From contig NZ_NJFZ01000005.1 of assembly GCF_002270355.1 (NCBI RefSeq), forward strand, positions 248,001 through 312,000: a stretch of 64,000 nucleotides of DNA, read 5' to 3'. The stretch comes from Flectobacillus sp. BAB-3569. GTDB lineage: Bacteria; Bacteroidota; Bacteroidia; Cytophagales; Spirosomataceae. Made by a program: the position numbers and the translations under genes. This document shows positions 1 to 64,000 of the stretch, piece after piece. The notes beneath the pieces were generated by a model, which made no database searches, was not told where the DNA came from, and saw only the letters and a program-made list of their open reading frames with translations. Every line of letters starts with the position of its first letter. Position 1 is the stretch's first letter.

Positions 1-169
1 ATTCCTATGGCAGATTGGAGCTCACCTAAAGGTAATTGTATTTCTCCTGAAATACTTTTTTCATGTACTTTCAGCACCACCATCGAACTTGGCATAGGGT
101 GACTAAAAAGTTGAAAACTTCCTAAAAAAACAAAAGAAGATATATAGATTTAAGTTTAACGGACGACAT
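1..169 (-). pseudogene. HupE/UreJ-like membrane protein, N-terminal fragment, frameshifted, cut by window edge
   Basis: Reading the minus strand from the ATG at 169 gives a typical hydrophobic signal start (MSSVKLKSIYLLLFF) that runs into a stop exactly after an A7 run (124-130 on the plus strand). Adding one base there continues smoothly as LGSFQLFSHPMPSSMVVLKV and then as a short beta-rich stretch (HEKSISGEIQLPLGELQSAIG) to the window edge. A mature N-terminus starting HPMPSS and a GEIQLPLGELQ segment recall the extracytoplasmic N-domain of HupE/UreJ family proteins of Bacteroidota (possible metal or hydrogenase/urease accessory permeases). Only about 56 residues are visible, so the family call is tentative; the joined signal peptide is the stronger observation. 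Confidence 0.45.
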
Positions 170-340
170 AAGTACGAGTGGCGATTTTGAAATGTAGAGT
201 TTTGAGCTTACGTATGTGGGCAAAATCTTATCCACTTTACCCACATTAAGATTTAGTCTAAAACTATAAAATGTTTCTACAGAAAATGATTGAAATATGG
301 TTACCGAATCCTCATGACTGATTACTAAAAAAAATTTACA

Positions 341-375
341 TTCACAATTCACCACTCGCAATTCAGCATTAATAC
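341..375. repeat. GTGAATTGTGA-type intergenic repeat, copy 1
   Basis: An AT-rich string of near-repeats of TTCACAATTCA ending in CAGCATTAAT abuts the stop codon of the following minus-strand gene. The same string with the same ending abuts the stop codon at 37866-37900, and a reverse-complement copy lies at 63617-63668. Confidence 0.5.
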
Positions 376-378
376 CAC

Positions 379-1782
379 CTAGTTGCTACCATAATCAGCT
401 TTTCTATCTCTCCACACAGAGTGAGGATGATTAGCGTTTCGAACGATAATACCTCCTTGCATCGAAAATTCAATCCATACATTAGGGCCGTCGATTAGTA
501 CGTAGTCGCCACTATTGGTCAAACTGGTATTTCCATAATAAGAAATATAGGTATCTGCTATATCAGCTTTATATTTTGCGTAAACCGCAGCAGCAGCTTT
601 GTCATCCAAATCATCTGTGTAAGTTTTGATAGCCGCTAATACCAACTCTTGCTTGGCAGCAGTCAAGTTTCCTACTTTTATACCAGTTTTAGTAGTGGGA
701 AACTTGTTATCTTGAGCAGGCCCCAAAATCAAATCATTCTGAGCCGCTGAACGCTTCGCTGTTGCTAATTCTGTTGAACTTAGCCCATTCAACATATTAG
801 CCAATGCAGTTAGTTCTTGTTGCATGGGATTGTATGTGACTGTTTTCCATGTGTAAGTAGGAAATGGTTCGGTAGAACGAAACGAAGGGGTACCACCTGT
901 CATTTTTCCACCATTATAGGTATAAATAATGGTTCCGTGGTGACCACCTATCTGCAAGCACCAAAGGCCTGTTGTACTTGGGGTTCCTATAAAAGCAATA
1001 TAGTAGTTGCCAGATCCATAATCTGAACCTCCACCAATCGAGTTCAAGTAGTCATCCGCCGCCAGAATGCCTAAATATTCGGCATTACCTTCATTGGTTA
1101 CTGAACTTGTAGCTACTTTTAATAAATTATAAAAAGCTGTCCACTGTGCCGTATTCAAAGTACTTGTCTGTAAACCCGAGCGACCACGGTACAATCCTTC
1201 GGGAAGGTTCGACCATTTTTGAGCATGAGCTTTGTTGTAAGTATCCTGTAACGAAGTAATTTGTGTAGATGAAAGCGTAGCTTTAAATGCCTCCGCCATC
1301 GAAACGATATTGGTAATGTCTGTATCTATAGACCAAGTAGTACCTGTTCCGCTTGAACTCGATGAGCCTGAGCTAGCAGTATTGACAGTCATGGAGATAG
1401 TACATGATTGCCCTGCAACAGTAATGGCAAAAGTAGCAGTACCACTTGTCGCAGGGGTGCCTGTAATAGCAAAGGTTACAGAACCCGTTCCAGACGCCAA
1501 TGTTCCTGCTGCGAGCGTGGCCGTCAGACCAGTTACTCCCGACGATGCAACCGCCGTGCCAGTAGCATAGGCACCTCCATTACCACCAGTGTAAGGAACA
1601 GTAGCTGTGCCCGTAAAGGCAGTACCAGCTACAGGGGTAGCCGAAAAGGTTGTAGAAGAACAGTTTAAGGTAGAAATAGACGCCGTAGCAGAAGAAGAAA
1701 CAACAGAGTCATCTTGTTTACAGCTAAAGGCTATCAATGTGGCAAATAAAATTGCGATTGCAATAGTGATTTTGAATTTCAT
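379..1782 (-). CDS. DUF3500 domain lipoprotein
   Basis: A 467-residue exported protein of unknown reaction. I chose the start at 1782 instead of an upstream ATG at 1896 because it opens directly with a lipoprotein signal (MKFKITIAIAILFATLIAFS, then Cys21) followed by acidic residues, typical of surface lipoproteins of this phylum. Residues about 30-140 are very rich in Gly, Ala, Ser and Thr and look like one beta-sandwich repeat of the type found in Bacteroidota surface proteins, followed by a Ser/Gly linker. The rest fits DUF3500, including the WCLQIGGHHG stretch with its paired His and later conserved Gln/Tyr positions. It is monocistronic, facing the partial gene at the left edge. The biochemical role of DUF3500 is not established. 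Confidence 0.8.
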   Translation of the reverse strand: MKFKITIAIAILFATLIAFSCKQDDSVVSSSATASISTLNCSSTTFSATPVAGTAFTGTATVPYTGGNGGAYATGTAVASSGVTGLTATLAAGTLASGTGSVTFAITGTPATSGTATFAITVAGQSCTISMTVNTASSGSSSSSGTGTTWSIDTDITNIVSMAEAFKATLSSTQITSLQDTYNKAHAQKWSNLPEGLYRGRSGLQTSTLNTAQWTAFYNLLKVATSSVTNEGNAEYLGILAADDYLNSIGGGSDYGSGNYYIAFIGTPSTTGLWCLQIGGHHGTIIYTYNGGKMTGGTPSFRSTEPFPTYTWKTVTYNPMQQELTALANMLNGLSSTELATAKRSAAQNDLILGPAQDNKFPTTKTGIKVGNLTAAKQELVLAAIKTYTDDLDDKAAAAVYAKYKADIADTYISYYGNTSLTNSGDYVLIDGPNVWIEFSMQGGIIVRNANHPHSVWRDRKADYGSN

Positions 1783-1948
1783 ATCCTTGATTGGTTTTGA
1801 TTGATTACATACCTGTGACTCGAGAATATGAGAGTTCGTTATTGAAAAATAGTTGATTAAAAGTGAACAGGAAAAATCAGTAGGCGAATCGCCCAAAAGA
1901 GGATTTTATAAGACAAAATGTTTATTTTCATAGACCATTATATAAGTA

Positions 1949-1984
1949 AAAGTCCATTGCATCAAAAATGACACAATGGACTTT
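1949..1984 (-). terminator. terminator of the desaturase gene
   Basis: Perfect 11-bp arms AAAGTCCATTG (1949-1959) and CAATGGACTTT (1974-1984) lie 50 bases past the desaturase stop; on the minus strand the stem ends in a short T-run. Confidence 0.6.
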
Positions 1985-2033
1985 ATATCATAAGATTGAG
2001 TGTTAAGCTCAATCATCAATAATTCGCGATTAC

Positions 2034-3125
2034 TTATGCAACTCCCACTTGCTTCAAATACATCACATGCGAACGTAAGGCACTTAAAACACTTGGATAT
2101 TCAAGATATTCAATGCCAAATTGCTGACAAGTTTCTCTTACCAACTCGTTGATTTTTGGATAATGGATATGACTGATTTTCGGGAAAAGGTGATGTTCTA
2201 CCTGAAAATTAAGACCTCCAGTAAACCATGAAACAATTTTGTTACGAGTAGCAAAATTGGCAGTAGTTTGGATTTGGTGAATGGCCCATTCTACATTAAT
2301 CTTAGAAGTTTCTTCATCTGGCATTGGAAATGTTGTGTGTTCTACAACGTGTGCCAATTGGAATACTACTGCACTTACAAACCCACAAACAAAGGCAATA
2401 ACAAAATAACCAATCATAGCATCTACAATTCCTAAACGGTAAATAGGCAATGCTACAAAAACTGCTACATAACCGATTTTGGTAATCCAGAAAATAAGAT
2501 GTTCTTTGGTATCCATTTTTCTAAATTTTGTTTCGCCTACTTTTCCAGTAAAGTATTTTTGGAAATCTTGCCAGTAAATCCACAACAAATATGTCCAACC
2601 ATACAAAAACACCCAATAGATGTATTGAAAACGGTGAAACCAATATTTTTCCTGTGTAGAACTTACACGAATCCAAGGCTTAATATCAATATCATCGTCC
2701 ATCCCATCGATATTAGTAAATGAGTGGTGATTGAAATTATGTTTAAATTTCCACAAGTACACACTTCCACCAATCATATTCAACGAATACCCCATCAATT
2801 CATTTACCCATTTACGCTCTGAAAAGCTCCCATGAGCACCATCATGCATGATGTTGAATCCAATTGCAGCCATATTGAACCCTAATAAAGCTGAAAGCAA
2901 AATAGAGACCCAAGCAGTAGGTGTAAAAAACACCAAAATCAAGTACAATGCAACTGCACTGGCAAGGAGGGTCGTTGATTTGAAATACAACTTGTAATTA
3001 CCTGTTGGCTTAATCTGGTTAGCTTGAAAATAATCGTTTACTTTTTTGCGTAATGCATTAAAAAAACACTGTTCTTGTTGTTGAAACTTACTTTTTCCAT
3101 TGAGATGGTTTTCTTGTATAATCAA
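2034..3125 (-). CDS. front-end fatty-acid desaturase (acyl-lipid/acyl-CoA type)
   Basis: A 363-residue integral membrane di-iron desaturase that would insert a cis double bond into fatty acyl chains, most likely near the carboxyl end. The three histidine boxes are all present: HDGAH (residues 94-98), HNFNHH (129-134) and QVEHH (308-312). A Gln in place of the first His of box three is the mark of delta-5/delta-6 'front-end' desaturases. Two pairs of hydrophobic segments (about 52-92 and 215-260) fit the usual four-helix topology. There is no fused cytochrome b5 domain, so a separate electron donor is expected. It stands alone between two genes on the same strand with its own terminator; role in membrane fluidity is inferred, substrate unknown. 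Confidence 0.88.
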   Translation of the reverse strand: MIIQENHLNGKSKFQQQEQCFFNALRKKVNDYFQANQIKPTGNYKLYFKSTTLLASAVALYLILVFFTPTAWVSILLSALLGFNMAAIGFNIMHDGAHGSFSERKWVNELMGYSLNMIGGSVYLWKFKHNFNHHSFTNIDGMDDDIDIKPWIRVSSTQEKYWFHRFQYIYWVFLYGWTYLLWIYWQDFQKYFTGKVGETKFRKMDTKEHLIFWITKIGYVAVFVALPIYRLGIVDAMIGYFVIAFVCGFVSAVVFQLAHVVEHTTFPMPDEETSKINVEWAIHQIQTTANFATRNKIVSWFTGGLNFQVEHHLFPKISHIHYPKINELVRETCQQFGIEYLEYPSVLSALRSHVMYLKQVGVA

Positions 3126-3245
3126 TTTTAATTCCCTTTACAGAGTTTTATCTTCAAAGATTATAGGGTTAGTTTTGAGTATTAACTAGTTGTTGATTTT
3201 TTTGTTTTAAAAAATGTGCCATAAATCCTTGGCATTACAAATGTA

Positions 3246-4307
3246 TTAATTTTCAGCCTTTTTTTTACCTGCTAACTGCCCACAAGCTGCATCAATATCT
3301 TTACCTCTTGAGCGACGCACATTTACAACCATTCCTTTTTCGTCTAAAAACTTCGCAAATTTTTCCAAAGTCAATGGATCAGTGTTAGTATAGTTGGCCT
3401 CCGCAATAGGATTATATTCAATAATGTTAATCTTACAAGGAAACTGTTTGGCAAATTGCCAAAGTTCTTTTGCGTCCTCTAAGGTATCGTTGAAACGATA
3501 GAAAACGATATATTCAAGTGTAATTCTACTTCCTGTTTTTTTGTAAAAATACTGCAATGCTTCTTTGAGGGCTTCTAATGTATTGCTCTCATTGATTGGC
3601 ATAATTTGATTACGCTTCACATCATTAGCAGCGTGTAAAGACAATGCCAAGTTGAATTTTACTTCATCATCGCCTAATTTTTTTATCATTTTGGCAATAC
3701 CCGCTGTCGATACCGTAATGCGTTTGGGCGACATTCCTAGGCCTTCTGGCGATGTAATATGCTCGATTGACTGCAATACGTTGGCATAATTCAATAAAGG
3801 CTCGCCCATACCCATATACACAATATTGGTCAATGGCGTTTGATAATGCCCTTCTGCTTGGTCACGGATGCGCACCACTTGATCATAAATTTCGGCAGGG
3901 TCAAGATTACGCTTGCGATCCATATAACCCGTAGCGCAAAACTTACACGTTAAAGAGCAACCTACTTGTGAGGATACACAAGCAGTCATACGGTCATCGG
4001 CAGGAATTAGTACGCCTTCTACCAAATTTTGGTCAAATAACTGAAACGAAGACTTAATCGTTTTGTCAGAAGATACTTGTTTTTCAGCTACTGTAACGGC
4101 ACGAATTTCAAAATTTTCGTCCAAAACCTCTCTCATCTTTTTAGAGAGGTTTGTCATTTCGTCAAAACTTTGTACAGATTTTTTCCAAAGCCACTCATAT
4201 ACCTGTTTGGCTCTAAATCCTTGCTCGCCCTTTTCTACCAAAAACTCTTTAATTTGGCTAAGGCTCAGCTTTCTAATATCTTTTTTGTTAGCTACTACAA
4301 CTTCCAT
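3246..4307 (-). CDS. rlmN: 23S rRNA (adenine-2503-C2)/tRNA-A37 methyltransferase RlmN
   Basis: A 353-residue radical-SAM enzyme that methylates C2 of A2503 in 23S rRNA and, in well-studied homologues, A37 of some tRNAs. The [4Fe-4S] cluster ligands are visible as C117-x3-C121-x2-C124, in the motif GCSLTCKFCATG. The two cysteines used in the ping-pong methyl transfer are also present: C110 just before the cluster and C342 in the C-terminal motif DIDAACGQLAG. The length and the tail match the family. The start gives the usual N-terminal domain (IRKLSLSQIKEFL). A 600-base gap without genes separates it from the upstream cvpA-like gene, so it is probably transcribed alone. Confidence 0.96.
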   Translation of the reverse strand: MEVVVANKKDIRKLSLSQIKEFLVEKGEQGFRAKQVYEWLWKKSVQSFDEMTNLSKKMREVLDENFEIRAVTVAEKQVSSDKTIKSSFQLFDQNLVEGVLIPADDRMTACVSSQVGCSLTCKFCATGYMDRKRNLDPAEIYDQVVRIRDQAEGHYQTPLTNIVYMGMGEPLLNYANVLQSIEHITSPEGLGMSPKRITVSTAGIAKMIKKLGDDEVKFNLALSLHAANDVKRNQIMPINESNTLEALKEALQYFYKKTGSRITLEYIVFYRFNDTLEDAKELWQFAKQFPCKINIIEYNPIAEANYTNTDPLTLEKFAKFLDEKGMVVNVRRSRGKDIDAACGQLAGKKKAEN

Positions 4308-4912
4308 AATAAACTTTATACTTAAATCGAGATGAGTCGATATGCCTACTTTCTAGGACTCTCAATATTTCTGATGAGTACTCCACGAAAGATACTAGAG
4401 GGTATTGATTTAGTTTTTTGATTTCGGAAGTAAGTAATAGGAAAGATTAAATTAATAGTATATCTGAGGCAAAATTTGACTATAATCTTTTGATTATGAA
4501 TATTTTCAAATAACCAATATACTGTTAACTAATAACGTTTTCCTACTTACAACCCACTTTTTACTTAATATTCTATCAACAACAGAGTTGTTTTACTTTA
4601 TTCCCGAAATCAGAAATCCTCAATCCGCAATAGTTTGAAATCTTTCGTACAGCCCTAATTTTTAATGCTGTGCACAACTCATATCTTTTGTGGCTACAAC
4701 TATCCTCGGATAGTCTAGTTTTAATAAACAAGTGATTGATTTTGCAAAGGTACGACTAATTTTTATCGGATTGATATTCAGAGAGGTAGTTAAATACAAT
4801 GATTTATCGCATTTTATGGATTCATGGTATTTTTGTAAAAACTTATAAACAATTGTTATACAGTTTTTTACAATTTAATAATATTCTATGAGTTGGTTGG
4901 AGGAAAACAATC
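4308..4912. other. 605-base gap with a repeat-family B copy
   Basis: No convincing gene on either strand. The only structured part I see is the repeat copy at 4454-4544; the rest is AT-rich without long inverted repeats. Confidence 0.6.
4454..4544. repeat. intergenic repeat family B, copy 1
   Basis: The block begins TTAATAGTATATCTG and ends near CCAATATACTGTTAACTAAT, with an inner hairpin TAATC-TTTT-GATTA. A diverged copy with the same order of words lies at 18484-18570. The outer ends are roughly inverted (TAATAGTATAT against ATATACTGTTA). Confidence 0.55.
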
Positions 4913-5488
4913 TTATGATTTATGTGGCTCGCTAAATCTCTTAATTTGTGTAGGAACTTTATCCACAGCTTTTTCAATAATTGAAGGAGCAAATGGTTTT
5001 ACAATAGGTAATAAATAGTAAGGACCTTTCTCGTTTTTGGGAGGAATTTGCACTCCAATCGCCGAGCCAAGCCACAGAATGATACTAATCCCAAAAGCCC
5101 AAGTCATTCCACCAACCAAAGCACCTACTAAGGAATCAAATTGCCCCAATACAGTAGCTTTAATAGATTTGCGGAGTACCCAGCCCAATTTATTAATCAG
5201 ATAAACAATCGGGAAAAATACTGCTCCAAAACCAACATAAGGTAATACCCTATCGGTTACCTTGCTGGTCATGTAAGGCGATAGCCAATCAGATGCAACA
5301 CCTAGGGTTTTGAAGCCAATAATGACAGAAATGATAAAAGCCAATATAGAAATTACTTCTATGATAATTCCTCGTTGGTAGCCAATAAAAGCTCCCCACA
5401 GAATTGGAAGAAGTATAAAAATATCAATGACTTTCACAGAATAGAAGGTTGAAAAACTGTTGATTTTGAGTAAATCTATCAAAATCAA
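4913..5488 (-). CDS. CvpA family membrane protein
   Basis: A 191-residue inner-membrane protein of the CvpA family (named after colicin V production; actual role linked to envelope homeostasis and still unclear). Four hydrophobic segments are visible: about 22-38, 45-62, 85-105 and 120-146. The Gly-rich GAFIGYQRGIIIEV at the first segment and LVGALVGGMTWAFG at the fourth are family hallmarks. An alternative GTG start at 5437 would give the more typical N-terminus VKVIDIFILLP, and I cannot decide between them. It is followed 20 bases after the stop of the upstream yqeY-like gene, so the two are likely co-transcribed. Confidence 0.8.
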   Translation of the reverse strand: MILIDLLKINSFSTFYSVKVIDIFILLPILWGAFIGYQRGIIIEVISILAFIISVIIGFKTLGVASDWLSPYMTSKVTDRVLPYVGFGAVFFPIVYLINKLGWVLRKSIKATVLGQFDSLVGALVGGMTWAFGISIILWLGSAIGVQIPPKNEKGPYYLLPIVKPFAPSIIEKAVDKVPTQIKRFSEPHKS

Positions 5489-5508
5489 CAGTCAAAAATG
5501 TAAGAAAA

Positions 5509-5958
5509 TTATCCTAAAAGTGCTTTAACAGTAGCAGAAACAACTTTGCCATCTGCTAATCCAGCTAATTCTTTGGTAGCAACACCCATTACTTTACCCA
5601 TATCTGAAGGAGCAGAAGCACCTACACGAGCAATGATCTCAGTCAATTTGGCTTTTAATTCTTCTTCTGTTAATTGTTTTGGCAAAAACTCTTCAATGAC
5701 AGTCAACTCAGCTTGTTCTTTTTCTGCCAAATCGCTACGACCTTGCGCCACGAATACTTCCATTGAGTCCTTACGTTGTTTGGCTGCTTTTGTCAAGATT
5801 TTCATTTCAGCGTCTGTAGTCAATTCGCCAGTACTGTTACCAGAAGTTTCTTCTAATAAAATTAAAGATTTGATAGCACGAAGCGCTCTCAAACGATCTT
5901 GATCTTTGGCACGCATGGCATCTTTGATACCACCTTCGATATTTGATTTTAGTGACAT
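5509..5958 (-). CDS. GatB/YqeY domain protein
   Basis: A 149-residue cytosolic protein made only of the YqeY domain, the same fold as the tail of GatB, the tRNA-dependent amidotransferase subunit. The helical N-terminal part (MSLKSNIEGGIKDAMRAKD) and the C-terminal GKVMGVATKELAG are conserved. Stand-alone YqeY proteins are presumed to bind tRNA, but no reaction has been shown that I know of. It is the first gene of a probable two-gene unit with the CvpA-like gene downstream. Confidence 0.88.
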   Translation of the reverse strand: MSLKSNIEGGIKDAMRAKDQDRLRALRAIKSLILLEETSGNSTGELTTDAEMKILTKAAKQRKDSMEVFVAQGRSDLAEKEQAELTVIEEFLPKQLTEEELKAKLTEIIARVGASAPSDMGKVMGVATKELAGLADGKVVSATVKALLG

Positions 5959-6310
5959 AGTTCTATTTGATAAATAATTGTTTTAAAATTAAAAGGGTAT
6001 TTACTGTGAGCATTAGGCAAAAAAAGTTTCTATTACTTCATAAGAAATACTATTTAACATTTAGCCTACCGCCAAAGGCATATCATCAACTTTCTCTCAT
6101 TGACCCGAAAACCAATTGCTGAAACCCGATACCCAAAATACTGTTTCTTACTTTTGAACAAAAATCATCCGCAAAACATTTCCATAACAGGAGCTATGCT
6201 ATAACTTCACAGAAATTTTGTACAGTTTTTACAAAAATACAAAACTATTCAATCATTCACCATTACTCTCGACATTCGAGCACTTTTGTCGAGCATTGCT
6301 TTTGAATACT
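5959..6310. other. 352-base divergent intergenic region
   Basis: Lies between the divergent yqeY-like and pdxJ genes and must hold both promoters. Around 6009-6080 there are words shared with the interspersed repeats elsewhere in the window (GAGCATTAGGCAAAAA, TTAGCCTACCGCCAAAGGC). No RNA gene is evident. Confidence 0.45.
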
Positions 6311-7036
6311 ATGACTAAACTTAGTGTAAATATCAACAAGATTGCTACCATTCGTAACTCAAGAGGTGGCAACAATCCTAATGTGGTTAAAGTCGCTATG
6401 GACTGCGAGCGCTTTGGTGCAGAAGGTATTACAGTACACCCTCGTCCTGACGAGCGCCATATTCGTTATCAGGATGTATATGATTTGAAAGAAATCGTCA
6501 CCACCGAGTTCAATATCGAAGGTAACCCTACCGAAGGCAAGTTTGTAGAGTTGGTATTAGCTACCAAACCCACGCAAGTAACCCTTGTGCCTGATGCGCT
6601 TGGCGCTATTACATCAAATGCAGGATGGGATACCATTACGCATAAAAGTCGCTTGCAAGATTTAATTGCGATGTTTAAGGAAGCAGGTATTCGTACATCA
6701 ATTTTTGTGGATGCCGACGAGCGTATGGTTGAAGGAGCCAAAGAAACAGGTACAGACCGCATTGAGCTTTATACCGAGCCTTATGCTGAACATTACCTAC
6801 AAAACCGTGAAGCTGCGATTAAAGATTTTATCAGTGCTGCCAAAGTGGCGAATCAATTAGGACTGGGCATCAATGCTGGACATGACTTGAGTTTGGAAAA
6901 CCTTCGCTACTTCCAACAAAATATTCCTAACCTTTTAGAAGTGTCTATTGGTCATGCATTAGTATGCGATGCGCTCTATTATGGACTCGAAAATACGGTA
7001 CAATTGTATCTAAGAGAGACAAAGGCGGTAGATTAA
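6311..7036 (+). CDS. pdxJ: pyridoxine 5'-phosphate synthase PdxJ
   Basis: A 241-residue TIM-barrel enzyme that condenses 3-amino-2-oxopropyl phosphate with 1-deoxyxylulose 5-phosphate to give pyridoxine 5'-phosphate, the ring-closing step of DXP-dependent vitamin B6 synthesis. The N-terminus ([20 protein letters not shown]), the phosphate/substrate motif [12 protein letters not shown] and the C-terminal [16 protein letters not shown] with its conserved His match the family. I place the start at the ATG at 6311 and not at 6218, because the extra 31 residues upstream do not belong to the family and the shorter form has the usual length. It is monocistronic with a strong terminator right behind it. 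Confidence 0.96.
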
Positions 7037-7040
7037 AAAG

Positions 7041-7070
7041 ATGGTGTCAGAATTCAACTGACACCATTTT
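7041..7070 (+). terminator. pdxJ terminator
   Basis: Perfect 10-bp stem ATGGTGTCAG (7041-7050) and CTGACACCAT (7058-7067) followed by T-rich sequence, five bases after the pdxJ stop. Confidence 0.85.
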
Positions 7071-7127
7071 CATTTAACATTAATTTTCGGCAACTGTCAA
7101 ATAAATACATATTTCATCCATTGACTT

Positions 7128-7158
7128 TTGTCAATATATGTCACGACAGATAAATTTG
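7128..7158 (+). promoter_or_regulatory. Bacteroidetes-type promoter of the candidate small RNA
   Basis: TTG at 7128-7130, 20 bases, then a perfect TAAATTTG at 7151-7158. This matches the phylum's -33/-7 consensus (TTG and TAnnTTTG). No protein gene follows on this strand for over 860 bases. Confidence 0.65.
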
Positions 7159-7164
7159 TAATTA

Positions 7165-7319
7165 CTAAATAACTAATCACAAATGTATTGGACCAACTTA
7201 CTTAGTGGCGGCTGAGTAAAGGGTAATTAAAATTGATACAACTTCTGACAAACTAAACAAACTCATTGTACAAAGTGGCGGCTTTGGACGATAGTGTTCT
7301 GTCTTGTCAGAAGTTTTTT
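7165..7319 (+). ncRNA. candidate small RNA with two identical GTGGCGGC hairpin loops
   Basis: About 155 nt between a good promoter and an intrinsic-type end. First hairpin: TTACTTA (7198-7204), loop GTGGCGGC (7205-7212), TGAGTAA (7213-7219). Second hairpin: CAAA (7271-7274), the same loop GTGGCGGC (7275-7282), TTTG (7283-7286). A 12-bp perfect outer stem pairs AACTTCTGACAA (7240-7251) with TTGTCAGAAGTT (7304-7315), and T's follow at once, so the outer stem encloses the second hairpin and acts as terminator. There is no open reading frame of note. Function unknown; I do not recognise an Rfam family. The stems differ while the loop is identical, which speaks for a functional loop. Confidence 0.6.
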
Positions 7320-7681
7320 TATATCTCCTTATCGCCAAGCATTTCTTGTCCTTGTACGACTACTTTTATTCCAACAACGAGCCCATCTTTTCTGATAAAA
7401 AATACAGCAGCTCCGTAATTCGCTTCCTCAAATTCATCATCTTGTTTTTTGCTCAATTTAGTTTCAGGATAATCTCCTGCCAAAGCCACCAATGAGCCAT
7501 TTTTATAATAAATCTTGATTTTAGGAATCTGATCATTGGCTTGCATTTTATAATTCCCAAAGTAGTCTTTGAAGCTCAATGAGTCGGCCTGTACTGAAAT
7601 AGTCTGAGGAATAGTGATGTCAGATGACTGAGCTGTAGGCTGTCCCACCGAAAGCAGTGAAGCGATAAGTAAATGATGCAT
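7319..7681 (-). CDS. small exported protein, DUF3471-like
   Basis: A 120-residue protein with a short hydrophobic leader (MHHLLIASLLSVGQPTAQS). The body reads like a small beta-sandwich: F-GNYKM, then IKIYYKNGSLVALAGDYPETKL, and a C-terminal strand with AAVFFIRKDG. This pattern resembles the DUF3471 type domain often attached to beta-lactamase-fold proteins, here standing alone. That is a resemblance by eye. The gene stops exactly where the small RNA on the other strand ends, so the two are convergent. Function unknown. Confidence 0.6.
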   Translation of the reverse strand: MHHLLIASLLSVGQPTAQSSDITIPQTISVQADSLSFKDYFGNYKMQANDQIPKIKIYYKNGSLVALAGDYPETKLSKKQDDEFEEANYGAAVFFIRKDGLVVGIKVVVQGQEMLGDKEI

Positions 7682-8024
7682 GGTTAAAATGTTTGAGTTG
7701 ATTAAGGAATTTGGGAAAGAAAACTCATACTATCAATTCATTTTCAAAGATTTAACAAGAATATAAATTTTATTTTTTCCAGCCGAATGCTTTTTATCGC
7801 TATGCTCACGCATAATTGTCGAGGGAAAAATACTTCTTATGACACTCTTCGATGTATAAATCTCCATAGAAGATTTTTCACAAACAAGATACCAAATTCT
7901 CTACAAAACTAAATTTATTATTAAAAAAAATTACATAAAAATATTATGCAAGCATACTTTTTATGTAATTTTAAAATAGTTTTTCTTCTCTGGTATTCAA
8001 ATCATCAAAAACTAGCGTTTAACT
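7682..8024. other. 343-base divergent region between the small exported gene and the thiolase
   Basis: Contains the nested palindrome at 7927-7972. No other gene or RNA seen. Confidence 0.5.
7927..7972. promoter_or_regulatory. nested palindromic operator upstream of the beta-oxidation operon
   Basis: Perfect 15-bp arms AAAATTACATAAAAA (7927-7941) and TTTTTATGTAATTTT (7958-7972) enclose a second palindrome TATGC-AA-GCATA (centre 7950/7951). The reverse strand of the core, AGTATGCTTGCATAAT, matches 15 of 16 bases of the core of the palindrome at 51644-51681. The site ends 52 bases before the thiolase ATG, a fitting place for a repressor such as a TetR-type fatty-acid regulator (the protein itself is not in this window). 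Confidence 0.6.
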
Positions 8025-9230
8025 ATGAACGAAGCTTATATCTACGATGCCGTTCGCACCCCTCGTGGAAGAGGTAAATCTGATGGCTCACTACACGATA
8101 TCCAACCTGTACAATTAGCCCAACAAGTATTAGAGCAACTCCGTGACCGCAACCAACTCGATACTTCATTGGTCGATGATGTAATTATGGGTTGTGTAAC
8201 GCCTATTGGTGAACAAGGTGCAGATATTGCTCGCACAGCAGTTTTGGCAGCGGGTTATCCACAGTCGGTCGCAGGTGTACAAATCAACCGCTTTTGTTCT
8301 TCTGGCTTAGAGGCCGTTAATATGGCGGCGGCTTATATCATGTCGGGTCAACAAGAATTGATCGTTGCAGGAGGTATAGAGTCGATGTCGCGTGTGGCTA
8401 TGGGTGCCGATGGTGGCGCTATGATGATGAATCCACAACTTATCGCAACCCACAAATTTGTTCCTCAAGGTATCTCTGCAGATTTGATTGCCACCAAATA
8501 TGGTTATTCACGTCAGGCAGTTGACCAATTTGCAGTAATATCACAACAACGCGCAGCAGTAGCTCATGCAGATGGACGCTTTAGTCATTCGATGTTTGGG
8601 GTAAAAGATGAAATCGGTATTGAGGTGCTCAACTACGATGAAGGTATGCGACCCGACACCACCGTAGAAGGTTTGGCCAAATTGCGCCCTTCTTTCGAAA
8701 TGATGGGACAAATGGGACTCGACCAGTTAGCATTGATGAAATATCCAGAACTTAACGAAATCAACCACGTTCATCATGCAGGAAACTCCTCACAAATTGT
8801 GGATGGTTCAGCAGGAATATTGATAGGAAATAAAGCTATTGGAGAAAAATTGGGTTTGAAGCCAAGAGCAAAGATTTCAGCTTTTGGGGTTTGTGGCTCA
8901 GAGCCTACCATTATGCTGACAGGTCCGATACCCGCGACGCAAAAAGTGCTCAAACGCAATGGGATGAACATTCAGGATATAGACTTATTTGAGATTAATG
9001 AGGCATTTGCGGCCATTCCTATGCTATTTATGGACGTTTTGGGAGTTGATCATAGCAAGGTTAATGTAAACGGTGGAGCTATTGCTTTGGGGCATCCACT
9101 TGGTGCTACAGGGGCAATTATTTTGATGACATTACTCGATGAATTAGAACGCACAGGCAAAGGCACTGGACTTGCCAGTTTATGTATTGGAGGAGGTATG
9201 GGAATCGCCACCGTTATTGAGCGTATTTAG
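8025..9230 (+). CDS. acetyl-CoA C-acyltransferase (3-ketoacyl-CoA thiolase)
   Basis: A 401-residue thiolase that cleaves 3-ketoacyl-CoA with CoA into acetyl-CoA and a chain two carbons shorter, the last step of beta-oxidation. The nucleophile is C91 in NRFCSSGLEAV, the catalytic His is H357 in GGAIALGHPLGATGA, and the proton-donor Cys is C387 in SLCIGGGMGIA; NEAFA is present as well. It lies 43 bases ahead of the multifunctional beta-oxidation gene, so the pair forms a fadIJ-like operon. A nested palindrome directly upstream suggests repression. Specificity for chain length cannot be read from the sequence. Confidence 0.94.
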   Translation: MNEAYIYDAVRTPRGRGKSDGSLHDIQPVQLAQQVLEQLRDRNQLDTSLVDDVIMGCVTPIGEQGADIARTAVLAAGYPQSVAGVQINRFCSSGLEAVNMAAAYIMSGQQELIVAGGIESMSRVAMGADGGAMMMNPQLIATHKFVPQGISADLIATKYGYSRQAVDQFAVISQQRAAVAHADGRFSHSMFGVKDEIGIEVLNYDEGMRPDTTVEGLAKLRPSFEMMGQMGLDQLALMKYPELNEINHVHHAGNSSQIVDGSAGILIGNKAIGEKLGLKPRAKISAFGVCGSEPTIMLTGPIPATQKVLKRNGMNIQDIDLFEINEAFAAIPMLFMDVLGVDHSKVNVNGGAIALGHPLGATGAIILMTLLDELERTGKGTGLASLCIGGGMGIATVIERI

Positions 9231-9273
9231 GATTTGCTCCACAGTGCTTAAATGATGATTCAACTTCTATTTA

Positions 9274-11445
9274 ATGACGACACAAATGATTACTATCAAT
9301 ATCCAAAACAATATAGCTGTACTAGGTATCAATATCGCTAATCAGCCTATGAATGTGCTCAACAATGAATCTATTCCTGCATTGTCTGAGGCACTTGAAA
9401 AAGTCTATACTAATCCTGATGTTAAAGGAATTATTCTGACCTCAGAACGACCTGAGTTTATTGCAGGAGCTGATTTGAAAATGATTCTTCAAAATAATGG
9501 GCGAGCTCCCGAAGAACTTTTCAAGCTTTCGATGAGTCTGAATACCATTTTCCGAAAAATGGAAACCAACGGTAAGCCTATTGTGGCAGCCATGAATGGT
9601 ACGGCATTAGGCGGAGGCTATGAGGTTTGTTTGGCTTGTCATCATCGAGTAGCCCTCAACAATCCTAAATCTATCATTGGTTTGCCAGAAGTAACCATTG
9701 GCTTGTTGCCAGGTGGAGGCGGCACACAGCGTCTCCCACGTATGATTGGAATGGAAGCCGCAGCACCGCTATTGCTCGAAGGAAAAAGAGTTTCTCCAAA
9801 AGATGCTTTGGCTTTTGGTATGGTCGACCAATTAGCTGATTCGCCTGAAGAAATGTTTCAGAAGGCTGTAGAATGGATAGAAGCACATCCAATTGCGGTA
9901 CAGCCTTGGGATGAAGTGGATAAAAAAACGGGTAAAATTAAGGCCAGAGAAAACTTCAAAGTACCTGGAGGAAATGTCTTAACGCCTAAAGGTGTCCAAT
10001 TGATGATGGGCGGTACTGCCATGACTCTCGCCAAAACTCAAGGGAATTATCCTGCCCCTATCGAAATTATGTCATGTGTATATGAAGGCTTGCTGGTCAA
10101 TATTGACCGTGGCATTGTGATAGAAGCTCGTCATTTTGTAAAAGTAGCCAACTCTTCTGTCGCCAAAAATCTTATCAGAACGACCTTTTTCGGTCTGAAT
10201 GAAGTAAATAAAGGCGCAGGAAGACCCAAAAATGTCCCAGCAACACAAATCAACAGTATTGGGATATTAGGTGCGGGTATGATGGGCGCGGGCATTGCGT
10301 ACGTATCTGCACAGGCAGGTTTGAAAGTTGTATTGAAAGATACTTCACTAGAAAATGCGGAAAAGGGTAAGGATTATTCCCGTAAATTATTACAAAAAGG
10401 TATTGAGCGTGGTAAAATGACTGCTGAGAAAGCCGAACAAATTTTAGCACTTATTCAAACTACTGATATTTACGAATCACTTCAAGACGTAGATTTGATT
10501 ATTGAGGCGGTGTTTGAAAACCCAAGCCTCAAGGCCAATGTTACACAAGAGGCAGAAAAGTTCTTACGAGAAGATGGCGTATTTGCTTCAAATACTTCCA
10601 CTCTTCCTATTACAGAACTGGCAAAAGCGACTCAAAAGCAAGAGAATTTTATAGGTATTCACTTCTTTTCACCTGTAGATAAAATGCAATTGGTAGAAAT
10701 TATCGTTGGCAAACAAACTAGCGATTATGCGCTCGCCATGGCAATGGATTATGTCAAGAAAATCCGCAAGACACCAATTGTCGTAAATGACTCTAGAGGT
10801 TTTTATACTTCGAGGGTATTTAGCACTTATACTGCCGAAGGATTAGAATTGTTGAGAGATGGCGTAAATCCTGTAGTTATCGAAAATGTAGCCAAACAAA
10901 TAGGCTTTCCTGTCGGCCCATTGGCAGTTTCAGATGAGGTTGCGTTAGATTTGGCTTACAAAATTTCGCACGAATCTGTCCAAGCTGGTGTATTGTCGCC
11001 AGATGATACGGCGTATCTAATCAGTAAGCAGTTTACAGAAATGGGACGCTTAGGTAAAAAAGCCAAAGCAGGTTTTTATGAATACCCTGACCCATCTACA
11101 GGAAAGAAAAAGTATCTTTGGGAAGGATTATCTCAATTATTTCCCTTAAATTCAGTACAACCTTCTGCCGAAGACATCAAACAGCGACTTTTTTATCGTC
11201 AAGTCCTCGAAACCGTAAAGTGTTTTGAAGAGGGAGTTCTTAGAACACCACTCGACGCTGATTTAGGGTCTATTTTTGCTTGGGGATTTCCTGCTTATTT
11301 GGGAGGAACACTTTCTTTTGTGGATACAGTGGGAATTGTGGATTTTGTGAAAGAATGTGATAGATTAGCCGATACTTACGGTGAGCGTTTTAGACCAACC
11401 ACCCAGCTTCGTGAAATGGCTAAAGCAAATAAAGGATTTTATTGA
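9274..11445 (+). CDS. multifunctional enoyl-CoA hydratase / 3-hydroxyacyl-CoA dehydrogenase (FadJ/FadB-like)
   Basis: A 723-residue two-domain enzyme carrying out hydration of trans-2-enoyl-CoA and NAD-dependent oxidation of 3-hydroxyacyl-CoA. The crotonase half (about 1-190) shows the oxyanion-hole motif AGADLK, the Gly-rich NGTALGGGYE and the catalytic PEVTIGLLPGGGGTQR. The dehydrogenase half begins near 328 with the Rossmann motif ILGAGMMGAGIA, followed by the catalytic IHFFSPVDKMQLVEII and a C-terminal dehydrogenase domain with GFYTSRVF. The length fits the FadJ/FadB family. It is the second gene behind the thiolase and is followed by a terminator at 11545-11578. Confidence 0.94.
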   Translation: MTTQMITINIQNNIAVLGINIANQPMNVLNNESIPALSEALEKVYTNPDVKGIILTSERPEFIAGADLKMILQNNGRAPEELFKLSMSLNTIFRKMETNGKPIVAAMNGTALGGGYEVCLACHHRVALNNPKSIIGLPEVTIGLLPGGGGTQRLPRMIGMEAAAPLLLEGKRVSPKDALAFGMVDQLADSPEEMFQKAVEWIEAHPIAVQPWDEVDKKTGKIKARENFKVPGGNVLTPKGVQLMMGGTAMTLAKTQGNYPAPIEIMSCVYEGLLVNIDRGIVIEARHFVKVANSSVAKNLIRTTFFGLNEVNKGAGRPKNVPATQINSIGILGAGMMGAGIAYVSAQAGLKVVLKDTSLENAEKGKDYSRKLLQKGIERGKMTAEKAEQILALIQTTDIYESLQDVDLIIEAVFENPSLKANVTQEAEKFLREDGVFASNTSTLPITELAKATQKQENFIGIHFFSPVDKMQLVEIIVGKQTSDYALAMAMDYVKKIRKTPIVVNDSRGFYTSRVFSTYTAEGLELLRDGVNPVVIENVAKQIGFPVGPLAVSDEVALDLAYKISHESVQAGVLSPDDTAYLISKQFTEMGRLGKKAKAGFYEYPDPSTGKKKYLWEGLSQLFPLNSVQPSAEDIKQRLFYRQVLETVKCFEEGVLRTPLDADLGSIFAWGFPAYLGGTLSFVDTVGIVDFVKECDRLADTYGERFRPTTQLREMAKANKGFY

Positions 11446-11544
11446 TTTCTCACTAGAGATAATTGAACACGACATTCGTAAAGAACGGCATTTCAAGTCT
11501 CTATATTAGATAAACTTTTTTTACCTTGACTAAATTTAAAATGC

Positions 11545-11578
11545 TAGGCTTTGAGATTTTCTCGAAGCCTACTTTTTT
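11545..11578 (+). terminator. terminator of the beta-oxidation operon
   Basis: Stem TAGGCTTTGAG (11545-11555) and CTCGAAGCCTA (11561-11571), one G-U pair, followed by C and seven T's. Confidence 0.8.
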
Positions 11579-11710
11579 TATATACGCACTCCTTTTAAAC
11601 CTTTCGTTAATAGATATGTTAATCTAATAAAGGATAACACATTTCTTATGTGTAACTTTTATTCAACAACCATACAAATCTCGATTAGGCTTTTTTGATT
11701 AAAAATATTT

Positions 11711-12400
11711 ATGACAATACATTCAATACGGCAAATACTCACCGAAAAATATACAAAAACAACCCAATTCATCTTAGTCCTGATGTATGTTGTAGGATTA
11801 ATAGGGTTGCAGGTTCCGATGTTAACGCCTATTTTTCAAGAATTATCGGCTTTTAATTTATGGGTATCTGCTGGCTTATTATTGATTTTTCATCAAGACT
11901 TTCACAAGAATTTTATCATTTTAGGTATCGTTTGTTATTTAGTTGGCTATTGGATTGAAGTAATTGGCGTACACACAGGCGTAATATTTGGCGTGTACCA
12001 ATATGGTGCTGGTTTAGGAACAAAGCTGTTTAATGTACCACTGGTAATTGGTACCAATTGGTTTATTCTGGTGTATTGTAGCGGTATTTTTTGGGAAAAA
12101 TTCAGAGAATATTTCAAACTTTCTTGGCATCCTATTATCCAAGGAATTTTGATAGGAACCTTGATGACGAGCTTAGATTATCTAATAGAACCCGTAGCAA
12201 TAGTATTGGATTTTTGGCAATGGGAAAACAATATCATTCCTATTCGCAATTATGTCGCATGGTGGATTATTGCATCCATCTTAGGCTATTACTTTAGTGT
12301 AAGTAAGTTTGACAAGCATAACCCATTAGCTATTTTATTGCTTTTCTTACAATGCTTTTTCTTCGCAGGGCATACAATTTCATTTTTGTTGAATAATTGA
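11711..12400 (+). CDS. cruF: carotenoid biosynthesis protein, CruF-like hydratase
   Basis: A 229-residue polytopic membrane protein with about seven hydrophobic segments. The region GYWIEVIGVHTGVIFGVYQYG, LFNVPLVIGTNWF and the later SLDYLIEPVA are characteristic of the carotenoid-biosynthesis family to which CruF belongs. CruF hydrates the 1',2' end of acyclic or monocyclic carotenoids, as needed for pigments such as saproxanthin or flexixanthin type xanthophylls of this group. The product is inferred from the family. The next gene is a CarH-like B12/MerR regulator, a kind of protein that switches carotenoid genes on in light. No other carotenoid gene is visible nearby. Confidence 0.78.
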   Translation: MTIHSIRQILTEKYTKTTQFILVLMYVVGLIGLQVPMLTPIFQELSAFNLWVSAGLLLIFHQDFHKNFIILGIVCYLVGYWIEVIGVHTGVIFGVYQYGAGLGTKLFNVPLVIGTNWFILVYCSGIFWEKFREYFKLSWHPIIQGILIGTLMTSLDYLIEPVAIVLDFWQWENNIIPIRNYVAWWIIASILGYYFSVSKFDKHNPLAILLLFLQCFFFAGHTISFLLNN

Positions 12401-12552
12401 ATTAATTTTGTTGAAAAATAAAACCTTTTTATTGAACAAAGGCTTTACCTCATACTATTTGGATAAATATCTCAAACAAAAAGAAATTAAGGCTAGAATT
12501 CCTCTTTTTCTAGCTTAGGTGCAAGAGCAACAGGACTAACAATACCACAATC

Positions 12553-13430
12553 ATGAGCAATTATTCTATCAAGGATCTCGAACAGTTATCGGGTATAAAA
12601 GCACATACTCTCAGAATTTGGGAGCAACGATATGATATTCTCAAACCTACACGTACAGATACTAATATTAGGACTTATGATGATGTAGATTTGAAGCTCG
12701 TATTGAATATTGCGTTGCTAAAAGAACACGGCTACAAAATTTCGGAAATCGCTCAAATGAGTGCTGAATCTATGGCGCGTGAGGTGATGGTTATTTCGGA
12801 TAAGCAGATGAACTATCCCGATCAGATACATGCCTTAACGATTTCGATGTTAGACTTGGATGAAGAGCGTTTCGAAAAAATTATCAGTACTAATACCTTA
12901 CAGTTTGGATTTGAAAATATGATGATCAACATCATTCATCCCTTCTTAAGCCGTATTGGTACGCTATGGATGACAGGCTCGATTGGTCCTGCACAAGAGC
13001 ATTTTATCTCAAATTTGATTCGTCAGAAAATTATCGTAGCGATAGATGGACAGTTGCCGTCGTTAAAAGTTGGTGCAAAAAATATCTCTTGTTTTTACCT
13101 GAGGGAGAATTACATGAGACTAGTTTACTGTTTGCCAATTATTTGGTGCGTGCGCGACAAAATAAGGTAGTTTATTTGGGACAAAGCCTTCCTTTTGAAG
13201 AGCTCGTATTCGCCTATAACGTTCACAAACCAGATTATTTGTTTACTGTTATAACGAGTGTACCTGCGCAAGATGAAATCCAAAAGTATGTCTATAAATT
13301 AGCTCATACTTTCCCTAATACAAAAATCTTAATTACAGGTTATCAAGTAATCGGTCAAGACTTAGATTGTCCCGACAATGTTGAGATTCTGACACAAGTA
13401 AAGCATCTTATTTCTTTTGCAGAAGAGTAG
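12553..13430 (+). pseudogene. CarH-like MerR regulator with B12-binding domain, frameshifted (one A missing)
   Basis: Residues 1-75 are a MerR helix-turn-helix (YSIKDLEQLSGIKAHTLRIWEQRY). The middle domain keeps the W139-x9-E149-H150 signature that packs over adenosylcobalamin in CarH/LitR photoreceptors. The frame breaks at the A6 run 13077-13082. With one more A the reading continues as KKYLLFLPEGELHE and ends at 13430, giving 292 residues; that part is the cobalamin Rossmann domain and carries the ExxH motif with the lower-ligand His. So all hallmarks of a light-sensing B12 repressor are present, split by a single base. The neighbour is the cruF-like gene. Whether the frameshift is real or a sequencing error cannot be told here. 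Confidence 0.82.
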
Positions 13431-13470
13431 GTTTTGTTTAGTCGTTGGCAATTTAGTTTGCGGTTTTAAA

Positions 13471-13514
13471 ATCAAAAAGGCACAAAGTGACTGATCACTT
13501 TGTGCCTTTTTGAT
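13471..13514. terminator. strong symmetrical terminator
   Basis: Perfect 20-bp arms 13471-13490 and 13495-13514 with a 4-nt loop CTGA; A's on one side and T's on the other make it work in both directions. The stem words GGCACAAAGTG also appear in other gaps (26490, 53158). Confidence 0.85.
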
Positions 13515-13519
13515 TTATA

Positions 13520-13668
13520 CCTAAGTTAGTGGGTAAGGCTTTCAGGTATCAGCTTTCGGCAAAAACATATCTTTCGTTACTAAAAAACCATTTTACACTC
13601 TTTGCCTTGTGCCTGTTGCCTAGTGCCTAAACACATAACTTAAATTTTATTCTGCACGATTACTTACT
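13520..13668 (+). repeat. intergenic repeat family A, copy 1
   Basis: Shares a fixed order of words with the blocks at 23346-23478, 59433-59590 and 63714-63900: CTAAGTTAGTGGGTAA, GGCTTTCAGGTATC, GCTTTCGGC, CACTCTTTGCCTTGTGCC, then ACTTAAATTTTATT and TGCACGATTACTTA at the right end. No coding potential. Confidence 0.65.
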
Positions 13669-13674
13669 TATCAA

Positions 13675-14700
13675 TTATTTTTTTCGCCAATAATTCTCCA
13701 CTCTATTCTGTACGTTTTCTCTAATATTTCCATAAAAGAGATTGTAATCGGCACGATGCCAAATTTTGGTATTTAATAAAAATCTACCTTTTACATAAGG
13801 CTTATTAATCCACAACATTCCTGCATGGTTTTGAGCATCTACCGCTTCAGGAATATAAGTAAATTTGAGTCCAACACCACCTTTACTCAAAGAACGAGAA
13901 GCAAATTCCTCATCGAGTTTCCACGTCAATGGATTGGTACTTACCGAAGTATTAAGCCCTTCGTTATACCATGACGGATAATAATCTCTAGCATAAGTAT
14001 TCCATGATACAAAACAGCCTGTTTGGTCTCCATTTTCACACGCTTTGATTGACTCAAAAGTATTAGGCTGTGTGGCGATACCCACCAAATAAGCCACTAC
14101 AAGCTGTTTCTGTAAAGGTTTTTTATCAAAAAACTCTTTTATCAATCGCTTGGCATGAACAGTACCTTGGCTATGCGAAGCTATCACGATAGGACGTCCT
14201 TCATTGTAATGTTGAAGATAATATTCAAAAGACGCTTTTACATCAGAATACGCCAAATCTAAGGATTTTACTTTATCGGTCAAATCCTTGGTAACAAACG
14301 CATGATAATGTGCCTGACGATAACGCGGCGCATATACACGACACGAGCCATTAAATACCGATGCCTGATTGAGAATGGTAGATTCGTCCACTTTTTGATT
14401 CATATCGGCATCATTTACATCGGCATTCCAATCAGATGGGCCTTGAGGTTTTTGCGTATAAATAGTAGGATGAATAAAAAAAACATCCACCTTAGCTAAT
14501 GCCTGATTATCAGTGAAATCTGACTTCAAGGGTACTTGGTCGGCAGGGTCATTTTGGTCTGGTAATGCGGCCCAATATTCCTTTAAGGCATAATTGGGCT
14601 TAACAAGATTGGTGTTTTCATTATAATGGCTCTGTATTTGATAAGGAACTCTTTGACAAGAAAGAATAAGCCATGCAAAAATCAAGGGATAAAAACGCAT
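13675..14700 (-). CDS. DUF3089 alpha/beta-hydrolase-like lipoprotein
   Basis: A 341-residue exported protein. The signal MRFYPLIFAWLILSC ends in a lipobox Cys, so it is probably anchored in a membrane. The conserved opening of the domain (KVDVFFIHPTIYTQKPQGPSDW), the cluster VYAPRYRQAHY and the nucleophile elbow SHSQGT (GxSxG-like, with His in the first position) fit DUF3089, an alpha/beta-hydrolase relative of unknown substrate. It stands alone between the CarH-like gene and a divergent TonB receptor. No function can be assigned beyond probable hydrolase. Confidence 0.82.
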   Translation of the reverse strand: MRFYPLIFAWLILSCQRVPYQIQSHYNENTNLVKPNYALKEYWAALPDQNDPADQVPLKSDFTDNQALAKVDVFFIHPTIYTQKPQGPSDWNADVNDADMNQKVDESTILNQASVFNGSCRVYAPRYRQAHYHAFVTKDLTDKVKSLDLAYSDVKASFEYYLQHYNEGRPIVIASHSQGTVHAKRLIKEFFDKKPLQKQLVVAYLVGIATQPNTFESIKACENGDQTGCFVSWNTYARDYYPSWYNEGLNTSVSTNPLTWKLDEEFASRSLSKGGVGLKFTYIPEAVDAQNHAGMLWINKPYVKGRFLLNTKIWHRADYNLFYGNIRENVQNRVENYWRKK

Positions 14701-14923
14701 AAGTTATCTTATTGTATGATTTTTTGAAAAATTTGTAAAAAAACCATTTTTATATTAACTAAATTCTCTAAACATTAGTTAGATTTACGAATCAAACAAC
14801 TGTTTAGTTGAGAAGAGTTTAAAATCGTTTTGAAACACAAACGGTATAGTTTTCAAACAATTGTAAATCTACTATTCTTTTTGAAGTAAACAGTTTTCGT
14901 AATCTTAATTCACTAAAAAACGT

Positions 14924-17900
14924 ATGAACAAACTATCTACTACAATAAGACTACTTACCAGTGTCTTATTTCTATTCTGTGCATTCACAAGCTTTTCGCA
15001 GACTGTTATTACAGGTAAGGTTTTTGACTCTGCTACCAAAGAAAAGCTCATCGGGGTTAGTATTGCGGTAAAAGGAAAAGTGATTGGTACAATTACAGAT
15101 GCCAAAGGAAGTTTCTCTTTAAAAACAAACACGCCTGTTCCTTTCTCGATTACGGTATCAAGCGTAGGTTATGCTACTCAGGAACTTAAGGTGACCGATA
15201 AAACTTCAGATTTTTCTATTGCCTTAGAAGAACAAACTGTAATGGGACAAGAAATTGTAGTTGCGGCTTCCAGAGTAGAAGAAAGCGTAATGAAATCACC
15301 TGTTTCGGTTGAAAAAATGGACTTGAAAGCTATCCAGCAAACAGCTTCAAACAACTTTTATGATGGTTTAGCCAACTTGAAAGGTGTTGATATGGCTACA
15401 CAAGGTTTGTTGTTTAAGTCTATCAATATGCGTGGATTTGGTTCGACTGGTAACCCACGTATCGTTCAGATGATTGATGGTATGGATAACTCTGCACCAG
15501 GTTTGAACTTTGCAGTAGATAACATTATCGGTATGCCAGAATTAGACGTTGAGAATGTGGAAGTATTGCCTGGTGCTGCATCAGCGCTTTACGGTCCAAA
15601 CGCTATCAACGGCTTAGTTTTGATGAATAGCAAAAGCCCATTTTTATATCAAGGATTAAGCGCAAACGTAAAATCGGGTATTATGCATGCTAGCAACCGT
15701 AGCACAGCTACTACGCCATTTACAGATATGTCGGTGCGTTTTGCTAAAGCATTCAATAACAAAATTGCCTTCAAATTAAACTTCTCGTATATCCGTGCGA
15801 AAGACTGGGAAGCTACTAATTACACCAACCTCAACTTAGGTGGTAACGCAGACCCTAGTCGTGGAGCTGGTACAAAAACTGATTATGACGGTATGAACGT
15901 ATATGGCGATGAAATTCAAACGAACTTAAGTTCCTTGAATGCCGCATTGCCAAATGCAAACGTTAGCCGTACAGGTTATTTGGAAAAAGACTTAGTTGAT
16001 AACAATACTAAATCTTTGAAATTTAATGGTGCTGTACACTATCGTTTAACAGAAAAAGTAGAAGCTATCGCTCAATTAAACTACGGTGAAGGTACTACGC
16101 TTTATACAGGTACAGGTCGTTATTCATTGCGTGACTTCAATATTACTCAAGCGAAATTAGAATTACGTGGCGATAACTTCAGCTTCCGTGCTTACACTAC
16201 TCAAGAGCGTTCGGGAGGCTCATACACTGCTGGTTTAGCGGCTGTAGGTATGCTCAACGAAATCAAATCAAATACTGCTTGGTATACCGAATATGCAGGT
16301 GCGTTCTTACAAGCTCGTCAAGCTGGTGCGGCAGAAGATGCAGCACACCTAGCGGCTCGTCAGTTTGCAGACCGCAATATGCCAGCTCCTGGTTCGGCTG
16401 CTTTTAATACTTTACTAGAAAAATACCGTAACCTTCCTATTACACAAGGTGGAGGTGCTTTTGCAGATAGAAGTAATATGTACCATGTAGAAGGTTTTTA
16501 CAACTTCAAAAATGAAATCAAGTTTTTGGATTTGACTGTAGGTGCTAACTTCCGTAATTATGAATTACGTTCGGCAGGGACATTATTCTCGGATATGAAA
16601 GAGGGAAGAAACGGCTCAATTTCTATTAATGAATATGGCGGTTTTGTCCAAGCATCAAAAAGTCTATTGAATGACCACTTAAAATTGACTGGGTCGTTGA
16701 GATATGATAAAAACCAGAATTTTGAGGGACAATACACCCCTCGTTTTTCGGCGGTATTATCACCTAGCCAAGACCACAATATCCGTTTGTCATATCAAAC
16801 AGGTTTCCGTATTCCTACAACTCAAAACCAATATATCGACCTAGCTACTCCAGCAGGAACATTGATTGGTGGATTACCAGAATTTGATACTCGTTACAAA
16901 TTAGCAACAGGTGTAACTCGTGAGACCTTGACAGCTTTTGCTTCTGACCTTGCTAAGAATGGTGCTAATTCAAAATACCTTACAGACGCAGTGAAAGCTG
17001 CCGCGGTACAATATGCAACAGCAGCAGTAACAGCGCAATTAGCAAATATTCAACAAGCAGTAATTGCCGCAGTACAAGCACAAGTAACAGCTCAAGTAAC
17101 AGCAGCAGTACAGGCACAGGTAGCAGCAGGGCAACTTCCAGCTGCCAATGCACAAGCGGCGATCCAGGTGGGTGTAACGCAACAAATGGCGTCTGCTCCA
17201 GTACAAACATTGATTCAGACAAACGTACAAAATACTGTAAGACAAAAAGTAACAGAAGTGGCTACTCAAGTTACTCCAGCGTACGCATTGGCTGCATTGC
17301 CTAAATACAAAGCAAAACCTTTGACTACTGAAAAAATTCAGTCTTACGAAATTGGTTACAAAGGCTTAATTGCAAAACGTTTGTTTGTTGATGCTTCTTA
17401 TTACTACAGTGTTTACAAAAACTTTATCGGTGGTGCAACTATCGTAGTACCTACAGCAGCGGCTGGTCCTGGCTTACCAATCGAATCTGGTTTGGGTAGT
17501 GGTAGCACTCGTGCTGGTTACTCAAGAGTAGCCAACTCTGATGAAGACATTGCTATTTCAGGATGGTCTGCAGGCTTAAACTACTCATTAGATAAAGGTT
17601 ACTCTGTAGGTGCGAATATCTCACATAACCAAATGAATAACTTCGTAGCTTCAACAGAAGTACCTTATGCTGGTTTCAACACACCATCATATAGTGTGAA
17701 GTTCAATTTTGGCAAACGTATTACTAGTGGTAGCAAATGGGGATATAATGTTTCATTCCGTCACCAAAATTCATTTGTTTGGGAGTCGAGCTTCCCGTTA
17801 CCTACAACAACTGATGTACCTATTTTCACAAATACAATTGTTCCTGCTATCAATAACTTGGATGCTCAATTCAGCTATAAAGTAGCGCCAATCAAGTCGA

Positions 17901-18019
17901 TTATCAAAGTAGGTGCAACTAACCTATTTGGTAATCCATATTTCCAAGCGTATGGTAGTGCTTCAGTAGGTTCAACTTACTACATTGGCATTACTTTCGA
18001 TGAATTATTGAACAAATAA
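14924..18019 (+). CDS. TonB-dependent outer-membrane receptor with Ala/Gln/Val-rich insertion
   Basis: A 1031-residue outer-membrane receptor. A signal peptide ending in SFSQ is followed by a carboxypeptidase-regulatory-like beta-sandwich (about 27-110, ITGKVFDSATKEKLIGVSIA), the plug (about 118-235, with NMRGFGSTGNPRIVQMIDGMDNS) and a beta-barrel that ends in an aromatic-poor strand YYIGITFDELLNK. Between about residues 685 and 790 the barrel is interrupted by a segment built almost only of Ala, Gln, Val and Thr, with runs such as AAVQAQVTAQVTAAVQAQ; it looks helical and lies in an extracellular loop. The ligand is unknown; no SusD partner follows, so a siderophore, vitamin or peptide is as possible as a glycan. 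A terminator stands 20 bases behind. Confidence 0.92.
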   Translation: MNKLSTTIRLLTSVLFLFCAFTSFSQTVITGKVFDSATKEKLIGVSIAVKGKVIGTITDAKGSFSLKTNTPVPFSITVSSVGYATQELKVTDKTSDFSIALEEQTVMGQEIVVAASRVEESVMKSPVSVEKMDLKAIQQTASNNFYDGLANLKGVDMATQGLLFKSINMRGFGSTGNPRIVQMIDGMDNSAPGLNFAVDNIIGMPELDVENVEVLPGAASALYGPNAINGLVLMNSKSPFLYQGLSANVKSGIMHASNRSTATTPFTDMSVRFAKAFNNKIAFKLNFSYIRAKDWEATNYTNLNLGGNADPSRGAGTKTDYDGMNVYGDEIQTNLSSLNAALPNANVSRTGYLEKDLVDNNTKSLKFNGAVHYRLTEKVEAIAQLNYGEGTTLYTGTGRYSLRDFNITQAKLELRGDNFSFRAYTTQERSGGSYTAGLAAVGMLNEIKSNTAWYTEYAGAFLQARQAGAAEDAAHLAARQFADRNMPAPGSAAFNTLLEKYRNLPITQGGGAFADRSNMYHVEGFYNFKNEIKFLDLTVGANFRNYELRSAGTLFSDMKEGRNGSISINEYGGFVQASKSLLNDHLKLTGSLRYDKNQNFEGQYTPRFSAVLSPSQDHNIRLSYQTGFRIPTTQNQYIDLATPAGTLIGGLPEFDTRYKLATGVTRETLTAFASDLAKNGANSKYLTDAVKAAAVQYATAAVTAQLANIQQAVIAAVQAQVTAQVTAAVQAQVAAGQLPAANAQAAIQVGVTQQMASAPVQTLIQTNVQNTVRQKVTEVATQVTPAYALAALPKYKAKPLTTEKIQSYEIGYKGLIAKRLFVDASYYYSVYKNFIGGATIVVPTAAAGPGLPIESGLGSGSTRAGYSRVANSDEDIAISGWSAGLNYSLDKGYSVGANISHNQMNNFVASTEVPYAGFNTPSYSVKFNFGKRITSGSKWGYNVSFRHQNSFVWESSFPLPTTTDVPIFTNTIVPAINNLDAQFSYKVAPIKSIIKVGATNLFGNPYFQAYGSASVGSTYYIGITFDELLNK

Positions 18020-18038
18020 TATTTTGGTGAATATATAA

Positions 18039-18071
18039 AAAAAGGGAGGCGCTCATTTGCCTCCCTTTTTT
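18039..18071 (+). terminator. TonB receptor terminator
   Basis: Perfect arms AAAAAGGGAGGC (18039-18050) and GCCTCCCTTTTT (18059-18070). Confidence 0.88.
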
Positions 18072-18139
18072 ATACTTAAATCTCAAGACTTTCGTTATCT
18101 AACAACTACTAATTGAGCAATATCTATTTACTTTGCTTT

Positions 18140-18147
18140 TAACTTTG
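18140..18147 (+). promoter_or_regulatory. -7 promoter element of the small basic protein
   Basis: TAACTTTG fits TAnnTTTG exactly and lies 46 bases before the ATG at 18194. The best TTG upstream (18113) is 24 bases away, longer than ideal. Confidence 0.4.
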
Positions 18148-18193
18148 TCCGTTATCACTCAGTCATTTTCTTATATAACAACGCCAAGCACTT

Positions 18194-18388
18194 ATGAAAA
18201 AGGTAATTTTATTGGGTTTTGCTATATGTTGCTTACAACTAGAATCGGAAGCTAATACGGTAGAATATAAGTCTGCCGAAACACATATCTCGGCATCAAC
18301 AACCAAAAGCACATATAAAAGAAGACGTAAAAAAGGATTTTTATGGGGTTTGTTCCGTAAAAAAGACTGTGGCTGTCCTAAACATTAG
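18194..18388 (+). CDS. small basic exported protein
   Basis: A 64-residue protein with a hydrophobic leader (MKKVILLGFAICCLQL) and probable cleavage near SEAN. The mature part is short, with a very basic C-terminus KRRRKKGFLWGLFRKKDCGC and a final PKH. The two Cys after the basic block could bind metal or form a disulfide. Small proteins with such a basic tail and CGC ending are, to my recollection, common in Cytophagales, but no function is known to me. It has its own -7 box and follows the receptor terminator, so it is probably an independent gene. Confidence 0.6.
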   Translation: MKKVILLGFAICCLQLESEANTVEYKSAETHISASTTKSTYKRRRKKGFLWGLFRKKDCGCPKH

Positions 18389-18483
18389 GCTTAGGGCAAT
18401 CAGCTATGGGCATTTGACAAAAGTTTCTATGATTTTCTTGAGAAACATGCTTAAAGCATAGGGGAGATTGCCTAAAGCTTACA

Positions 18484-18570
18484 TTAATAGTATATCTGCG
18501 ATTCACTTTGGGTGTAACCTTTTAATTGTGAATACCTTCAAATAACTGATATACAAGTAACTAATAACAA
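18484..18570. repeat. intergenic repeat family B, copy 2
   Basis: Begins TTAATAGTATATCTG and continues with CCTTTTAATTGTGAATA, CTTCAAATAACTGATATAC and AACTAATAAC, the same order as the block at 4454-4544. Confidence 0.55.
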
Positions 18571-18604
18571 TATTACCTCTAGTAAATAGTTATACCTATT
18601 ACGC

Positions 18605-19432
18605 TTAGCCATTCAAAACAGGATTTAACTCAGATGCTACCAAGCTACCAACTGGTAAACCCTTTATCCATCGTTGGCGGTCTGCTTCTTGATGAGAGTT
18701 TTTAGGCTCAGCAACTTTTGCCCCATCGGCTACAAAAATAATCGTCATTACTTCTCTCATCTTTGAAGAGTTATTCCCTGGAGCATGATGTAAGGTCCAG
18801 CCAGCATGAAAAGTTGCATCTCCTGCTTTCATGGAGGAGGCTCTTACAATAGGATACCCTTTTTCTTCAACAATATTCTTTAGCACATCATCCGACTTAT
18901 CAGAAATGGCTAGGTTTCCTAAAAAGCCTAATTCATGTGAGCCTGAAGCAAAAGTAAGCATACCCATTTCTTCCGAAATATCTATCAAAGGCATCCACAT
19001 TGTAATCGTATTGCTGGTATCGATAGGCCAATAATACTGGTCTTGATGCCATGGGGTATGACCACCGCCAGCTTCTTTGAAAAGCGCTTGATCATGATAC
19101 AAACGTACTTTTTCGACCCCCATTAAATCGGCAGCGATTTGTGCAAATCGTTTTGCAAAGGTAAATTTCTTGATGTCGTCGTCTACCTCCCAAAGATTCA
19201 TTACTTGCAGAAAAGCTTTTCCATAAGTGTCGCGCTCTGACATGTCACGAAACTCCGTATTGAATCGCTCTACACCATGATGAATCAAGTGTCTGTAAAT
19301 TTCTATCTCTTCGGTGTTGACGATGTTATGCAACAAAATATGTCCATTTTGCTGATAATCTGACTGTTGTTGAGCATTAATCTGATACATAGAAGATAAG
19401 TCGGGAAAGGTTAAACCAGCCATACATTTCAT
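18605..19432 (-). CDS. phytanoyl-CoA dioxygenase (PhyH) family protein
   Basis: A 275-residue Fe(II)/2-oxoglutarate-dependent oxygenase of the PhyH family. The metal-binding facial triad is visible as H129-x-D131 (TPWHQDQYYWP) and a distal His in TLHHAPGNNS (215/216), with R226 ten residues later for 2-oxoglutarate. The N-terminus (YQQNGHILLHNIV) is typical. The substrate is not predictable; members hydroxylate lipids, amino acids, ectoine and natural products. An AraC regulator is transcribed divergently 165 bases away and probably controls it. The start at 19432 is not certain; a Met at residue 15 could also serve. Confidence 0.87.
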   Translation of the reverse strand: MKCMAGLTFPDLSSMYQINAQQQSDYQQNGHILLHNIVNTEEIEIYRHLIHHGVERFNTEFRDMSERDTYGKAFLQVMNLWEVDDDIKKFTFAKRFAQIAADLMGVEKVRLYHDQALFKEAGGGHTPWHQDQYYWPIDTSNTITMWMPLIDISEEMGMLTFASGSHELGFLGNLAISDKSDDVLKNIVEEKGYPIVRASSMKAGDATFHAGWTLHHAPGNNSSKMREVMTIIFVADGAKVAEPKNSHQEADRQRWIKGLPVGSLVASELNPVLNG

Positions 19433-19597
19433 ACTAAAATAATAACAAGCTTTAGTTATATTATCGTAATCTTAATTTTAGATGAAGGCAAAATAACATG
19501 AATTTTTTCGGGCAGATTTTGTCGTTTTTTACCAATATTTGTGCATTTTTACCTATTTCCTATCAATATCCTTATATTGAGTATAATTTTTATCAAA

Positions 19598-20458
19598 ATG
19601 AAAGCCTCCTTAGAGCAATTAGATAATGGTTTGAATCAATCCTTGGGGTTCAGACATTTTAGTTTGCCATATTTTGACGCTCCTTACCATTTTCACCCTG
19701 AATATGAGCTGACTCTCATTGTCAAGAGTGAAGGCAAAAGATATATCGGTAATCATGTGGCAGATTTTAGTGCTGGAGATTTGGTTTTGATGGGACCCAA
19801 CTTGCCTCATTGCTGGAAAAATGAAACGATTGGCTTAGAGGATTCGTCGCAGGCTATAGTGGTACAATTTAAAGCAGATTTTTTGGGAGAAAAGTTTTTT
19901 ACAATCCCCGAAATGCAAGCAGTTAGTCATTTATTGGAAAAGTCGGCTTCAGGTTTGGTTATCACAGGAAAGACGAGAAACAGAATTGCTAAAGAATTAA
20001 TTTTCCTACTCAATGTCCCTCCTGTTCAGAAAGTTTTAGGCTTGTTAGATTTGTTAAATACCATAGCACAAGCGCCACAAGACCATCAGATTTTAGAAAG
20101 TCAAAATCAAGCATATCAATTAGCAAAAGTCGATTTAGAACGAATTAACAAGGTTTATGCCTATGTGATTGAAAACTATACGCAGGAAGTTCACTTAGAA
20201 ACAGCCGCGTATTTAGCCAATATGACCGAAACGGCTTTTTGTAGATATTTCAAAAAAGTTACGAAGAAAACCTTTCTCGATGTAGTTACTGAATATCGTA
20301 TCAAACATGCTTGTAATTTGTTGATTGGCACCGACAAACAAGTAGCTGAAGTATGTTTTGAAAGTGGCTTTGGCAATGTATCGCATTTCAACAAACAGTT
20401 CAAAACCTTTACAGGACAAAGTCCCCTTGGTTATCGAAAGCTTTTTCAGACAATGTAA
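19598..20458 (+). CDS. AraC family transcriptional regulator
   Basis: A 286-residue regulator with a cupin ligand-binding domain (about 1-140, with HFHPEYELTLI and LMGPNLPHCWKN) and a double helix-turn-helix at the C-terminus (about 190-285: ETAAYLANMTETAFCRYFKK, then QVAEVCFESGFGNVSHFNKQ). I chose the ATG at 19598 because the earlier ATG at 19541 adds a hydrophobic stretch foreign to the family. It is divergent to the PhyH gene and likely senses the substrate or product of that oxygenase. Its stop abuts the stop of the convergent RDD gene. Confidence 0.9.
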   Translation: MKASLEQLDNGLNQSLGFRHFSLPYFDAPYHFHPEYELTLIVKSEGKRYIGNHVADFSAGDLVLMGPNLPHCWKNETIGLEDSSQAIVVQFKADFLGEKFFTIPEMQAVSHLLEKSASGLVITGKTRNRIAKELIFLLNVPPVQKVLGLLDLLNTIAQAPQDHQILESQNQAYQLAKVDLERINKVYAYVIENYTQEVHLETAAYLANMTETAFCRYFKKVTKKTFLDVVTEYRIKHACNLLIGTDKQVAEVCFESGFGNVSHFNKQFKTFTGQSPLGYRKLFQTM

Positions 20459-21193
20459 TTATTCGTCGCCATAAGCCATCAAAAAAGTATGGTCATTTAA
20501 AACTTGTGTCAAAAAGGCATTATCATCAAGATTTGACTCTATTTGCATAATCTCCTTTAGCTTTTGAGCTGTTTGACTCAGTAAGCGCTCATCTTGGGTT
20601 TCTTCTACTCGTTGAATTACTTGACGAATAATTTCAATATCGGCATCAGACAATAAACTTACTTCTGGAATCATGACTTCGTAGGCTTCATCAAGTACTG
20701 GCTGGCGAAGCGCATCGAGCGACACCTTAGGTTCTATGCGCACAACAGTTGTACCTGCTACCATATCACCCAAACGCTGTCCTTTACCACCTGCCGCAAT
20801 CGCTACCACACCAACCCATTGACCAAAAATACTAAAATCAATAATTCTAAAAATCCAACGTAAGATATAGGCACCAATGGTAGGAGCACTACCATCTAGT
20901 TTAATCACTTTGATATTACGAGCTCTTTTCCCAATGCTTTGACCATTGAGCCAGATTTCGCAGATTAAATCATAAAAAAAGAGGGGTAAAATACCAAACC
21001 CAAAGAAAAGAATCGTTCTGATTCTGTTGTTGAATAGACTGTCATCCAGCCATGTAGCAATTAAAGAAAAAACAAGAATCCATGCGAAATAAACTACCAA
21101 ATCAATCAAATATGCGATAATTCTATCTCCGATACTAGCTGGTGTAAAAGCTACTTCGACATTTTGAGCTGTCCGTATTTTTATTTTACTCAT
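20459..21193 (-). CDS. RDD family membrane protein
   Basis: A 244-residue inner-membrane protein. The N-terminal 160 residues form the RDD domain with three to four hydrophobic segments, the Arg/Asp pattern GDRIIAYLIDLVVYF and the later GKRARNIKVIKLDG and GQRLGDMVAGTTVVR. The C-terminal 85 residues are soluble and helical. RDD proteins have been tied to ion transport, but the role is not settled. It is divergent from the SpoIIM gene 70 bases away, an arrangement shared by the MoxR-linked membrane clusters of this phylum. Confidence 0.88.
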   Translation of the reverse strand: MSKIKIRTAQNVEVAFTPASIGDRIIAYLIDLVVYFAWILVFSLIATWLDDSLFNNRIRTILFFGFGILPLFFYDLICEIWLNGQSIGKRARNIKVIKLDGSAPTIGAYILRWIFRIIDFSIFGQWVGVVAIAAGGKGQRLGDMVAGTTVVRIEPKVSLDALRQPVLDEAYEVMIPEVSLLSDADIEIIRQVIQRVEETQDERLLSQTAQKLKEIMQIESNLDDNAFLTQVLNDHTFLMAYGDE

Positions 21194-21263
21194 TATCTAT
21201 CACAGTGGTAAAGTTATTTTGATATATTGCTTAAAATTAAACTACCTTAAGCAAAAATGCACC

Positions 21264-22214
21264 ATGAGAGAGGCATTATTTAAGAAACAAAATCTTGATA
21301 AATGGCAATCTTTTGAAGAAGATGTACAAAGTATTCATTCAGATACACTAGCCGAAAGATTTATAGAATTAACCGACGATTTGGCCTACGCACAGACGTT
21401 TTACCCTAGTTCAACGACTACTCGTTATTTGAATGAACTGACGGCTCAATTTTACCGAAAAATTTACGCCAATAAGAAAGAATCCTCCAATCGTTTTGTT
21501 GAGTTTTGGAAGTTTGAAGTGCCTTATCTCTTGTTTCGTTTTCGAAAAGAGCTTTGGGTAGCCTTCTGTATTACGTTTATTTCGGCAATCATAGGGGCTA
21601 TCTCTGTGGCACACGACGATACTTTTGCCCGACTGATTTTAGGCGACGACTATATTGACATGACGCTAGAAAACATACGAAAAGGAGATCCTTTGGCTGT
21701 GTACGGAGGTACCGATCCGCTAATGATGTTTTTGCAGATTACCTCTAATAATATCAAAGTTTCTTTTGTGTGTTTTGTAATGGGCTGTTTGTTCTCAGCA
21801 GGCACGGCGTATATGCTCATCATGAATGGAATTATGCTAGGGGTATTTCAATATTTTTGTTATCAGCAAGGTTTTCTTAAAGTATCTCTTTTGACAATTT
21901 GGCTACATGGCGTTTTAGAAATCTCATCGATTATTGTGGCAGGATGTGCGGGATTAGTGATGGGAAATAGCCTTTTATTTCCTCGAACCTATTCACGTAT
22001 GGAATCTTTCAAGATTGGCGCAAAAAATGGCATTAAAATCGTTATTGCTTTAGTACCTTTGTTTATTATGGCTGGCTTCATCGAAAGTTTCATTACACGA
22101 CAGCATCTAAATACCTTTTATAGTTTGCTCATAATTGTACCGTCTTTCCTATTTATTGTGTGGTATTTTATCGTATATCCTCAAAAAGTATTTCAAAAAA
22201 GTCAATTATGTTAA
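21264..22214 (+). CDS. stage II sporulation protein M (SpoIIM) family membrane protein
   Basis: A 316-residue protein with a soluble N-terminal half (MREALFKKQNLDKWQSFEED) and several transmembrane segments from about residue 90 on, containing the family pattern of a long periplasmic loop and ILWLHGVLEISSI-like motif (here LLTIWLHGVLEISSIIVAG). The start at 21264 is preferred over 21219, since homologues begin with MRE. The organism does not sporulate as far as the window shows; in this phylum SpoIIM-like proteins belong to MoxR/DUF4129 clusters of unknown function. It is followed by another membrane gene on the same strand. Confidence 0.85.
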   Translation: MREALFKKQNLDKWQSFEEDVQSIHSDTLAERFIELTDDLAYAQTFYPSSTTTRYLNELTAQFYRKIYANKKESSNRFVEFWKFEVPYLLFRFRKELWVAFCITFISAIIGAISVAHDDTFARLILGDDYIDMTLENIRKGDPLAVYGGTDPLMMFLQITSNNIKVSFVCFVMGCLFSAGTAYMLIMNGIMLGVFQYFCYQQGFLKVSLLTIWLHGVLEISSIIVAGCAGLVMGNSLLFPRTYSRMESFKIGAKNGIKIVIALVPLFIMAGFIESFITRQHLNTFYSLLIIVPSFLFIVWYFIVYPQKVFQKSQLC

Positions 22215-22376
22215 AATACGATACCAAGAGGAATGAATTTTGAACGTAAAAAATTGAAAATTCTCCCCTGACCATTTTACATGATATTTACGAAAAGACC
22301 ATTGAGCAAAAGCTTATTCTATTTCAGAAAACCTTATTTTTAGCTTATATCCCCGATTACTACCAATACAACTATT

Positions 22377-23342
22377 ATGGAAAAACAGTACCTGCCTCTT
22401 GAAAGAGAGCGTGATTTTAGTCAAAAAATTAACGATACTTTCTCTTTTGTTCGTCTCAATTTCAAAGATTTATTTCTTGCTTTATTGTTTATTGTTGGTC
22501 CTGTTTTGCTTATTGCAGGCATTGCTGGAGGATTCCATCAAATCAATGTATTGAATAGCAATTACGCTGACACGCCCATCGATGCTAACGCTGGTGTCGA
22601 AGAAATATTAAGACGATTTAGTAGAAATGGTATCGATATCATCGGACCAGCTTATTTTATATTACTGTTTGCCACAGTGATTTCTATGGTTCTCTTGGTG
22701 GTAACAGTTTATAGTTATATGCAATGTTATTTGGAGGATTCAGTATCACGAATTACGGTAGAAAGAGTAACTGAAAAAGTGAAAATACATTTCCTTCCTG
22801 TTTTTAGAGGTTTTTTCTTGGTGTTGCTTGTCTTTTTTGGCATCATCATTTTAGCATCACTTGCTACTGGAGCCTTGGGTATAGCAGTGGGTGGTGTAGC
22901 AGGACCCATGATTATAGGAATTTTTGGTTTGGTGATTTTTGCAGTCATGATCTATTTTATGATTATGTTTTTGCTTAGTCCTGCTATTATTGTTTTTGAA
23001 GATGCAAGTCCAGGTTTTTCGCTTCGTAGAGCCAAATATCTTATCGAAGGTAAATGGTGGTCTACTTTCGGACTCGTCGTGGTGGTATCAATCATTGTTT
23101 ATTTTATTGGACTTGTATTCAGTCTTCCCGCTGCTATCTTATCAGTTTTAAAAGTACTAGGTATCCAATCTGGCATTACCAGCGACTGGGTGGTAGTGAT
23201 ATCAACGGTGATTTCGATGGTGGGCTCATCTATTTTATCAGCCATTACCTATATTGCTTTAGGATTCCAGTATTTTAATCTTGTCGAGAAAAAAGACGGT
23301 AACAGTCTATTCAAGCAAATCAATAATTTGGGAAACCATTAG
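22377..23342 (+). CDS. polytopic membrane protein of the MoxR/DUF4129 cluster
   Basis: A 321-residue inner-membrane protein with about six hydrophobic segments (roughly 35-55, 95-120, 145-165, 170-205, 230-255, 265-300) and a cytosolic N-terminus that begins MEKQYLPLERERDFSQKIND. I do not recognise a named domain. The position, between SpoIIM and DUF4129 genes on the same strand, is where an unnamed multi-pass protein usually sits in such clusters. Function unknown. Confidence 0.75.
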   Translation: MEKQYLPLERERDFSQKINDTFSFVRLNFKDLFLALLFIVGPVLLIAGIAGGFHQINVLNSNYADTPIDANAGVEEILRRFSRNGIDIIGPAYFILLFATVISMVLLVVTVYSYMQCYLEDSVSRITVERVTEKVKIHFLPVFRGFFLVLLVFFGIIILASLATGALGIAVGGVAGPMIIGIFGLVIFAVMIYFMIMFLLSPAIIVFEDASPGFSLRRAKYLIEGKWWSTFGLVVVVSIIVYFIGLVFSLPAAILSVLKVLGIQSGITSDWVVVISTVISMVGSSILSAITYIALGFQYFNLVEKKDGNSLFKQINNLGNH

Positions 23343-23345
23343 TAC

Positions 23346-23478
23346 ATATAAGTAATCGTGCAGAATAAGGTTTTTAGGTACTAGGCAACAGGCACAAGGC
23401 AAAGAGTGCTAAAATGTTTTTCCCAAAGCCGATAGCTGAAAGTCGAAAGCCCAAACGTTGAATTTTATTTTGCCTACG
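23346..23478 (-). repeat. intergenic repeat family A, copy 2 (reverse orientation)
   Basis: Begins TAAGTAATCGTGCAGAATAA and continues with TAGGCAACAGGCACAAGGCA, AAGAGTGCTAAAATG, CCAAAGCCGATAGCTGAAAG and AATTTTATTTTGCC. It is the reverse-complement order of the copy at 13520-13668. Confidence 0.65.
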
Positions 23479-23575
23479 AACTTAAGCATATGCATAGCTG
23501 AACCGCCAATGTGAAGCTCCGTGCTCCCAAATTCACAATGATTTGAAACTTGTCCATTATTTTTCTAACTCAAAA

Positions 23576-24322
23576 ATGAGTGTTAAAAAGAGACATATTC
23601 CTATTACTTTAAAATACGTCATACTCTGTTTTTGGGTGACTCTAATGCCTGTTTGCCGTCTTCAAGGGCAAATAAGTCGTGTTGACTCGCTCACACAACT
23701 GAGTCCGCTCAAGCAACCAGACAAAACGTTAACGAGTCTTCGAAAAGAAAAAAAGTATCAGTATCAAGCCATTCCTATCGAACAGATGTCATTGAGCAGT
23801 AGGCTTTGGCTAATGTTTTTACGTTGGTTATCGCAGTTTTTTGAGAAAAGTACTACAGGTAAATCTTTGAAGATAGGTATGTATATTTTTCTGGCAATTG
23901 TGATAATCTTTGTCATTATGAAGCTAATTGGTATTGAATTTGCAAATATCTTCGGACGCAAAGACCAATCGATTTCTATTGATTATCAAGTACTAGAACA
24001 AGATATTCATGCGTTAGATTTTGAAAAAGCAATCGAGGGCGCTTTGTCTACGCAACAGTTTAGGTTGGCGACTCGCTTGTACTATTTACAAGTATTAAAA
24101 TCTTTGAGTAATCAAGACCTAATCGAATGGCGATTAAATAAAACTAATCGGAGTTATATTTACGAGTTACAATCGACGGAGTTACGTCAAGAATTCGAAT
24201 CTCTTACAACCCTATTTGAATATATCTGGTACGGAGATTTTTTGATCAGTGCAATCGAATTTGAATCTATACAAAATCAATTTTCCAACTTTAATCGCAG
24301 TATAACACGAAGTAGGCGCTAG
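23576..24322 (+). CDS. DUF4129 domain protein
   Basis: A 248-residue protein with a signal-like N-terminus, a short periplasmic part, one transmembrane helix (about 100-122) and a cytosolic C-terminal DUF4129 domain with ATRLYYLQVLKSLSNQDLIEW and the WYGDF motif near the end. I use the ATG at 23576 and not an upstream TTG. DUF4129 proteins accompany MoxR ATPases and in some lineages are fused to transglutaminases; the function is unknown. The next gene follows after 22 bases. Confidence 0.82.
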   Translation: MSVKKRHIPITLKYVILCFWVTLMPVCRLQGQISRVDSLTQLSPLKQPDKTLTSLRKEKKYQYQAIPIEQMSLSSRLWLMFLRWLSQFFEKSTTGKSLKIGMYIFLAIVIIFVIMKLIGIEFANIFGRKDQSISIDYQVLEQDIHALDFEKAIEGALSTQQFRLATRLYYLQVLKSLSNQDLIEWRLNKTNRSYIYELQSTELRQEFESLTTLFEYIWYGDFLISAIEFESIQNQFSNFNRSITRSRR

Positions 24323-24344
24323 CCTTAAAACGCGTGATAATAAC

Positions 24345-24905
24345 ATGAAAAAGATAAGCTTAATTATTTTGTTGGGAGTTTCAACAGCCCTAACATTCAG
24401 CTCTTTTAAAACCACTATTGTAAAAACAAGCCAACATAGACGCATCGAGGAAGTTGAATATGATACCATCAATTTTGAATCAACCATCGTTTCAGGTGTA
24501 AAATTGGGAGGACCTTATGGCGCTTTATTAGAAAAATTAGGCTCACCAGATTCTGTTAGAAAAGAAGAAACTCCTGATGCTCAAAATAGTGACCATTTTG
24601 AAATCTATCTTTATGGAAAAGATTCATTTTATGTAATGGACGAAATAGTAAGCGGTTTTGAGTTGAAATCAACAAAATTCCAACTCGACAATCTTGGAGG
24701 ATTGAAAGTAGGAGATCCTATTGCAAAGGTGAAAAAGATGTTTCCTAAATCTTATAAATTCCGTGATATCGACGAATTTAATCCTTCTTGGATTACGATT
24801 AGCGTACAGTTCGGTAGCTCGGATTCTTTCCTAGAAATTTACTGCGAAAACTCAAAGATCAAAAGTATCACAACGGTGACTGATGACGAGGAGGAAGAAG
24901 AATAA
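24345..24905 (+). CDS. exported hypothetical protein with acidic tail
   Basis: A 186-residue protein with a cleavable-looking signal (MKKISLIILLGVSTALTFSS). The mature domain has an alternating pattern with GGPYGALLEKLGSPDS and LGGLKVGDPIAKVKKMFPKS, which recalls two small 'SmpA/BamE-like' or PepSY-like repeats measuring the start of a helix after a Gly, but I cannot name a family. The C-terminus ends in a run of Asp and Glu (DDEEEEE). It sits inside the DUF4129/DUF4350 cluster and is followed by a terminator, so it may close the first transcript. Confidence 0.6.
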   Translation: MKKISLIILLGVSTALTFSSFKTTIVKTSQHRRIEEVEYDTINFESTIVSGVKLGGPYGALLEKLGSPDSVRKEETPDAQNSDHFEIYLYGKDSFYVMDEIVSGFELKSTKFQLDNLGGLKVGDPIAKVKKMFPKSYKFRDIDEFNPSWITISVQFGSSDSFLEIYCENSKIKSITTVTDDEEEEE

Positions 24906-24908
24906 AAT

Positions 24909-24942
24909 AAAAAAGCATTTGAGTTAGCTCAAATGCTTTTTT
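24909..24942 (+). terminator. terminator inside the MoxR cluster
   Basis: Perfect 15-bp arms 24909-24923 and 24928-24942 (core GCATTTGAG / CTCAAATGC) with loop TTAG and a T-run. Confidence 0.85.
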
Positions 24943-25031
24943 ATTTGACATAGATTCATAGATTTGTGGAAAAAGTGTGGAAGGAATATCAGACTATCTT
25001 TTATTAACACAAAACCACATCGCACCGCTGA

Positions 25032-26276
25032 ATGACGCAGAAAACTAAATATCTTATTGTATTGGGTATTACACTATTGGGGTTTATATTAATTGAAATA
25101 TATAAGCCCAAGCCAGTCATTTGGACACCTACCTATTCCAATCAAGACGATATTCCATTTGGAGGCGAAGTTTTATATAAAATTCTTCCTGAGCTTTTTC
25201 CTTCTCAGCAAATTCACGACGAAAAATTTCCTGTTTTAGCCCGACACACAGAGCAAAGTGTTGATTTACAACACACTTCTTATATTAACATTTGTAATAC
25301 TTTTACGCTAGATTCTATTTCATTGATAAAGCTGTTAAGGTTTGTGTCAATGGGAAATACGGCCTTTATTTCGGCCGAGGACTTTGGCTCACTTGGCGAT
25401 ACATTACGTCTTTCTACCGATTATATTAGTTTTTTGAAGAAGGGTACAGCCACGTCGCTTAATTTTACCCATCCAGAACTCCGCCAGAAAAAGCCCTTTG
25501 TTTTTAGAATGGAAGATGCAGAAGCTTTTTTTGTTGATACGACCAAATCAACAATACCGTGGACAGTTCTGGCTTATAATCATCTCAAAAAGCCTATTTT
25601 TATCAAGGTAAAATGGGGGAATGGTACCTTATTGCTCAATTCCACGCCTAGTGCTTTCAGTAACTATTATCTCATCAAACCTCAGAATTGCTATTTTGCC
25701 ATAAACGCTTTGCGCTATCTTCCACAGCAAACCATTTATTGGGACGAATATTATCAGGCACCTTCTATTGGTTCTCGTTTTAGGGTAATGAACAAGTCTA
25801 TCCGTAAAGCTAGTGAGGCCTCTTATGATGAATCACCATTTAGGTTTATTATTAGTCAACCAGCCCTGCGATGGGCCTATTATCTAACGCTTTTGGGTCT
25901 TGTCCTTTTTATGGTTTTTGAGGCAAAACGCCGTCAACGCATTATTCCTATTATTGACATTCCTCAAAATACCTCAGTCATATTTGTGAAGACTATAGGA
26001 CAGTTATATTTTAACAAAAAGGAACATTTGACTATTGCACAAAAGAAAGTAACTCATTTGTTACACTTTATCAGAGATAATTTTTATCTCAATACCTATC
26101 AAATCGATGAAGACTTTTTGACAGAATTGAGTAATAAATCTGGGTTAGAATTAGGCAAACTACAAGCTCTTTTTCATACGATTCAGCATTTGAATACGGT
26201 GAATAGCATTTCTGAAAAAGAACTTATTGAACTCAATAAAGCCATTGAAGAGTTTTATCAAATGGTCAAATCATAA
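25032..26276 (+). CDS. DUF4350 domain protein
   Basis: A 414-residue membrane protein with one N-terminal helix (about 6-24), a large periplasmic DUF4350 domain (PFGGEVLYKILPELFPSQQ; later GNTAFISAEDFG and the GNGTLLLNSTPSAFSNYYL block with conserved YWDEYY) and a second helix near 275-293. A cytosolic helical tail follows. DUF4350 genes are constant partners of DUF4129 and MoxR in this phylum. The function of the set is not known; a role in envelope integrity or protein assembly is a guess from the MoxR partner. Confidence 0.82.
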   Translation: MTQKTKYLIVLGITLLGFILIEIYKPKPVIWTPTYSNQDDIPFGGEVLYKILPELFPSQQIHDEKFPVLARHTEQSVDLQHTSYINICNTFTLDSISLIKLLRFVSMGNTAFISAEDFGSLGDTLRLSTDYISFLKKGTATSLNFTHPELRQKKPFVFRMEDAEAFFVDTTKSTIPWTVLAYNHLKKPIFIKVKWGNGTLLLNSTPSAFSNYYLIKPQNCYFAINALRYLPQQTIYWDEYYQAPSIGSRFRVMNKSIRKASEASYDESPFRFIISQPALRWAYYLTLLGLVLFMVFEAKRRQRIIPIIDIPQNTSVIFVKTIGQLYFNKKEHLTIAQKKVTHLLHFIRDNFYLNTYQIDEDFLTELSNKSGLELGKLQALFHTIQHLNTVNSISEKELIELNKAIEEFYQMVKS

Positions 26277-26605
26277 AAGATAGGCTTTAGGCGGTCAGCT
26301 TTGAGCAATCGGCTTTTGGCTGTATTTCTGTGGTTTACAAAGAACGGATAATTCAGCCTATAACATATCGTTTAAAGCTGATGATTAATATGTCTGTTTA
26401 TTAGGATTTTTTCAGCGATAAGTCTTTTCAAAATCTCCTACAGAGCTTTTGAAACTGACTAATACATTACTCAGGTGATAGTGAAACCACTTTGTGCCTT
26501 CGTGCCTCTGCCACTTATGCCTATTAATACATTACTTAGGTGATGGTGAAACTTTACTTGTAACTTATACTTATTGATACCATTTCACGCTCTTTTACCA
26601 AAATT
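26277..26605. other. 329-base gap with diverged direct repeats
   Basis: Two near-identical 28-base units, TAATACATTACTCAGGTGAT (26459 on) and TAATACATTACTTAGGTGAT (26525 on), each followed by GTGAAAC. Words of the interspersed repeats (TAGGCTTTAGGCGGTCAGC at 26282) occur too. No gene seen. Confidence 0.5.
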
Positions 26606-27583
26606 ATGAATTTTGAATCACGCATAGATTTAAGCGAATTGCATCAGGCGGTTACAGAAATACGCGAACAAATAGGCAAAATTGTTGTTGGTCAGCCACA
26701 AACGGTTGATTTATTGCTGACAGCACTTTTAGCCGATGGACATATCCTATTAGAAGGCGTACCTGGCGTTGCCAAAACCTTGATGGCAAAACTTTTGTCA
26801 CGCACGATTTCGGTAGACTTTAGCCGAATTCAATTTACGCCCGATATGATGCCTTCGGATGTAATAGGCACAGCCGTTTTTAATCCCAAAGTCAGTGATT
26901 TTGAGTTTAGAAAAGGGCCTATTTTTTCCAATATTGTACTAATCGATGAAATCAATCGCTCGCCTGCTAAAACGCAATCGGCTTTGTTTGAGGTGATGGA
27001 AGAGCGTCAGATTACCAATGCAGGCACGACCTATCAGATGTCATTTCCGTTTTTAGTAATTGCTACCCAAAATCCTATCGAACAAGAAGGGACATATCGC
27101 CTTCCAGAAGCACAACTTGACCGTTTTATGTTCAAAATTTTGGTAGGCTACCCCAATCTCAGCGAAGAAATTGACATTCTGAAAGGTCATCAAAGTCGTG
27201 CTAAAGAGGACGCAGGTAAGGTAGAAGACCGTATTTCGCCTGTTGTGTCTTCTGAACAATTGTATAGCTTGAGAGCCAAAGTAAAACAGGTTATAGTAGA
27301 AGAAAACATTTTAGAATACATTGCCAAGTTGATTCACGAAACCCGTCGTTCAAAATTCCTCTATTTAGGCGCCTCTCCACGTGCTTCGGTAGCCATGTTG
27401 CAAGCATCTAAAGCTTTTGCGGCCATTCGTGGAAGAGATTTTGTTACGCCAGAAGATATCCAAGAATTATTGCCTGCCATTCTTCGCCATCGTGTGGCAC
27501 TTACGCCCGAAAAAGAAATGGAAGGAGCTAACGTAGAAGATGTTCTTAAAGGAATTGTACAAAAAATAGAAGTACCACGATAA
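26606..27583 (+). CDS. MoxR family AAA+ ATPase
   Basis: A 325-residue cytosolic AAA+ ATPase. Walker A is GVPGVAKT (51-58), Walker B VLIDEINRSP (about 111-120), sensor 1 is in VIATQNPIEQEGTYRLPEAQ with the following LDRFMF, and a C-terminal lid with GASPRAS is present. MoxR proteins act as chaperone-like ATPases, often with a DUF58 partner that binds metal via a VWA-like fold. Here no DUF58 gene follows; the next gene is a riboswitch-controlled receptor. It closes the RDD-SpoIIM-DUF4129-DUF4350 cluster. Confidence 0.93.
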   Translation: MNFESRIDLSELHQAVTEIREQIGKIVVGQPQTVDLLLTALLADGHILLEGVPGVAKTLMAKLLSRTISVDFSRIQFTPDMMPSDVIGTAVFNPKVSDFEFRKGPIFSNIVLIDEINRSPAKTQSALFEVMEERQITNAGTTYQMSFPFLVIATQNPIEQEGTYRLPEAQLDRFMFKILVGYPNLSEEIDILKGHQSRAKEDAGKVEDRISPVVSSEQLYSLRAKVKQVIVEENILEYIAKLIHETRRSKFLYLGASPRASVAMLQASKAFAAIRGRDFVTPEDIQELLPAILRHRVALTPEKEMEGANVEDVLKGIVQKIEVPR

Positions 27584-27628
27584 TTCAAACTTTTCTAGCT
27601 TCCGAATCGATTGTATCACTTTTCATCA

Positions 27629-27636
27629 TACCTTTG
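27629..27636 (+). promoter_or_regulatory. -7 promoter element before the TPP riboswitch
   Basis: TACCTTTG matches TAnnTTTG and lies 13 bases before the riboswitch. A TTG stands at 27611, slightly too close for the usual spacing. Confidence 0.5.
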
Positions 27637-27648
27637 CAGTCACAATCA

Positions 27649-27729
27649 CAAAAAAGGGGTGCCTCATAACAACGGGCTGAGATTATACCCATTGAACCTG
27701 ATACAGGTAATGCTGTCGAAGGGATTTTG
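27649..27729 (+). ncRNA. TPP riboswitch (THI element)
   Basis: All invariant blocks of the thiamin pyrophosphate aptamer are present in order: GGGGTGCC (27656-27663), CTGAGA (27677-27682), ACCC (27687-27690), GAACCTGAT (27694-27702), GGTAAT (27706-27711) and GAAGGGA (27718-27724). P1 closes between CAAAA (27649-27653) and TTTTG (27725-27729). Downstream, GACAGG (27804-27809) can pair with CCTGTC (27824-27829), a hairpin that ends four bases before the ATG at 27833 and could be the expression platform acting on translation. Binding of TPP should switch the receptor off. Confidence 0.93.
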
Positions 27730-27832
27730 ATGATAGATCGTGGTACAATCTTTCTATCATTCAATCAATCAATTTTTTACGGGTTATTATTATTGTTAAA
27801 TCGGACAGGATTTGGCTCCTTTACCTGTCGTT

Positions 27833-30271
27833 ATGTTTTCAAAAATGATGAAAAATTTAACGACTGAGCGCTTTTTCGCAAAAACTCTTCTAAGCGAGTT
27901 AGCGCAAAAAGCTTTTATGGTTATGTTATTGTGCAGTCTGACCATATCGGCTTATGCACAATTGAGTATTTCGGGTAAAGTAACTGACAGCGAAACCAAA
28001 AAAGGATTGGCTGGCGCAACCCTTACCATCGACAATACGATGCGTGGAACAATTACTGATGCACAAGGCAATTTTGTTATTAAAAATCTCAAAAAAGGTA
28101 CTTATACGATCAAGGTAAGCTTTGTAGGTTTTGAGAAACAAAGTAATTCTATTGAGCTTCAGCAAAATACTAACATTTCTTTTTCGCTTCAAAAAAGCTC
28201 TTTTATGGCCGACGAAGTAGTGGTAAATGCTACTCGTGCTAATGAAAAATCGGCTGTAGCTTACACTAATGTGAGTAAAGAAGACCTTCAAAAGCAAAAT
28301 CTGGGTCAGGATATCCCACAATTACTCAACTTTACACCTTCGTTGGTAACAACCTCGGATGCTGGAGCTGGGATTGGTTATACGGGTATTCGTATTCGTG
28401 GTACAGACGCTACTCGTATTAATGTTACCATCAACGGTATTCCGCTCAACGATGCCGAATCACAAGGAGTTTATTGGGTGAATATGCCTGATTTTGCTAG
28501 TTCGACCAACTCTATCCAGATTCAGCGTGGTGTAGGTACTTCTACAAACGGCGCTGGAGCGTTTGGGGCAAGTGTCAATATGTCTACCAACGAATTTAGA
28601 AAAGATGCTTACGCAGAATCAAACAATTCATTTGGATCATTTAATACGTTCAAAAATACCGTTTTAGTTGGTTCAGGTCTTTTAAATAATCGTTTTACAT
28701 TAGACGCTCGTTTGTCGAGACTTAAATCTGATGGTTATATCGATCGTGCTTCTTCCGACCTTCGTTCGTTTTATTTATCAGGTGCCTATTTTACCAAAAA
28801 ATCTTTTTATCGTTTGAATGTATTTTCTGGTAAAGAAAAAACTTACCAAGCATGGGAAGGTGTTCCTGAGTACTTGTTGAGCACCAACCGTACTTACAAT
28901 CCTTATACGTATCCAAACCAAACCGATAATTATCAGCAAGACCATTACCAATTATTATCGTCGCATAGCCTTTCATCGAATTGGTCTTTCAACTTCAACT
29001 TGCATTATACTTACGGACGTGGCTATTATGAGCAATTTAAGGAGCAAGATAAATTCTCGAAATATGGTTTGCCCAATGTAGTTATTGGCAATACGACTAT
29101 CACAAAAACCGATTTAGTCCGTCAGAAATGGTTGGATAATGATTTCTATGGAAGTACTTTTTCATTTGACTACAAAGGTAATAATCGCTTGAGTGCCAAT
29201 ATTGGTGGTGCTTGGAACCAATATGATGGTCGTCACTACGGACAAATTATTTGGGCACAATATGCTTCAACCGCTAAGCTAGGCGATAAATACTACAGTG
29301 GCACCGCTCTAAAAACAGACTTTAACCTTTACGGAAAAGTTTATTATCAATTAAGCGAGCAGCTAAATGCCTTTGCTGATTTGCAATATCGTACTGTTGG
29401 ATACAGCATTAAAGGAATTGACGATAACTTGGTAGATATTTCTCAAAGTAAAAACTATAATTTCTTTAACCCTAAAATGGGCTTAACCTATCAGGTTTCG
29501 GCAGGAACATCTGCATTTTTGTCATATAGCATTGGCAACAAAGAACCTAATCGCTCAGACTTTGTAGATAACCCAGGAAAAGCACCACAAGCAGAAACCT
29601 TGCGTGATTTGGAAGCTGGTTTTAAAACACAAAAAGGAAAAGTAGCTTTTGAAGCAAATGCTTATTGGATGGATTATAAAAACCAATTGGTTTTGACAGG
29701 AAAATTGAATGATGTGGGCACTCCAATTCGTATCAATGTACCAAGTAGCTACAGAATGGGACTTGAACTACAAGCAGGTGTCCAATTGACTAAAGCAGTG
29801 AAATGGAATGTAAATGCGACCCTCTCAAGCAACAAAATCAATAATTTCACTGAGGTAGTACCAAGTTATGACGAACCTTATATTGATGTGGAAAACAAGT
29901 TCGCTAAAACAGACATAGCCTTTTCACCCAATGTAATCGGTGGATCGCAATTGCTCTATACACCAACCAAAGGACTTGAACTAGGACTTTTGTCAAAATA
30001 TGTTGGAAAGCAATATATGGATAATACAAGCAATGAAAACCGCAAGTTGAATGCTTATTTTACCAACGATTTACGAATTCTTTATACATTCAAGCCATCA
30101 TTCTGTAGAGAATTAGGATTGAGTTTGTTGGGTAATAATATTTTCAATACGCTCTACGAATCAAATGGCTATACTTATAGCTATATCTACGAAGGCAAAA
30201 CGGTTACTGAAAACTTCTACTATCCACAAGCAGGATTTAACTTTTTGTTAGGAGTAAATATTAAGTTCTAA
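27833..30271 (+). CDS. TonB-dependent receptor under TPP riboswitch, probable thiamin uptake
   Basis: An outer-membrane receptor of about 812 residues. It has a signal peptide (ending ISAYAQ), a carboxypeptidase-regulatory-like domain (ISGKVTDSETKKGLAGATL, about 45-125), a plug with IRIRGTDATRINVTINGIPL and a beta-barrel with the usual C-terminal aromatic residue (NFLLGVNIKF, terminal Phe). The TPP riboswitch right upstream says that it is made when thiamin is short; riboswitch-controlled TonB receptors for thiamin are known in Bacteroidota. The start is the ATG at 27833; an ATG at 27845 is equally possible, while the longer form from a TTG is unlikely. It is followed by a perfect terminator. 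Confidence 0.92.
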   Translation: MFSKMMKNLTTERFFAKTLLSELAQKAFMVMLLCSLTISAYAQLSISGKVTDSETKKGLAGATLTIDNTMRGTITDAQGNFVIKNLKKGTYTIKVSFVGFEKQSNSIELQQNTNISFSLQKSSFMADEVVVNATRANEKSAVAYTNVSKEDLQKQNLGQDIPQLLNFTPSLVTTSDAGAGIGYTGIRIRGTDATRINVTINGIPLNDAESQGVYWVNMPDFASSTNSIQIQRGVGTSTNGAGAFGASVNMSTNEFRKDAYAESNNSFGSFNTFKNTVLVGSGLLNNRFTLDARLSRLKSDGYIDRASSDLRSFYLSGAYFTKKSFYRLNVFSGKEKTYQAWEGVPEYLLSTNRTYNPYTYPNQTDNYQQDHYQLLSSHSLSSNWSFNFNLHYTYGRGYYEQFKEQDKFSKYGLPNVVIGNTTITKTDLVRQKWLDNDFYGSTFSFDYKGNNRLSANIGGAWNQYDGRHYGQIIWAQYASTAKLGDKYYSGTALKTDFNLYGKVYYQLSEQLNAFADLQYRTVGYSIKGIDDNLVDISQSKNYNFFNPKMGLTYQVSAGTSAFLSYSIGNKEPNRSDFVDNPGKAPQAETLRDLEAGFKTQKGKVAFEANAYWMDYKNQLVLTGKLNDVGTPIRINVPSSYRMGLELQAGVQLTKAVKWNVNATLSSNKINNFTEVVPSYDEPYIDVENKFAKTDIAFSPNVIGGSQLLYTPTKGLELGLLSKYVGKQYMDNTSNENRKLNAYFTNDLRILYTFKPSFCRELGLSLLGNNIFNTLYESNGYTYSYIYEGKTVTENFYYPQAGFNFLLGVNIKF

Positions 30272-30290
30272 GAACTTGTAATTCGTAAAA

Positions 30291-30326
30291 CAAAAGCCCC
30301 GAAATATTGATATTTCGGGGCTTTTG
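30291..30326. terminator. symmetrical terminator behind the thiamin receptor
   Basis: Perfect 16-bp arms CAAAAGCCCCGAAATA (30291-30306) and TATTTCGGGGCTTTTG (30311-30326), loop TTGA. Confidence 0.9.
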
Positions 30327-30506
30327 CATAAAGTGCGACCGTTTAATAAGATTCGCTACCACTACCTAATGAATATTTGCTATTTTTCGGGAGTATACAA
30401 AACGTCTGCATTGTCTTTTCCTTAAAGCAAATTAATACTTCTATAATCTATAAAGTTATTCCTAGTAAGTGGTTCTCTGGCTCGTAAGGTTACTTACGGG
30501 CCTTTT

Positions 30507-31112
30507 TTATTTGTAAGTACCAAGAGGAAAACTTAGTCCTACATTAACACTAAACACACGATTGGATACATCTAAAATTGGACTTTTGGCAATATCTGTA
30601 AGCCCTAGTGCATAACGAGCATCCAAATTCAACCACATTTTTTGGCTAAGTGCATAATTTACACCCACACCCAAAACAGCACTTACGTCAGTTGAACTAT
30701 AGCTACCGGCATAGTCGTATCCACTTTTATTGGCTACACTTGTTAAAAACCCTATTTGAGGACCAGCAAAAACCTTTGGTCTCCATGACCCTGTCGTTTT
30801 TTGAGAACCAAAGTAATACGTTGCAAGCAAAGGCACTTGTACATAATCTAATTTGAGATAATCATCGCTTCTCTCATAGTTAGCGCCTTGTTGGCTATAC
30901 AATACCTGCATTCCAAAGCCCCAGTGAGAAGTAGAGCTATAATTCAAGAAAAGCCCTGTTGAGAGTCCAGTTCTTGATTTTGTGTCAGAAAGCCCTGAGA
31001 GACTTGAAGAGTTTACTCCAACTGTAGGACCAAAAGATAAATTTTGTGCTTTTAAAAGTGGCGAACATACACACAATAAAGCAAGGATGGCGAATTTTTT
31101 AATGTTAAGCAT
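30507..31112 (-). CDS. outer-membrane beta-barrel protein (PorT-like)
   Basis: A 201-residue small outer-membrane barrel. The signal peptide (MLNIKKFAILALLCVCSPLL, cut after KAQ) is followed by eight or so alternating beta-strands: FGPTVGVNSSSL, TGLFLNYSSTSHWGFGMQVL, VQVPLLATYYFG, FAGPQIGFLTS and a C-terminal FSVNVGLSFPLG. This is the pattern of the 'outer membrane protein beta-barrel' family of this phylum. I take the ATG at 31112, because the longer form from 31148 adds a second hydrophobic piece. It has no clear partner; function unknown. Confidence 0.85.
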   Translation of the reverse strand: MLNIKKFAILALLCVCSPLLKAQNLSFGPTVGVNSSSLSGLSDTKSRTGLSTGLFLNYSSTSHWGFGMQVLYSQQGANYERSDDYLKLDYVQVPLLATYYFGSQKTTGSWRPKVFAGPQIGFLTSVANKSGYDYAGSYSSTDVSAVLGVGVNYALSQKMWLNLDARYALGLTDIAKSPILDVSNRVFSVNVGLSFPLGTYK

Positions 31113-31238
31113 AAGATTAAGGATTTTAATGAAAAATAAAACAATCACGACAGACCCAGTTGAGTCGCTGTTTGACTATAAAACCCAAAATTATCCCAAA
31201 TTATTGAGCACCTTTTGCTTGATTGAGTAAGCGGTTTA

Positions 31239-32434
31239 TTACTTGAATGCCGAAATACCCGTTATTTCAGCACCTAAAATCAGGAGATGAATATCGTGTG
31301 TACCCTCATAAGTAACCACCGATTCGAGGTTCATGAGGTGTCTCATAATGGGATATTCGCCCGTAATGCCCATACCTCCATGTAGTTGGCGTGCTTCACG
31401 AGCTATTTTTAACGCCATGTCAACATTGTTGCGTTTGGCCAATGAAATCTGTGCTGTGGTGGCTTTTCCAGCATTTTTGAGCATCCCCAAACGCCAGCAA
31501 ACTAATTGAGCTTTGGTAATCTCAGTAAGCATCTCTGCTAATTTTTTTGTACTAATTGAAAAGAAGCAATTGGTTTATCAAACTGAATTCTTTCTAGAGC
31601 ATACTTTTTTGCCGAATCAAAGCAATCCATCGCAGCCCCCAAAGCACCCCATGCTATGCCATAGCGTGCTGAATCCAAACACCCCAAAGGACCACGCAAG
31701 CCATCGGCATTGGGCAATAGATTTTCTTTAGGAACTTTGACATTATCAAATACCAGTTCGCCTGTACAACTCGCTCGCAAAGACCATTTTTGATGTATTT
31801 CTGGGGTCGAAAAGCCTTCCATTCCACGTTCTACGATAAGCCCTTTGATACGTCCTTGTTCATTTTTTGCCCAAACAACAGCAATATCTGCCATAGGAGC
31901 ATTGGATATCCACATTTTTGAACCATTGAGTAGATAATACTCTCCTTTATCTTCAATTCGGGTTTTCATGCCCGCAGGATTTGAACCAAAATCTGGTTCG
32001 GTCAAACCAAAACAGCCTAGGTATTCCCCTGTGGCTAATTTGGGCAAATACTTTTGTTTTTGTACCTCTGAGCCATATTCATAGATAGGATACATCACCA
32101 AAGAGCCTTGTACAGAAGCCATCGAGCGTAGACCCGAATCGCCTCTTTCAACTTCTTGCATCATCAGACCATAAGCGATATAATCCAATCCTCCAGCCCC
32201 ATATTTTTCAGGAATTGTTGGGCCCAAAAGCCCCATTTCTCCAAATTTTTTGACTAAATGTGCTGGAAAAACTGCTTTTTGAGCTGCATCTTCAATAATT
32301 GGGGATACTTCCTTTTTAATGAAATCCCTCACTGATTGACGTATTAGGAGGTGTTCTTCGGTCAATAAATCATCTATTTGATAAAAATCAGGTGATTCGA
32401 AGTTATCCACTTTGTTTGATTGATAAAATTCCAT
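31239..32434 (-). pseudogene. glutaryl-CoA dehydrogenase-like acyl-CoA dehydrogenase, frameshifted (one A missing)
   Basis: With one base added in the T7 run 31542-31548 (plus strand) the two reading frames join into a full acyl-CoA dehydrogenase of 398 residues, with the junction reading [20 protein letters not shown]. The first part has GLTEPDFGSNPAGMKT and KMWISNAPMADIAVVWA, the second [18 protein letters not shown] and the catalytic Glu in [14 protein letters not shown]. These blocks, and KWSLRASCTGELVFDNVKVP, resemble glutaryl-CoA dehydrogenase, which feeds lysine/tryptophan degradation; other short-chain substrates are possible. The start at 32434 follows the HMG-CoA lyase gene by 32 bases. 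Electrons would go via ETF to the Fe-S operon at 51.8 kb. Confidence 0.85.
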
Positions 32435-32466
32435 GGTTTTGTTTGTTTTGAAATACCCTGTCAAGG

Positions 32467-33303
32467 CTAAATAAATATCTTATGACTCAAGTCTATTGCC
32501 TTTTGCCAAGCTTGATGATTTATAGGATATGAGTCTTTGAATTTTTCTATAAGATTTATGGTATTAATATTTCCCACAAGCTCGTCATTCGCCATCGGAC
32601 AACCTCCAAATCCCCCAAGAGCACCATCAAAACGACGACAACCTGCATGATAGGCTGCTTGGATTTTTTCTTCCCAATTAAAAGGACTCGCATGGAAATG
32701 TGCTCCAAACTCGATTTGAGGATAAAGTGGAATTAAATGACTAAATAATTGCCCAATTAATGGAGATTCTGCAACGCCAACGGTATCTGACAAAGCAATT
32801 ATTTCTACGCCCAATAAAGCCATTTTTTCGGCCCATTCTCCGACAATATCAGGACTATACGGGTCGCCGTAGGGATTGCCAAAACCCATTGAGAAATAGA
32901 CTACCAGCTTTTTGTCATGTTTAAGACATAATCCCTGTATTGCCTTGACCGTTTCGAAAGCTTGGACAATTGAGCTATTGGTATTGCGTTGTTGGAAAGT
33001 TTCGGAAATAGAAAATGGGAATCCTAAATAAGTTATATGCTCAAACAAAACAGCTTGTTCGGCTCCTTTTAGGTTGGCAACGATTGCCAATAATTTAGTA
33101 GAAATACCTTCCAATTTTAGCTGATGATATACCTCGGCAGTATCTGCCATTTGAGGAATTGCTTTGGGAGAGACAAAACTGCCAAAATCCAATGTGTCAA
33201 ATCCTACTTGCAGTAGCGTGTTGAGATATTCCACTTTTAATGCAGTAGAAACCGGTGATTTCCAGCCTTGAATGGCATCTCTTGGGCATTCGATAATTTT
33301 CAT
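32467..33303 (-). CDS. hydroxymethylglutaryl-CoA lyase
   Basis: A 278-residue TIM-barrel lyase of the HMGL family, predicted to split 3-hydroxy-3-methylglutaryl-CoA into acetoacetate and acetyl-CoA, the end of leucine catabolism. The N-terminal ECPRDAIQGW contains the metal-binding and catalytic Arg-Asp pair, GAHFHAS gives the metal His pair, and FGGCPMANDELVGN has the catalytic flexible-loop Cys. I chose the ATG at 33303, in place of one 36 bases upstream, because it opens directly with the conserved strand MKIIECPRDAIQ. It is the first gene of a two-gene unit with the acyl-CoA dehydrogenase. Confidence 0.88.
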   Translation of the reverse strand: MKIIECPRDAIQGWKSPVSTALKVEYLNTLLQVGFDTLDFGSFVSPKAIPQMADTAEVYHQLKLEGISTKLLAIVANLKGAEQAVLFEHITYLGFPFSISETFQQRNTNSSIVQAFETVKAIQGLCLKHDKKLVVYFSMGFGNPYGDPYSPDIVGEWAEKMALLGVEIIALSDTVGVAESPLIGQLFSHLIPLYPQIEFGAHFHASPFNWEEKIQAAYHAGCRRFDGALGGFGGCPMANDELVGNINTINLIEKFKDSYPINHQAWQKAIDLSHKIFI

Positions 33304-33367
33304 AGTTTTTTGTTTATTGATGATTGTTTCAGGACTCAATATGAATGATTCTTATGAAAAAACAAAA

Positions 33368-33398
33368 AATCCCAATCAGAAGATTTCTGACTGGGATT
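33368..33398 (-). terminator. terminator behind the GH127 gene
   Basis: Arms AATCCCAATCAGA (33368-33380) and TCTGACTGGGATT (33386-33398); on the minus strand the stem is followed by a T-rich run. It closes the hydroxyproline locus on its left side. Confidence 0.8.
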
Positions 33399-33586
33399 CA
33401 TGCAATTACAATGGTTAGGTAATTAGAAAATATCTTTTTTTTGAGAGTGAAAGTATTTGATATTAAAACGCCTAACACAAAGCTCTTAGTATAATATCGG
33501 ATTGAGGATTTTTGATTTTAATCATGATAAACTTTTACAGTAAGCAAAATACGTACTGAATCTTTTGCTTACGGCATAGCCTAAAC

Positions 33587-35974
33587 CTACTTCACCGCCC
33601 ACTCTATAACCCCAGCAGCATTATCAACAGGTAGTTGCACTTCCATTTTGATTGCTTTGGTTGTTACAGGCTCAAATTGTACAGTATTGAGTTGATCTTT
33701 GGCTATTGGGCTTTGATTAATGACTTTTACTGGAATCCATTCTCCATCTTTTTGATAGTAAATTTTGTAAGAAGCAGGAATACGACATCCTCCCCAAGGA
33801 CTATCATCTAACCAATAAATGCTTGACGAGGATACTGTGTAAGTTTGGTCAAAATCGTATTGAAGATATTCGGTAGTATTCTTTTTAGGCCACCAATGCA
33901 AGAAATTGGCACTTTTATCATTGGAGTTTTCTACTTCATATTGGTCATTTAGTGCCTTGAGCATTAATAGATTACTGACAGAACCTGATACCTTACTTTT
34001 GCTGGCAATAGTGGGCGCAGGCGTTGGACGAGCCGCCGTTTCTTCATACGGAATCCAAACTGTCATTTCTGTAGCTCCACGATTGGCCCATGAATAGTAT
34101 GGAATAGCCTTGATATCTGTCGTTTTCTTTACCAATTCTTCAGAACCTACTTGTCTCTGTGTGGTAAATCCTTTCATGTTCAAAGTCATTACTCCGTTCA
34201 ACAAATCTTGTTGGTAAGAAGCTGTAATAGGAGCGGTTTTATCCACAACCAAACTCATGACTGATGCTGAGGTATTATCATTTCCTTCCAAACAATATAC
34301 CATCGGGCCTCTTTGCAAAGCAAATTTTGATTTGTCAGCTTTTACATTGCTGTTAGCCAAAATTTTTCTTACATCCATCGGAAGTGTGAAACTTACTTGA
34401 TCGCCTTTTTTCCAAACTCTATCTATTACGGCATAGCCTTTTTCCATTTTATAAGAAAAGAATTTACCATTTACCAAAAGCTGGATTGGACTTTCTGGCG
34501 TTTCATCTTTGTATAAATCCCCCGAAGAAGGCTTGCTCAATGCCCAACCCGGAATACGAATGCGTAAGGCAAATTGTGCTGTTTTTACAGGAGCAATCGT
34601 AATGTCATTTTTCCCTTCCCAAGGATAGGCCGTTTGTTGGGTAATTGTTACAGCCGTATTGGGTAATTGAATAGTGGCAGTACCACCTACAAAAAGGTTT
34701 ACGTAAAGATTTTTTTGGTTTTGAGCATAGGTATATCCCGGCACCGAGGGCAGGAATCTAGTCATATTTGAAACACAACAAGCACAATCCCACCAAGCAC
34801 GGCGCTGATGTTGCCCCATAGAAGCTAGTGGATTAGGATAGAAAAATTTGTCGCCACTCAATGAAATACCCGAAAGTAAACCATTGTAAAGTGTTCGTTC
34901 AAGGACATCGACATACTGAGCATCGCCATGTAATAAAAACATACGTTGGTTCCAGTATACATTGGCAATAGCAGCACAGGTTTCTGCGTAAGCACTCATG
35001 TTTGGCAAATCATAGTCGTCGCCAAAAGCCTCGCCATTGCCTGTCGCCCCGATTCCTCCTGTGATGTAAAGTTTTTTATCTACTACATCATGCCAAATAT
35101 CATCAATAGCAGACAAATAGGCCTTATCGCCAGTAAGTGCGGCCACGTCGGCCATCCCTGTGTACATATATGTGGCACGTACCGCATGACCTACAGCAGT
35201 GTGTTGTTCTACGACTTTTTTGTGCGATTGGCTATATTCTTGGTTAAGATGCCCTTCTTTTCCTCTTAAGTCTAAAAAGAACTTAGCTAAATCAAGATAG
35301 GCTTTTTTGCCAGTGACTCTATACAATTTTGTCAACCCTGTTTCTACGATTTGGTGTCCAGGAAAGCGTTCTTCTTTGCCCCAACCAAAGGTTTTTACTA
35401 ATAAATCTGCATTTTTGATGGCAATATTCAAGAGGTTCTTTTTACCTGTAGCCTGATAATGTGCAACCGCCGACTCGAACAAGTGACCAGAATTGTATAG
35501 TTCGTGGCTCAAATCTTCTTCTTTTTCCCAACGTTTAGTGCCAAGCCATTCATGAGGCTTTTGGATTGGCATGGTTCTAAAAGTGTATAAATATCCATCA
35601 GCCTCCTGAGCCGAGCCAATAATCGTAATTAATGAATCAAGATAGGTTTCTAGCTGAGGGTTTTTCTGAGTTTGCAGGCTGTAAGAAGCGCCTTCAATGA
35701 CCTTATAAAGATCTGTGTCATCAAAGGTAAAAGAAGTGCTCTTATCGGCTGGAATTTGCTTGGCAGCTTTACGGAAATTGTCAATACGCCCCGTGATTTT
35801 ACATTGATTAAGCGTGTAAGGAATAGTCACATTGGCATTAACCTGCATTTTAGGGGTCCAAAAATTATCCTTAAAATGAACTTGTGTAAATGCCACAGGC
35901 TGAATAGGATAATCGCCTTTTTGGGCAAAAGCTCCTAAACAAAAAAAGCAGAAAAGTATTGTTTTTTGTATCAT
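33587..35974 (-). CDS. secreted GH127 beta-L-arabinofuranosidase (HypBA1-like)
   Basis: A 795-residue exported glycosidase (signal MIQKTILFCFFCLGAFAQ). The catalytic alpha/alpha barrel carries the GH127 zinc-thiolate site: E331 and C333 in SAYAETCAA, then C397-A-C399-C400 in WWDCACC. E315 lies exactly 16 residues before E331, the same spacing as the acid/base Glu322 and zinc ligand Glu338 of HypBA1, whose Cys417 nucleophile corresponds to C399. HypBA1 removes terminal beta-L-arabinofuranose from the arabinosides linked to hydroxyproline. The tail after about 650 is a beta-sandwich (YLQYDFDQTYTVSSSSIYW) that may bind sugar. It lies next to the hydroxyproline permease and epimerase genes on the same strand. 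Confidence 0.92.
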   Translation of the reverse strand: MIQKTILFCFFCLGAFAQKGDYPIQPVAFTQVHFKDNFWTPKMQVNANVTIPYTLNQCKITGRIDNFRKAAKQIPADKSTSFTFDDTDLYKVIEGASYSLQTQKNPQLETYLDSLITIIGSAQEADGYLYTFRTMPIQKPHEWLGTKRWEKEEDLSHELYNSGHLFESAVAHYQATGKKNLLNIAIKNADLLVKTFGWGKEERFPGHQIVETGLTKLYRVTGKKAYLDLAKFFLDLRGKEGHLNQEYSQSHKKVVEQHTAVGHAVRATYMYTGMADVAALTGDKAYLSAIDDIWHDVVDKKLYITGGIGATGNGEAFGDDYDLPNMSAYAETCAAIANVYWNQRMFLLHGDAQYVDVLERTLYNGLLSGISLSGDKFFYPNPLASMGQHQRRAWWDCACCVSNMTRFLPSVPGYTYAQNQKNLYVNLFVGGTATIQLPNTAVTITQQTAYPWEGKNDITIAPVKTAQFALRIRIPGWALSKPSSGDLYKDETPESPIQLLVNGKFFSYKMEKGYAVIDRVWKKGDQVSFTLPMDVRKILANSNVKADKSKFALQRGPMVYCLEGNDNTSASVMSLVVDKTAPITASYQQDLLNGVMTLNMKGFTTQRQVGSEELVKKTTDIKAIPYYSWANRGATEMTVWIPYEETAARPTPAPTIASKSKVSGSVSNLLMLKALNDQYEVENSNDKSANFLHWWPKKNTTEYLQYDFDQTYTVSSSSIYWLDDSPWGGCRIPASYKIYYQKDGEWIPVKVINQSPIAKDQLNTVQFEPVTTKAIKMEVQLPVDNAAGVIEWAVK

Positions 35975-36196
35975 AGCTATTTATTGAATTAGTGAGTTGG
36001 TGAATTGTGAATTAGTGAATGAAATGAGTCAAACAACTAAATTCTTTTAAATTTCAATGAGGAAGTTTGTAGTTATTTTCTTTACCCTGCTATTTGAGTA
36101 GCAGGCGAGTAGTGGCGAGTGGAAATTTTGTTTTTCGATAAATGCCAAATATTTTTTTAACATACTCTCATTCACTCATTCATAATTCACACCGCA

Positions 36197-37594
36197 CTAT
36201 TTTTTTTTAAGTAAATAAAAAACAGGAATCCCTAATAATACTAAGCCTAAGCCTGGCCAAGTATAATTGGGTTTGTAAATCAGTAATAAAACGCAAATAC
36301 AAGTTGCAGTAAAAATATACAGTAATGGTACAAAAGGGTATCCAAATGCTTTGTAAGGTCTCTCAAGTTCTGGTTTTTTGATTCGTAAACGAATAATTCC
36401 TAGAATGGTAAGTGCATAAAAAATGAGTACCGCAAAAATCACATAGTCGAGAAGTTCGCCGTATTTGCCACTCAAACATAAAACCGAAGCCCAAACACAT
36501 TGAATCCATAGCGCTTTTTCGGGCACACCATTTTTATTAAGCTCACCTACTTTCTTGAAAAATAAACCATCGTTTGCCATTGTGTAATACACTCGTGCTC
36601 CAGCCAAGATAAGTCCGTTATCACAACCAAAAGTTGAAATCATCAAGAAAATGGCTACAATCATAGTGCCCTCTTCTCCAAAAATATGTTGGGATGCCAC
36701 TACTCCCACCCTATCGTTTTCGGCAAAAGCAATTGCGGGTAGGTCTAACACCGAAACATACATGATGTTGGCGAGCAAATAAATGCTTGTTACAATGAGT
36801 GTTCCGAGGAAAAGACTCAGCCCAATATTGCGTTGAGGGTTTTGGATTTCGCCTGCGATAAATGTCACATTATTCCACGAGTCACTACTAAATAAGCTAC
36901 CCACCATACTAGCGGCGATTGCTCCGAAAGCGGCCCAGCCTGTGTATGGTAAAAATCCTGAAGAGGTAAGTTGTTGAATAGAAAAGCCCGTTTCCCAGTT
37001 ATGATGCCAAGTTTCGGTATTGGCGGTAAGAATAAATCCAAAAACGACTAAACCAAATAAGGCAAGCAATTTGGTAACTGTAAAAATTGATTGGACGTAT
37101 TTGCCATACTGAACGCCACGAGTATTGATAAATGAAAGAAAAATGATGAGAGCTATAGAGGTAAGCTGTGCTGCTGAAATATTGAGTCCTAAGACTGAGA
37201 ATAGAATATTTTTTTCGCTTAAAACAGGAAAAAGGTAAGCCGAAAATTTACTAAAGGCAACCCCAACGGCCGCGATAGAGCCCGTTTGAATTACGGTAAA
37301 AAAGCTCCAACCATATAAGAAACCAATTAAAGGATTGAAGGCCTCTTTGAGGTAAATATATTGCCCTCCTGCTTTGGGAAACATACCACTTAGTTCGCCG
37401 TAACTAACGGCCGCCGCTACTGTAAGTAATCCAGTAAGAATCCAAACTAATAGCAACCCTCCAGTAGAGCCCACATTTCGGACAATATCCGAACTTACAA
37501 TAAAAATCCCCGACCCAATCATAGAGCCAGCCACAATCATCGTGGCATCGAAAAGGCGAAAGGAGCGTTTGAATGATGGTTGTTCTTGAGACAT
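36197..37594 (-). CDS. APC-family amino-acid permease, probable hydroxyproline uptake
   Basis: A 465-residue inner-membrane transporter with twelve hydrophobic segments. The unwound-helix motif GSMIGSGIFIVSSDI, the helix 2 GLLTVAAAVSYGELSGMFP, and AGGQYIYLKEAF are typical of the APC superfamily (LAT/basic amino-acid type). The sequence does not show the substrate. It stands between the GH127 gene and hydroxyproline epimerase on the same strand, so uptake of hydroxyproline or a related imino acid is the likely role, by inference from position. Confidence 0.88.
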   Translation of the reverse strand: MSQEQPSFKRSFRLFDATMIVAGSMIGSGIFIVSSDIVRNVGSTGGLLLVWILTGLLTVAAAVSYGELSGMFPKAGGQYIYLKEAFNPLIGFLYGWSFFTVIQTGSIAAVGVAFSKFSAYLFPVLSEKNILFSVLGLNISAAQLTSIALIIFLSFINTRGVQYGKYVQSIFTVTKLLALFGLVVFGFILTANTETWHHNWETGFSIQQLTSSGFLPYTGWAAFGAIAASMVGSLFSSDSWNNVTFIAGEIQNPQRNIGLSLFLGTLIVTSIYLLANIMYVSVLDLPAIAFAENDRVGVVASQHIFGEEGTMIVAIFLMISTFGCDNGLILAGARVYYTMANDGLFFKKVGELNKNGVPEKALWIQCVWASVLCLSGKYGELLDYVIFAVLIFYALTILGIIRLRIKKPELERPYKAFGYPFVPLLYIFTATCICVLLLIYKPNYTWPGLGLVLLGIPVFYLLKKK

Positions 37595-37900
37595 AATTGA
37601 GTGATTTAGTGATTGATGAATGAGTGATTGAATAAGTGCAAATCTTCATACTCACTCAACCGCTCCACCACTCAATCACTCAATAAAGTTAGGTATTAAT
37701 GCAAAATAAAATCATATTGCTTTAGGCTGTAAGCCTTAGGCACTAGGTAAAATATTCTTGGAGAAGCACAGATATATCTTGTTCACTTATGAGGATAATT
37801 CTACAAATTAAAATTTTGAGTGATTGTGGGTACAAGATACTGATAATTAAAATCTTATATTTTAAATTCACAACTCACAATTCACAACTCAGCATTAATG
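37595..37900. other. 306-base gap with simple-sequence and interspersed repeats
   Basis: 37597-37684 is made of GAGTGATT/CACTCAATC-type words and can fold on itself; 37723-37755 holds TTTAGGCTGTAAGCCTTAGG, related to the repeats elsewhere; 37862-37900 is the GTGAATTGTGA family up to the stop codon of the epimerase gene. Confidence 0.5.
37862..37900. repeat. GTGAATTGTGA-type intergenic repeat, copy 2
   Basis: Tandem-like TTCACAACTCACAATTCACA followed by ACTCAGCATTAATG, touching the stop codon of the epimerase gene in the same way as copy 1 (341-375) touches the DUF3500 gene. Confidence 0.55.
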
Positions 37901-38902
37901 CTAAAGTACTTGAAACCCATAAGCATAAGGGTCATCTTCAGGGTCGATGCTAATAGTGTTATATCCATAGATTCTTGCCCAACCTTCAATGCTTGGTTTC
38001 ATGGCAGGTTTTCCACCTACGATAGTTTCCTCTTCTATTCTTCCAATGAATTTTGAACCGATGATACTTTCATGAATAAACTCGTCACCTTTTTTTAATT
38101 TGCCTTTGGCATACCACTGTGCCATACGTGCCGAAGTACCCGTACCACATGGTGAACGGTCAATGGCTTTATCTCCATAAAATACTGCATTACGAGCTGT
38201 AGACGTTGGGTCTAATACGTCGCCAGTCCATAAGATATGCGAGCATCCTTTGATGGTATCATTTTCGGGATGAACAAAAGAATATTGCTCATTGATACGA
38301 TTACGTAAGGTTCTACTCCAACTAATCAGTTGGTCAGCACTGTAATGTTGTAAACCTTTGAAGTTTTCTTGAACATCAACAATGGCATAAAAGTTACCAC
38401 CATACGAAACATCTACCTTGATAGGTCCTAAATCTGGACATTCAACACTTAAATCGGTGGCTGCTAAGAACGAAGATACATTGGTAAGTTTTACACTTTT
38501 TACCTTTTTACCTTCTTGTTTATAGTCAATTAACACCAAACCAGCAGGGGCCTCCATACGGATTTTTCCTTCTACTTTTGGTGTGATTAGACCTTCTTCT
38601 ACAGCAATAGTGATTGTTCCGATGGTACCATGTCCACACATAGGCAAACAGCCACTGGTTTCGATAAACAATACCGCTACGTCATTTTCTGGGTCATGAG
38701 GAGGGTACAAAACACTTCCGCTCATCATATCATGACCACGAGGCTCGAACATTAGTCCTTTTCGAATCCAATCGTAATTTTGAAGGAAATACTGGCGTTT
38801 TTCGCTCATATTACTTCCTTCAAGCACAGGCCCACCTCCTGCCACTAGTCTTACGGGATTACCACAAGTATGGGCGTCTACACAAAAAAATGTTTTTTTC
38901 AT
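37901..38902 (-). CDS. 4-hydroxyproline epimerase
   Basis: A 333-residue cofactor-free epimerase of the proline-racemase family. It turns trans-4-hydroxy-L-proline into cis-4-hydroxy-D-proline, the first step of the pathway. The two catalytic cysteines are both present: C89 in LPMCGHGTIG and C252 in DRSPCGTGTSA. Both being Cys fits a two-base racemase/epimerase and argues against the trans-3-hydroxyproline dehydratases of the family, where the second position is Thr. The HGTIG context is typical of the hydroxyproline branch. The next gene upstream is the semialdehyde dehydrogenase, on the same strand. Confidence 0.92.
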   Translation of the reverse strand: MKKTFFCVDAHTCGNPVRLVAGGGPVLEGSNMSEKRQYFLQNYDWIRKGLMFEPRGHDMMSGSVLYPPHDPENDVAVLFIETSGCLPMCGHGTIGTITIAVEEGLITPKVEGKIRMEAPAGLVLIDYKQEGKKVKSVKLTNVSSFLAATDLSVECPDLGPIKVDVSYGGNFYAIVDVQENFKGLQHYSADQLISWSRTLRNRINEQYSFVHPENDTIKGCSHILWTGDVLDPTSTARNAVFYGDKAIDRSPCGTGTSARMAQWYAKGKLKKGDEFIHESIIGSKFIGRIEEETIVGGKPAMKPSIEGWARIYGYNTISIDPEDDPYAYGFQVL

Positions 38903-39196
38903 AGTTTTATCAGGGGTAAGTATGAGTGATGAATTTTGAGTGATGAGTTTGGAGTGTAATTTTTGATTACCGATATTTTGCTGAATGCCCGAAGCTGAAA
39001 GCTAAAGGTAATTTTACACGATCTACAAATATTAAAAATTACAGCAAAGGCACCGAAAGGGCTACATTGAACTGTGAGTAGTTGACTGTAATAGGTTTTC
39101 CACATACATACACCTAATAGTCAAAAGCTCATAGTCGTTAATTTCGTGTGCCTAAGCAGTAATAATTCATCACGTAATCATTCATTAACTTACTAA

Positions 39197-40663
39197 CTAA
39201 ATTGTTTCGTTGGTAAATGTATCATTGACCAAACGCCAAATTTTTAATGGATTACCATCTTTTAATTCTTCTGGTAGCATCCAATCTTTGAATCCTTGTA
39301 AACAAATTGGTCTAACCCAACGCTTAATGGCGCTTGTGCCTACCGAGGTATAGCGAGCGTCGAAAGTGGAAGGATACGCACCTCCATGAACCATACTAGC
39401 AGCTACCTCCACACCTGTTGGGGCGGCGTTCAGAATCACACGACCAGCCAATGAGCACTGGAGCGATAGAATTTCAGGATAGTTTTCAACGTCCTGTTCT
39501 GTCGCCATCAATGTTGTGGTAAGTTGTCCGCCAAGTGCTTTGAGCGCCTGTGACAGTTCTTGTACATCCTGACAAATCACGAGTAAGGCAAAAGGCCCAA
39601 ACGCCTCCTCATGTAAAAGTGGATTTTCAATAAAATCTTTTGCTGAAACCTTCGCAAGACTAGGAGTAGGTTTTTCCAAATCCTCAACCACAGCTAGAGA
39701 AGCTTCAGAAGCTACTCCTGCTTGCGATGTAATAGTGTAGCGTGCTTTATCAAAGGCTTTTGCGATACCTGTATGCAACATAGGATGCAAGGCAACCTGT
39801 GTTAGTTCATGTTCCAAAGTCTCTGAAAAAGTACTTAATGCAGGACTATCTATTGCCAAAAGCAAGCCCGGTTTGGTACAAAACTGTCCCATCCCAAGCG
39901 AAATAGACCCTGCAAGGGTTTTTGCTAACGTTGTATTTGTTTGGTTTAAGGATTCAGGAAATAAAACCACAGGGTTGATACTACTCATTTCGGCAAAGAC
40001 AGGGATAGGAACCTCTCTTTGGTCGGCGTAAGCTTTTAGGGCTTTTCCGCCTGCTTGTGAGCCTGTAAAACCAACCGCCGTAGTAAGTGGGTGCATCACC
40101 AATGCTTTACCTGTTTCGTTACTAGCATCGTTGAGATGTTGTATCGTAAAAGGATGCATTTGGCAACGTACAATGGCTTTTTCCATCGCCGAGAACATCA
40201 GTGCTGAAGTTTCAGGATGGGCAGGATGTGCTTTGATTACTACTGAAACACCAGCAGCCAATGCACTTGCGGTATCACCGCCTGCGGTAGAAAAAGCAAA
40301 AGGAAAATTGCTAGCACCAAAAATAGCCACAGGGCCAATTGGAACAAGCATTTTACGAGTATCTGGCTTAGGAGGTACTCGGTTAGGTTTGGCTGTATCA
40401 ATACAAGCCTCTACCCAAGAACCTTCAGCAATCAGACGAGCAAACATGCGTAATTGACCTGTTGTGCGTCCAATTTCTCCTTGAAGTCGAGGCAAGGGAA
40501 GATTGGTTTCTTGATGAGCAATGGCCACCAAGGAATCTTTCAAACCTTCGATTTCTTCTGCAATAGTTTCTAGAAATATAGCACGGTTTTTACCCGATAC
40601 TTGGCGATAATGCTCAAATGCCTCTTGTGCTTGTTGCATTACCGTTGATATGATTTGAGACAT
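39197..40663 (-). CDS. 2-ketoglutarate semialdehyde (2,5-dioxovalerate) dehydrogenase
   Basis: A 488-residue NAD(P)-dependent aldehyde dehydrogenase that makes 2-ketoglutarate from its semialdehyde, the last step of hydroxyproline breakdown by this route. The general base is E225 in VFAEMSSINPV and the nucleophile C262 in LGMGQFCTKPGL. GQFCTKPG and SSINPV are the marks of the type III KGSADH group and differ from ordinary ALDHs. The product enters the citric-acid cycle. The gene lies between the deaminase and epimerase genes with 80 and 290 base gaps on the same strand. Confidence 0.92.
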   Translation of the reverse strand: MSQIISTVMQQAQEAFEHYRQVSGKNRAIFLETIAEEIEGLKDSLVAIAHQETNLPLPRLQGEIGRTTGQLRMFARLIAEGSWVEACIDTAKPNRVPPKPDTRKMLVPIGPVAIFGASNFPFAFSTAGGDTASALAAGVSVVIKAHPAHPETSALMFSAMEKAIVRCQMHPFTIQHLNDASNETGKALVMHPLTTAVGFTGSQAGGKALKAYADQREVPIPVFAEMSSINPVVLFPESLNQTNTTLAKTLAGSISLGMGQFCTKPGLLLAIDSPALSTFSETLEHELTQVALHPMLHTGIAKAFDKARYTITSQAGVASEASLAVVEDLEKPTPSLAKVSAKDFIENPLLHEEAFGPFALLVICQDVQELSQALKALGGQLTTTLMATEQDVENYPEILSLQCSLAGRVILNAAPTGVEVAASMVHGGAYPSTFDARYTSVGTSAIKRWVRPICLQGFKDWMLPEELKDGNPLKIWRLVNDTFTNETI

Positions 40664-40744
40664 TTTTGAGAAATTTGAAAATGAGTGAATTTGAAGATTT
40701 GAAAATAATTAAATTACACATTTTCAAATCTCCAAATTTTCAAA

Positions 40745-41665
40745 TTATAACACAATCGCCTTATAATCTGGCAACGTTGGTCTGATTGCAATAGCGCCAT
40801 CGATAAGTGCCAAAATGCGCTCTCTTTCAGCACCGCTAAGTACCAAACGTGGTGGGCGCACTGCTTCACTACCCAAATCAACTCTTGATTCAGCTAACTT
40901 GATGTATTGTACTAATTTTGGATGAATATCTAGTTCCAACAATGGCATAAACCAACGATAGATACTGCGAGCTTCTTCGTAGCGACCAGCTTTTACTAAT
41001 TTATAAATAGCCACTGTTTCTTCAGGGAAGGCACATACCAAACCAGCAACCCATCCGTCAGCACCCATTACTAATTGCTCCATAGCAATGGTATCTACAC
41101 CGCACATGATTTTGAAACGGTCGCCAAAACGGTTACGCATTCTGGTTACGTTGGTCAAATCACGTGTAGATTCTTTTACTGCCTGAATGTTTTCGCACTC
41201 AGCCAAGGAAGCAAACATATCCAATGTTACCTCAATTTTATAATCTACAGGGTTGTTGTAAATCATAATCGGAAGTGTAGTAGAATTAGCTACCGCTTTG
41301 AAATATTCTACTGTTTCGTAGTCATCAGCTTTGTAGCGCATTGGAGGAAGCATCATCAAACCAGCAGCACCCCATTCTTCGGCTAGTTTAGCCAACTGGA
41401 TTGCATCTCTGGTAGCTCCTTCTGCAATATTTAAAACTACTGGAACTCGCCCAGCTACCTTTTCAACGGTAAACTTTACCAATGCTCCTTTTTCTTCAAG
41501 ACTTAGTACACTTGCTTCGCCCAAGGTTCCGCCAAGAATGATACCGTCGACACCTGCTTTGAGTTGGAATTGCAAGTTTTTGTCAAATAATTCAAAATCA
41601 AGTTGGTCATCTGCACCAAACTTTGTCGTCACAGCGGGAAATACGCCTTGCCAATTGATTGCCAT
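40745..41665 (-). CDS. pyrroline-4-hydroxy-2-carboxylate deaminase (DapA family)
   Basis: A 306-residue Schiff-base TIM-barrel protein of the dihydrodipicolinate-synthase/N-acetylneuraminate-lyase superfamily. The Schiff-base Lys is K164 (QAVKESTRDL) and the helper Tyr Y136 (IYNNPVDY); GGTLGEASVLS provides the carboxylate pocket. Among many functions of this fold, the position between hydroxyproline enzymes points to deamination of cis-4-hydroxy-D-proline's oxidised form, giving 2-ketoglutarate semialdehyde and ammonia. The start at 41665 is preferred over one 24 bases upstream because the family begins with the strand WQGVFPAVTT. A promoter lies directly upstream. Confidence 0.88.
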   Translation of the reverse strand: MAINWQGVFPAVTTKFGADDQLDFELFDKNLQFQLKAGVDGIILGGTLGEASVLSLEEKGALVKFTVEKVAGRVPVVLNIAEGATRDAIQLAKLAEEWGAAGLMMLPPMRYKADDYETVEYFKAVANSTTLPIMIYNNPVDYKIEVTLDMFASLAECENIQAVKESTRDLTNVTRMRNRFGDRFKIMCGVDTIAMEQLVMGADGWVAGLVCAFPEETVAIYKLVKAGRYEEARSIYRWFMPLLELDIHPKLVQYIKLAESRVDLGSEAVRPPRLVLSGAERERILALIDGAIAIRPTLPDYKAIVL

Positions 41666-41686
41666 AGTTCTGTTGTTGTTTTTTAT

Positions 41687-41715
41687 CAAAATTACCCAAA
41701 ACCTAAGCGGGTCAA
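41687..41715 (-). promoter_or_regulatory. promoter of the hydroxyproline operon
   Basis: On the minus strand, TTG (41715-41713), 18 bases, then TAATTTTG (41694-41687), fitting the Bacteroidetes promoter. The expected start of transcription lies about 15 bases ahead of the ATG at 41665. Confidence 0.55.
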
Positions 41716-41954
41716 AGGTTGATTTTTAATCAATTGTAGTCAGATATTAACCTATTTGTAGGGCGAATAACTATAAAATTGTTTATATTTAGCTAATTAG
41801 TAGAAAAGAGTATTATGGTAGCATAAAGACAAACTAATTTTAGCTTTTGGGAAATGAATATTGGTAGTGGAGGTTAAACTTAATTTGTTGAAGACTACAG
41901 ATAGAGTACCTACAGATTCATGTTGAATCCTTTTAACAAGTATGTATACAAGCA

Positions 41955-42824
41955 ATGAAAGTCTTACAATTTACCATTCCCGTACCGCACGATCATACGA
42001 TTATTGTTCAGCAGGACATTATGCCGTATTTCTATCCACATTTGCACAGACACGAGGAGATTCAGATTACATGGGTACAGCAAGGCGAAGGAACGTTGAT
42101 TGCGGATAATAATATGCACACTTTCAAATCGAATGAGATTTTTTGGTTGGGTGCCAACCAGCCACACATGTTTAAGAGTGATCCGAGCTATTTTTTACCA
42201 AAAAGCGAATTAGAAATTCAAGCCTTGGTACTATTTTTCAATCCTCACGGACCATTATCAGCTTTGTTTAATTTACCCGAAATGCTCAATGTAAAACGCT
42301 TTTTACAACAAAATCCCAATGGATTTAAGATACCAGCAGAAAAAGCGGAGGAGATTTCGACCAAGATGATGCTCATTCATGAACATATCGGTATCGAGCA
42401 AATGATTCATTTTATGGATTTGTTGCGATTAATCTCTAGCATAGAATCGCTAGGGGCACTTTCGGAAGGATCACGACCAAAGCTTTACAGTGAAAATGAA
42501 GGTTTGAGAATGAGTAATATCTATAATTTTATCATTCAAGAGTTTGAAAAGCCTATTACCCTCGAAGACGCAGCCAATAAAGCCCACATGACTCCGCATG
42601 CTTTTTGTAGGTATTTCAAAAAGCACACAGGTCATACATTTTTATCTTTCTTGAATGAAGTACGTATTAATGAAGCTTGTAAAAAACTCACCAACGAATC
42701 TCCCATTGGTATTGCACAAGTAGCCTACAGTTGTGGTTTTAATAGTATTACCAACTTCAACCGTATCTTCAAACGTATCAAAGGCAAATCACCAAGCGAA
42801 TATTTGGAGGAGTTTTTTAAGTGA
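41955..42824 (+). CDS. AraC family regulator of the hydroxyproline locus
   Basis: A 289-residue regulator with an N-terminal cupin (about 10-100, with YPHLHRHEEIQITWVQQGEG and LGANQPHMF) and a C-terminal double HTH (about 200-285: TLEDAANKAHMTPHAFCRYF, then IAQVAYSCGFNSITNFNRIF). It is divergent from the deaminase gene and is the only regulator of this kind inside the locus, so it probably switches the locus in response to hydroxyproline or an arabinoside; the ligand is unproven. Its stop lies five bases from the end of the convergent higA gene. Confidence 0.9.
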   Translation: MKVLQFTIPVPHDHTIIVQQDIMPYFYPHLHRHEEIQITWVQQGEGTLIADNNMHTFKSNEIFWLGANQPHMFKSDPSYFLPKSELEIQALVLFFNPHGPLSALFNLPEMLNVKRFLQQNPNGFKIPAEKAEEISTKMMLIHEHIGIEQMIHFMDLLRLISSIESLGALSEGSRPKLYSENEGLRMSNIYNFIIQEFEKPITLEDAANKAHMTPHAFCRYFKKHTGHTFLSFLNEVRINEACKKLTNESPIGIAQVAYSCGFNSITNFNRIFKRIKGKSPSEYLEEFFK

Positions 42825-42829
42825 GAAAA

Positions 42830-43156
42830 CTAACCGATACTCAAGGCTTGATGTTCAAGTTTGACATTGAATTTTATTTCAGCCTTTAATGCTCGAAATA
42901 CTTTTACAACGGTGTCGATGGTAGCACTATTGGCACTATTTTCTAATTTTGATATTTGAGCTTTTTGTACTCCAATTAACTTACCAAGTTCTTCTTGTGT
43001 GAGGTTTCGTTCTTGTCGGGCTATTTTAATCATTCTCCCTAATAGTTCCATACTAAGCTCATATTCGTATTCTTCCCGCTCTGAAGTGCCAATTTGTCCG
43101 ATATATTTATCTTTCATTTCAGCTAAAGTGAATGTTTTCATTTCTTGGGTTTTCAT
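42830..43156 (-). CDS. HigA-like antitoxin (XRE helix-turn-helix)
   Basis: A 108-residue DNA-binding antitoxin. The HTH is at about 55-85 (LTQEELGKLIGVQKAQISKL), with an N-terminal extension that likely covers the toxin. It follows the toxin gene, the HigBA order. An in-frame GTG at 43162 would make the two genes overlap; the ATG at 43156 leaves a gap of five bases, and I use the latter. It probably represses its own operon. Confidence 0.82.
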   Translation of the reverse strand: MKTQEMKTFTLAEMKDKYIGQIGTSEREEYEYELSMELLGRMIKIARQERNLTQEELGKLIGVQKAQISKLENSANSATIDTVVKVFRALKAEIKFNVKLEHQALSIG

Positions 43157-43161
43157 AGACA

Positions 43162-43503
43162 CTACTGAATATTTTTAAGGTTATAATACTTTTCTCTTAG
43201 TCTAATTGCTCTATTGATTTCGTTAGCAGGAATTTTATCTACTTTTTTGATAAAATCATGTGTGGCAATAACCAAGGTTTCTTGTTGATTTGTTTTATCC
43301 CAAAATGCGAGAAGCCTTATTTGCAAACCTAAATATTGAGTTCGAAACTCCCAGATATCATGTTGTAGCTTTTTGAACAACTTGGGATCATTGGTTTGTT
43401 CTGCTAAATCGATATTATAGATAATTTTTCTAATGATTTTAGCATCTAATGAGGCAATAAAATCATTCGCTTCTTCCATAAATATGGTTTCAAAATATTT
43501 CAT
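43162..43503 (-). CDS. HigB/RelE-like toxin
   Basis: A 113-residue protein of the phage-derived Gp49/HigB branch of the RelE fold, predicted to cut mRNA at the ribosome. Marks are the C-terminal RIRLLAFWDK-type strand (here LQIRLLAFWDKTNQQETLVI), followed by HDFIKKVDKIPANEINRAIR with its basic residues. It precedes the antitoxin gene. The pair interrupts the hydroxyproline locus, with a GC-rich inverted repeat between it and the GH146 gene. Confidence 0.82.
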   Translation of the reverse strand: MKYFETIFMEEANDFIASLDAKIIRKIIYNIDLAEQTNDPKLFKKLQHDIWEFRTQYLGLQIRLLAFWDKTNQQETLVIATHDFIKKVDKIPANEINRAIRLREKYYNLKNIQ

Positions 43504-43621
43504 TTTTGTAAATGGTGTAAAACTTAAAAGTTTCTAAATTTAGAAACTTTTAACAAATCCATATCTTTACTTAAAGAAAAAATGGTAAAAATTTAGAGAT
43601 TACAAATATCTAAATCAATCA

Positions 43622-43679
43622 AGCGCCGAAGGTGCGAAAGACTCCAGTATAATTGGTGTTCTTTCGCACCTTCGGCGCT
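43622..43679. repeat. 58-base inverted repeat next to the toxin gene
   Basis: Perfect 20-bp arms AGCGCCGAAGGTGCGAAAGA (43622-43641) and its complement (43660-43679). Six more bases of the spacer can pair with one mismatch. There is no T-run, and the arms are more GC-rich than the surroundings. Confidence 0.75.
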
Positions 43680-43745
43680 GTAAAATGGCATTTATCTATA
43701 GAATAGTTTTGACTATTCATCCTATAAAGGACAACTCATCACTCA

Positions 43746-46106
43746 TCATTCCAAACTCCTCACTCCAAAAACTCTTCCTGCGGTTTTGCCTGTGTGTGCT
43801 TTGATGGTTACTCTGATTTTATCTTTATTAGCAGTAAAAGAAGTATTAAGCGGATAAGATATGTCATAAAACTTACCAGTTGCTCCACCTTTCAACTCTT
43901 GTGTTGCCAATACTTGACCGTCTACTAAAATATCGAAGAAACGACCTTTGTCGTCGCCAATATAGGTCATCAAAATGGATGCTTGAGTTGAATTAGCTTT
44001 GATTTTTAAGTCAAATGAGAACGAACCTCCTTTTCTGACTTCACGACCTGTACGTCCTAGGGCATCGCTCACGTAGGACTCGCCATCGATGGTAAGGTTG
44101 TGGTCGCGTTCAGGTTGCATTTCGCCAATTCTGAAATTATCTACTGTTTTATCTTCTATCTCTTTCTGACGTTTTTTCTCTGCTTCATAAGCGGCCTTTT
44201 TCTCTTCCCAACCTGCTTTGGTGAAATAATCCCAATACACGCTGTAGTGTTGTTGATAACTTTGGTAAAAAGGAATAAGAGTTACTTCAAAAGGAACGGC
44301 TACTTGTTGGGTTTTGAAAGTTAAGGGTGTATTTTCCACACTTTTTACCCACTGATTTACATTTTTATTGTCGGTCAACAAAACAGGAATACCATACACT
44401 GGATCTGGGTTTTCTTTGCCCAATTGACCTGCCAAAACCAAAGGCCCGTAAAGTAAAGCAATACGGTCTTTGTTGTCAGGCATACTTTCGCTGTAAACCT
44501 GCATAGGCATTTCAAGCGATATTTGGTCTTGATTTTTCCATGTTCTTTCTATCACAATATAGCCACTGGCATCTGGCTCCGAAGCAACAGACTGACCATT
44601 GACTTTTACTTGAACACCGTTGGTTGCCCACCAAGGTTTACGAATTTTAAGGGCAAATTTTTGAGCCTTGCGGAGTTCTAAGGTAAGCTGTGAGTTGCCC
44701 TGAGTTGGGTATTGTGTTTGCTGTGTCAAAACCAAACCTTTTTCTTTCCAATTCAGACGAGAAGGAATAAATAAGTTCACAAACAGACTGCCATCCGCTC
44801 CTTGAAAATAAATACTTTCGTTGTACTTTACATGGTTTTCCATGCCACTTCCAACACAACAAGTAAAGGTATTGAACTGGTCGCTAAAATCTTTTTTAGT
44901 CCCCATTCTCAAGGGTACAAAATAGCACATCATACCACTTTCGGGGTTTTGTGATGCCAAAATATGGTTGTAAAGCGCTCTTTCGTAATAGTTTGTCAAC
45001 TCGCTGTTGGGTTGCCAAGTAAACAAGTGGCGAGTCAACTTTAGCATATTGTAGGTATTGCAGGTTTCGCAAGTATTATCGCTCAAGTGCTCACTCAATT
45101 TGTCAGGCTCGCCGCAGTACTCGTAGTTACTATTTCCACCAATCACATAAGTATGATGATGTACCATAATATCCCAGAAAAAGCTTGCGATCGTTTTATC
45201 AGATTCCAGACCTGTTAGTTCGTATTGTCGGGCACTACCTATGGCTTTGGGTACATTGGTATTCGAATGTTTGCCAGCCATCGGATTAATACGTTTCGAC
45301 AAAGGCACCATTACAAAATCGTCATAAAATTTATAAGACAAATCGAGGTATTCTTTTTTACCCGTAATTGCATATAAGTTCGCCAACACCTCTGCCATTC
45401 CACCGTATTCGCATTTAAGCATTTTTTGTAATAACTCTGGCGAAAGTGGATTAACGGTTTTTCCTGTCCAATCGGCCATACCTGTCACTACCGCTAAAGC
45501 TTGTTGGTTACCACAGTACAAATAAGCATCCAATAAACCCGCCATGACTTTATGAACTGTGTACCAAGGACTCCAACCGCCGTTGAGGTCAAAACCTCCA
45601 GACTTGATTTCGCCACGAGATACTTTTGTAAAAATCGAATCTTCTTTTGGAATAGCGCCTACATAGCCCGTTTTGCGAGCTTTTTGGCATTCTGCCAAAG
45701 CCGTTACCATCTCGTTGACACGGTCTTTGAAAACTTTTTGCTGTGACGAAGCATACATCATCGCACACGCCGAAAGATAGTGCCCAAGCGTATGTCCCGA
45801 AAGACCTTCGCTTTCCCAGCCACCATACACTGCGCCTTTAGTGGGTAAACCTGCATTGAGATAAAAACGATGCAACAAACGCTGTGGCTCGATACTCAAC
45901 AAATACGCCGCATCTTTGTCCATCGCATTTTTGAATGGCGAACCTTCTAATAAAGTCACTTCGTCTAAATCGAATGGATAAGCCTGTAAGGTAACTTTGG
46001 GTTGTACTTTAAAGCGTTTGTCAACTTTGAGAGGGGTATAATTTTGGGCATTTATTTTTCCTAAAAACAATACACAAAAAATAGAGAGAAGGGTAAGTTT
46101 TTTCAT
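43746..46106 (-). CDS. secreted GH146/GH127-like beta-L-arabinofuranosidase
   Basis: A 786-residue exported protein (signal MKKLTLLSIFCVLFLGKINAQ without the final two residues as lead) of the DUF1680 group that includes GH127 and GH146. The zinc-thiolate site appears as E347 and C349 in NTCETCNTYN and C416-C417 in FTCCVGSGMENH; the latter GxGMEN form and the long N-terminal SGHTLGHYLSACAMMYAS are typical of the GH146 side. It lacks the extra Cys two positions before the CC pair seen in the GH127 gene at 33.6 kb. A C-terminal beta domain with LTIDGESYVSDALGRTGREV may bind sugar. It lies upstream of the toxin pair and downstream of the D-hydroxyproline dehydrogenase gene. Confidence 0.87.
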   Translation of the reverse strand: MKKLTLLSIFCVLFLGKINAQNYTPLKVDKRFKVQPKVTLQAYPFDLDEVTLLEGSPFKNAMDKDAAYLLSIEPQRLLHRFYLNAGLPTKGAVYGGWESEGLSGHTLGHYLSACAMMYASSQQKVFKDRVNEMVTALAECQKARKTGYVGAIPKEDSIFTKVSRGEIKSGGFDLNGGWSPWYTVHKVMAGLLDAYLYCGNQQALAVVTGMADWTGKTVNPLSPELLQKMLKCEYGGMAEVLANLYAITGKKEYLDLSYKFYDDFVMVPLSKRINPMAGKHSNTNVPKAIGSARQYELTGLESDKTIASFFWDIMVHHHTYVIGGNSNYEYCGEPDKLSEHLSDNTCETCNTYNMLKLTRHLFTWQPNSELTNYYERALYNHILASQNPESGMMCYFVPLRMGTKKDFSDQFNTFTCCVGSGMENHVKYNESIYFQGADGSLFVNLFIPSRLNWKEKGLVLTQQTQYPTQGNSQLTLELRKAQKFALKIRKPWWATNGVQVKVNGQSVASEPDASGYIVIERTWKNQDQISLEMPMQVYSESMPDNKDRIALLYGPLVLAGQLGKENPDPVYGIPVLLTDNKNVNQWVKSVENTPLTFKTQQVAVPFEVTLIPFYQSYQQHYSVYWDYFTKAGWEEKKAAYEAEKKRQKEIEDKTVDNFRIGEMQPERDHNLTIDGESYVSDALGRTGREVRKGGSFSFDLKIKANSTQASILMTYIGDDKGRFFDILVDGQVLATQELKGGATGKFYDISYPLNTSFTANKDKIRVTIKAHTGKTAGRVFGVRSLE

Positions 46107-46121
46107 AGTAAAGAAAACAAA

Positions 46122-46158
46122 GGCTTTTATCCAAGAACGATATCGTCAGATAAAAGCC
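46122..46158 (-). terminator. terminator between D-hydroxyproline dehydrogenase and GH146 genes
   Basis: Arms GGCTTTTATC (46122-46131) and GATAAAAGCC (46149-46158), with a T-rich stretch after the stem on the minus strand. The inner part CGATATCG is also self-complementary. Confidence 0.65.
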
Positions 46159-46166
46159 CTTTCTTT

Positions 46167-47417
46167 TTAGTCAAATCGTTGTGGGTTGAATGCTTGAATA
46201 TCGATGCTTGTAGGTTTTTCGCTGATAATTTCTTCGACCAGCTTTCCTGTACCTGGTCCTAAACTAAGTCCCATCATCGAGTGCCCTGTAGCAATTACAA
46301 CGTTGTCATACGTGCTAGTACGGCCAATATAAGGCAAACCGTCGGCCGAACAAGGTCGGAAACCATGCCAGATGTCTTTTTCAGCAGGGAATGCAATATC
46401 AAAAGTTGGTAAAAAGTTTTTGACTGATAGTAAAATTCCTTTTACACGTTGGAAATTCGGAGGAGTATTAGTCGAAACAACTTCCATGGTGCCTCCCATA
46501 CGTATTTTGTTACCATCCATTGGCGTTAATGCCACACGACCTTCTGCCAAAATAATAGGATGATTTATTGTATGAGGACTATTTTCCAAAGTCAAGGAAT
46601 ATCCCCTACCTGCCATCAGTGGAAGTGTAATATCGACTAATTCAGCTAGTTCACGACTCCAAGAACCCGCTGCAACCACTACTGCATCGGTAGCATATTG
46701 CTGTTTGTTGGAACGGATATGAGTGATTTTACCATTTTTTTTCTCAAAACCTGTAATACTTTCATTCGTTTTGATTTCGATACCTTTTTGCTGTAAATCT
46801 GAGATAAGATTCTTCATCAGAAGGTTTGGATATACGTGGGTATCACAATTAAACTGTAGTCCACCAATGGCATTGAGAGGCGTTTGTGGTTCTAAAGCCT
46901 GTAATTGTTCTTTATTGAGATATTTTACATCTAACCCTAACTCATGTGCTTTTTCGACGGTATGGTGTGCGTGGGCAGCAACGGCTTCTGTTTGGAAAAT
47001 CTCTAGCATTCCTTTGCGCTCGTAGCCAAAGTCAAAAGCAGCGTTCGCTTCCCATTCTTCAAAGAGTTTTTGACTCAATAAAGAAATATCTCTCAAAGGC
47101 ACTGCCGAATCCTCTACATGTTGTGGATTGGCACTTTGCATAAATTTGAACCCCCAATTGATTAACGCTTTATTCAAAGCAGGTTTTACATAAAAAGGAC
47201 TCAAAGGATTAAACATCCATTTGATGCCTTGCCAAATAATCCCTGGTGCTGCCAAAGGCACAAAATGGCTCGGACACACATAGCCTGCATTGCCATAAGA
47301 ACAGTTATCCGATAAATCTCCTTTATCAAATACCGTCACTTTATAGCCCGCCTCATGCAAATAATAAGCAGAACTTAATCCTACAATCCCCCCGCCAATA
47401 ATTGAAATGTGATTCAT
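46167..47417 (-). CDS. D-amino-acid dehydrogenase, probable D-hydroxyproline dehydrogenase
   Basis: A 416-residue FAD enzyme of the DadA type. The dinucleotide motif ISIIGGGIVGLSSAYYLHEAG is cut short only by length; further marks are CSYGNAGYVCPSHFVPLAAPG and the C-terminal RPCSADGLPYIGRTSTYDN and GHSMMGLSLGPGTGKLV. It should oxidise cis-4-hydroxy-D-proline to the pyrroline acid and pass electrons to the membrane quinone pool. The function within the D-amino-acid group is assigned from the neighbours (epimerase, deaminase, semialdehyde dehydrogenase). It is the step missing from the 37.9-41.7 kb part. Confidence 0.87.
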   Translation of the reverse strand: MNHISIIGGGIVGLSSAYYLHEAGYKVTVFDKGDLSDNCSYGNAGYVCPSHFVPLAAPGIIWQGIKWMFNPLSPFYVKPALNKALINWGFKFMQSANPQHVEDSAVPLRDISLLSQKLFEEWEANAAFDFGYERKGMLEIFQTEAVAAHAHHTVEKAHELGLDVKYLNKEQLQALEPQTPLNAIGGLQFNCDTHVYPNLLMKNLISDLQQKGIEIKTNESITGFEKKNGKITHIRSNKQQYATDAVVVAAGSWSRELAELVDITLPLMAGRGYSLTLENSPHTINHPIILAEGRVALTPMDGNKIRMGGTMEVVSTNTPPNFQRVKGILLSVKNFLPTFDIAFPAEKDIWHGFRPCSADGLPYIGRTSTYDNVVIATGHSMMGLSLGPGTGKLVEEIISEKPTSIDIQAFNPQRFD

Positions 47418-47669
47418 GGTATGATATTGAGTTATTGGTGATCAGTTATTCGTTAACAGTTAATAAAATGTGCTCATAAGGATACAATCAATGTGAAGTT
47501 ATGAGTTCACAGTATAACAGTTAGTAGAATAGATTCATAATCAGAAAGATACATTCAATGTGTACCATAGCTATATTATTGATTTATTCTTTTCTGTTAC
47601 TCAGCAGATTCGACTAAATAACATTCGATAGAATAAACACAGTTAACTATTAACAGATAACAAATAACT

Positions 47670-49391
47670 TTATTTAAGTGAATAAAATCTCCAGTTGGTT
47701 TGATAGTCTTTTGGTAAAAGCTTCCGAGAGAGGATAGCGCGCATCATTTCGATTGGGAGCTTGTTCTCTTGCATAAATTGATCATGAAATTGTTGATAAG
47801 TCATTTTTTTCGTACCTACCAATTCGTCTTTCAAGGCTCTTATTTGTAAGCTTCCAATCATATAAGCGATTTGGTACAATGGATCATAACCTCCTACAAA
47901 CGAACGGCGTACTTCGCCCTCTGCATTAGCATATTCGTGCCCTACACGGTCTACCAAAAAGTCGATACACTCTTGTGGCGACCATTTGCCAATATGATAA
48001 TTGAGCGAGAAAATAATACGAGCACAGCGGTGCATACGCCAAAATAACATCCCAACGCGGTCTTCTGCTGAACGAGGAAATTTCAAATCATATAACAACA
48101 TTTCCCAATAAAGCGACCAGCCTTCTACCCAAAATGGCGTTTCGAAATGACGATAAGTTTTATATCTACGGGTCATAAACGACTGCAATCCGTGTCCCGC
48201 AATGAGTTCATGATGTACGGTAGCCCTCGAAAAATGAGGATTGTTGCCACGCATACTCATCATTTTTTGGTCATGCGTCATCGTGTTGGTAGGGTATGAA
48301 ACAATAAACTCTTCGCCGCCCAAAAAGAAAGGATTGACCAACTGACGCTCAGGACTCATCATCGACAAGCGCCAAGTTTCTTCCGCCAATGGCGGAATCG
48401 TAATCAAGTTATTATCTTTCAAAAAGGCGATAGATTCCTCATAGAGTTTGACCATCGCCGCAGGCTGTTGCCCTGGCGGAACGGCCGTTTGCTTTACTTT
48501 TTCTAAAGCTGCTTTCCAATTATCCCCAAAACCCATCTCACGACTAGCCTTCAGCATTTCGGCATCGCACCACGCAAATTCCTTGTTTGCTATCTCCACC
48601 AGCTCTTCTGGCGAGTACGGAATCATTTCTAATTTCAGTTTACGTGTGAGTTCTTCTTTACCGATAGGATTGCCAACAATCCCCGAAGCATCGTTTTTGA
48701 CCTGAGAACTTACGGTTGTAGCCTTCAAAAAAGCCGTAGAATAGCCCTTCAATACACTATCTAGCTCGGCATAAGGTTTTGCCATCCACCAAGTAAACAT
48801 CGGGTCGTAGCCATTATAAAAACTGAAAACAGAGTTTAAGGCAGATTTTAACCCCAAGGCAATACGACTACCACGGTTAGATAAATCTTTGGTAAGGGTT
48901 TTTGTTTCTTTTAATTTGGCTTGTAGACCCGCAATTTGTTTCACACATTGATTAAGTTCCGACGCCAATTTGGGTGAATCGGGCATAAGTCCTCTGCGAC
49001 GAGCCTTTTCGGCATCATAAATCACCTGTGCAAACGGAAACCAGTTTGCCAACTGCTGAAAGGCGGTAGCTTCTTCCTGACTTTGATAAAGGACATCTTC
49101 CCAATCCCTTTTAATCAACAAGTAATCCACACGCCCGCCAGCATCGAGGGCATTATAATCAATTGGCTGTAGTTGCGAAAGGTAAGACTGAGCTAGGGTT
49201 TTGAATCGCTCTCTACGCTCAGGAGAATGGTCAATCGTATAAAAACGCTGTAGGTTACCACGATCGGCATGATACATCTCGATGAGTTGTCTCAAAGCAT
49301 CGTTGGCTGTTGTTTTTTGTGCCCAGCTTGGTACAATACCCAACAAAACCATCCCAAAAGTAATAAAGCATAAATTGACGAAGTGTTTCAT
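47670..49391 (-). CDS. secreted DUF885 family metallopeptidase
   Basis: A 573-residue exported protein (signal ending in SWAQ). The DUF885 domain covers the rest, with the gluzincin-like motif HHELIAGHGLQ (about 393-403), WVEGWSLYWEM downstream with the third metal ligand, and a C-terminal SFVGGYDPLYQIAYMIGSLQ. DUF885 proteins are predicted zinc peptidases; specificity is unknown. It is the most upstream gene of the locus on the same strand and could release hydroxyproline or short Hyp peptides from glycopeptides freed of arabinose; this is inference from position. Confidence 0.85.
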   Translation of the reverse strand: MKHFVNLCFITFGMVLLGIVPSWAQKTTANDALRQLIEMYHADRGNLQRFYTIDHSPERRERFKTLAQSYLSQLQPIDYNALDAGGRVDYLLIKRDWEDVLYQSQEEATAFQQLANWFPFAQVIYDAEKARRRGLMPDSPKLASELNQCVKQIAGLQAKLKETKTLTKDLSNRGSRIALGLKSALNSVFSFYNGYDPMFTWWMAKPYAELDSVLKGYSTAFLKATTVSSQVKNDASGIVGNPIGKEELTRKLKLEMIPYSPEELVEIANKEFAWCDAEMLKASREMGFGDNWKAALEKVKQTAVPPGQQPAAMVKLYEESIAFLKDNNLITIPPLAEETWRLSMMSPERQLVNPFFLGGEEFIVSYPTNTMTHDQKMMSMRGNNPHFSRATVHHELIAGHGLQSFMTRRYKTYRHFETPFWVEGWSLYWEMLLYDLKFPRSAEDRVGMLFWRMHRCARIIFSLNYHIGKWSPQECIDFLVDRVGHEYANAEGEVRRSFVGGYDPLYQIAYMIGSLQIRALKDELVGTKKMTYQQFHDQFMQENKLPIEMMRAILSRKLLPKDYQTNWRFYSLK

Positions 49392-49766
49392 ACATAATGA
49401 TAGTTAAGATGCCCATGACGGTTTCCCAAGATAAATGGGTATACTGTAAAATTACTTGATTCAAGAAGGAAGCGCTATGTACATTTTACCAAAATATAAG
49501 CAAATATTAACCAAGGATAGAAGGAATTATTGGAAATGGTGGTAATAAATAGGTATTGGTGGTATTCAGATAATGGGAATTGTGCTGAAAATATTATTCT
49601 GATTCATGATAGCAGAATAGCGTAAATCGAAAATAATCAGAGGGTTAATGTTGGGAGTTTTTATAAATTCACTAGTATTGTGAGTGATGTTATCTAATTA
49701 GGTAACATTTTTCGATTGGATAAAAATATTATTGAAAGGATATATCAAATAATAGATTTCGACGCC
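49392..49766. other. 375-base gap
   Basis: AT-rich region between divergent genes. I see no RNA gene, long inverted repeat or conserved promoter box that I would defend. Confidence 0.4.
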
Positions 49767-50291
49767 ATGAATAAATTACCCCGTATTACTAAGATTGTAT
49801 CAGTTGAGCCGTATAAAATCACCGTAATTTGGACTACTGCTGAGATACGAGTGATAGATTTTGAGCCTTTTTTTCAACAATGGGATAAAAGCGCTAACAC
49901 ACATCTTTTGGCACTGAAAGATTGGGAGGTATTCCAATATGTGGTAGTGAGTGAGTCAAAAACATTAGAATGGTTGAATCATACCTCTGTAGTAAATTTT
50001 AGAAACAAGCGTATTGAAGTTCCCACTAGCCTCGACCCAGACGTTCTTTATGAACAAAGTCATTTCATCAAGAACATAGATACAATACCCGTAGGAGTTA
50101 TGTTGAAAGAAGCCCGAGAAAAAGCTGGTCTTAGCCAAGCAGAAGTAGCTTTGAGCGCAGGTACAACCAGAAACTATATTTCGAGAATTGAAAACGGTAA
50201 AAGCGATATTCAGCTAGAAACCCTTCACAAAATTGTAGCATTGGGCTTGGGGAAGGAATTGAAGGTGGAAGTGGTGGATACTAATCTTTAA
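49767..50291 (+). CDS. DUF2442-HTH (XRE) protein
   Basis: A 174-residue protein with an N-terminal DUF2442 domain (about 1-80; ITKIVSVEPYKITVIWTTAE, VIDFEPFF) and a C-terminal XRE helix-turn-helix (KAGLSQAEVALSAGTTRNYI). I take the ATG at 49767 and not the TTG at 49716. Such proteins often act as antitoxin-like regulators, but no toxin gene is next to it. Its end overlaps the end of the convergent HNH nuclease gene by 11 bases. Confidence 0.8.
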   Translation: MNKLPRITKIVSVEPYKITVIWTTAEIRVIDFEPFFQQWDKSANTHLLALKDWEVFQYVVVSESKTLEWLNHTSVVNFRNKRIEVPTSLDPDVLYEQSHFIKNIDTIPVGVMLKEAREKAGLSQAEVALSAGTTRNYISRIENGKSDIQLETLHKIVALGLGKELKVEVVDTNL

Positions 50292-51243
50292 AAATATGTT
50301 CGCGATGCCAACGAATATTCTCAATATTAGGGTAGTGTTTTGATCCAAATGGCATTATGATCTTTTTTTGACGTAATTGTGCCAGACTGTAAGGATGTTC
50401 TGTGTTTTCACTAATTTGTGAAGAAACCAAAATCCTAAAATGGTCATCAATACTTACAAGACCTTTATCAAACGCTGTATGTAAGTTTGGGCAAAGGGCT
50501 AATCCATTCGTGACTTTATCATCTTTTGAAACACTAAACGGGATAATATGGGCAGCTTCAATTAAATCTCCACCAAAATCAGTGATAAGTTTCATTCCTG
50601 ACATACAGCAAGTGGAAGAGTAAACTTTTCTTATTAAGCGTGGAAATAATCCACTTCTGACAAAAACTTCCTCTTCATCGATTGAGCTGAAGCCAATATT
50701 ATAAATTGGGGCTTCCTTTTCGTTCAACAAAAAGCCTTCTAAATCGTTGATATATCCTTTCCCAAATTGTTTGGCGATGACGAATTGCTCCTTCGTTTTT
50801 GTAAAATAGGTGTCAAGAATGGTATGTTGTGCTAAAAGTCTAAATTCTGAATTTTGTAATAAAAGATAAAAGTCCTCCTGAAATGAAGCGTATTTAACCA
50901 CGTCTTTTAAAATGTTGATGCTCCTGATGTGATTTGTGAGGGTAAAACCAAAATTGAGATGAAGTTTCCAAAAAGGCTCTCCCGCTAACTTTTCGTTTTG
51001 AAGATAATAAAAAGGCTGAGTAAAGTCTGGACTATGTGCTGTATCAACCAAAAGAGTCCAGTTTTCTCTAAAATGGGCTACAAAGTCTGGGTCAATGTAA
51101 AATTCATTCTTTAGAAAGTGTCCGTTTTCAATTAACTCGATAATAGTCAGGATCAGAATAAGCTTATGTGGGGCATTTCCATATTTGGAAGTACCCTGTC
51201 GAATGGATTTGAGTTTTTGAATAGAACTTCGGACATCAATCAT
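50281..51243 (-). CDS. HNH endonuclease domain protein
   Basis: A 320-residue protein with a C-terminal HNH nuclease domain (about 205-265): the catalytic His is in EAAHIIPFS (H232), Asn in VTNGLALCPNLH (N246) and the last His H255, with CC at 212-213 as a partial zinc site. The N-terminal 200 residues lack a family that I recognise and might bind modified or specific DNA, as in solitary type IV-like or restriction-linked HNH proteins. No methylase gene is adjacent. Role in defence is a guess. Confidence 0.8.
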   Translation of the reverse strand: MIDVRSSIQKLKSIRQGTSKYGNAPHKLILILTIIELIENGHFLKNEFYIDPDFVAHFRENWTLLVDTAHSPDFTQPFYYLQNEKLAGEPFWKLHLNFGFTLTNHIRSINILKDVVKYASFQEDFYLLLQNSEFRLLAQHTILDTYFTKTKEQFVIAKQFGKGYINDLEGFLLNEKEAPIYNIGFSSIDEEEVFVRSGLFPRLIRKVYSSTCCMSGMKLITDFGGDLIEAAHIIPFSVSKDDKVTNGLALCPNLHTAFDKGLVSIDDHFRILVSSQISENTEHPYSLAQLRQKKIIMPFGSKHYPNIENIRWHREHIFKD

Positions 51244-51344
51244 CTGAAATGAGCTTAGATGTGAAATAGATAAGTTTTAGAGATAATATAGCCACAATTT
51301 TTGTGGAGAGAAAGAAATCTTTCAAATTTCCCCGTAAAATCACA

Positions 51345-51376
51345 AAACCCCCTCAGAAATGAATCTGAGAGGGTTT
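51345..51376 (-). terminator. tRNA-Phe terminator
   Basis: Minus-strand stem AAACCCTCTCAGA / TCTGAGGGGGTTT (51376-51364 and 51357-51345) followed by T-rich sequence, four bases after the tRNA. Confidence 0.8.
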
Positions 51377-51379
51377 TTG

Positions 51380-51452
51380 TGGTAAAGGGCGGACTCGAAC
51401 CGCCGACACACGGATTTTCAGTCCGATGCTCTACCAACTGAGCTACTTCACC
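51380..51452 (-). tRNA. tRNA-Phe (GAA)
   Basis: The minus strand reads GGTGAAG as the acceptor arm, pairing with CTTTACC, D arm TAGCTCAGTTGGTAGAG, anticodon loop CTGAAAA with anticodon GAA, and T arm GGTTCGAGTCC. Position 51380 is the discriminator A. The CCA end is not encoded. One T-T mismatch at the base of the anticodon stem is present. Confidence 0.97.
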
Positions 51453-51503
51453 GTTCTGATTTCCCGTTACATTTTCGTGTTTTGTTCGTGTGTTTCGGGA
51501 CTG

Positions 51504-51533
51504 CAAAATTAGTAGACAGATTTTAAAAACCAA
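51504..51533 (-). promoter_or_regulatory. tRNA-Phe promoter
   Basis: Minus strand: TTG (51533-51531), 19 bases, TAATTTTG (51511-51504). The tRNA begins about 50 bases downstream. Confidence 0.65.
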
Positions 51534-51643
51534 AATGTTTTCGCAAAAAAATGAAAAAAAATTGCGAAATTTCTAAAATTAGGGGCTTTTTGTTTGATTT
51601 TCAGAAAGTTACATCAGTAAAAAATTTTACAAAAAAATAGAAA

Positions 51644-51681
51644 AAAATTAAAATAGTATGCTTGCATACTATTTTAATTTT
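51644..51681. promoter_or_regulatory. perfect 38-nt palindromic operator upstream of the Fe-S electron-transfer operon
   Basis: Two 18-bp arms (51644-51661 and 51664-51681) around TT with the core AGTATGCTTGCATACT. The core is shared, 15 of 16 bases, with the reverse strand of the palindrome at 7942-7957. A promoter overlaps it: TTG of the palindrome centre (51662-51664), 20 bases, CATCTTTG (51685-51692), close to TAnnTTTG. A repressor bound here would block the promoter. Confidence 0.75.
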
Positions 51682-51818
51682 ACCCATCTTTGCAATATGC
51701 AGTTTTTTCATGAAAAAATATTAAAAGAATATATTTGGTAGCTTTTTAAGACAAAATCAGGTAGTTTTTCAAAGACTTTGTCCCTACCAAAAGTAATCAG
51801 CAATAATCTCAACTTACT

Positions 51819-53147
51819 ATGCAAGTCGTACAACAAATCCTATTTCTGTTAGCATTAGCTGCGGCAGGGTATTTTATCGGACAACGAATCAAAACTATTC
51901 GCAACACGATTTTACTGGGTCGTGATGAAGACCGTAGCGACCGTCCCGAAGAACGTCGTGCTATGATGCTACGAATTGCTTTTGGACAACAAAAGATGTT
52001 TGACCGCCCCTTGATTGGTTTAATGCACTTTGTTATTTACGCAGGCTTTTTGCTAATCAATGTCGAGGTGCTCGAAATCGTCTTAGATGGGCTTTTGGGG
52101 ACTCACCGACTTTTTGCGCCAATTTTGGGTGATGTCTATCCCCTATTGATTAATTTCTTCGAAACAATGGCTTTTGGGGTATTGGTCGTGTGTGTGATTT
52201 TCTTGATTCGTAGAAATATTACCAAAGTAGAACGCCTTCAAGCTACTCGCCACCGTGAGTTGAGTGGTTTTCCAGAAATCGACGCTAATACGATTTTGTT
52301 TTCAGAAATTATCTTGATGTTCTTTCTTTTGAGCATGAACGCTGCCGACAGCGTTTTGCAATCGAGAGGTGTTGAGCATTATCATCCTGTAGGAACGTTT
52401 GCATTTAGTGGATTTCTCAAACCAATTTTTGAGGGATGGAATACAACGGCTTTGATTGCCTATGAGCGATTGGCGTGGTGGTTACATATTCTTGGGATTT
52501 TGGCTTTTGCCGTATATGTGACTTATTCAAAGCATTTGCATATTTTCTTGGCGTTTCCCAATACCTATTTTTCAAACTTGGAAGCCAAAGGACAAATGGC
52601 TAATATGCCATCAGTAACGCAGGAAGTAAAAATCATGCTGGGGCTCGAACAACCTGCCCCGGACGCACCTGCTGAAATTGCTCGTTTTGGAGCAAAAGAC
52701 ATCAAAGATTTGACTTGGAAAAACTTGATGGATGCCTATTCTTGCACCGAATGTGGTCGTTGTACATCGCAATGCCCTGCCAATCTAACAGGAAAGGCGC
52801 TATCGCCACGAAAAATCATGATGGATACTCGCGACCGTCTGGAGGAGGTTGGACGCAATATGACGCAAAATAAGGGGCAATTCGTGGATGATGGAAAGTC
52901 GTTGTACGGCGACTATATCTCAGCCGAGGAGTTACGTGCTTGTACAACGTGTAATGCCTGTGTACAAGAATGTCCTATCAATATTTCGCCATTAGATATT
53001 ATTCTCCAATTGCGTCGATACCAAATCATGGAAGAATCAGATGCCCCAGGCTCATGGAATGCGATGTTTTCAAACTTAGAAAACAATCAGGCTCCTTGGA
53101 AATTCTCGCCAGCAGATCGATTCAATTGGGCGCAGAAGGAGGGATAG
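51819..53147 (+). CDS. membrane-bound Fe-S oxidoreductase, FadF/EtfD-like N-part
   Basis: A 442-residue protein with five or so transmembrane helices in the first 260 residues, similar to the NarI-type gamma subunit (HFVIYAGFLLINVEVLEIVL, and AWWLHILGILAFAVYVTYSKHLH), and two ferredoxin-type clusters at the end: CTECGRCTSQCPANLTGKAL and CTTCNACVQECPIN. This is the N-terminal half of the ETF:menaquinone oxidoreductases (FadF/EtfD group), which carry the CCG domains on the same chain; here these are on the separate gene at 54299. The likely role is transfer of electrons from acyl-CoA dehydrogenases via ETF to menaquinone. It is the first gene of the operon. Confidence 0.85.
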   Translation: MQVVQQILFLLALAAAGYFIGQRIKTIRNTILLGRDEDRSDRPEERRAMMLRIAFGQQKMFDRPLIGLMHFVIYAGFLLINVEVLEIVLDGLLGTHRLFAPILGDVYPLLINFFETMAFGVLVVCVIFLIRRNITKVERLQATRHRELSGFPEIDANTILFSEIILMFFLLSMNAADSVLQSRGVEHYHPVGTFAFSGFLKPIFEGWNTTALIAYERLAWWLHILGILAFAVYVTYSKHLHIFLAFPNTYFSNLEAKGQMANMPSVTQEVKIMLGLEQPAPDAPAEIARFGAKDIKDLTWKNLMDAYSCTECGRCTSQCPANLTGKALSPRKIMMDTRDRLEEVGRNMTQNKGQFVDDGKSLYGDYISAEELRACTTCNACVQECPINISPLDIILQLRRYQIMEESDAPGSWNAMFSNLENNQAPWKFSPADRFNWAQKEG

Positions 53148-53287
53148 AGTAGCAAAGGCACAAAGGCACAAAGTGTTTGTTTCATTCGAAAAAATTTGAG
53201 CCATAAAATTAACTTTCACTTTGTGCCTATGTGCCTCTGCCACTTTGTGCCTCAAAAAAACTTTTAACTCAAAAAACAAAACACAAT

Positions 53288-54286
53288 ATGCGTCGCTTCA
53301 TCAGCATACTTTTCGGGGTCATCGGGTTTGGTGGTATTCTCTACTTATTGGGACCCAAACCTGATGCTCCAACTTTGAAAGATTACAGCTTTAGTCTTCC
53401 CGATTCTTTAAATACGCTCGAAGCTCAGATAAATGCCGAAGAAAAAGCTGTGAAGGGTATTAGAGAAGATAATCAGGCGAGAATTATTTGGGCAGATTCT
53501 TTACAAAAAAAGCCAACCGATGTTGCGCTTTTGTACGTTCATGGTTTTTCGGCAAGTCAAGAAGAAGGTGACCCTGTTCATACCAATTTGGCAAAAAAGT
53601 ACCATGCCAATTTGTACCTCGCACGTTTGGCTGGGCATGGAATTAATTTGGGTGATAGCACCATGAAAAACCTTACCACAGACCAAGTATTAGAGTCGGT
53701 AGAAAAGGCTTTGGCGATTACCAAAAAACTAGGTAAAGAAGTCATCGTAGTAGGAACTTCATTTGGCGGAGCGCTAACCTTATATCTTGCTTCGAGACAT
53801 CCTGAAATCAAAGCGATTGTGTTGTATTCGCCTTGTATTGAGATATTTGATAAAAATGCAGCAGCGCTTGATAATCCTTGGGGTAAAAAATTAGCTACCG
53901 CTATTATGGGCTCAGAAATACGAGATTTTAAACCCTACAATCCACTTCATGCCAAATATTGGTCTACACATTATCACGTGGATGGCCTAATTGCTTTACA
54001 AAATTTCTTGACTCATGTGATGACTCCAGAAACATTTGCAAAAGTAAAATGCCCAACTTATTTGGCCTATTATTATAAAAATGAGCAAGAACAGGATAAA
54101 GTAGTATCAGTGCCTGCTATGCTCAAAATGTATGATGAATTGGGCGTTGGTGCTTCGAAAAAGGAGAAACAAGCATTCCCTAATGCGGGCAATCACGTAA
54201 TAGCCTCGTACGTACTTTCGAAAGATTATGAAGGAGTACAAAAAGGCACAGAAAAGTTTTTAGACGAAAAGGTTTTCCGACCATAA
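53288..54286 (+). CDS. alpha/beta hydrolase (serine aminopeptidase/lysophospholipase-like)
   Basis: A 332-residue hydrolase with an N-terminal membrane anchor or signal (about 3-21). The oxyanion motif VALLYVHGFSAS, the nucleophile elbow GTSFGG (Ser in GxSxG), a catalytic Asp region KCPTYLAYYYKNEQEQDK and the final His in NAGNHV make a complete triad. The ATG at 53288 is preferred to an ATG 57 bases upstream, whose extra residues overlap intergenic repeat words. It separates two halves of the Fe-S oxidoreductase on the same strand and ends 12 bases before the second. The substrate is unknown; a lipid ester or acyl thioester would suit the setting. Confidence 0.85.
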   Translation: MRRFISILFGVIGFGGILYLLGPKPDAPTLKDYSFSLPDSLNTLEAQINAEEKAVKGIREDNQARIIWADSLQKKPTDVALLYVHGFSASQEEGDPVHTNLAKKYHANLYLARLAGHGINLGDSTMKNLTTDQVLESVEKALAITKKLGKEVIVVGTSFGGALTLYLASRHPEIKAIVLYSPCIEIFDKNAAALDNPWGKKLATAIMGSEIRDFKPYNPLHAKYWSTHYHVDGLIALQNFLTHVMTPETFAKVKCPTYLAYYYKNEQEQDKVVSVPAMLKMYDELGVGASKKEKQAFPNAGNHVIASYVLSKDYEGVQKGTEKFLDEKVFRP

Positions 54287-54298
54287 AATATTCAACAG

Positions 54299-55093
54299 AT
54301 GTCACAAGCGCTAGAATTCAAAGTGCCAACCATGGCCGATATGGCTATGCAAGGCGAAACCCCAGAAATCTTATTTTGGGTAGGTTGTGCAGGGTCATTT
54401 GATGACCGATATAAAAAAGTTACGATTGCTTTTGCCAAAATTCTCAATCGTGTAGGAATCAAATTTGCGGTTTTAGGTACCGAAGAATCATGTACTGGCG
54501 ACCCAGCACGTCGTGCAGGTAATGAGTTTTTATTCCAAATGCAAGCGACCATGAACATCCAAGTATTAGATGGATATGGTATCAAGAAAATCGTTACGGC
54601 GTGTCCGCATTGCTTCAATACCCTCAAAAATGAATATCCTGCCCTTGGAGGCAACTATGAGGTATTGCACCATTCGGAGTATTTGCAACAGTTGATTAAC
54701 GACGGTAAAGTCAAAATGGCCGAAGGTGGTAGTTTCAAGGGTAAAAAGATTACCTATCATGATTCTTGCTATTTGGGTCGTGCCAATGAAGTTTATGAGG
54801 CGCCAAGAGCTGTATTAGAAGCCCTTGATGCCGAATTGGTAGAAATGAAGCGTTGTCGTACCAAAGGTCTGTGCTGTGGCGCTGGTGGTGCACAAATGTT
54901 TAAAGAACCCGAAAAAGGGAATAAGGATATTAACGTAGAACGTATTGAAGACGCTTTAGAAACAGGTGCACAAACCATTGCGGTAGCTTGTCCATTTTGT
55001 ATGGTCATGATGTCGGATGGCGTAAAAAATAAAGAAAAAGAAGACTCCGTAAAAGTTTATGACTTAGCGGAACTCATCGACGCAAGTATGTAG
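54299..55093 (+). CDS. CCG-domain Fe-S subunit (heterodisulfide-reductase B-like), FadF/EtfD-like C-part
   Basis: A 264-residue cytosolic protein with two cysteine-rich CCG-type domains: first ILFWVGCAGSFD with SCTGDPARRAG and CPHCFNTLKNEYP, then HDSCYLGR with GLCCGAGGAQMF and ACPFCMVMM. Such domains bind non-cubane or [4Fe-4S] clusters in HdrB, SdhE and the EtfD/FadF proteins. With the gene at 51819 it would rebuild a complete ETF:menaquinone oxidoreductase on two chains. The start is 12 bases after the hydrolase gene, so the three genes form one operon. Confidence 0.87.
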   Translation: MSQALEFKVPTMADMAMQGETPEILFWVGCAGSFDDRYKKVTIAFAKILNRVGIKFAVLGTEESCTGDPARRAGNEFLFQMQATMNIQVLDGYGIKKIVTACPHCFNTLKNEYPALGGNYEVLHHSEYLQQLINDGKVKMAEGGSFKGKKITYHDSCYLGRANEVYEAPRAVLEALDAELVEMKRCRTKGLCCGAGGAQMFKEPEKGNKDINVERIEDALETGAQTIAVACPFCMVMMSDGVKNKEKEDSVKVYDLAELIDASM

Positions 55094-55166
55094 TTGTTGG
55101 TGTAGGCTTTGACAAAGAGATTCTCTATTTTATCTTTGTCAAAGCTTACTAAAAGCCAATACAATT

Positions 55167-55658
55167 ATGTACGTAGCATTCGAAAATATATCTCCTTCGG
55201 CACGTGTTTGGGTTTATCAAACAGAACGCCTTCTTTCATCTGACGAAACAGCTTTTGTTGGTCAATATCTTCAACAACAAATTGAACAATGGGCAGCACA
55301 CGGTGCACCACTGTTGGGAGCTTTTCAGATTATTCAAAATCGATTTATTATTGTAGCCGCCGACGAACAGCAAAATGCTGCTTCGGGATGCTCTATTGAT
55401 GCCTCTGGGCGTTGGTTTAAGGAGCTTGGGCAACATTTGAACATTAGTTTTTTCGACCGCTCAATTGCCTATTTTAAAGGTGATACCATCGAGACTGTCG
55501 AGATGTTGAAAATCAGAGGACTGGTAACTTCTGGCGAGATTACACCCGAAACACCTATTGTTAATACACTGGTAGCAACCGTTGCCGAATTCCAAGAAAA
55601 ATGGACGCTTCCCGCAGGCGAGTCATGGATGGCGCGATATTTTAAGCAATTAGTTTAG
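55167..55658 (+). CDS. conserved hypothetical protein (often mis-annotated ABC transporter ATPase)
   Basis: A 163-residue cytosolic protein. The motif ASGCSIDASGRWFKELGQHL and the preceding HGAPLLGAFQIIQNRFIIV are conserved in a Bacteroidota-only family which databases often call 'ABC transporter ATPase', although no Walker A, Walker B or signature motif is present. Function unknown. It follows the Fe-S operon by 73 bases on the same strand and may be part of it. Confidence 0.75.
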   Translation: MYVAFENISPSARVWVYQTERLLSSDETAFVGQYLQQQIEQWAAHGAPLLGAFQIIQNRFIIVAADEQQNAASGCSIDASGRWFKELGQHLNISFFDRSIAYFKGDTIETVEMLKIRGLVTSGEITPETPIVNTLVATVAEFQEKWTLPAGESWMARYFKQLV

Positions 55659-55762
55659 ATTTAGGGTATAGGGTTTAGGCAAGGAGGCAATAGTATATTG
55701 GCTTTTCAATCATACATTTTACAGAAAGCCGAAAGTCCATCAACAAACAATTAAAATCAAAT

Positions 55763-56248
55763 ATGGCTGAGAATTTATTTATTCCAGAAACAAAAGATAG
55801 AAAAGAAATATACGAGGCTGTTATCCCACAGATAGAAGCTTTGATTAGTACCGAAAGTGATTTAATCGCCAATTTGGCAAACATTTCGGCAGTACTCAAA
55901 GAAGCATTTGGTTTTTTCTGGGTAGGTTTTTATTTGACCAAAGGAAATCAACTTGTTTTAGGACCATTCCAAGGGCCATTGGCGTGTACACGTATCAACT
56001 TTAACAAAGGGGTTTGTGGGCATTGCTATACCACAAAACAGACGGTAATTGTACCCGATGTAGAAGCATTCCCAGGGCATATTGCTTGCTCTTCGGCCTC
56101 AAAATCGGAGATTGTATTGCCAGTTTTTGACAAAGAAGGAAATGTGGCGATGGTATTAGACGTAGATTCTGACTTGCTCAATGACTTTTCGGAAGTAGAT
56201 GCCGAAGGTTTAGGGAAAATCATGAAAGCCTTGGAAAAAACGCTTTAA
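55763..56248 (+). CDS. msrC: free methionine-(R)-sulfoxide reductase (GAF domain)
   Basis: A 161-residue single-GAF-domain enzyme that reduces free methionine-R-sulfoxide with thioredoxin. The three redox Cys known from the family are present: C75 in GPLACTRI, C85 in KGVCGHC, and C109 in HIACSSASKSEIVLP; C88 is an extra one. The length equals the family. It is followed by a strong terminator. Confidence 0.93.
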   Translation: MAENLFIPETKDRKEIYEAVIPQIEALISTESDLIANLANISAVLKEAFGFFWVGFYLTKGNQLVLGPFQGPLACTRINFNKGVCGHCYTTKQTVIVPDVEAFPGHIACSSASKSEIVLPVFDKEGNVAMVLDVDSDLLNDFSEVDAEGLGKIMKALEKTL

Positions 56249-56344
56249 ATTTCTGTAATGCTGAATCGTCTCTAATTTAGTGAATGACTGATTATTTTGT
56301 GTCAATAGAGACGCAATGATTGGGTCTAAATCCGAGTTATATTA

Positions 56345-56389
56345 TCAAAAAAAGCGGTCGAAAAATAATTTTTCGACCGCTTTTTTTGA
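56345..56389. terminator. terminator behind msrC
   Basis: Long perfect stem with core AGCGGTCGAAAAA / TTTTTCGACCGCT, A-run before and T-run after, so it works in both directions. Confidence 0.9.
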
Positions 56390-56465
56390 TAAAGTTGGAG
56401 AATAATTCTAAAACAATTACTCATCCACTCAATCACAACTCATTCAATAAAGAATGCCTGTTGAT

Positions 56466-56876
56466 TTATTTAATCAAATCAGCTAAAGTAGTGTCTTCCA
56501 ATACCGTAAGGTTCGCATCACGCCATTTTTCCATTACGCTACGAAGTGAACAAGCTTCTTCACTCACACAGTCGTCACATTTGCCATAAAAATGCAAAGA
56601 AACACAAAGTGTTGGAGAAATTGGACCATCTATAATGCGAATAATTTTAGCAAAAGTTACTTGATCGGGAGACATTCTAAGATAGTATCCGCCCCCTTTT
56701 CCTTTTTGACTTTGCAAAATGCCGTGATTTCTGAGTTCCAATAAAATAGCCTCTAAGAATTTCTTTGGAATGTGCTCTGATTCGGCAATATTGGCAATCA
56801 ACAAAGGACCTTTCTCATATTCACGAGCTAGTACTTTTAAAGCTTTTAAAGCGTATTTGGCTTTCTTGGAAATCAT
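56466..56876 (-). CDS. Rrf2 family transcriptional regulator
   Basis: A 136-residue regulator. The winged HTH (ISKKAKYALKALKVLAREYE at the start, then IPKKFLEAILLELRNHG and the wing SQKGKGGGYYLRM) fits Rrf2. The C-terminus carries a cysteine cluster, C-x9-C-x2-C-x5-C in TLCVSLHFYGKCDDCVSEEAC, suited to an Fe-S cluster as in IscR or NsrR. The start at 56876 is preferred to 56936, whose additional residues are not of the family. It is divergent from the amine oxidase gene; its targets are unknown. Confidence 0.9.
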   Translation of the reverse strand: MISKKAKYALKALKVLAREYEKGPLLIANIAESEHIPKKFLEAILLELRNHGILQSQKGKGGGYYLRMSPDQVTFAKIIRIIDGPISPTLCVSLHFYGKCDDCVSEEACSLRSVMEKWRDANLTVLEDTTLADLIK

Positions 56877-57249
56877 ATTCTGTTTAGTTTCTTGATGCTT
56901 GAATCTTTTACTAAAGGATTCTTGGGCTCGAATCAATGGAAGCCTTTCTCCTCCATAACAAATCCAGTATCCAGAGTAGTTCTATTTGCTTTATAGACAA
57001 AGCTACATAAAATTTATGGGATTTGATAATTTTTCTAAAATTTGAATATGCTCAAAAAATGACTATATTTCAGTGAAAATGTTAATTTTTTCACAAAATA
57101 ATTATAATTAAAAGGTGGATATAAAATGATTTTTATCATAAAACAGTTTCATCTGTCATCGACTAGCAAAGAACAGGACAACAATGAATATATGCTCATA
57201 GCCTGTTGTCTCCATATATCATTTCAATTGTGATAAAAACTCTCTTTTC
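56877..57249. other. 373-base divergent region
   Basis: AT-rich region between the Rrf2 and amine-oxidase genes. The promoters must lie here; I find no clear boxes or inverted repeats longer than about 8 bases. Confidence 0.4.
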
Positions 57250-58599
57250 ATGAATAACTCCACAGATGTCATAATTGTTGGAGCTGGTTTTGCGGGACTC
57301 ACCGCCGCAAAGGCTTTGCTTCAAGCTGGAAAAACCGTGCGTGTGCTCGAAGCTCGCCCCCGTGTAGGTGGACGGGTACATACTGAGCACTTCGAAGGCT
57401 TTTATCTCGATATGGGAGGTACATGGGTTGGTCCTTCGCAAGATAGAGTTTATGCCATGTTGAAAGAATATCAACTAGCGACATTTCCCACTTACGATGA
57501 AGGAAAAAGTACCCTGATGATGAATGGAAAGCGTAAAAATTATAAGGGACTGATTCCTCCATTGCCTATTCCTGCGTTGCTGAGTCTAGATTTTGCTATC
57601 AAGACAATCAATAAGTTATCTAAAACTGTTGACCTTTCCAGTCCTTGGAATACGCCAAATGCATACCATTGGGATAGCATGACTTTACAATCATGGATGA
57701 ATCGGCAAATGCGTTTTAAAACTGCTCGAAAGCTTTTTGGAATAGTATCTGAGGCGATTTGGGCCGCGCATCCCAATGAAATATCTATGCTTCATGCCTT
57801 GTTTTACACCAAATCGGGACGAGATTTTGATACCTTGATGAATGTAAAAAATGGAGCTCAAGAAGAACGGATTTTAGGTGGAGCACAAACTTTAGCCCTC
57901 AAAATAGCAGATGACTTACCCGAAAACACCATTCTACTAAATCATCGTGTAGACGCAATCGTGCAAGATGAACACGGTGTAGAAGTCACAGGAAAGGATT
58001 TTCATTATCATGCTTCCAAAATTATAGTGGCAATTCCCCCAACCTTGACACATAAAATACGGTTTTCGCCAGCGCTACCAGCCAACCGACAGCAGTTGGT
58101 ACAGCGTATGCCAATGGGAAGTGTTTGGAAATGTTATGCGGTATATGAAAAACCATTTTGGCGAGAAAAAGAACTCAACGGTTTGGCTGCAAGTGATGAA
58201 GGATATGTGAGTGTCACTTTCGATAATTCTCCAAAAGATGGCTCAAAGGGAATTATGATGGGATTTGTATTGGCAAATCAAGCAAAAGCTTTCTCTCTTT
58301 TGTCGGAACAACGGCGTAGGGAAGTAGTGCTAAAACAGTTTACCCAATTTTTTGGTGAGGAAGCTCAAATGCCTTTATTCTATGTAGATAAATCATGGGC
58401 AGAGGAAGAATTTTCGGGTGGGTGCTACGCAGGACTGATGCCTACAGGAGCTTGGACAAGCTTGGGAAAACATCTTCGTGAACCTGTAGGAAATATCCAT
58501 TGGGCAGGTACCGAAACCGCCGAAATTTGGAATGGATATATCGATGGTGCCATTCGTTCGGGAGAAAGAGTGGCTAGTGAAATAGTGGAAAAAATATGA
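57250..58599 (+). CDS. flavin monoamine oxidase family protein
   Basis: A 449-residue FAD-dependent amine oxidase. The dinucleotide motif VIIVGAGFAGLTAAKALLQAG is at the N-terminus, followed by VLEARPRVGGR and DMGGTWVG. Near the C-terminus, SGGCYAGLMPTG has C392 at the position of the Cys that holds FAD covalently in mammalian MAO, and HWAGTETAEIWNGYIDGAI closes the FAD site. The substrate could be an aromatic or aliphatic amine; there is no signal peptide, so it should be cytosolic. Oxidation makes aldehyde, ammonia and hydrogen peroxide. Confidence 0.9.
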   Translation: MNNSTDVIIVGAGFAGLTAAKALLQAGKTVRVLEARPRVGGRVHTEHFEGFYLDMGGTWVGPSQDRVYAMLKEYQLATFPTYDEGKSTLMMNGKRKNYKGLIPPLPIPALLSLDFAIKTINKLSKTVDLSSPWNTPNAYHWDSMTLQSWMNRQMRFKTARKLFGIVSEAIWAAHPNEISMLHALFYTKSGRDFDTLMNVKNGAQEERILGGAQTLALKIADDLPENTILLNHRVDAIVQDEHGVEVTGKDFHYHASKIIVAIPPTLTHKIRFSPALPANRQQLVQRMPMGSVWKCYAVYEKPFWREKELNGLAASDEGYVSVTFDNSPKDGSKGIMMGFVLANQAKAFSLLSEQRRREVVLKQFTQFFGEEAQMPLFYVDKSWAEEEFSGGCYAGLMPTGAWTSLGKHLREPVGNIHWAGTETAEIWNGYIDGAIRSGERVASEIVEKI

Positions 58600-58720
58600 A
58601 AATAGCCTCGTAGTTGATTTCTCGGCTATTTGTTAAACTTTTGTTAATACATACTTGAGCTATCCAATGCCCGTTGTAAAGACATAAATTGATGTTTCAA
58701 AAACAAATCTTTGTACTATT

Positions 58721-59434
58721 ATGAAAAAATTAATGATGGCCTTGGCAATGTTTGGTGGAGTTTTATTTTCTACGCAAGCACAAAATAATGATAAAGCCCC
58801 TGTGAAAAAAATTGAAGTGACTGGTACTGCCGAAGAAGAAGTATTACCAGATAAAATCTTTGTTTCAGTTACTTTGAGAGAATATTTCAAAGATAAAGAC
58901 AACAAGAACCGAGTAGATATTTTGGTATTGGAACAGCAATTACAAAAGGCTGTGGCTGATGCAGGTTTACCTAAAGAGTCCCTAACGGTTGGAGGTATCA
59001 ACGGTTATCGTGAATGGTGGGGAAAGAAAAAACCAACCAATTTCTTAGAAAGTAAAACCTATACTTTGGCGTTAGCAAATCTTTCAAAAATTGATGCTAT
59101 TCTGAACCGTGTTGATGAAAAAGGTATTTTCTCAACTAATATCGAGCGCTTTGAATACTCAAAAATTGAGGAGCTAAAAAAACAAGTAAAAATCAAGGCT
59201 CTCCAAAATGCTAAAGAAAAAGCAAGTTACTTATTAGCAGGAATCGGCGAGCAGTTGGGTGAAGCTTTGGAGATTTATGAAATAGATAATGGCTATTATC
59301 CTCAACCTATGTATGCTGCCATGAAACGTGAAATGGCAATGTCCGCAGACGCCGCTCCTATGCAAGAGAGTACAGTAGATGTACAAAAAATCAAGGTGAG
59401 ATTTGATATGAAAGCTGTGTTTAAAATCAAGTAA
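58721..59434 (+). CDS. SIMPL domain (DUF541) exported protein
   Basis: A 237-residue protein with a signal peptide (MKKLMMALAMFGGVLFSTQAQ cut after AQ) and a SIMPL/DUF541 domain: KIEVTGTAEEEVLPDKIFVS at its start, the middle KTYTLALANLSKIDAIL and the helical KIKALQNAKEKASYLLAGIG. SIMPL proteins form ring oligomers in the periplasm and have been linked to stress and signalling, but the mechanism is not known. It is monocistronic. Confidence 0.9.
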   Translation: MKKLMMALAMFGGVLFSTQAQNNDKAPVKKIEVTGTAEEEVLPDKIFVSVTLREYFKDKDNKNRVDILVLEQQLQKAVADAGLPKESLTVGGINGYREWWGKKKPTNFLESKTYTLALANLSKIDAILNRVDEKGIFSTNIERFEYSKIEELKKQVKIKALQNAKEKASYLLAGIGEQLGEALEIYEIDNGYYPQPMYAAMKREMAMSADAAPMQESTVDVQKIKVRFDMKAVFKIK

Positions 59435-59590
59435 GGTAATAAGTTAGTGGGTAAAATAGAATTTAATTTTTGTGCTTTAGGCTTTCAGGTATCGGCTTTC
59501 GGCGGTGGGCTTTGGGAAAATGAATGTTTGTGGTTATTAAAACATTTTATCACTCTTTGCCTTATGTCTGATGCCTTGTGCCTAAAATAA
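59433..59590 (+). repeat. intergenic repeat family A, copy 3
   Basis: Word order TAAGTTAGTGGGTAAAAT, GGCTTTCAGGTATCGGCTTT, CGGCGGTGGGCTTTGGGAAA, TGGTTATTAAAACATTTT, CACTCTTTGCCTTATG, TGCCTTGTGCCTAAA; matches the other three copies in order and in content. Confidence 0.7.
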
Positions 59591-59697
59591 TGCTCTAGGC
59601 TATAAGCCGTAAGCATTAGGCAAAAATGTATTCATGATTTCTTAGAAACGCTTTTAAACTTTTAGCTTACAGCATATAGCATACAGCCTATTGCAAG
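59591..59697. repeat. intergenic repeat family C, copy 1
   Basis: The reverse complement reads GCAATAGGCTGTATGC through CATGAATACATTTT to GGCTTATAGCCTAGAGCATT, close to the block at 63483-63585. The two copies thus lie in opposite orientation 4 kb apart. Confidence 0.6.
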
Positions 59698-59728
59698 TTA
59701 AATTACAATTATTCAGGTGATTATATCA

Positions 59729-59758
59729 AAAAAGGGTGTCGATTTCGACACCCTTTTT
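59729..59758 (-). terminator. ftsZ terminator
   Basis: Perfect arms AAAAAGGGTGTCG (59729-59741) and CGACACCCTTTTT (59746-59758), two bases from the ftsZ stop. Confidence 0.9.
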
Positions 59759-59759
59759 C

Positions 59760-61187
59760 TTATTCATACAAAGGTTGATCAAATAACTCAACTTCTGGAA
59801 CTTGACTAATATCTATTAAAGGCACTTTGTGTCTCAAATAAGCAGGAGTCTCAAGGTCTGTCTCGTTAGGAATTTTTTGACAAAAACTATCTATCATACG
59901 TCTAATGCGAAGCGTGTCATCTTCATGCTTGTAATAAAACGTTGGTTTATGTTCTGTTCTTTCCTCTTCTTCTTCATATACCTCCTCTTCCTCATAAGTC
60001 ACCACAGGTGGTTGAGGTTGAGGCTGTGGTTGAGGCACAGGTGCAGCAGGTACAGGCACTCTATGAGGATTGTTGAAATTACCTACGGGTTTTGGTGATA
60101 ACGGTCTATCCACAAGGTCTTTAATGGTAGTCGGCTTAGGTTTAGGAGCGACGATGTGCTCTTTTTCTTCGACATTTTTACCATTTACAGGTAGTGGAGC
60201 ATCGTCGCCCAAGTCAAATCCTGCGGCGATAACCGTTACACGCATTTCTTCATCCAAATCATCATCTAGGATAAAACCAAGTTTGAAACCAGCAGGAGCC
60301 TCGCCAATTTCTCGCATGATATAGTCTGTGATAATTTGCTGTTCTTTCACGCCCATAACTTTAGCTTTACTAGTAGCCACAGTTACAAGGATACGTTTAG
60401 CACCTTTGATGTCTTTGTTGTTAAGCAATGGCGAATCAAGCGCGCTTTTGATTACTTCAGATGCACGATTTTGTCCTTTTGCTGAAGCTGTACTCATTAC
60501 CGCTTGACCAGCGTTGCTAAGTACTTTTTTAACATCCTTAAAGTCGGCGTTGATTTTACCAGACTTGGTAATTACTTCAGCGACTGATTTGGCAGCATTG
60601 GCCAATACGTCATCAGCGTGCTCAAATGCTTCAAGTATATTTAGATCTTCATAAATCTCAAGTAATTTATCGTTAAGCACTACCAAAACAGTATCGCAAG
60701 TACGTTGTAGTTCTTCGATACCACGCATAGCGGCATCAATTTTTTCTGTTCCTTCCCAAGAGTAAGGAGCAGTAACAATAGCAACAGTAAGAATATCAAG
60801 ACTTTTGGCAACCTTAGCAATAACAGGTGCTGCCCCAGTACCTGTACCACCACCCATACCTGCGGTGATAAATACCATTTTGGTGCCACCTTCCAACAAC
60901 GCTGTAATCTGAGCTGCACTTTCTTCGGCGGCTAATCTACCTTGTTCTGGTTCGGTCCCTGCTCCAAGACCTTCGGTAAGAATGGCTCCTAACTGAAGTT
61001 TTGTTGGCACAGAATTATCATTCAAGGCTTGTAAATCGGTATTACAAACCACGAAGTCAACATCCTGAATTTTCATTTCATACATGTGACGAACAGCATT
61101 GCTACCGCCACCACCAACGCCTATGACTTTGATAATATTAGAAGGCTTATCATCCTTTAGTTCGATATTATGATCAAAAAATGCCAT
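59760..61187 (-). CDS. ftsZ: cell division protein FtsZ
   Basis: A 475-residue tubulin-like GTPase that forms the division ring. The GTP-binding motifs GVGGGGSNAVRHM (near 23-35) and MGGGTGTGAAPVIAK (about 110-125) are intact, and the T7-loop synergy region NADFKDVKKVL is present. After residue 320 there is a linker rich in Pro and Gln (PVPQPQPQPQPP) and acidic residues, longer than in many phyla but usual here, and a conserved C-terminal block with TPAYLRHKVPL. It has its own terminator and no ftsA or ftsQ upstream; the co-directional neighbour is an M28 peptidase. Confidence 0.97.
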   Translation of the reverse strand: MAFFDHNIELKDDKPSNIIKVIGVGGGGSNAVRHMYEMKIQDVDFVVCNTDLQALNDNSVPTKLQLGAILTEGLGAGTEPEQGRLAAEESAAQITALLEGGTKMVFITAGMGGGTGTGAAPVIAKVAKSLDILTVAIVTAPYSWEGTEKIDAAMRGIEELQRTCDTVLVVLNDKLLEIYEDLNILEAFEHADDVLANAAKSVAEVITKSGKINADFKDVKKVLSNAGQAVMSTASAKGQNRASEVIKSALDSPLLNNKDIKGAKRILVTVATSKAKVMGVKEQQIITDYIMREIGEAPAGFKLGFILDDDLDEEMRVTVIAAGFDLGDDAPLPVNGKNVEEKEHIVAPKPKPTTIKDLVDRPLSPKPVGNFNNPHRVPVPAAPVPQPQPQPQPPVVTYEEEEVYEEEEERTEHKPTFYYKHEDDTLRIRRMIDSFCQKIPNETDLETPAYLRHKVPLIDISQVPEVELFDQPLYE

Positions 61188-61572
61188 ACGCTTAAACGGG
61201 TTAAGGATTAATAATATTCAGTAAGGATAAGTTAGGGATTATACTGATTACAAAGACAGGATAATCAAGTAATAGATGGTCGCTACCTCGGTCAGTATAC
61301 TTTGGTGTGCCAACCGCAAATTTAAGCTCCCAAAATTACAAATAATTTTAAATTACTCAGGTATTGTAAGTACCTATCAATATGACATATACTATAAAAT
61401 TACATAAAAGTTGCCAGATTGATACATTATGCTTTTGATAATCAGCATATTTTAGTGAGTGGTCAATTTATCAACTTAAAAATCCTTTTTATTCGTATGA
61501 TTTGAAACCATAAAAGTTGGAGTTCGGCGAAGGAGGTTTTGCTAACCTAGCCCCAACTTTTATGAAATATTG
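61188..61572. other. 385-base gap upstream of ftsZ with an inverted repeat
   Basis: Must hold the ftsZ promoter. 61509-61520 CATAAAAGTTGG and 61553-61564 CCAACTTTTATG form perfect 12-bp arms with an inner stem GGTT/AACC; placed just behind the M28 gene stop it probably ends that transcript, though the T-run is weak. Confidence 0.55.
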
Positions 61573-63069
61573 TTATTCGCTAGCGCCCCATTTCCATTCA
61601 CGACCAAGTTCTAGTTCTTTGCGAAGATTTTGCTTAATGAAAAAATCTCGTGTTGAGTAATAATCCATCTTTTTAGCAGGAATCTCTTCTGCATTTGCCA
61701 TCGCATATAGCATCATCGCTGTGTAACGAACTGTATTATTGATTTCATCTTTTTTGATTAAATCAAATTTATCACAATTGGCATGATAGCAACCAATAGC
61801 TTCTGGTGCAATACTACCGATTGGCGATGCCGTAGGAATACCCTCAAGCATAAATGTTTGGTGGTCGGAGTGCAATCCTGCTTGATTGATGACGGTATTT
61901 TTGAAAGAAGGTTCAACTTTCTGAATTACCTGTCCAAATCTTGTAAATAGAGGTACCATTTCGTCACGCCCCGATGTATTGAATCCATTGGCGTTGTTTG
62001 CCATGTCGAGGTTGAACATAAAAGCCACTTTGTTGATAGCATTGCTTTTATTAAGCTTTTCAATCATAGCTTTTGAGCCAAGCAACCCTTCTTCTTCACC
62101 CATAAACATCACAAACTCGATCGTTCTTTTAGGTTTCAGTTTCAACGCTTGGAAGGTACGAGCAATATCCAAAATCGAGAAAGAGCCAATGCCATTGTCC
62201 AATGCACCATGTGCCAAATCCCATGAGTCGAGGTGACCACCAATGACAATTTTCTCATCTTGATGACGTTTGCTACTACCTTTGAGCGTAGCAATCACAT
62301 TACGAGCTTTAATCATGCGACTAAAGTTTTTCATGTCAATCATCGCTACCAAATTTGGTTCTTGACTCAACCACGCACGAAGTTCCATACCACTTTCGAG
62401 CGATACACAAACGGCTGGGATTTCAATCAGACTTCCTGTTACAGAGGCAGTACCTGTCAATAGAACATTTCCTTTTACCGTATTCACAAAAATGACCCCA
62501 ACAGCGCCATATTGCATAGCTAGGGCAGTTTTCTCGGAACGGTGCAAATTACGTGGCCCCTTGATAGGAGCTAACAAGCCAATGTTGACAAGAGCAATTT
62601 TGCCAGAAAGCTTATCTTTTACGGCTTGAAAATCACCTTCCAATCCATTGCCTACGTCAACTATTTCAGACGTAACTTTTGCCTCCACAGGAGTCATGGC
62701 TAATGAAACGACTTCAACATCACGGAAATTATCACTTTTTCGTGGCGCGATGGCTAACGTAACCGTATCGCGTGACCATGCCTCTACTTGAAATGGCTGG
62801 TATTTGACATCGCTAAAACCGTAAGATTTTAGTAAGTTATGTGCATATTCTTCCGCTTTTTTTCCATTGCTACTGCCAGTAAGGCGATGACCAATGGTTT
62901 TGCAAGCTTGTCCTAGCGTTTCGTAAGCTTTCCCATTTGACAAAACTTCGGTATTGATTTGGCGAAAGATTTCCTCTAATTCGTCGGTTTCGTCTTTGAT
63001 AGGGTTATAGGCAGCGGTACCAATGAGTAATACTACGGCAAGCAGACTCAAAAAACTTTTTTTCATCAT
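61573..63069 (-). CDS. M28 family zinc aminopeptidase/carboxypeptidase, exported
   Basis: A 498-residue exported peptidase (hydrophobic start MMKKSFLSLLAVVLLIGTAA). A PA-like domain (about 130-250, LSGKIALVNIGLLAPIKG) is inserted before the catalytic M28 domain. The di-zinc site is visible: His-x-Asp in IGGHLDSWDLAHG, the bridging Asp in GALDNGIGS, the catalytic Glu pair in MGEEEGLLGSKA, Asp in NLDMANNANG and the final His in LHSDHQTFM. Such enzymes trim peptides outside the inner membrane. The gene stands alone. Confidence 0.92.
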   Translation of the reverse strand: MMKKSFLSLLAVVLLIGTAAYNPIKDETDELEEIFRQINTEVLSNGKAYETLGQACKTIGHRLTGSSNGKKAEEYAHNLLKSYGFSDVKYQPFQVEAWSRDTVTLAIAPRKSDNFRDVEVVSLAMTPVEAKVTSEIVDVGNGLEGDFQAVKDKLSGKIALVNIGLLAPIKGPRNLHRSEKTALAMQYGAVGVIFVNTVKGNVLLTGTASVTGSLIEIPAVCVSLESGMELRAWLSQEPNLVAMIDMKNFSRMIKARNVIATLKGSSKRHQDEKIVIGGHLDSWDLAHGALDNGIGSFSILDIARTFQALKLKPKRTIEFVMFMGEEEGLLGSKAMIEKLNKSNAINKVAFMFNLDMANNANGFNTSGRDEMVPLFTRFGQVIQKVEPSFKNTVINQAGLHSDHQTFMLEGIPTASPIGSIAPEAIGCYHANCDKFDLIKKDEINNTVRYTAMMLYAMANAEEIPAKKMDYYSTRDFFIKQNLRKELELGREWKWGASE

Positions 63070-63482
63070 GTTATGTTAAACAAAATTTGCTAAGAGTGGA
63101 CACCCAATAGAATCAATTAAAACGAAATGATAATAGTTCACATAAGAAAAGCATGCCATCTAAAGTAAGAATTCAAAATTGGCTACGAAAGGGCGATGGT
63201 AGTTTTCAGAATGTTGACTACAATTTTATACAAATGACTATACTCTCCTAATTTATCGTACAAATAATTGATTCCCAAAGAAAAGCAATTTAAGGCTATG
63301 TGAAGCTACCCTTATTCCGTTTATTGGAATATGTATTTATCGAAATTTACAAAAAAACATTGTGTAGTAAATGCTTAGCAATCAAAATTTAGTATATGTA
63401 TGGTTTGGTTCCTATTTACGCAATAATGTCAGGTAAAGGTAATTTTAATGTTAGTCGGCAAAATTAAATAAATTTTACCCGC

Positions 63483-63585
63483 AATAGGCATTAAGCTATA
63501 TGCCATAAGCTAAAAGTATTTCTAACAAAATCATGAATACATTTTCTGTCTAAGACCTACGGCTTATAGCCTAGAGCATTTTAAT
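63483..63585. repeat. intergenic repeat family C, copy 2
   Basis: GCAATAGGCATTAAGCTATA through AATCATGAATACATTTTC to GGCTTATAGCCTAGAGCATT; inverted partner of 59591-59697. Confidence 0.6.
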
Positions 63586-63616
63586 GCAATTCTATTTTGT
63601 AGTAATACTTAAGTAT

Positions 63617-63668
63617 TAGTGCTGAATTATGAGTTGTGAATTGTGAATGTAAAATTTTAACTATCAAT
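63617..63668. repeat. GTGAATTGTGA-type intergenic repeat, copy 3
   Basis: GTGCTGAATTATGAGTTGTG, then AATTGTGAATGTAAAATTTT and AACTATCAATATCTTAC; the reverse complement of 37820-37900 follows the same order, so the family is longer than the simple repeat alone. Confidence 0.5.
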
Positions 63669-63687
63669 ATCTTACATCTCCAATTGA

Positions 63688-63739
63688 TTAAATCTAATTT
63701 TGCACGATTACTTAAGTAATCGTGCAAAATTAGATTTAA
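63688..63739. repeat. perfect 52-nt palindrome at repeat-family A end
   Basis: Two 26-bp arms meeting in CTTAAG (centre 63713/63714). Each arm is the end of a family A element (CGTGCAAAATTAGATTTAA), so it looks like two element ends joined head to head. Confidence 0.8.
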
Positions 63740-63900
63740 GTGATGTGTTTAGGGACAAGGCAACAAGCATAAGGCAAAGAGTGTTAAAATATTTTTTAAT
63801 AACCACAGCCATGCTTTTTTCCAAAGCCCACCGCCGAAAGCCGATACCTGAAAGCCCAAAGCACACCTTAAATTTTATTTTGCGCACTAACTTAAAGTTA
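63714..63900 (-). repeat. intergenic repeat family A, copy 4 (reverse orientation)
   Basis: TAAGTAATCGTGCAAAATTA, GGGACAAGGCAACAAGCATA, AGGCAAAGAGTGTTAAAATA, CAAAGCCCACCGCCGAAAGC, CGATACCTGAAAGCCCAAAG, TTAAATTTTATTTTGCGCAC and ACTTAAAG; the longest and best kept copy. Confidence 0.7.
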
Positions 63901-63916
63901 GATTTTTATTTAAAAA

Positions 63917-63953
63917 GGCAAAAAACTTCAACAATCTACTGAAGTCTTTTGCC
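63917..63953 (-). terminator. terminator of the gene at the right edge
   Basis: Arms GGCAAAAAACTTCA (63917-63930) and TGAAGTCTTTTGCC (63940-63953), one mismatch; T-rich on the minus strand after the stem. Confidence 0.7.
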
Positions 63954-63964
63954 CAATCAAATGA

Positions 63965-64000
63965 TTATGCTGATTTACTTTGTACTACCGTATTGCTTAG
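63965..64000 (-). CDS. C-terminal end of a minus-strand gene (partial)
   Basis: The minus strand reads LSNTVVQSKSA and a TAA stop at 63967-63965, 12 bases ahead of a good terminator. Only 11 residues are in the window, so nothing can be said of the product. Confidence 0.35.
   Translation of the reverse strand, partial: LSNTVVQSKSA

Follow-up and report, generated by a model that had tools for sequence, protein, structure and literature searches.

The interval considered here lies in a 64-kb stretch of Flectobacillus DNA, which, as a whole, we call the window. On the upstream side of the interval is a plus-strand open reading frame (ORF; 6311–7036) that we take to be pdxJ, as named in the initial annotation. 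On its downstream side is a convergent, minus-strand ORF (7319–7681) encoding a small, DUF3471-like protein of 120 amino acids (Pfam DUF3471, E 8.3e-6; its 26.6 bits fall short of the curated cut-off, 29.3). The ORF coordinates bear out the initial placement of a candidate small RNA in the gap between pdxJ and a convergent gene. A ten-pair inverted repeat at 7041–7067, behind pdxJ, is probably the pdxJ terminator. A search for tRNA and tmRNA genes returned none in the interval. Elsewhere in the window, a TPP riboswitch is present at 27645–27741 (Rfam RF00059, 67.3 bits).

Judged from its sequence, the interval most likely encodes a stand-alone, intrinsically terminated, regulatory small RNA (sRNA) of ~155 nt. 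Specifically, a putative plus-strand promoter (7128–7158) consists of a -33 TTG element at 7128–7130, a 20-nt spacer, and a -7 box, TAAATTTG, at 7151–7158. Between the promoter boxes lies a dyad, TATATGT-N4-ACAGATA (7135–7152), which, on the basis of the sequence and of homologous promoters, is a candidate operator. We infer that the RNA starts near 7164. The 5′ leader of the predicted plus-strand RNA, CTAAATAACTAATCACAA (7165–7182), is single stranded and conserved in the homologous rows, and could possibly function as a second seed. Two hairpins follow. SL1 (7198–7219) possesses an 8-bp stem, UUACUUAG/CUGAGUAA, in which 7198–7205 pair with 7212–7219, including one G-U pair, and it displays the loop GUGGCGGC at 7205–7212. 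SL2 (7240–7320), the putative intrinsic terminator, displays the same loop apically at 7275–7282. The SL2 tip, CAAAG/CUUUG, pairs 7271–7275 with 7282–7286, and the 12-bp base stem, AACTTCTGACAA/TTGTCAGAAGTT, pairs 7240–7251 with 7304–7315 and is followed by T's to 7320. The elements on which the initial annotation drew, namely a dedicated promoter, two hairpins with unlike stems and an identical 8-nt loop, and a 12-bp closing stem followed by T's, are all present in the sequence.

The predicted RNA (7165–7322) folds at -43.4 kcal/mol with a z-score of -4.93, a stability equaled by none of 200 shuffles. A sigma-70 scan of the interval yields two promoter-like sites versus 1.9 in shuffles, and a terminator rule specifying an uninterrupted stem and a loop of 3–8 does not list the SL2 terminator. 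The loop 8-mer, GTGGCGGC, occurs just twice in the window, at 7205–7212 and at 7275–7282, with 0.58 copies expected. Because at least two copies arise in 7 of 100 shuffles, the loop repeat alone is weak evidence. As judged by sequence comparison, the twin-loop arrangement exceeds chance, and the decisive support is comparative, coming from homologs, stem covariation, and a census of the 8-mer.

To locate homologs, we used the convergent DUF3471-like gene as an anchor and inspected the sequence on its 3′ side. The RNA, hereafter locus A, lies beside this gene in 14 genomes, the window's included, belonging to four genera: five Flectobacillus, seven Arcicella (g57), and one genome each from genera g28 (G031) and g5 (G008). 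In G012 and G013, the convergent gene is present and its 3′ flank lacks the RNA. The convergent gene is the positional partner of the RNA: pdxJ adjoins the RNA in the window and in G003, as it does in G008 to judge by the last pdxJ codons, and is not adjacent to it in G004 or in Arcicella aurantiaca (G076). In blastn searches of 59 relatives and 150 family genomes, convincing matches were confined to the window's genus (four other genomes); weaker matches outside of the genus, among those inspected, were judged to be promoter-like, coding, or chance, and distant blastn searches and plasmid records gave no match to the RNA. A covariance model, of the kind proposed in the initial annotation, built from three sequences pointed to A. 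aurantiaca with an E-value of 0.0075, which is weak alone because the locus's own minus-strand matches reach 0.025, and synteny confirmed the homolog. Families of this kind can thus escape plain similarity searches: blastn went no further than the genus, and the Arcicella copies were recovered only with a structure model and a neighboring-gene anchor. A twin-loop pattern applied order-wide matched 8 of 390 genomes, three of them Flectobacillus; the other five look like coding sequence. In the record NZ_JAAALB010000010.1, whose title names Cellulophaga sp. BC115SP, the locus A RNA is present in its Flectobacillus version. The corresponding genome, G002, clusters with the window's genus, so the Cellulophaga label looks wrong.

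Across the 14 genomes, the SL2 loop GTGGCGGC is kept in 12 (all except G004 and G126) and the SL1 loop in nine (all except G004, G008, G031, G061, and G134), with the stems rewritten. Both GUGGCGGC loops are present in eight genomes and at least one is present in 13. Genome G004 retains the promoter, the leader, and the terminator and has neither loop. There are 13 distinct homologous promoter rows, as those of Flectobacillus longus (G001) and G002 are alike. The -7 box, TAnnTTTG, is found in 11 of the 13 (missing in G031 and G008), the -33 TTG in 12 (missing in G008), and TGT-N4-ACA between the boxes in 10; the longer form TATNTGTN4ACANATA is present at locus A in all five Flectobacillus genomes examined. 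The leader is recognizable, with changes, in 12 of the 13 rows (not in G031). We considered whether the promoter dyad marks a regulon. It occurs at 2–5 places per genome compared to 1–2 for the reversed pattern, and because we saw no promoter in common at the other places, we claim no regulon. When folded at full length, nine of the 13 rows give z-scores between -3.6 and -8.6; eight of these nine carry loops, and every one of their 15 loops is apical. G061, G031, G134, and G126, which were folded only to an early T-run, give z-scores of -1.4 to -2.5.

The initial annotation proposed a candidate sRNA with a repeated loop, and the comparison gives good support to an sRNA whose repeated loop is functional: promoter, leader, and loops persist, and compensatory substitutions alter the stems. 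Covariation was assessed with 48 distinct loop hairpins (of 52) drawn from all loci, including the additional ones described below. Stem cells pair in 82.2% of cases versus 52.0% in shuffled sets, the covariation score is 0.717 versus 0.198, and doubly changed stem cells number 149 versus 56. None of 500 shuffles reaches any of these three values, and the prediction that the stems are conserved through compensatory change, whose failure the initial annotation would have counted as a refutation, is upheld on these three of five measures. On a fourth measure, further pair types, 6 of 500 shuffles do as well as the real hairpins, and a fifth, pairs changed on both sides, is uninformative, being reached by 475 of 500. 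When the register is slid, the covariation score is at most 0.233. The shuffles overstate significance because orthologous rows are included, yet the stems are unrelated between loci. With the three nearest sequences only, the test carries no information (161 of 500 shuffles). At the level of sequence, this analysis shows one loop shared by variable, covarying stems.

The additional loci came from searches for AAGCCGCCAC in 12 genomes and for the loop followed by a T-run in 222 family genomes. These searches uncovered further intergenic hairpins that carry the loop GUGGCGGC on stems unrelated between loci. Because loops outside of locus A were found via a search for GTGGCGGC, loop invariance there exists by construction; loci C and D, moreover, were chosen from pattern matches for their hairpin-like look. 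The unbiased evidence consists of locus A, which is gene-anchored, and two complete censuses of the 8-mer. Locus B, which presumably lies between an amidohydrolase gene and glgB, carries three GTGGCGGC loops in G000, G001, and G003. The window's own genome carries the predicted three-loop RNA B on contig C48 (L228), with loops at 2896, 2960, and 3064, the last on a terminator-like hairpin. We read locus C in seven genomes, three of which have the exact -7 box; its neighbors are presumably genes for a LytTR regulator and an acyltransferase. Locus D, presumably flanked by eutC and the gene for a DtxR/MntR-type regulator, was examined in six Arcicella genomes, and the box TATTTTTG is present in all of them. 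Loci C and D are short, consisting of a small hairpin and then the loop-bearing terminator. At locus E of F. longus, we see a promoter box together with a long terminator-like hairpin whose tip displays the loop; this locus resides ~75 nt upstream of a gene, yet has its own terminator-like hairpin. In representatives of loci A–E, a TAnnTTTG box lies 29–65 nt upstream of the first loop. By sequence, a promoter together with an intrinsic terminator is predicted at locus A, in 7/7 rows of locus D, 3/7 of locus C, and 2/2 of locus B. The loci are syntenic across species.

The loop-plus-terminator pattern was counted in genera g1, g57, g28, g5, g31, and g16, with sites bearing a long T-run counted more than once. 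It matches 60 times versus 18 for the control in 15 genomes of g1, g57, g28, and g5, 37 versus 66 times in 13 g31 genomes, and 39 versus 28 times in nine g16 genomes. A second short motif, CATGTA, occurs upstream of the loops in 5 of 17 rows, those of loci B, C, D, E, and J (L228, L234, L235, L254, and L349, respectively), relative to a background frequency in noncoding DNA of 0.03 per 200 nt. Loci B, C, D, and E each have one representative in which it is located 53–78 nt upstream of the -7 box; J lacks such a box. In the second species examined, loci B, C, and D have CGTGTA or TATGTA instead. CATGTA is possibly a shared activator site, and we offer it as a lead only. At locus C in some Arcicella, a different dyad, TTATC-N4-GATAA, occupies the place corresponding to that of the locus A dyad. 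Finally, on the minus strand of A. aurantiaca L368, loop stretches at 4936/4974 and at 1199 adjoin two similar-looking genes, presumably of the TPR type, as if the RNA and the gene had been duplicated together.

Complete censuses remove the selection inherent in searching for the loop. Throughout this study, coding status and gene starts were assigned from ORFs, and most of the genomes are drafts. F. longus harbors 53 copies of GTGGCGGC, 47 coding and six noncoding. The noncoding copies belong to locus A (two), locus B (three), and locus E (one), and each can be drawn as the loop of a hairpin; the least stable of these hairpins has -6.1 kcal/mol. A. aurantiaca harbors 73 copies, 58 coding and 15 noncoding. 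When the 8-mer is forced into a loop, the median hairpin energies are -11.3 for noncoding versus -3.9 for coding copies in F. longus (p 6e-4) and -14.2 versus -2.5 in A. aurantiaca (p 4e-4). At or below -8 kcal/mol are 5/6 noncoding and 11/47 coding copies in F. longus and 9/15 and 9/58, respectively, in A. aurantiaca. The other six A. aurantiaca noncoding copies comprise three weaker hairpins, one of which is the locus A SL2 that is apical in the full-length fold, and three (K, N, and the second J copy) with no hairpin within +/-28 nt. Over eight stem positions, the 21 noncoding copies from the two genomes pair at 78.6% versus 45.1% when shuffled (maximum of 2000 shuffles, 57.7%); the 105 coding copies pair at 37.7%, and a control set of 2033 noncoding G(N6)C sequences pairs at 41.6%. 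Seven or eight of the eight positions are paired in 10 of the 21 noncoding copies versus 2.4% of the G(N6)C controls. The same loop on unrelated hairpins in related water bacteria points to a regulatory RNA family with one shared working part, and our reading is that the loci encode sibling sRNAs.

Since the loop is what the RNAs have in common, it is most likely what a partner reads. We propose that the locus A RNA is one of several sibling sRNAs, otherwise unrelated, that occur in Flectobacillus, Arcicella, and two neighboring genera. Each sRNA would display GUGGCGGC, a UGGCGG hexaloop closed by a G-C pair, on between one and three hairpins, of which the terminator is often one. The loop would be the active part, and the stems would only display it. 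The loops would act in trans through loop-first base-pairing with CCGCCA or the full complement, GCCGCCAC, just upstream of start codons, and pairing there would block translation. Several loop copies per RNA would provide redundancy, as do the UCCC motifs of LhrC. For Bacteroidota, which make little use of Shine–Dalgarno pairing, post-transcriptional control is, to our knowledge, little known outside of Bacteroides.

Base-pairing with mRNAs is suggested by modest evidence in one genus. In a post hoc test with starts predicted from ORFs and with locus N left out of the count, CCGCCA and CGCCAC, both sub-words of GCCGCCAC, occur four and three times, respectively, upstream of 136 A. aurantiaca starts. 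They rank first and second of the 30 permutations of CCCCGA; without CCGCCA, the remaining 29 permutations average 0.34, and TGGCGG does not occur. At locus N, a noncoding copy without a hairpin, the full GCCGCCAC lies in the leader of a predicted gene and ends 14 nt before the ATG. In 256 mixed-clade starts, CCGCCA is present in 2.7% versus 0.8% of internal coding windows. CCGCCA and TGGCGG are equally frequent, with two occurrences each, in 81 genes from other Arcicella, and among 603 starts across loci, many from outside of the clade, they occur eight and four times, respectively. One of 12 F. longus genes with a sense-strand GCCGCCAC has it in the first 30 nt. No target-site conservation was found among the sites comparable between species: CCGCCA precedes an NRAMP gene in G088 and not in four other orthologs examined, a linked kinase gene in G088 and not in G061, and a LytTR gene in G031 and not in four others. 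The check for words complementary to the loop near start codons, which the initial annotation proposed, gives a modest excess of sub-words in A. aurantiaca and none in Flectobacillus, in which CCGCCA is absent upstream of 192 starts. That absence, along with identical loops present one, two, or three per RNA on unrelated stems with nothing else in common, is what one would expect under the main rival hypothesis: an RNA-binding protein recognizes the G-C-closed UGGCGG hexaloop, and the sibling RNAs are decoys that titrate it in the manner of CsrB/RsmZ. The protein hypothesis is countered by the over-representation of complementary words before A. aurantiaca starts, and loop hairpins in mRNA leaders, the expected regulated sites, look few. 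Weighing the A. aurantiaca excess, the Flectobacillus absence, and the non-conserved sites, we tentatively favor sibling sRNAs that act by loop base-pairing at mRNA starts, giving that reading almost an even chance, and we regard a protein partner as a serious contender, albeit a somewhat doubtful one.

Other explanations were also weighed. The motif could mark 3′ ends, for processing, stability, or termination, with no role in trans, and indeed each of loci A, B, C, D, and E has a terminator-like hairpin that carries the loop. We consider this explanation unlikely because internal hairpins also carry the loop (SL1 of locus A and two of the three in locus B), promoter boxes lie directly upstream of A, of D, and of C in 3/7 genomes, and the six noncoding copies of F. 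longus are too few for most of its terminators to carry the loop. That the copies are a repeated DNA element or chance hairpins could be argued from their occurrence several times per genome and from the A. aurantiaca noncoding copies that lack a local hairpin. This notion we judge very improbable given that the copies have only 8 nt in common, the stems are unrelated between loci and covary, the loci are syntenic across species, and controls pair at the background rate. We also rejected a short peptide gene as highly improbable: a 10-codon frame (ATG TAT TGG ACC AAC TTA CTT AGT GGC GGC TGA) spans loop 1 in the window, but in F. longus it has no ATG and a stop just upstream, and what is conserved is the stems rather than codons.

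The multi-locus loop family lay outside the view of the initial annotation, and the larger result lies outside the window. It may be, although we would not yet call it probable, that a clade of Bacteroidota possesses a global post-transcriptional system built on one 8-nt loop, GUGGCGGC, that has arisen on many unrelated sRNAs and that has one common partner, either a new CsrA-like loop-binding protein or mRNAs with CCGCCA next to the start codon. If so, unrelated sRNAs with only an 8-nt loop in common would offer a way to search for a global RNA partner: the loop itself could serve as bait in a pull-down, and the loci tell where to look.

Comparison to known systems began with Rfam release 15 at curated cut-offs, which gave no match at the interval, either in the window scan or in an E-value scan of 7030–7400, and none in seven loci (L074, L228, L232, L235, L254, L368, and L349). 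Our search of the literature on Flectobacillus and Arcicella small RNAs, the GUGGCGGC motif, sibling sRNAs, and RbpB/FopS, in which few subscription journals were covered, returned no description of the loop family among the matches listed. The Csr motif is GGA, and CsrB and RsmZ titrate CsrA/RsmA. The present RNAs resemble those regulators in having several hairpins, one short loop motif, and otherwise little conservation; they differ in that the loop GUGGCGGC contains no GGA. In the Listeria monocytogenes LhrC family, a CU-rich UCCC motif binds upstream of the start codon, in the Shine–Dalgarno region (PMC4132741). Similar to LhrC, the locus A RNA repeats an identical motif in an internal loop and in the terminator loop and belongs to a multi-locus set of sRNAs, a likeness of design and not of membership. 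In contrast to the UCCC/CUCCC loops of LhrC, both window loops are the G-rich GUGGCGGC, and, from one of our loci to the next, stems and backbones show no relation. Sequence comparison with LhrC was by Rfam scans. In Bacteroides thetaiotaomicron, 14 paralogous FopS/GibS sRNAs use a shared seed to pair with translation initiation regions (PMC11697453). Like the present loci, these are multi-member sRNAs of Bacteroidota, but the FopS sRNAs have extended primary sequence in common, whereas the loci here share only the 8-nt loop. The best FopS (RF04319) match in the interval scan scores 16.9 bits against a cut-off of 56 and falls on the minus strand at 7032–7108, in a different hairpin, the one behind pdxJ, which places the RNA outside of that family. 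By the features tested, the locus A RNA is none of LhrC, FopS, or CsrB.
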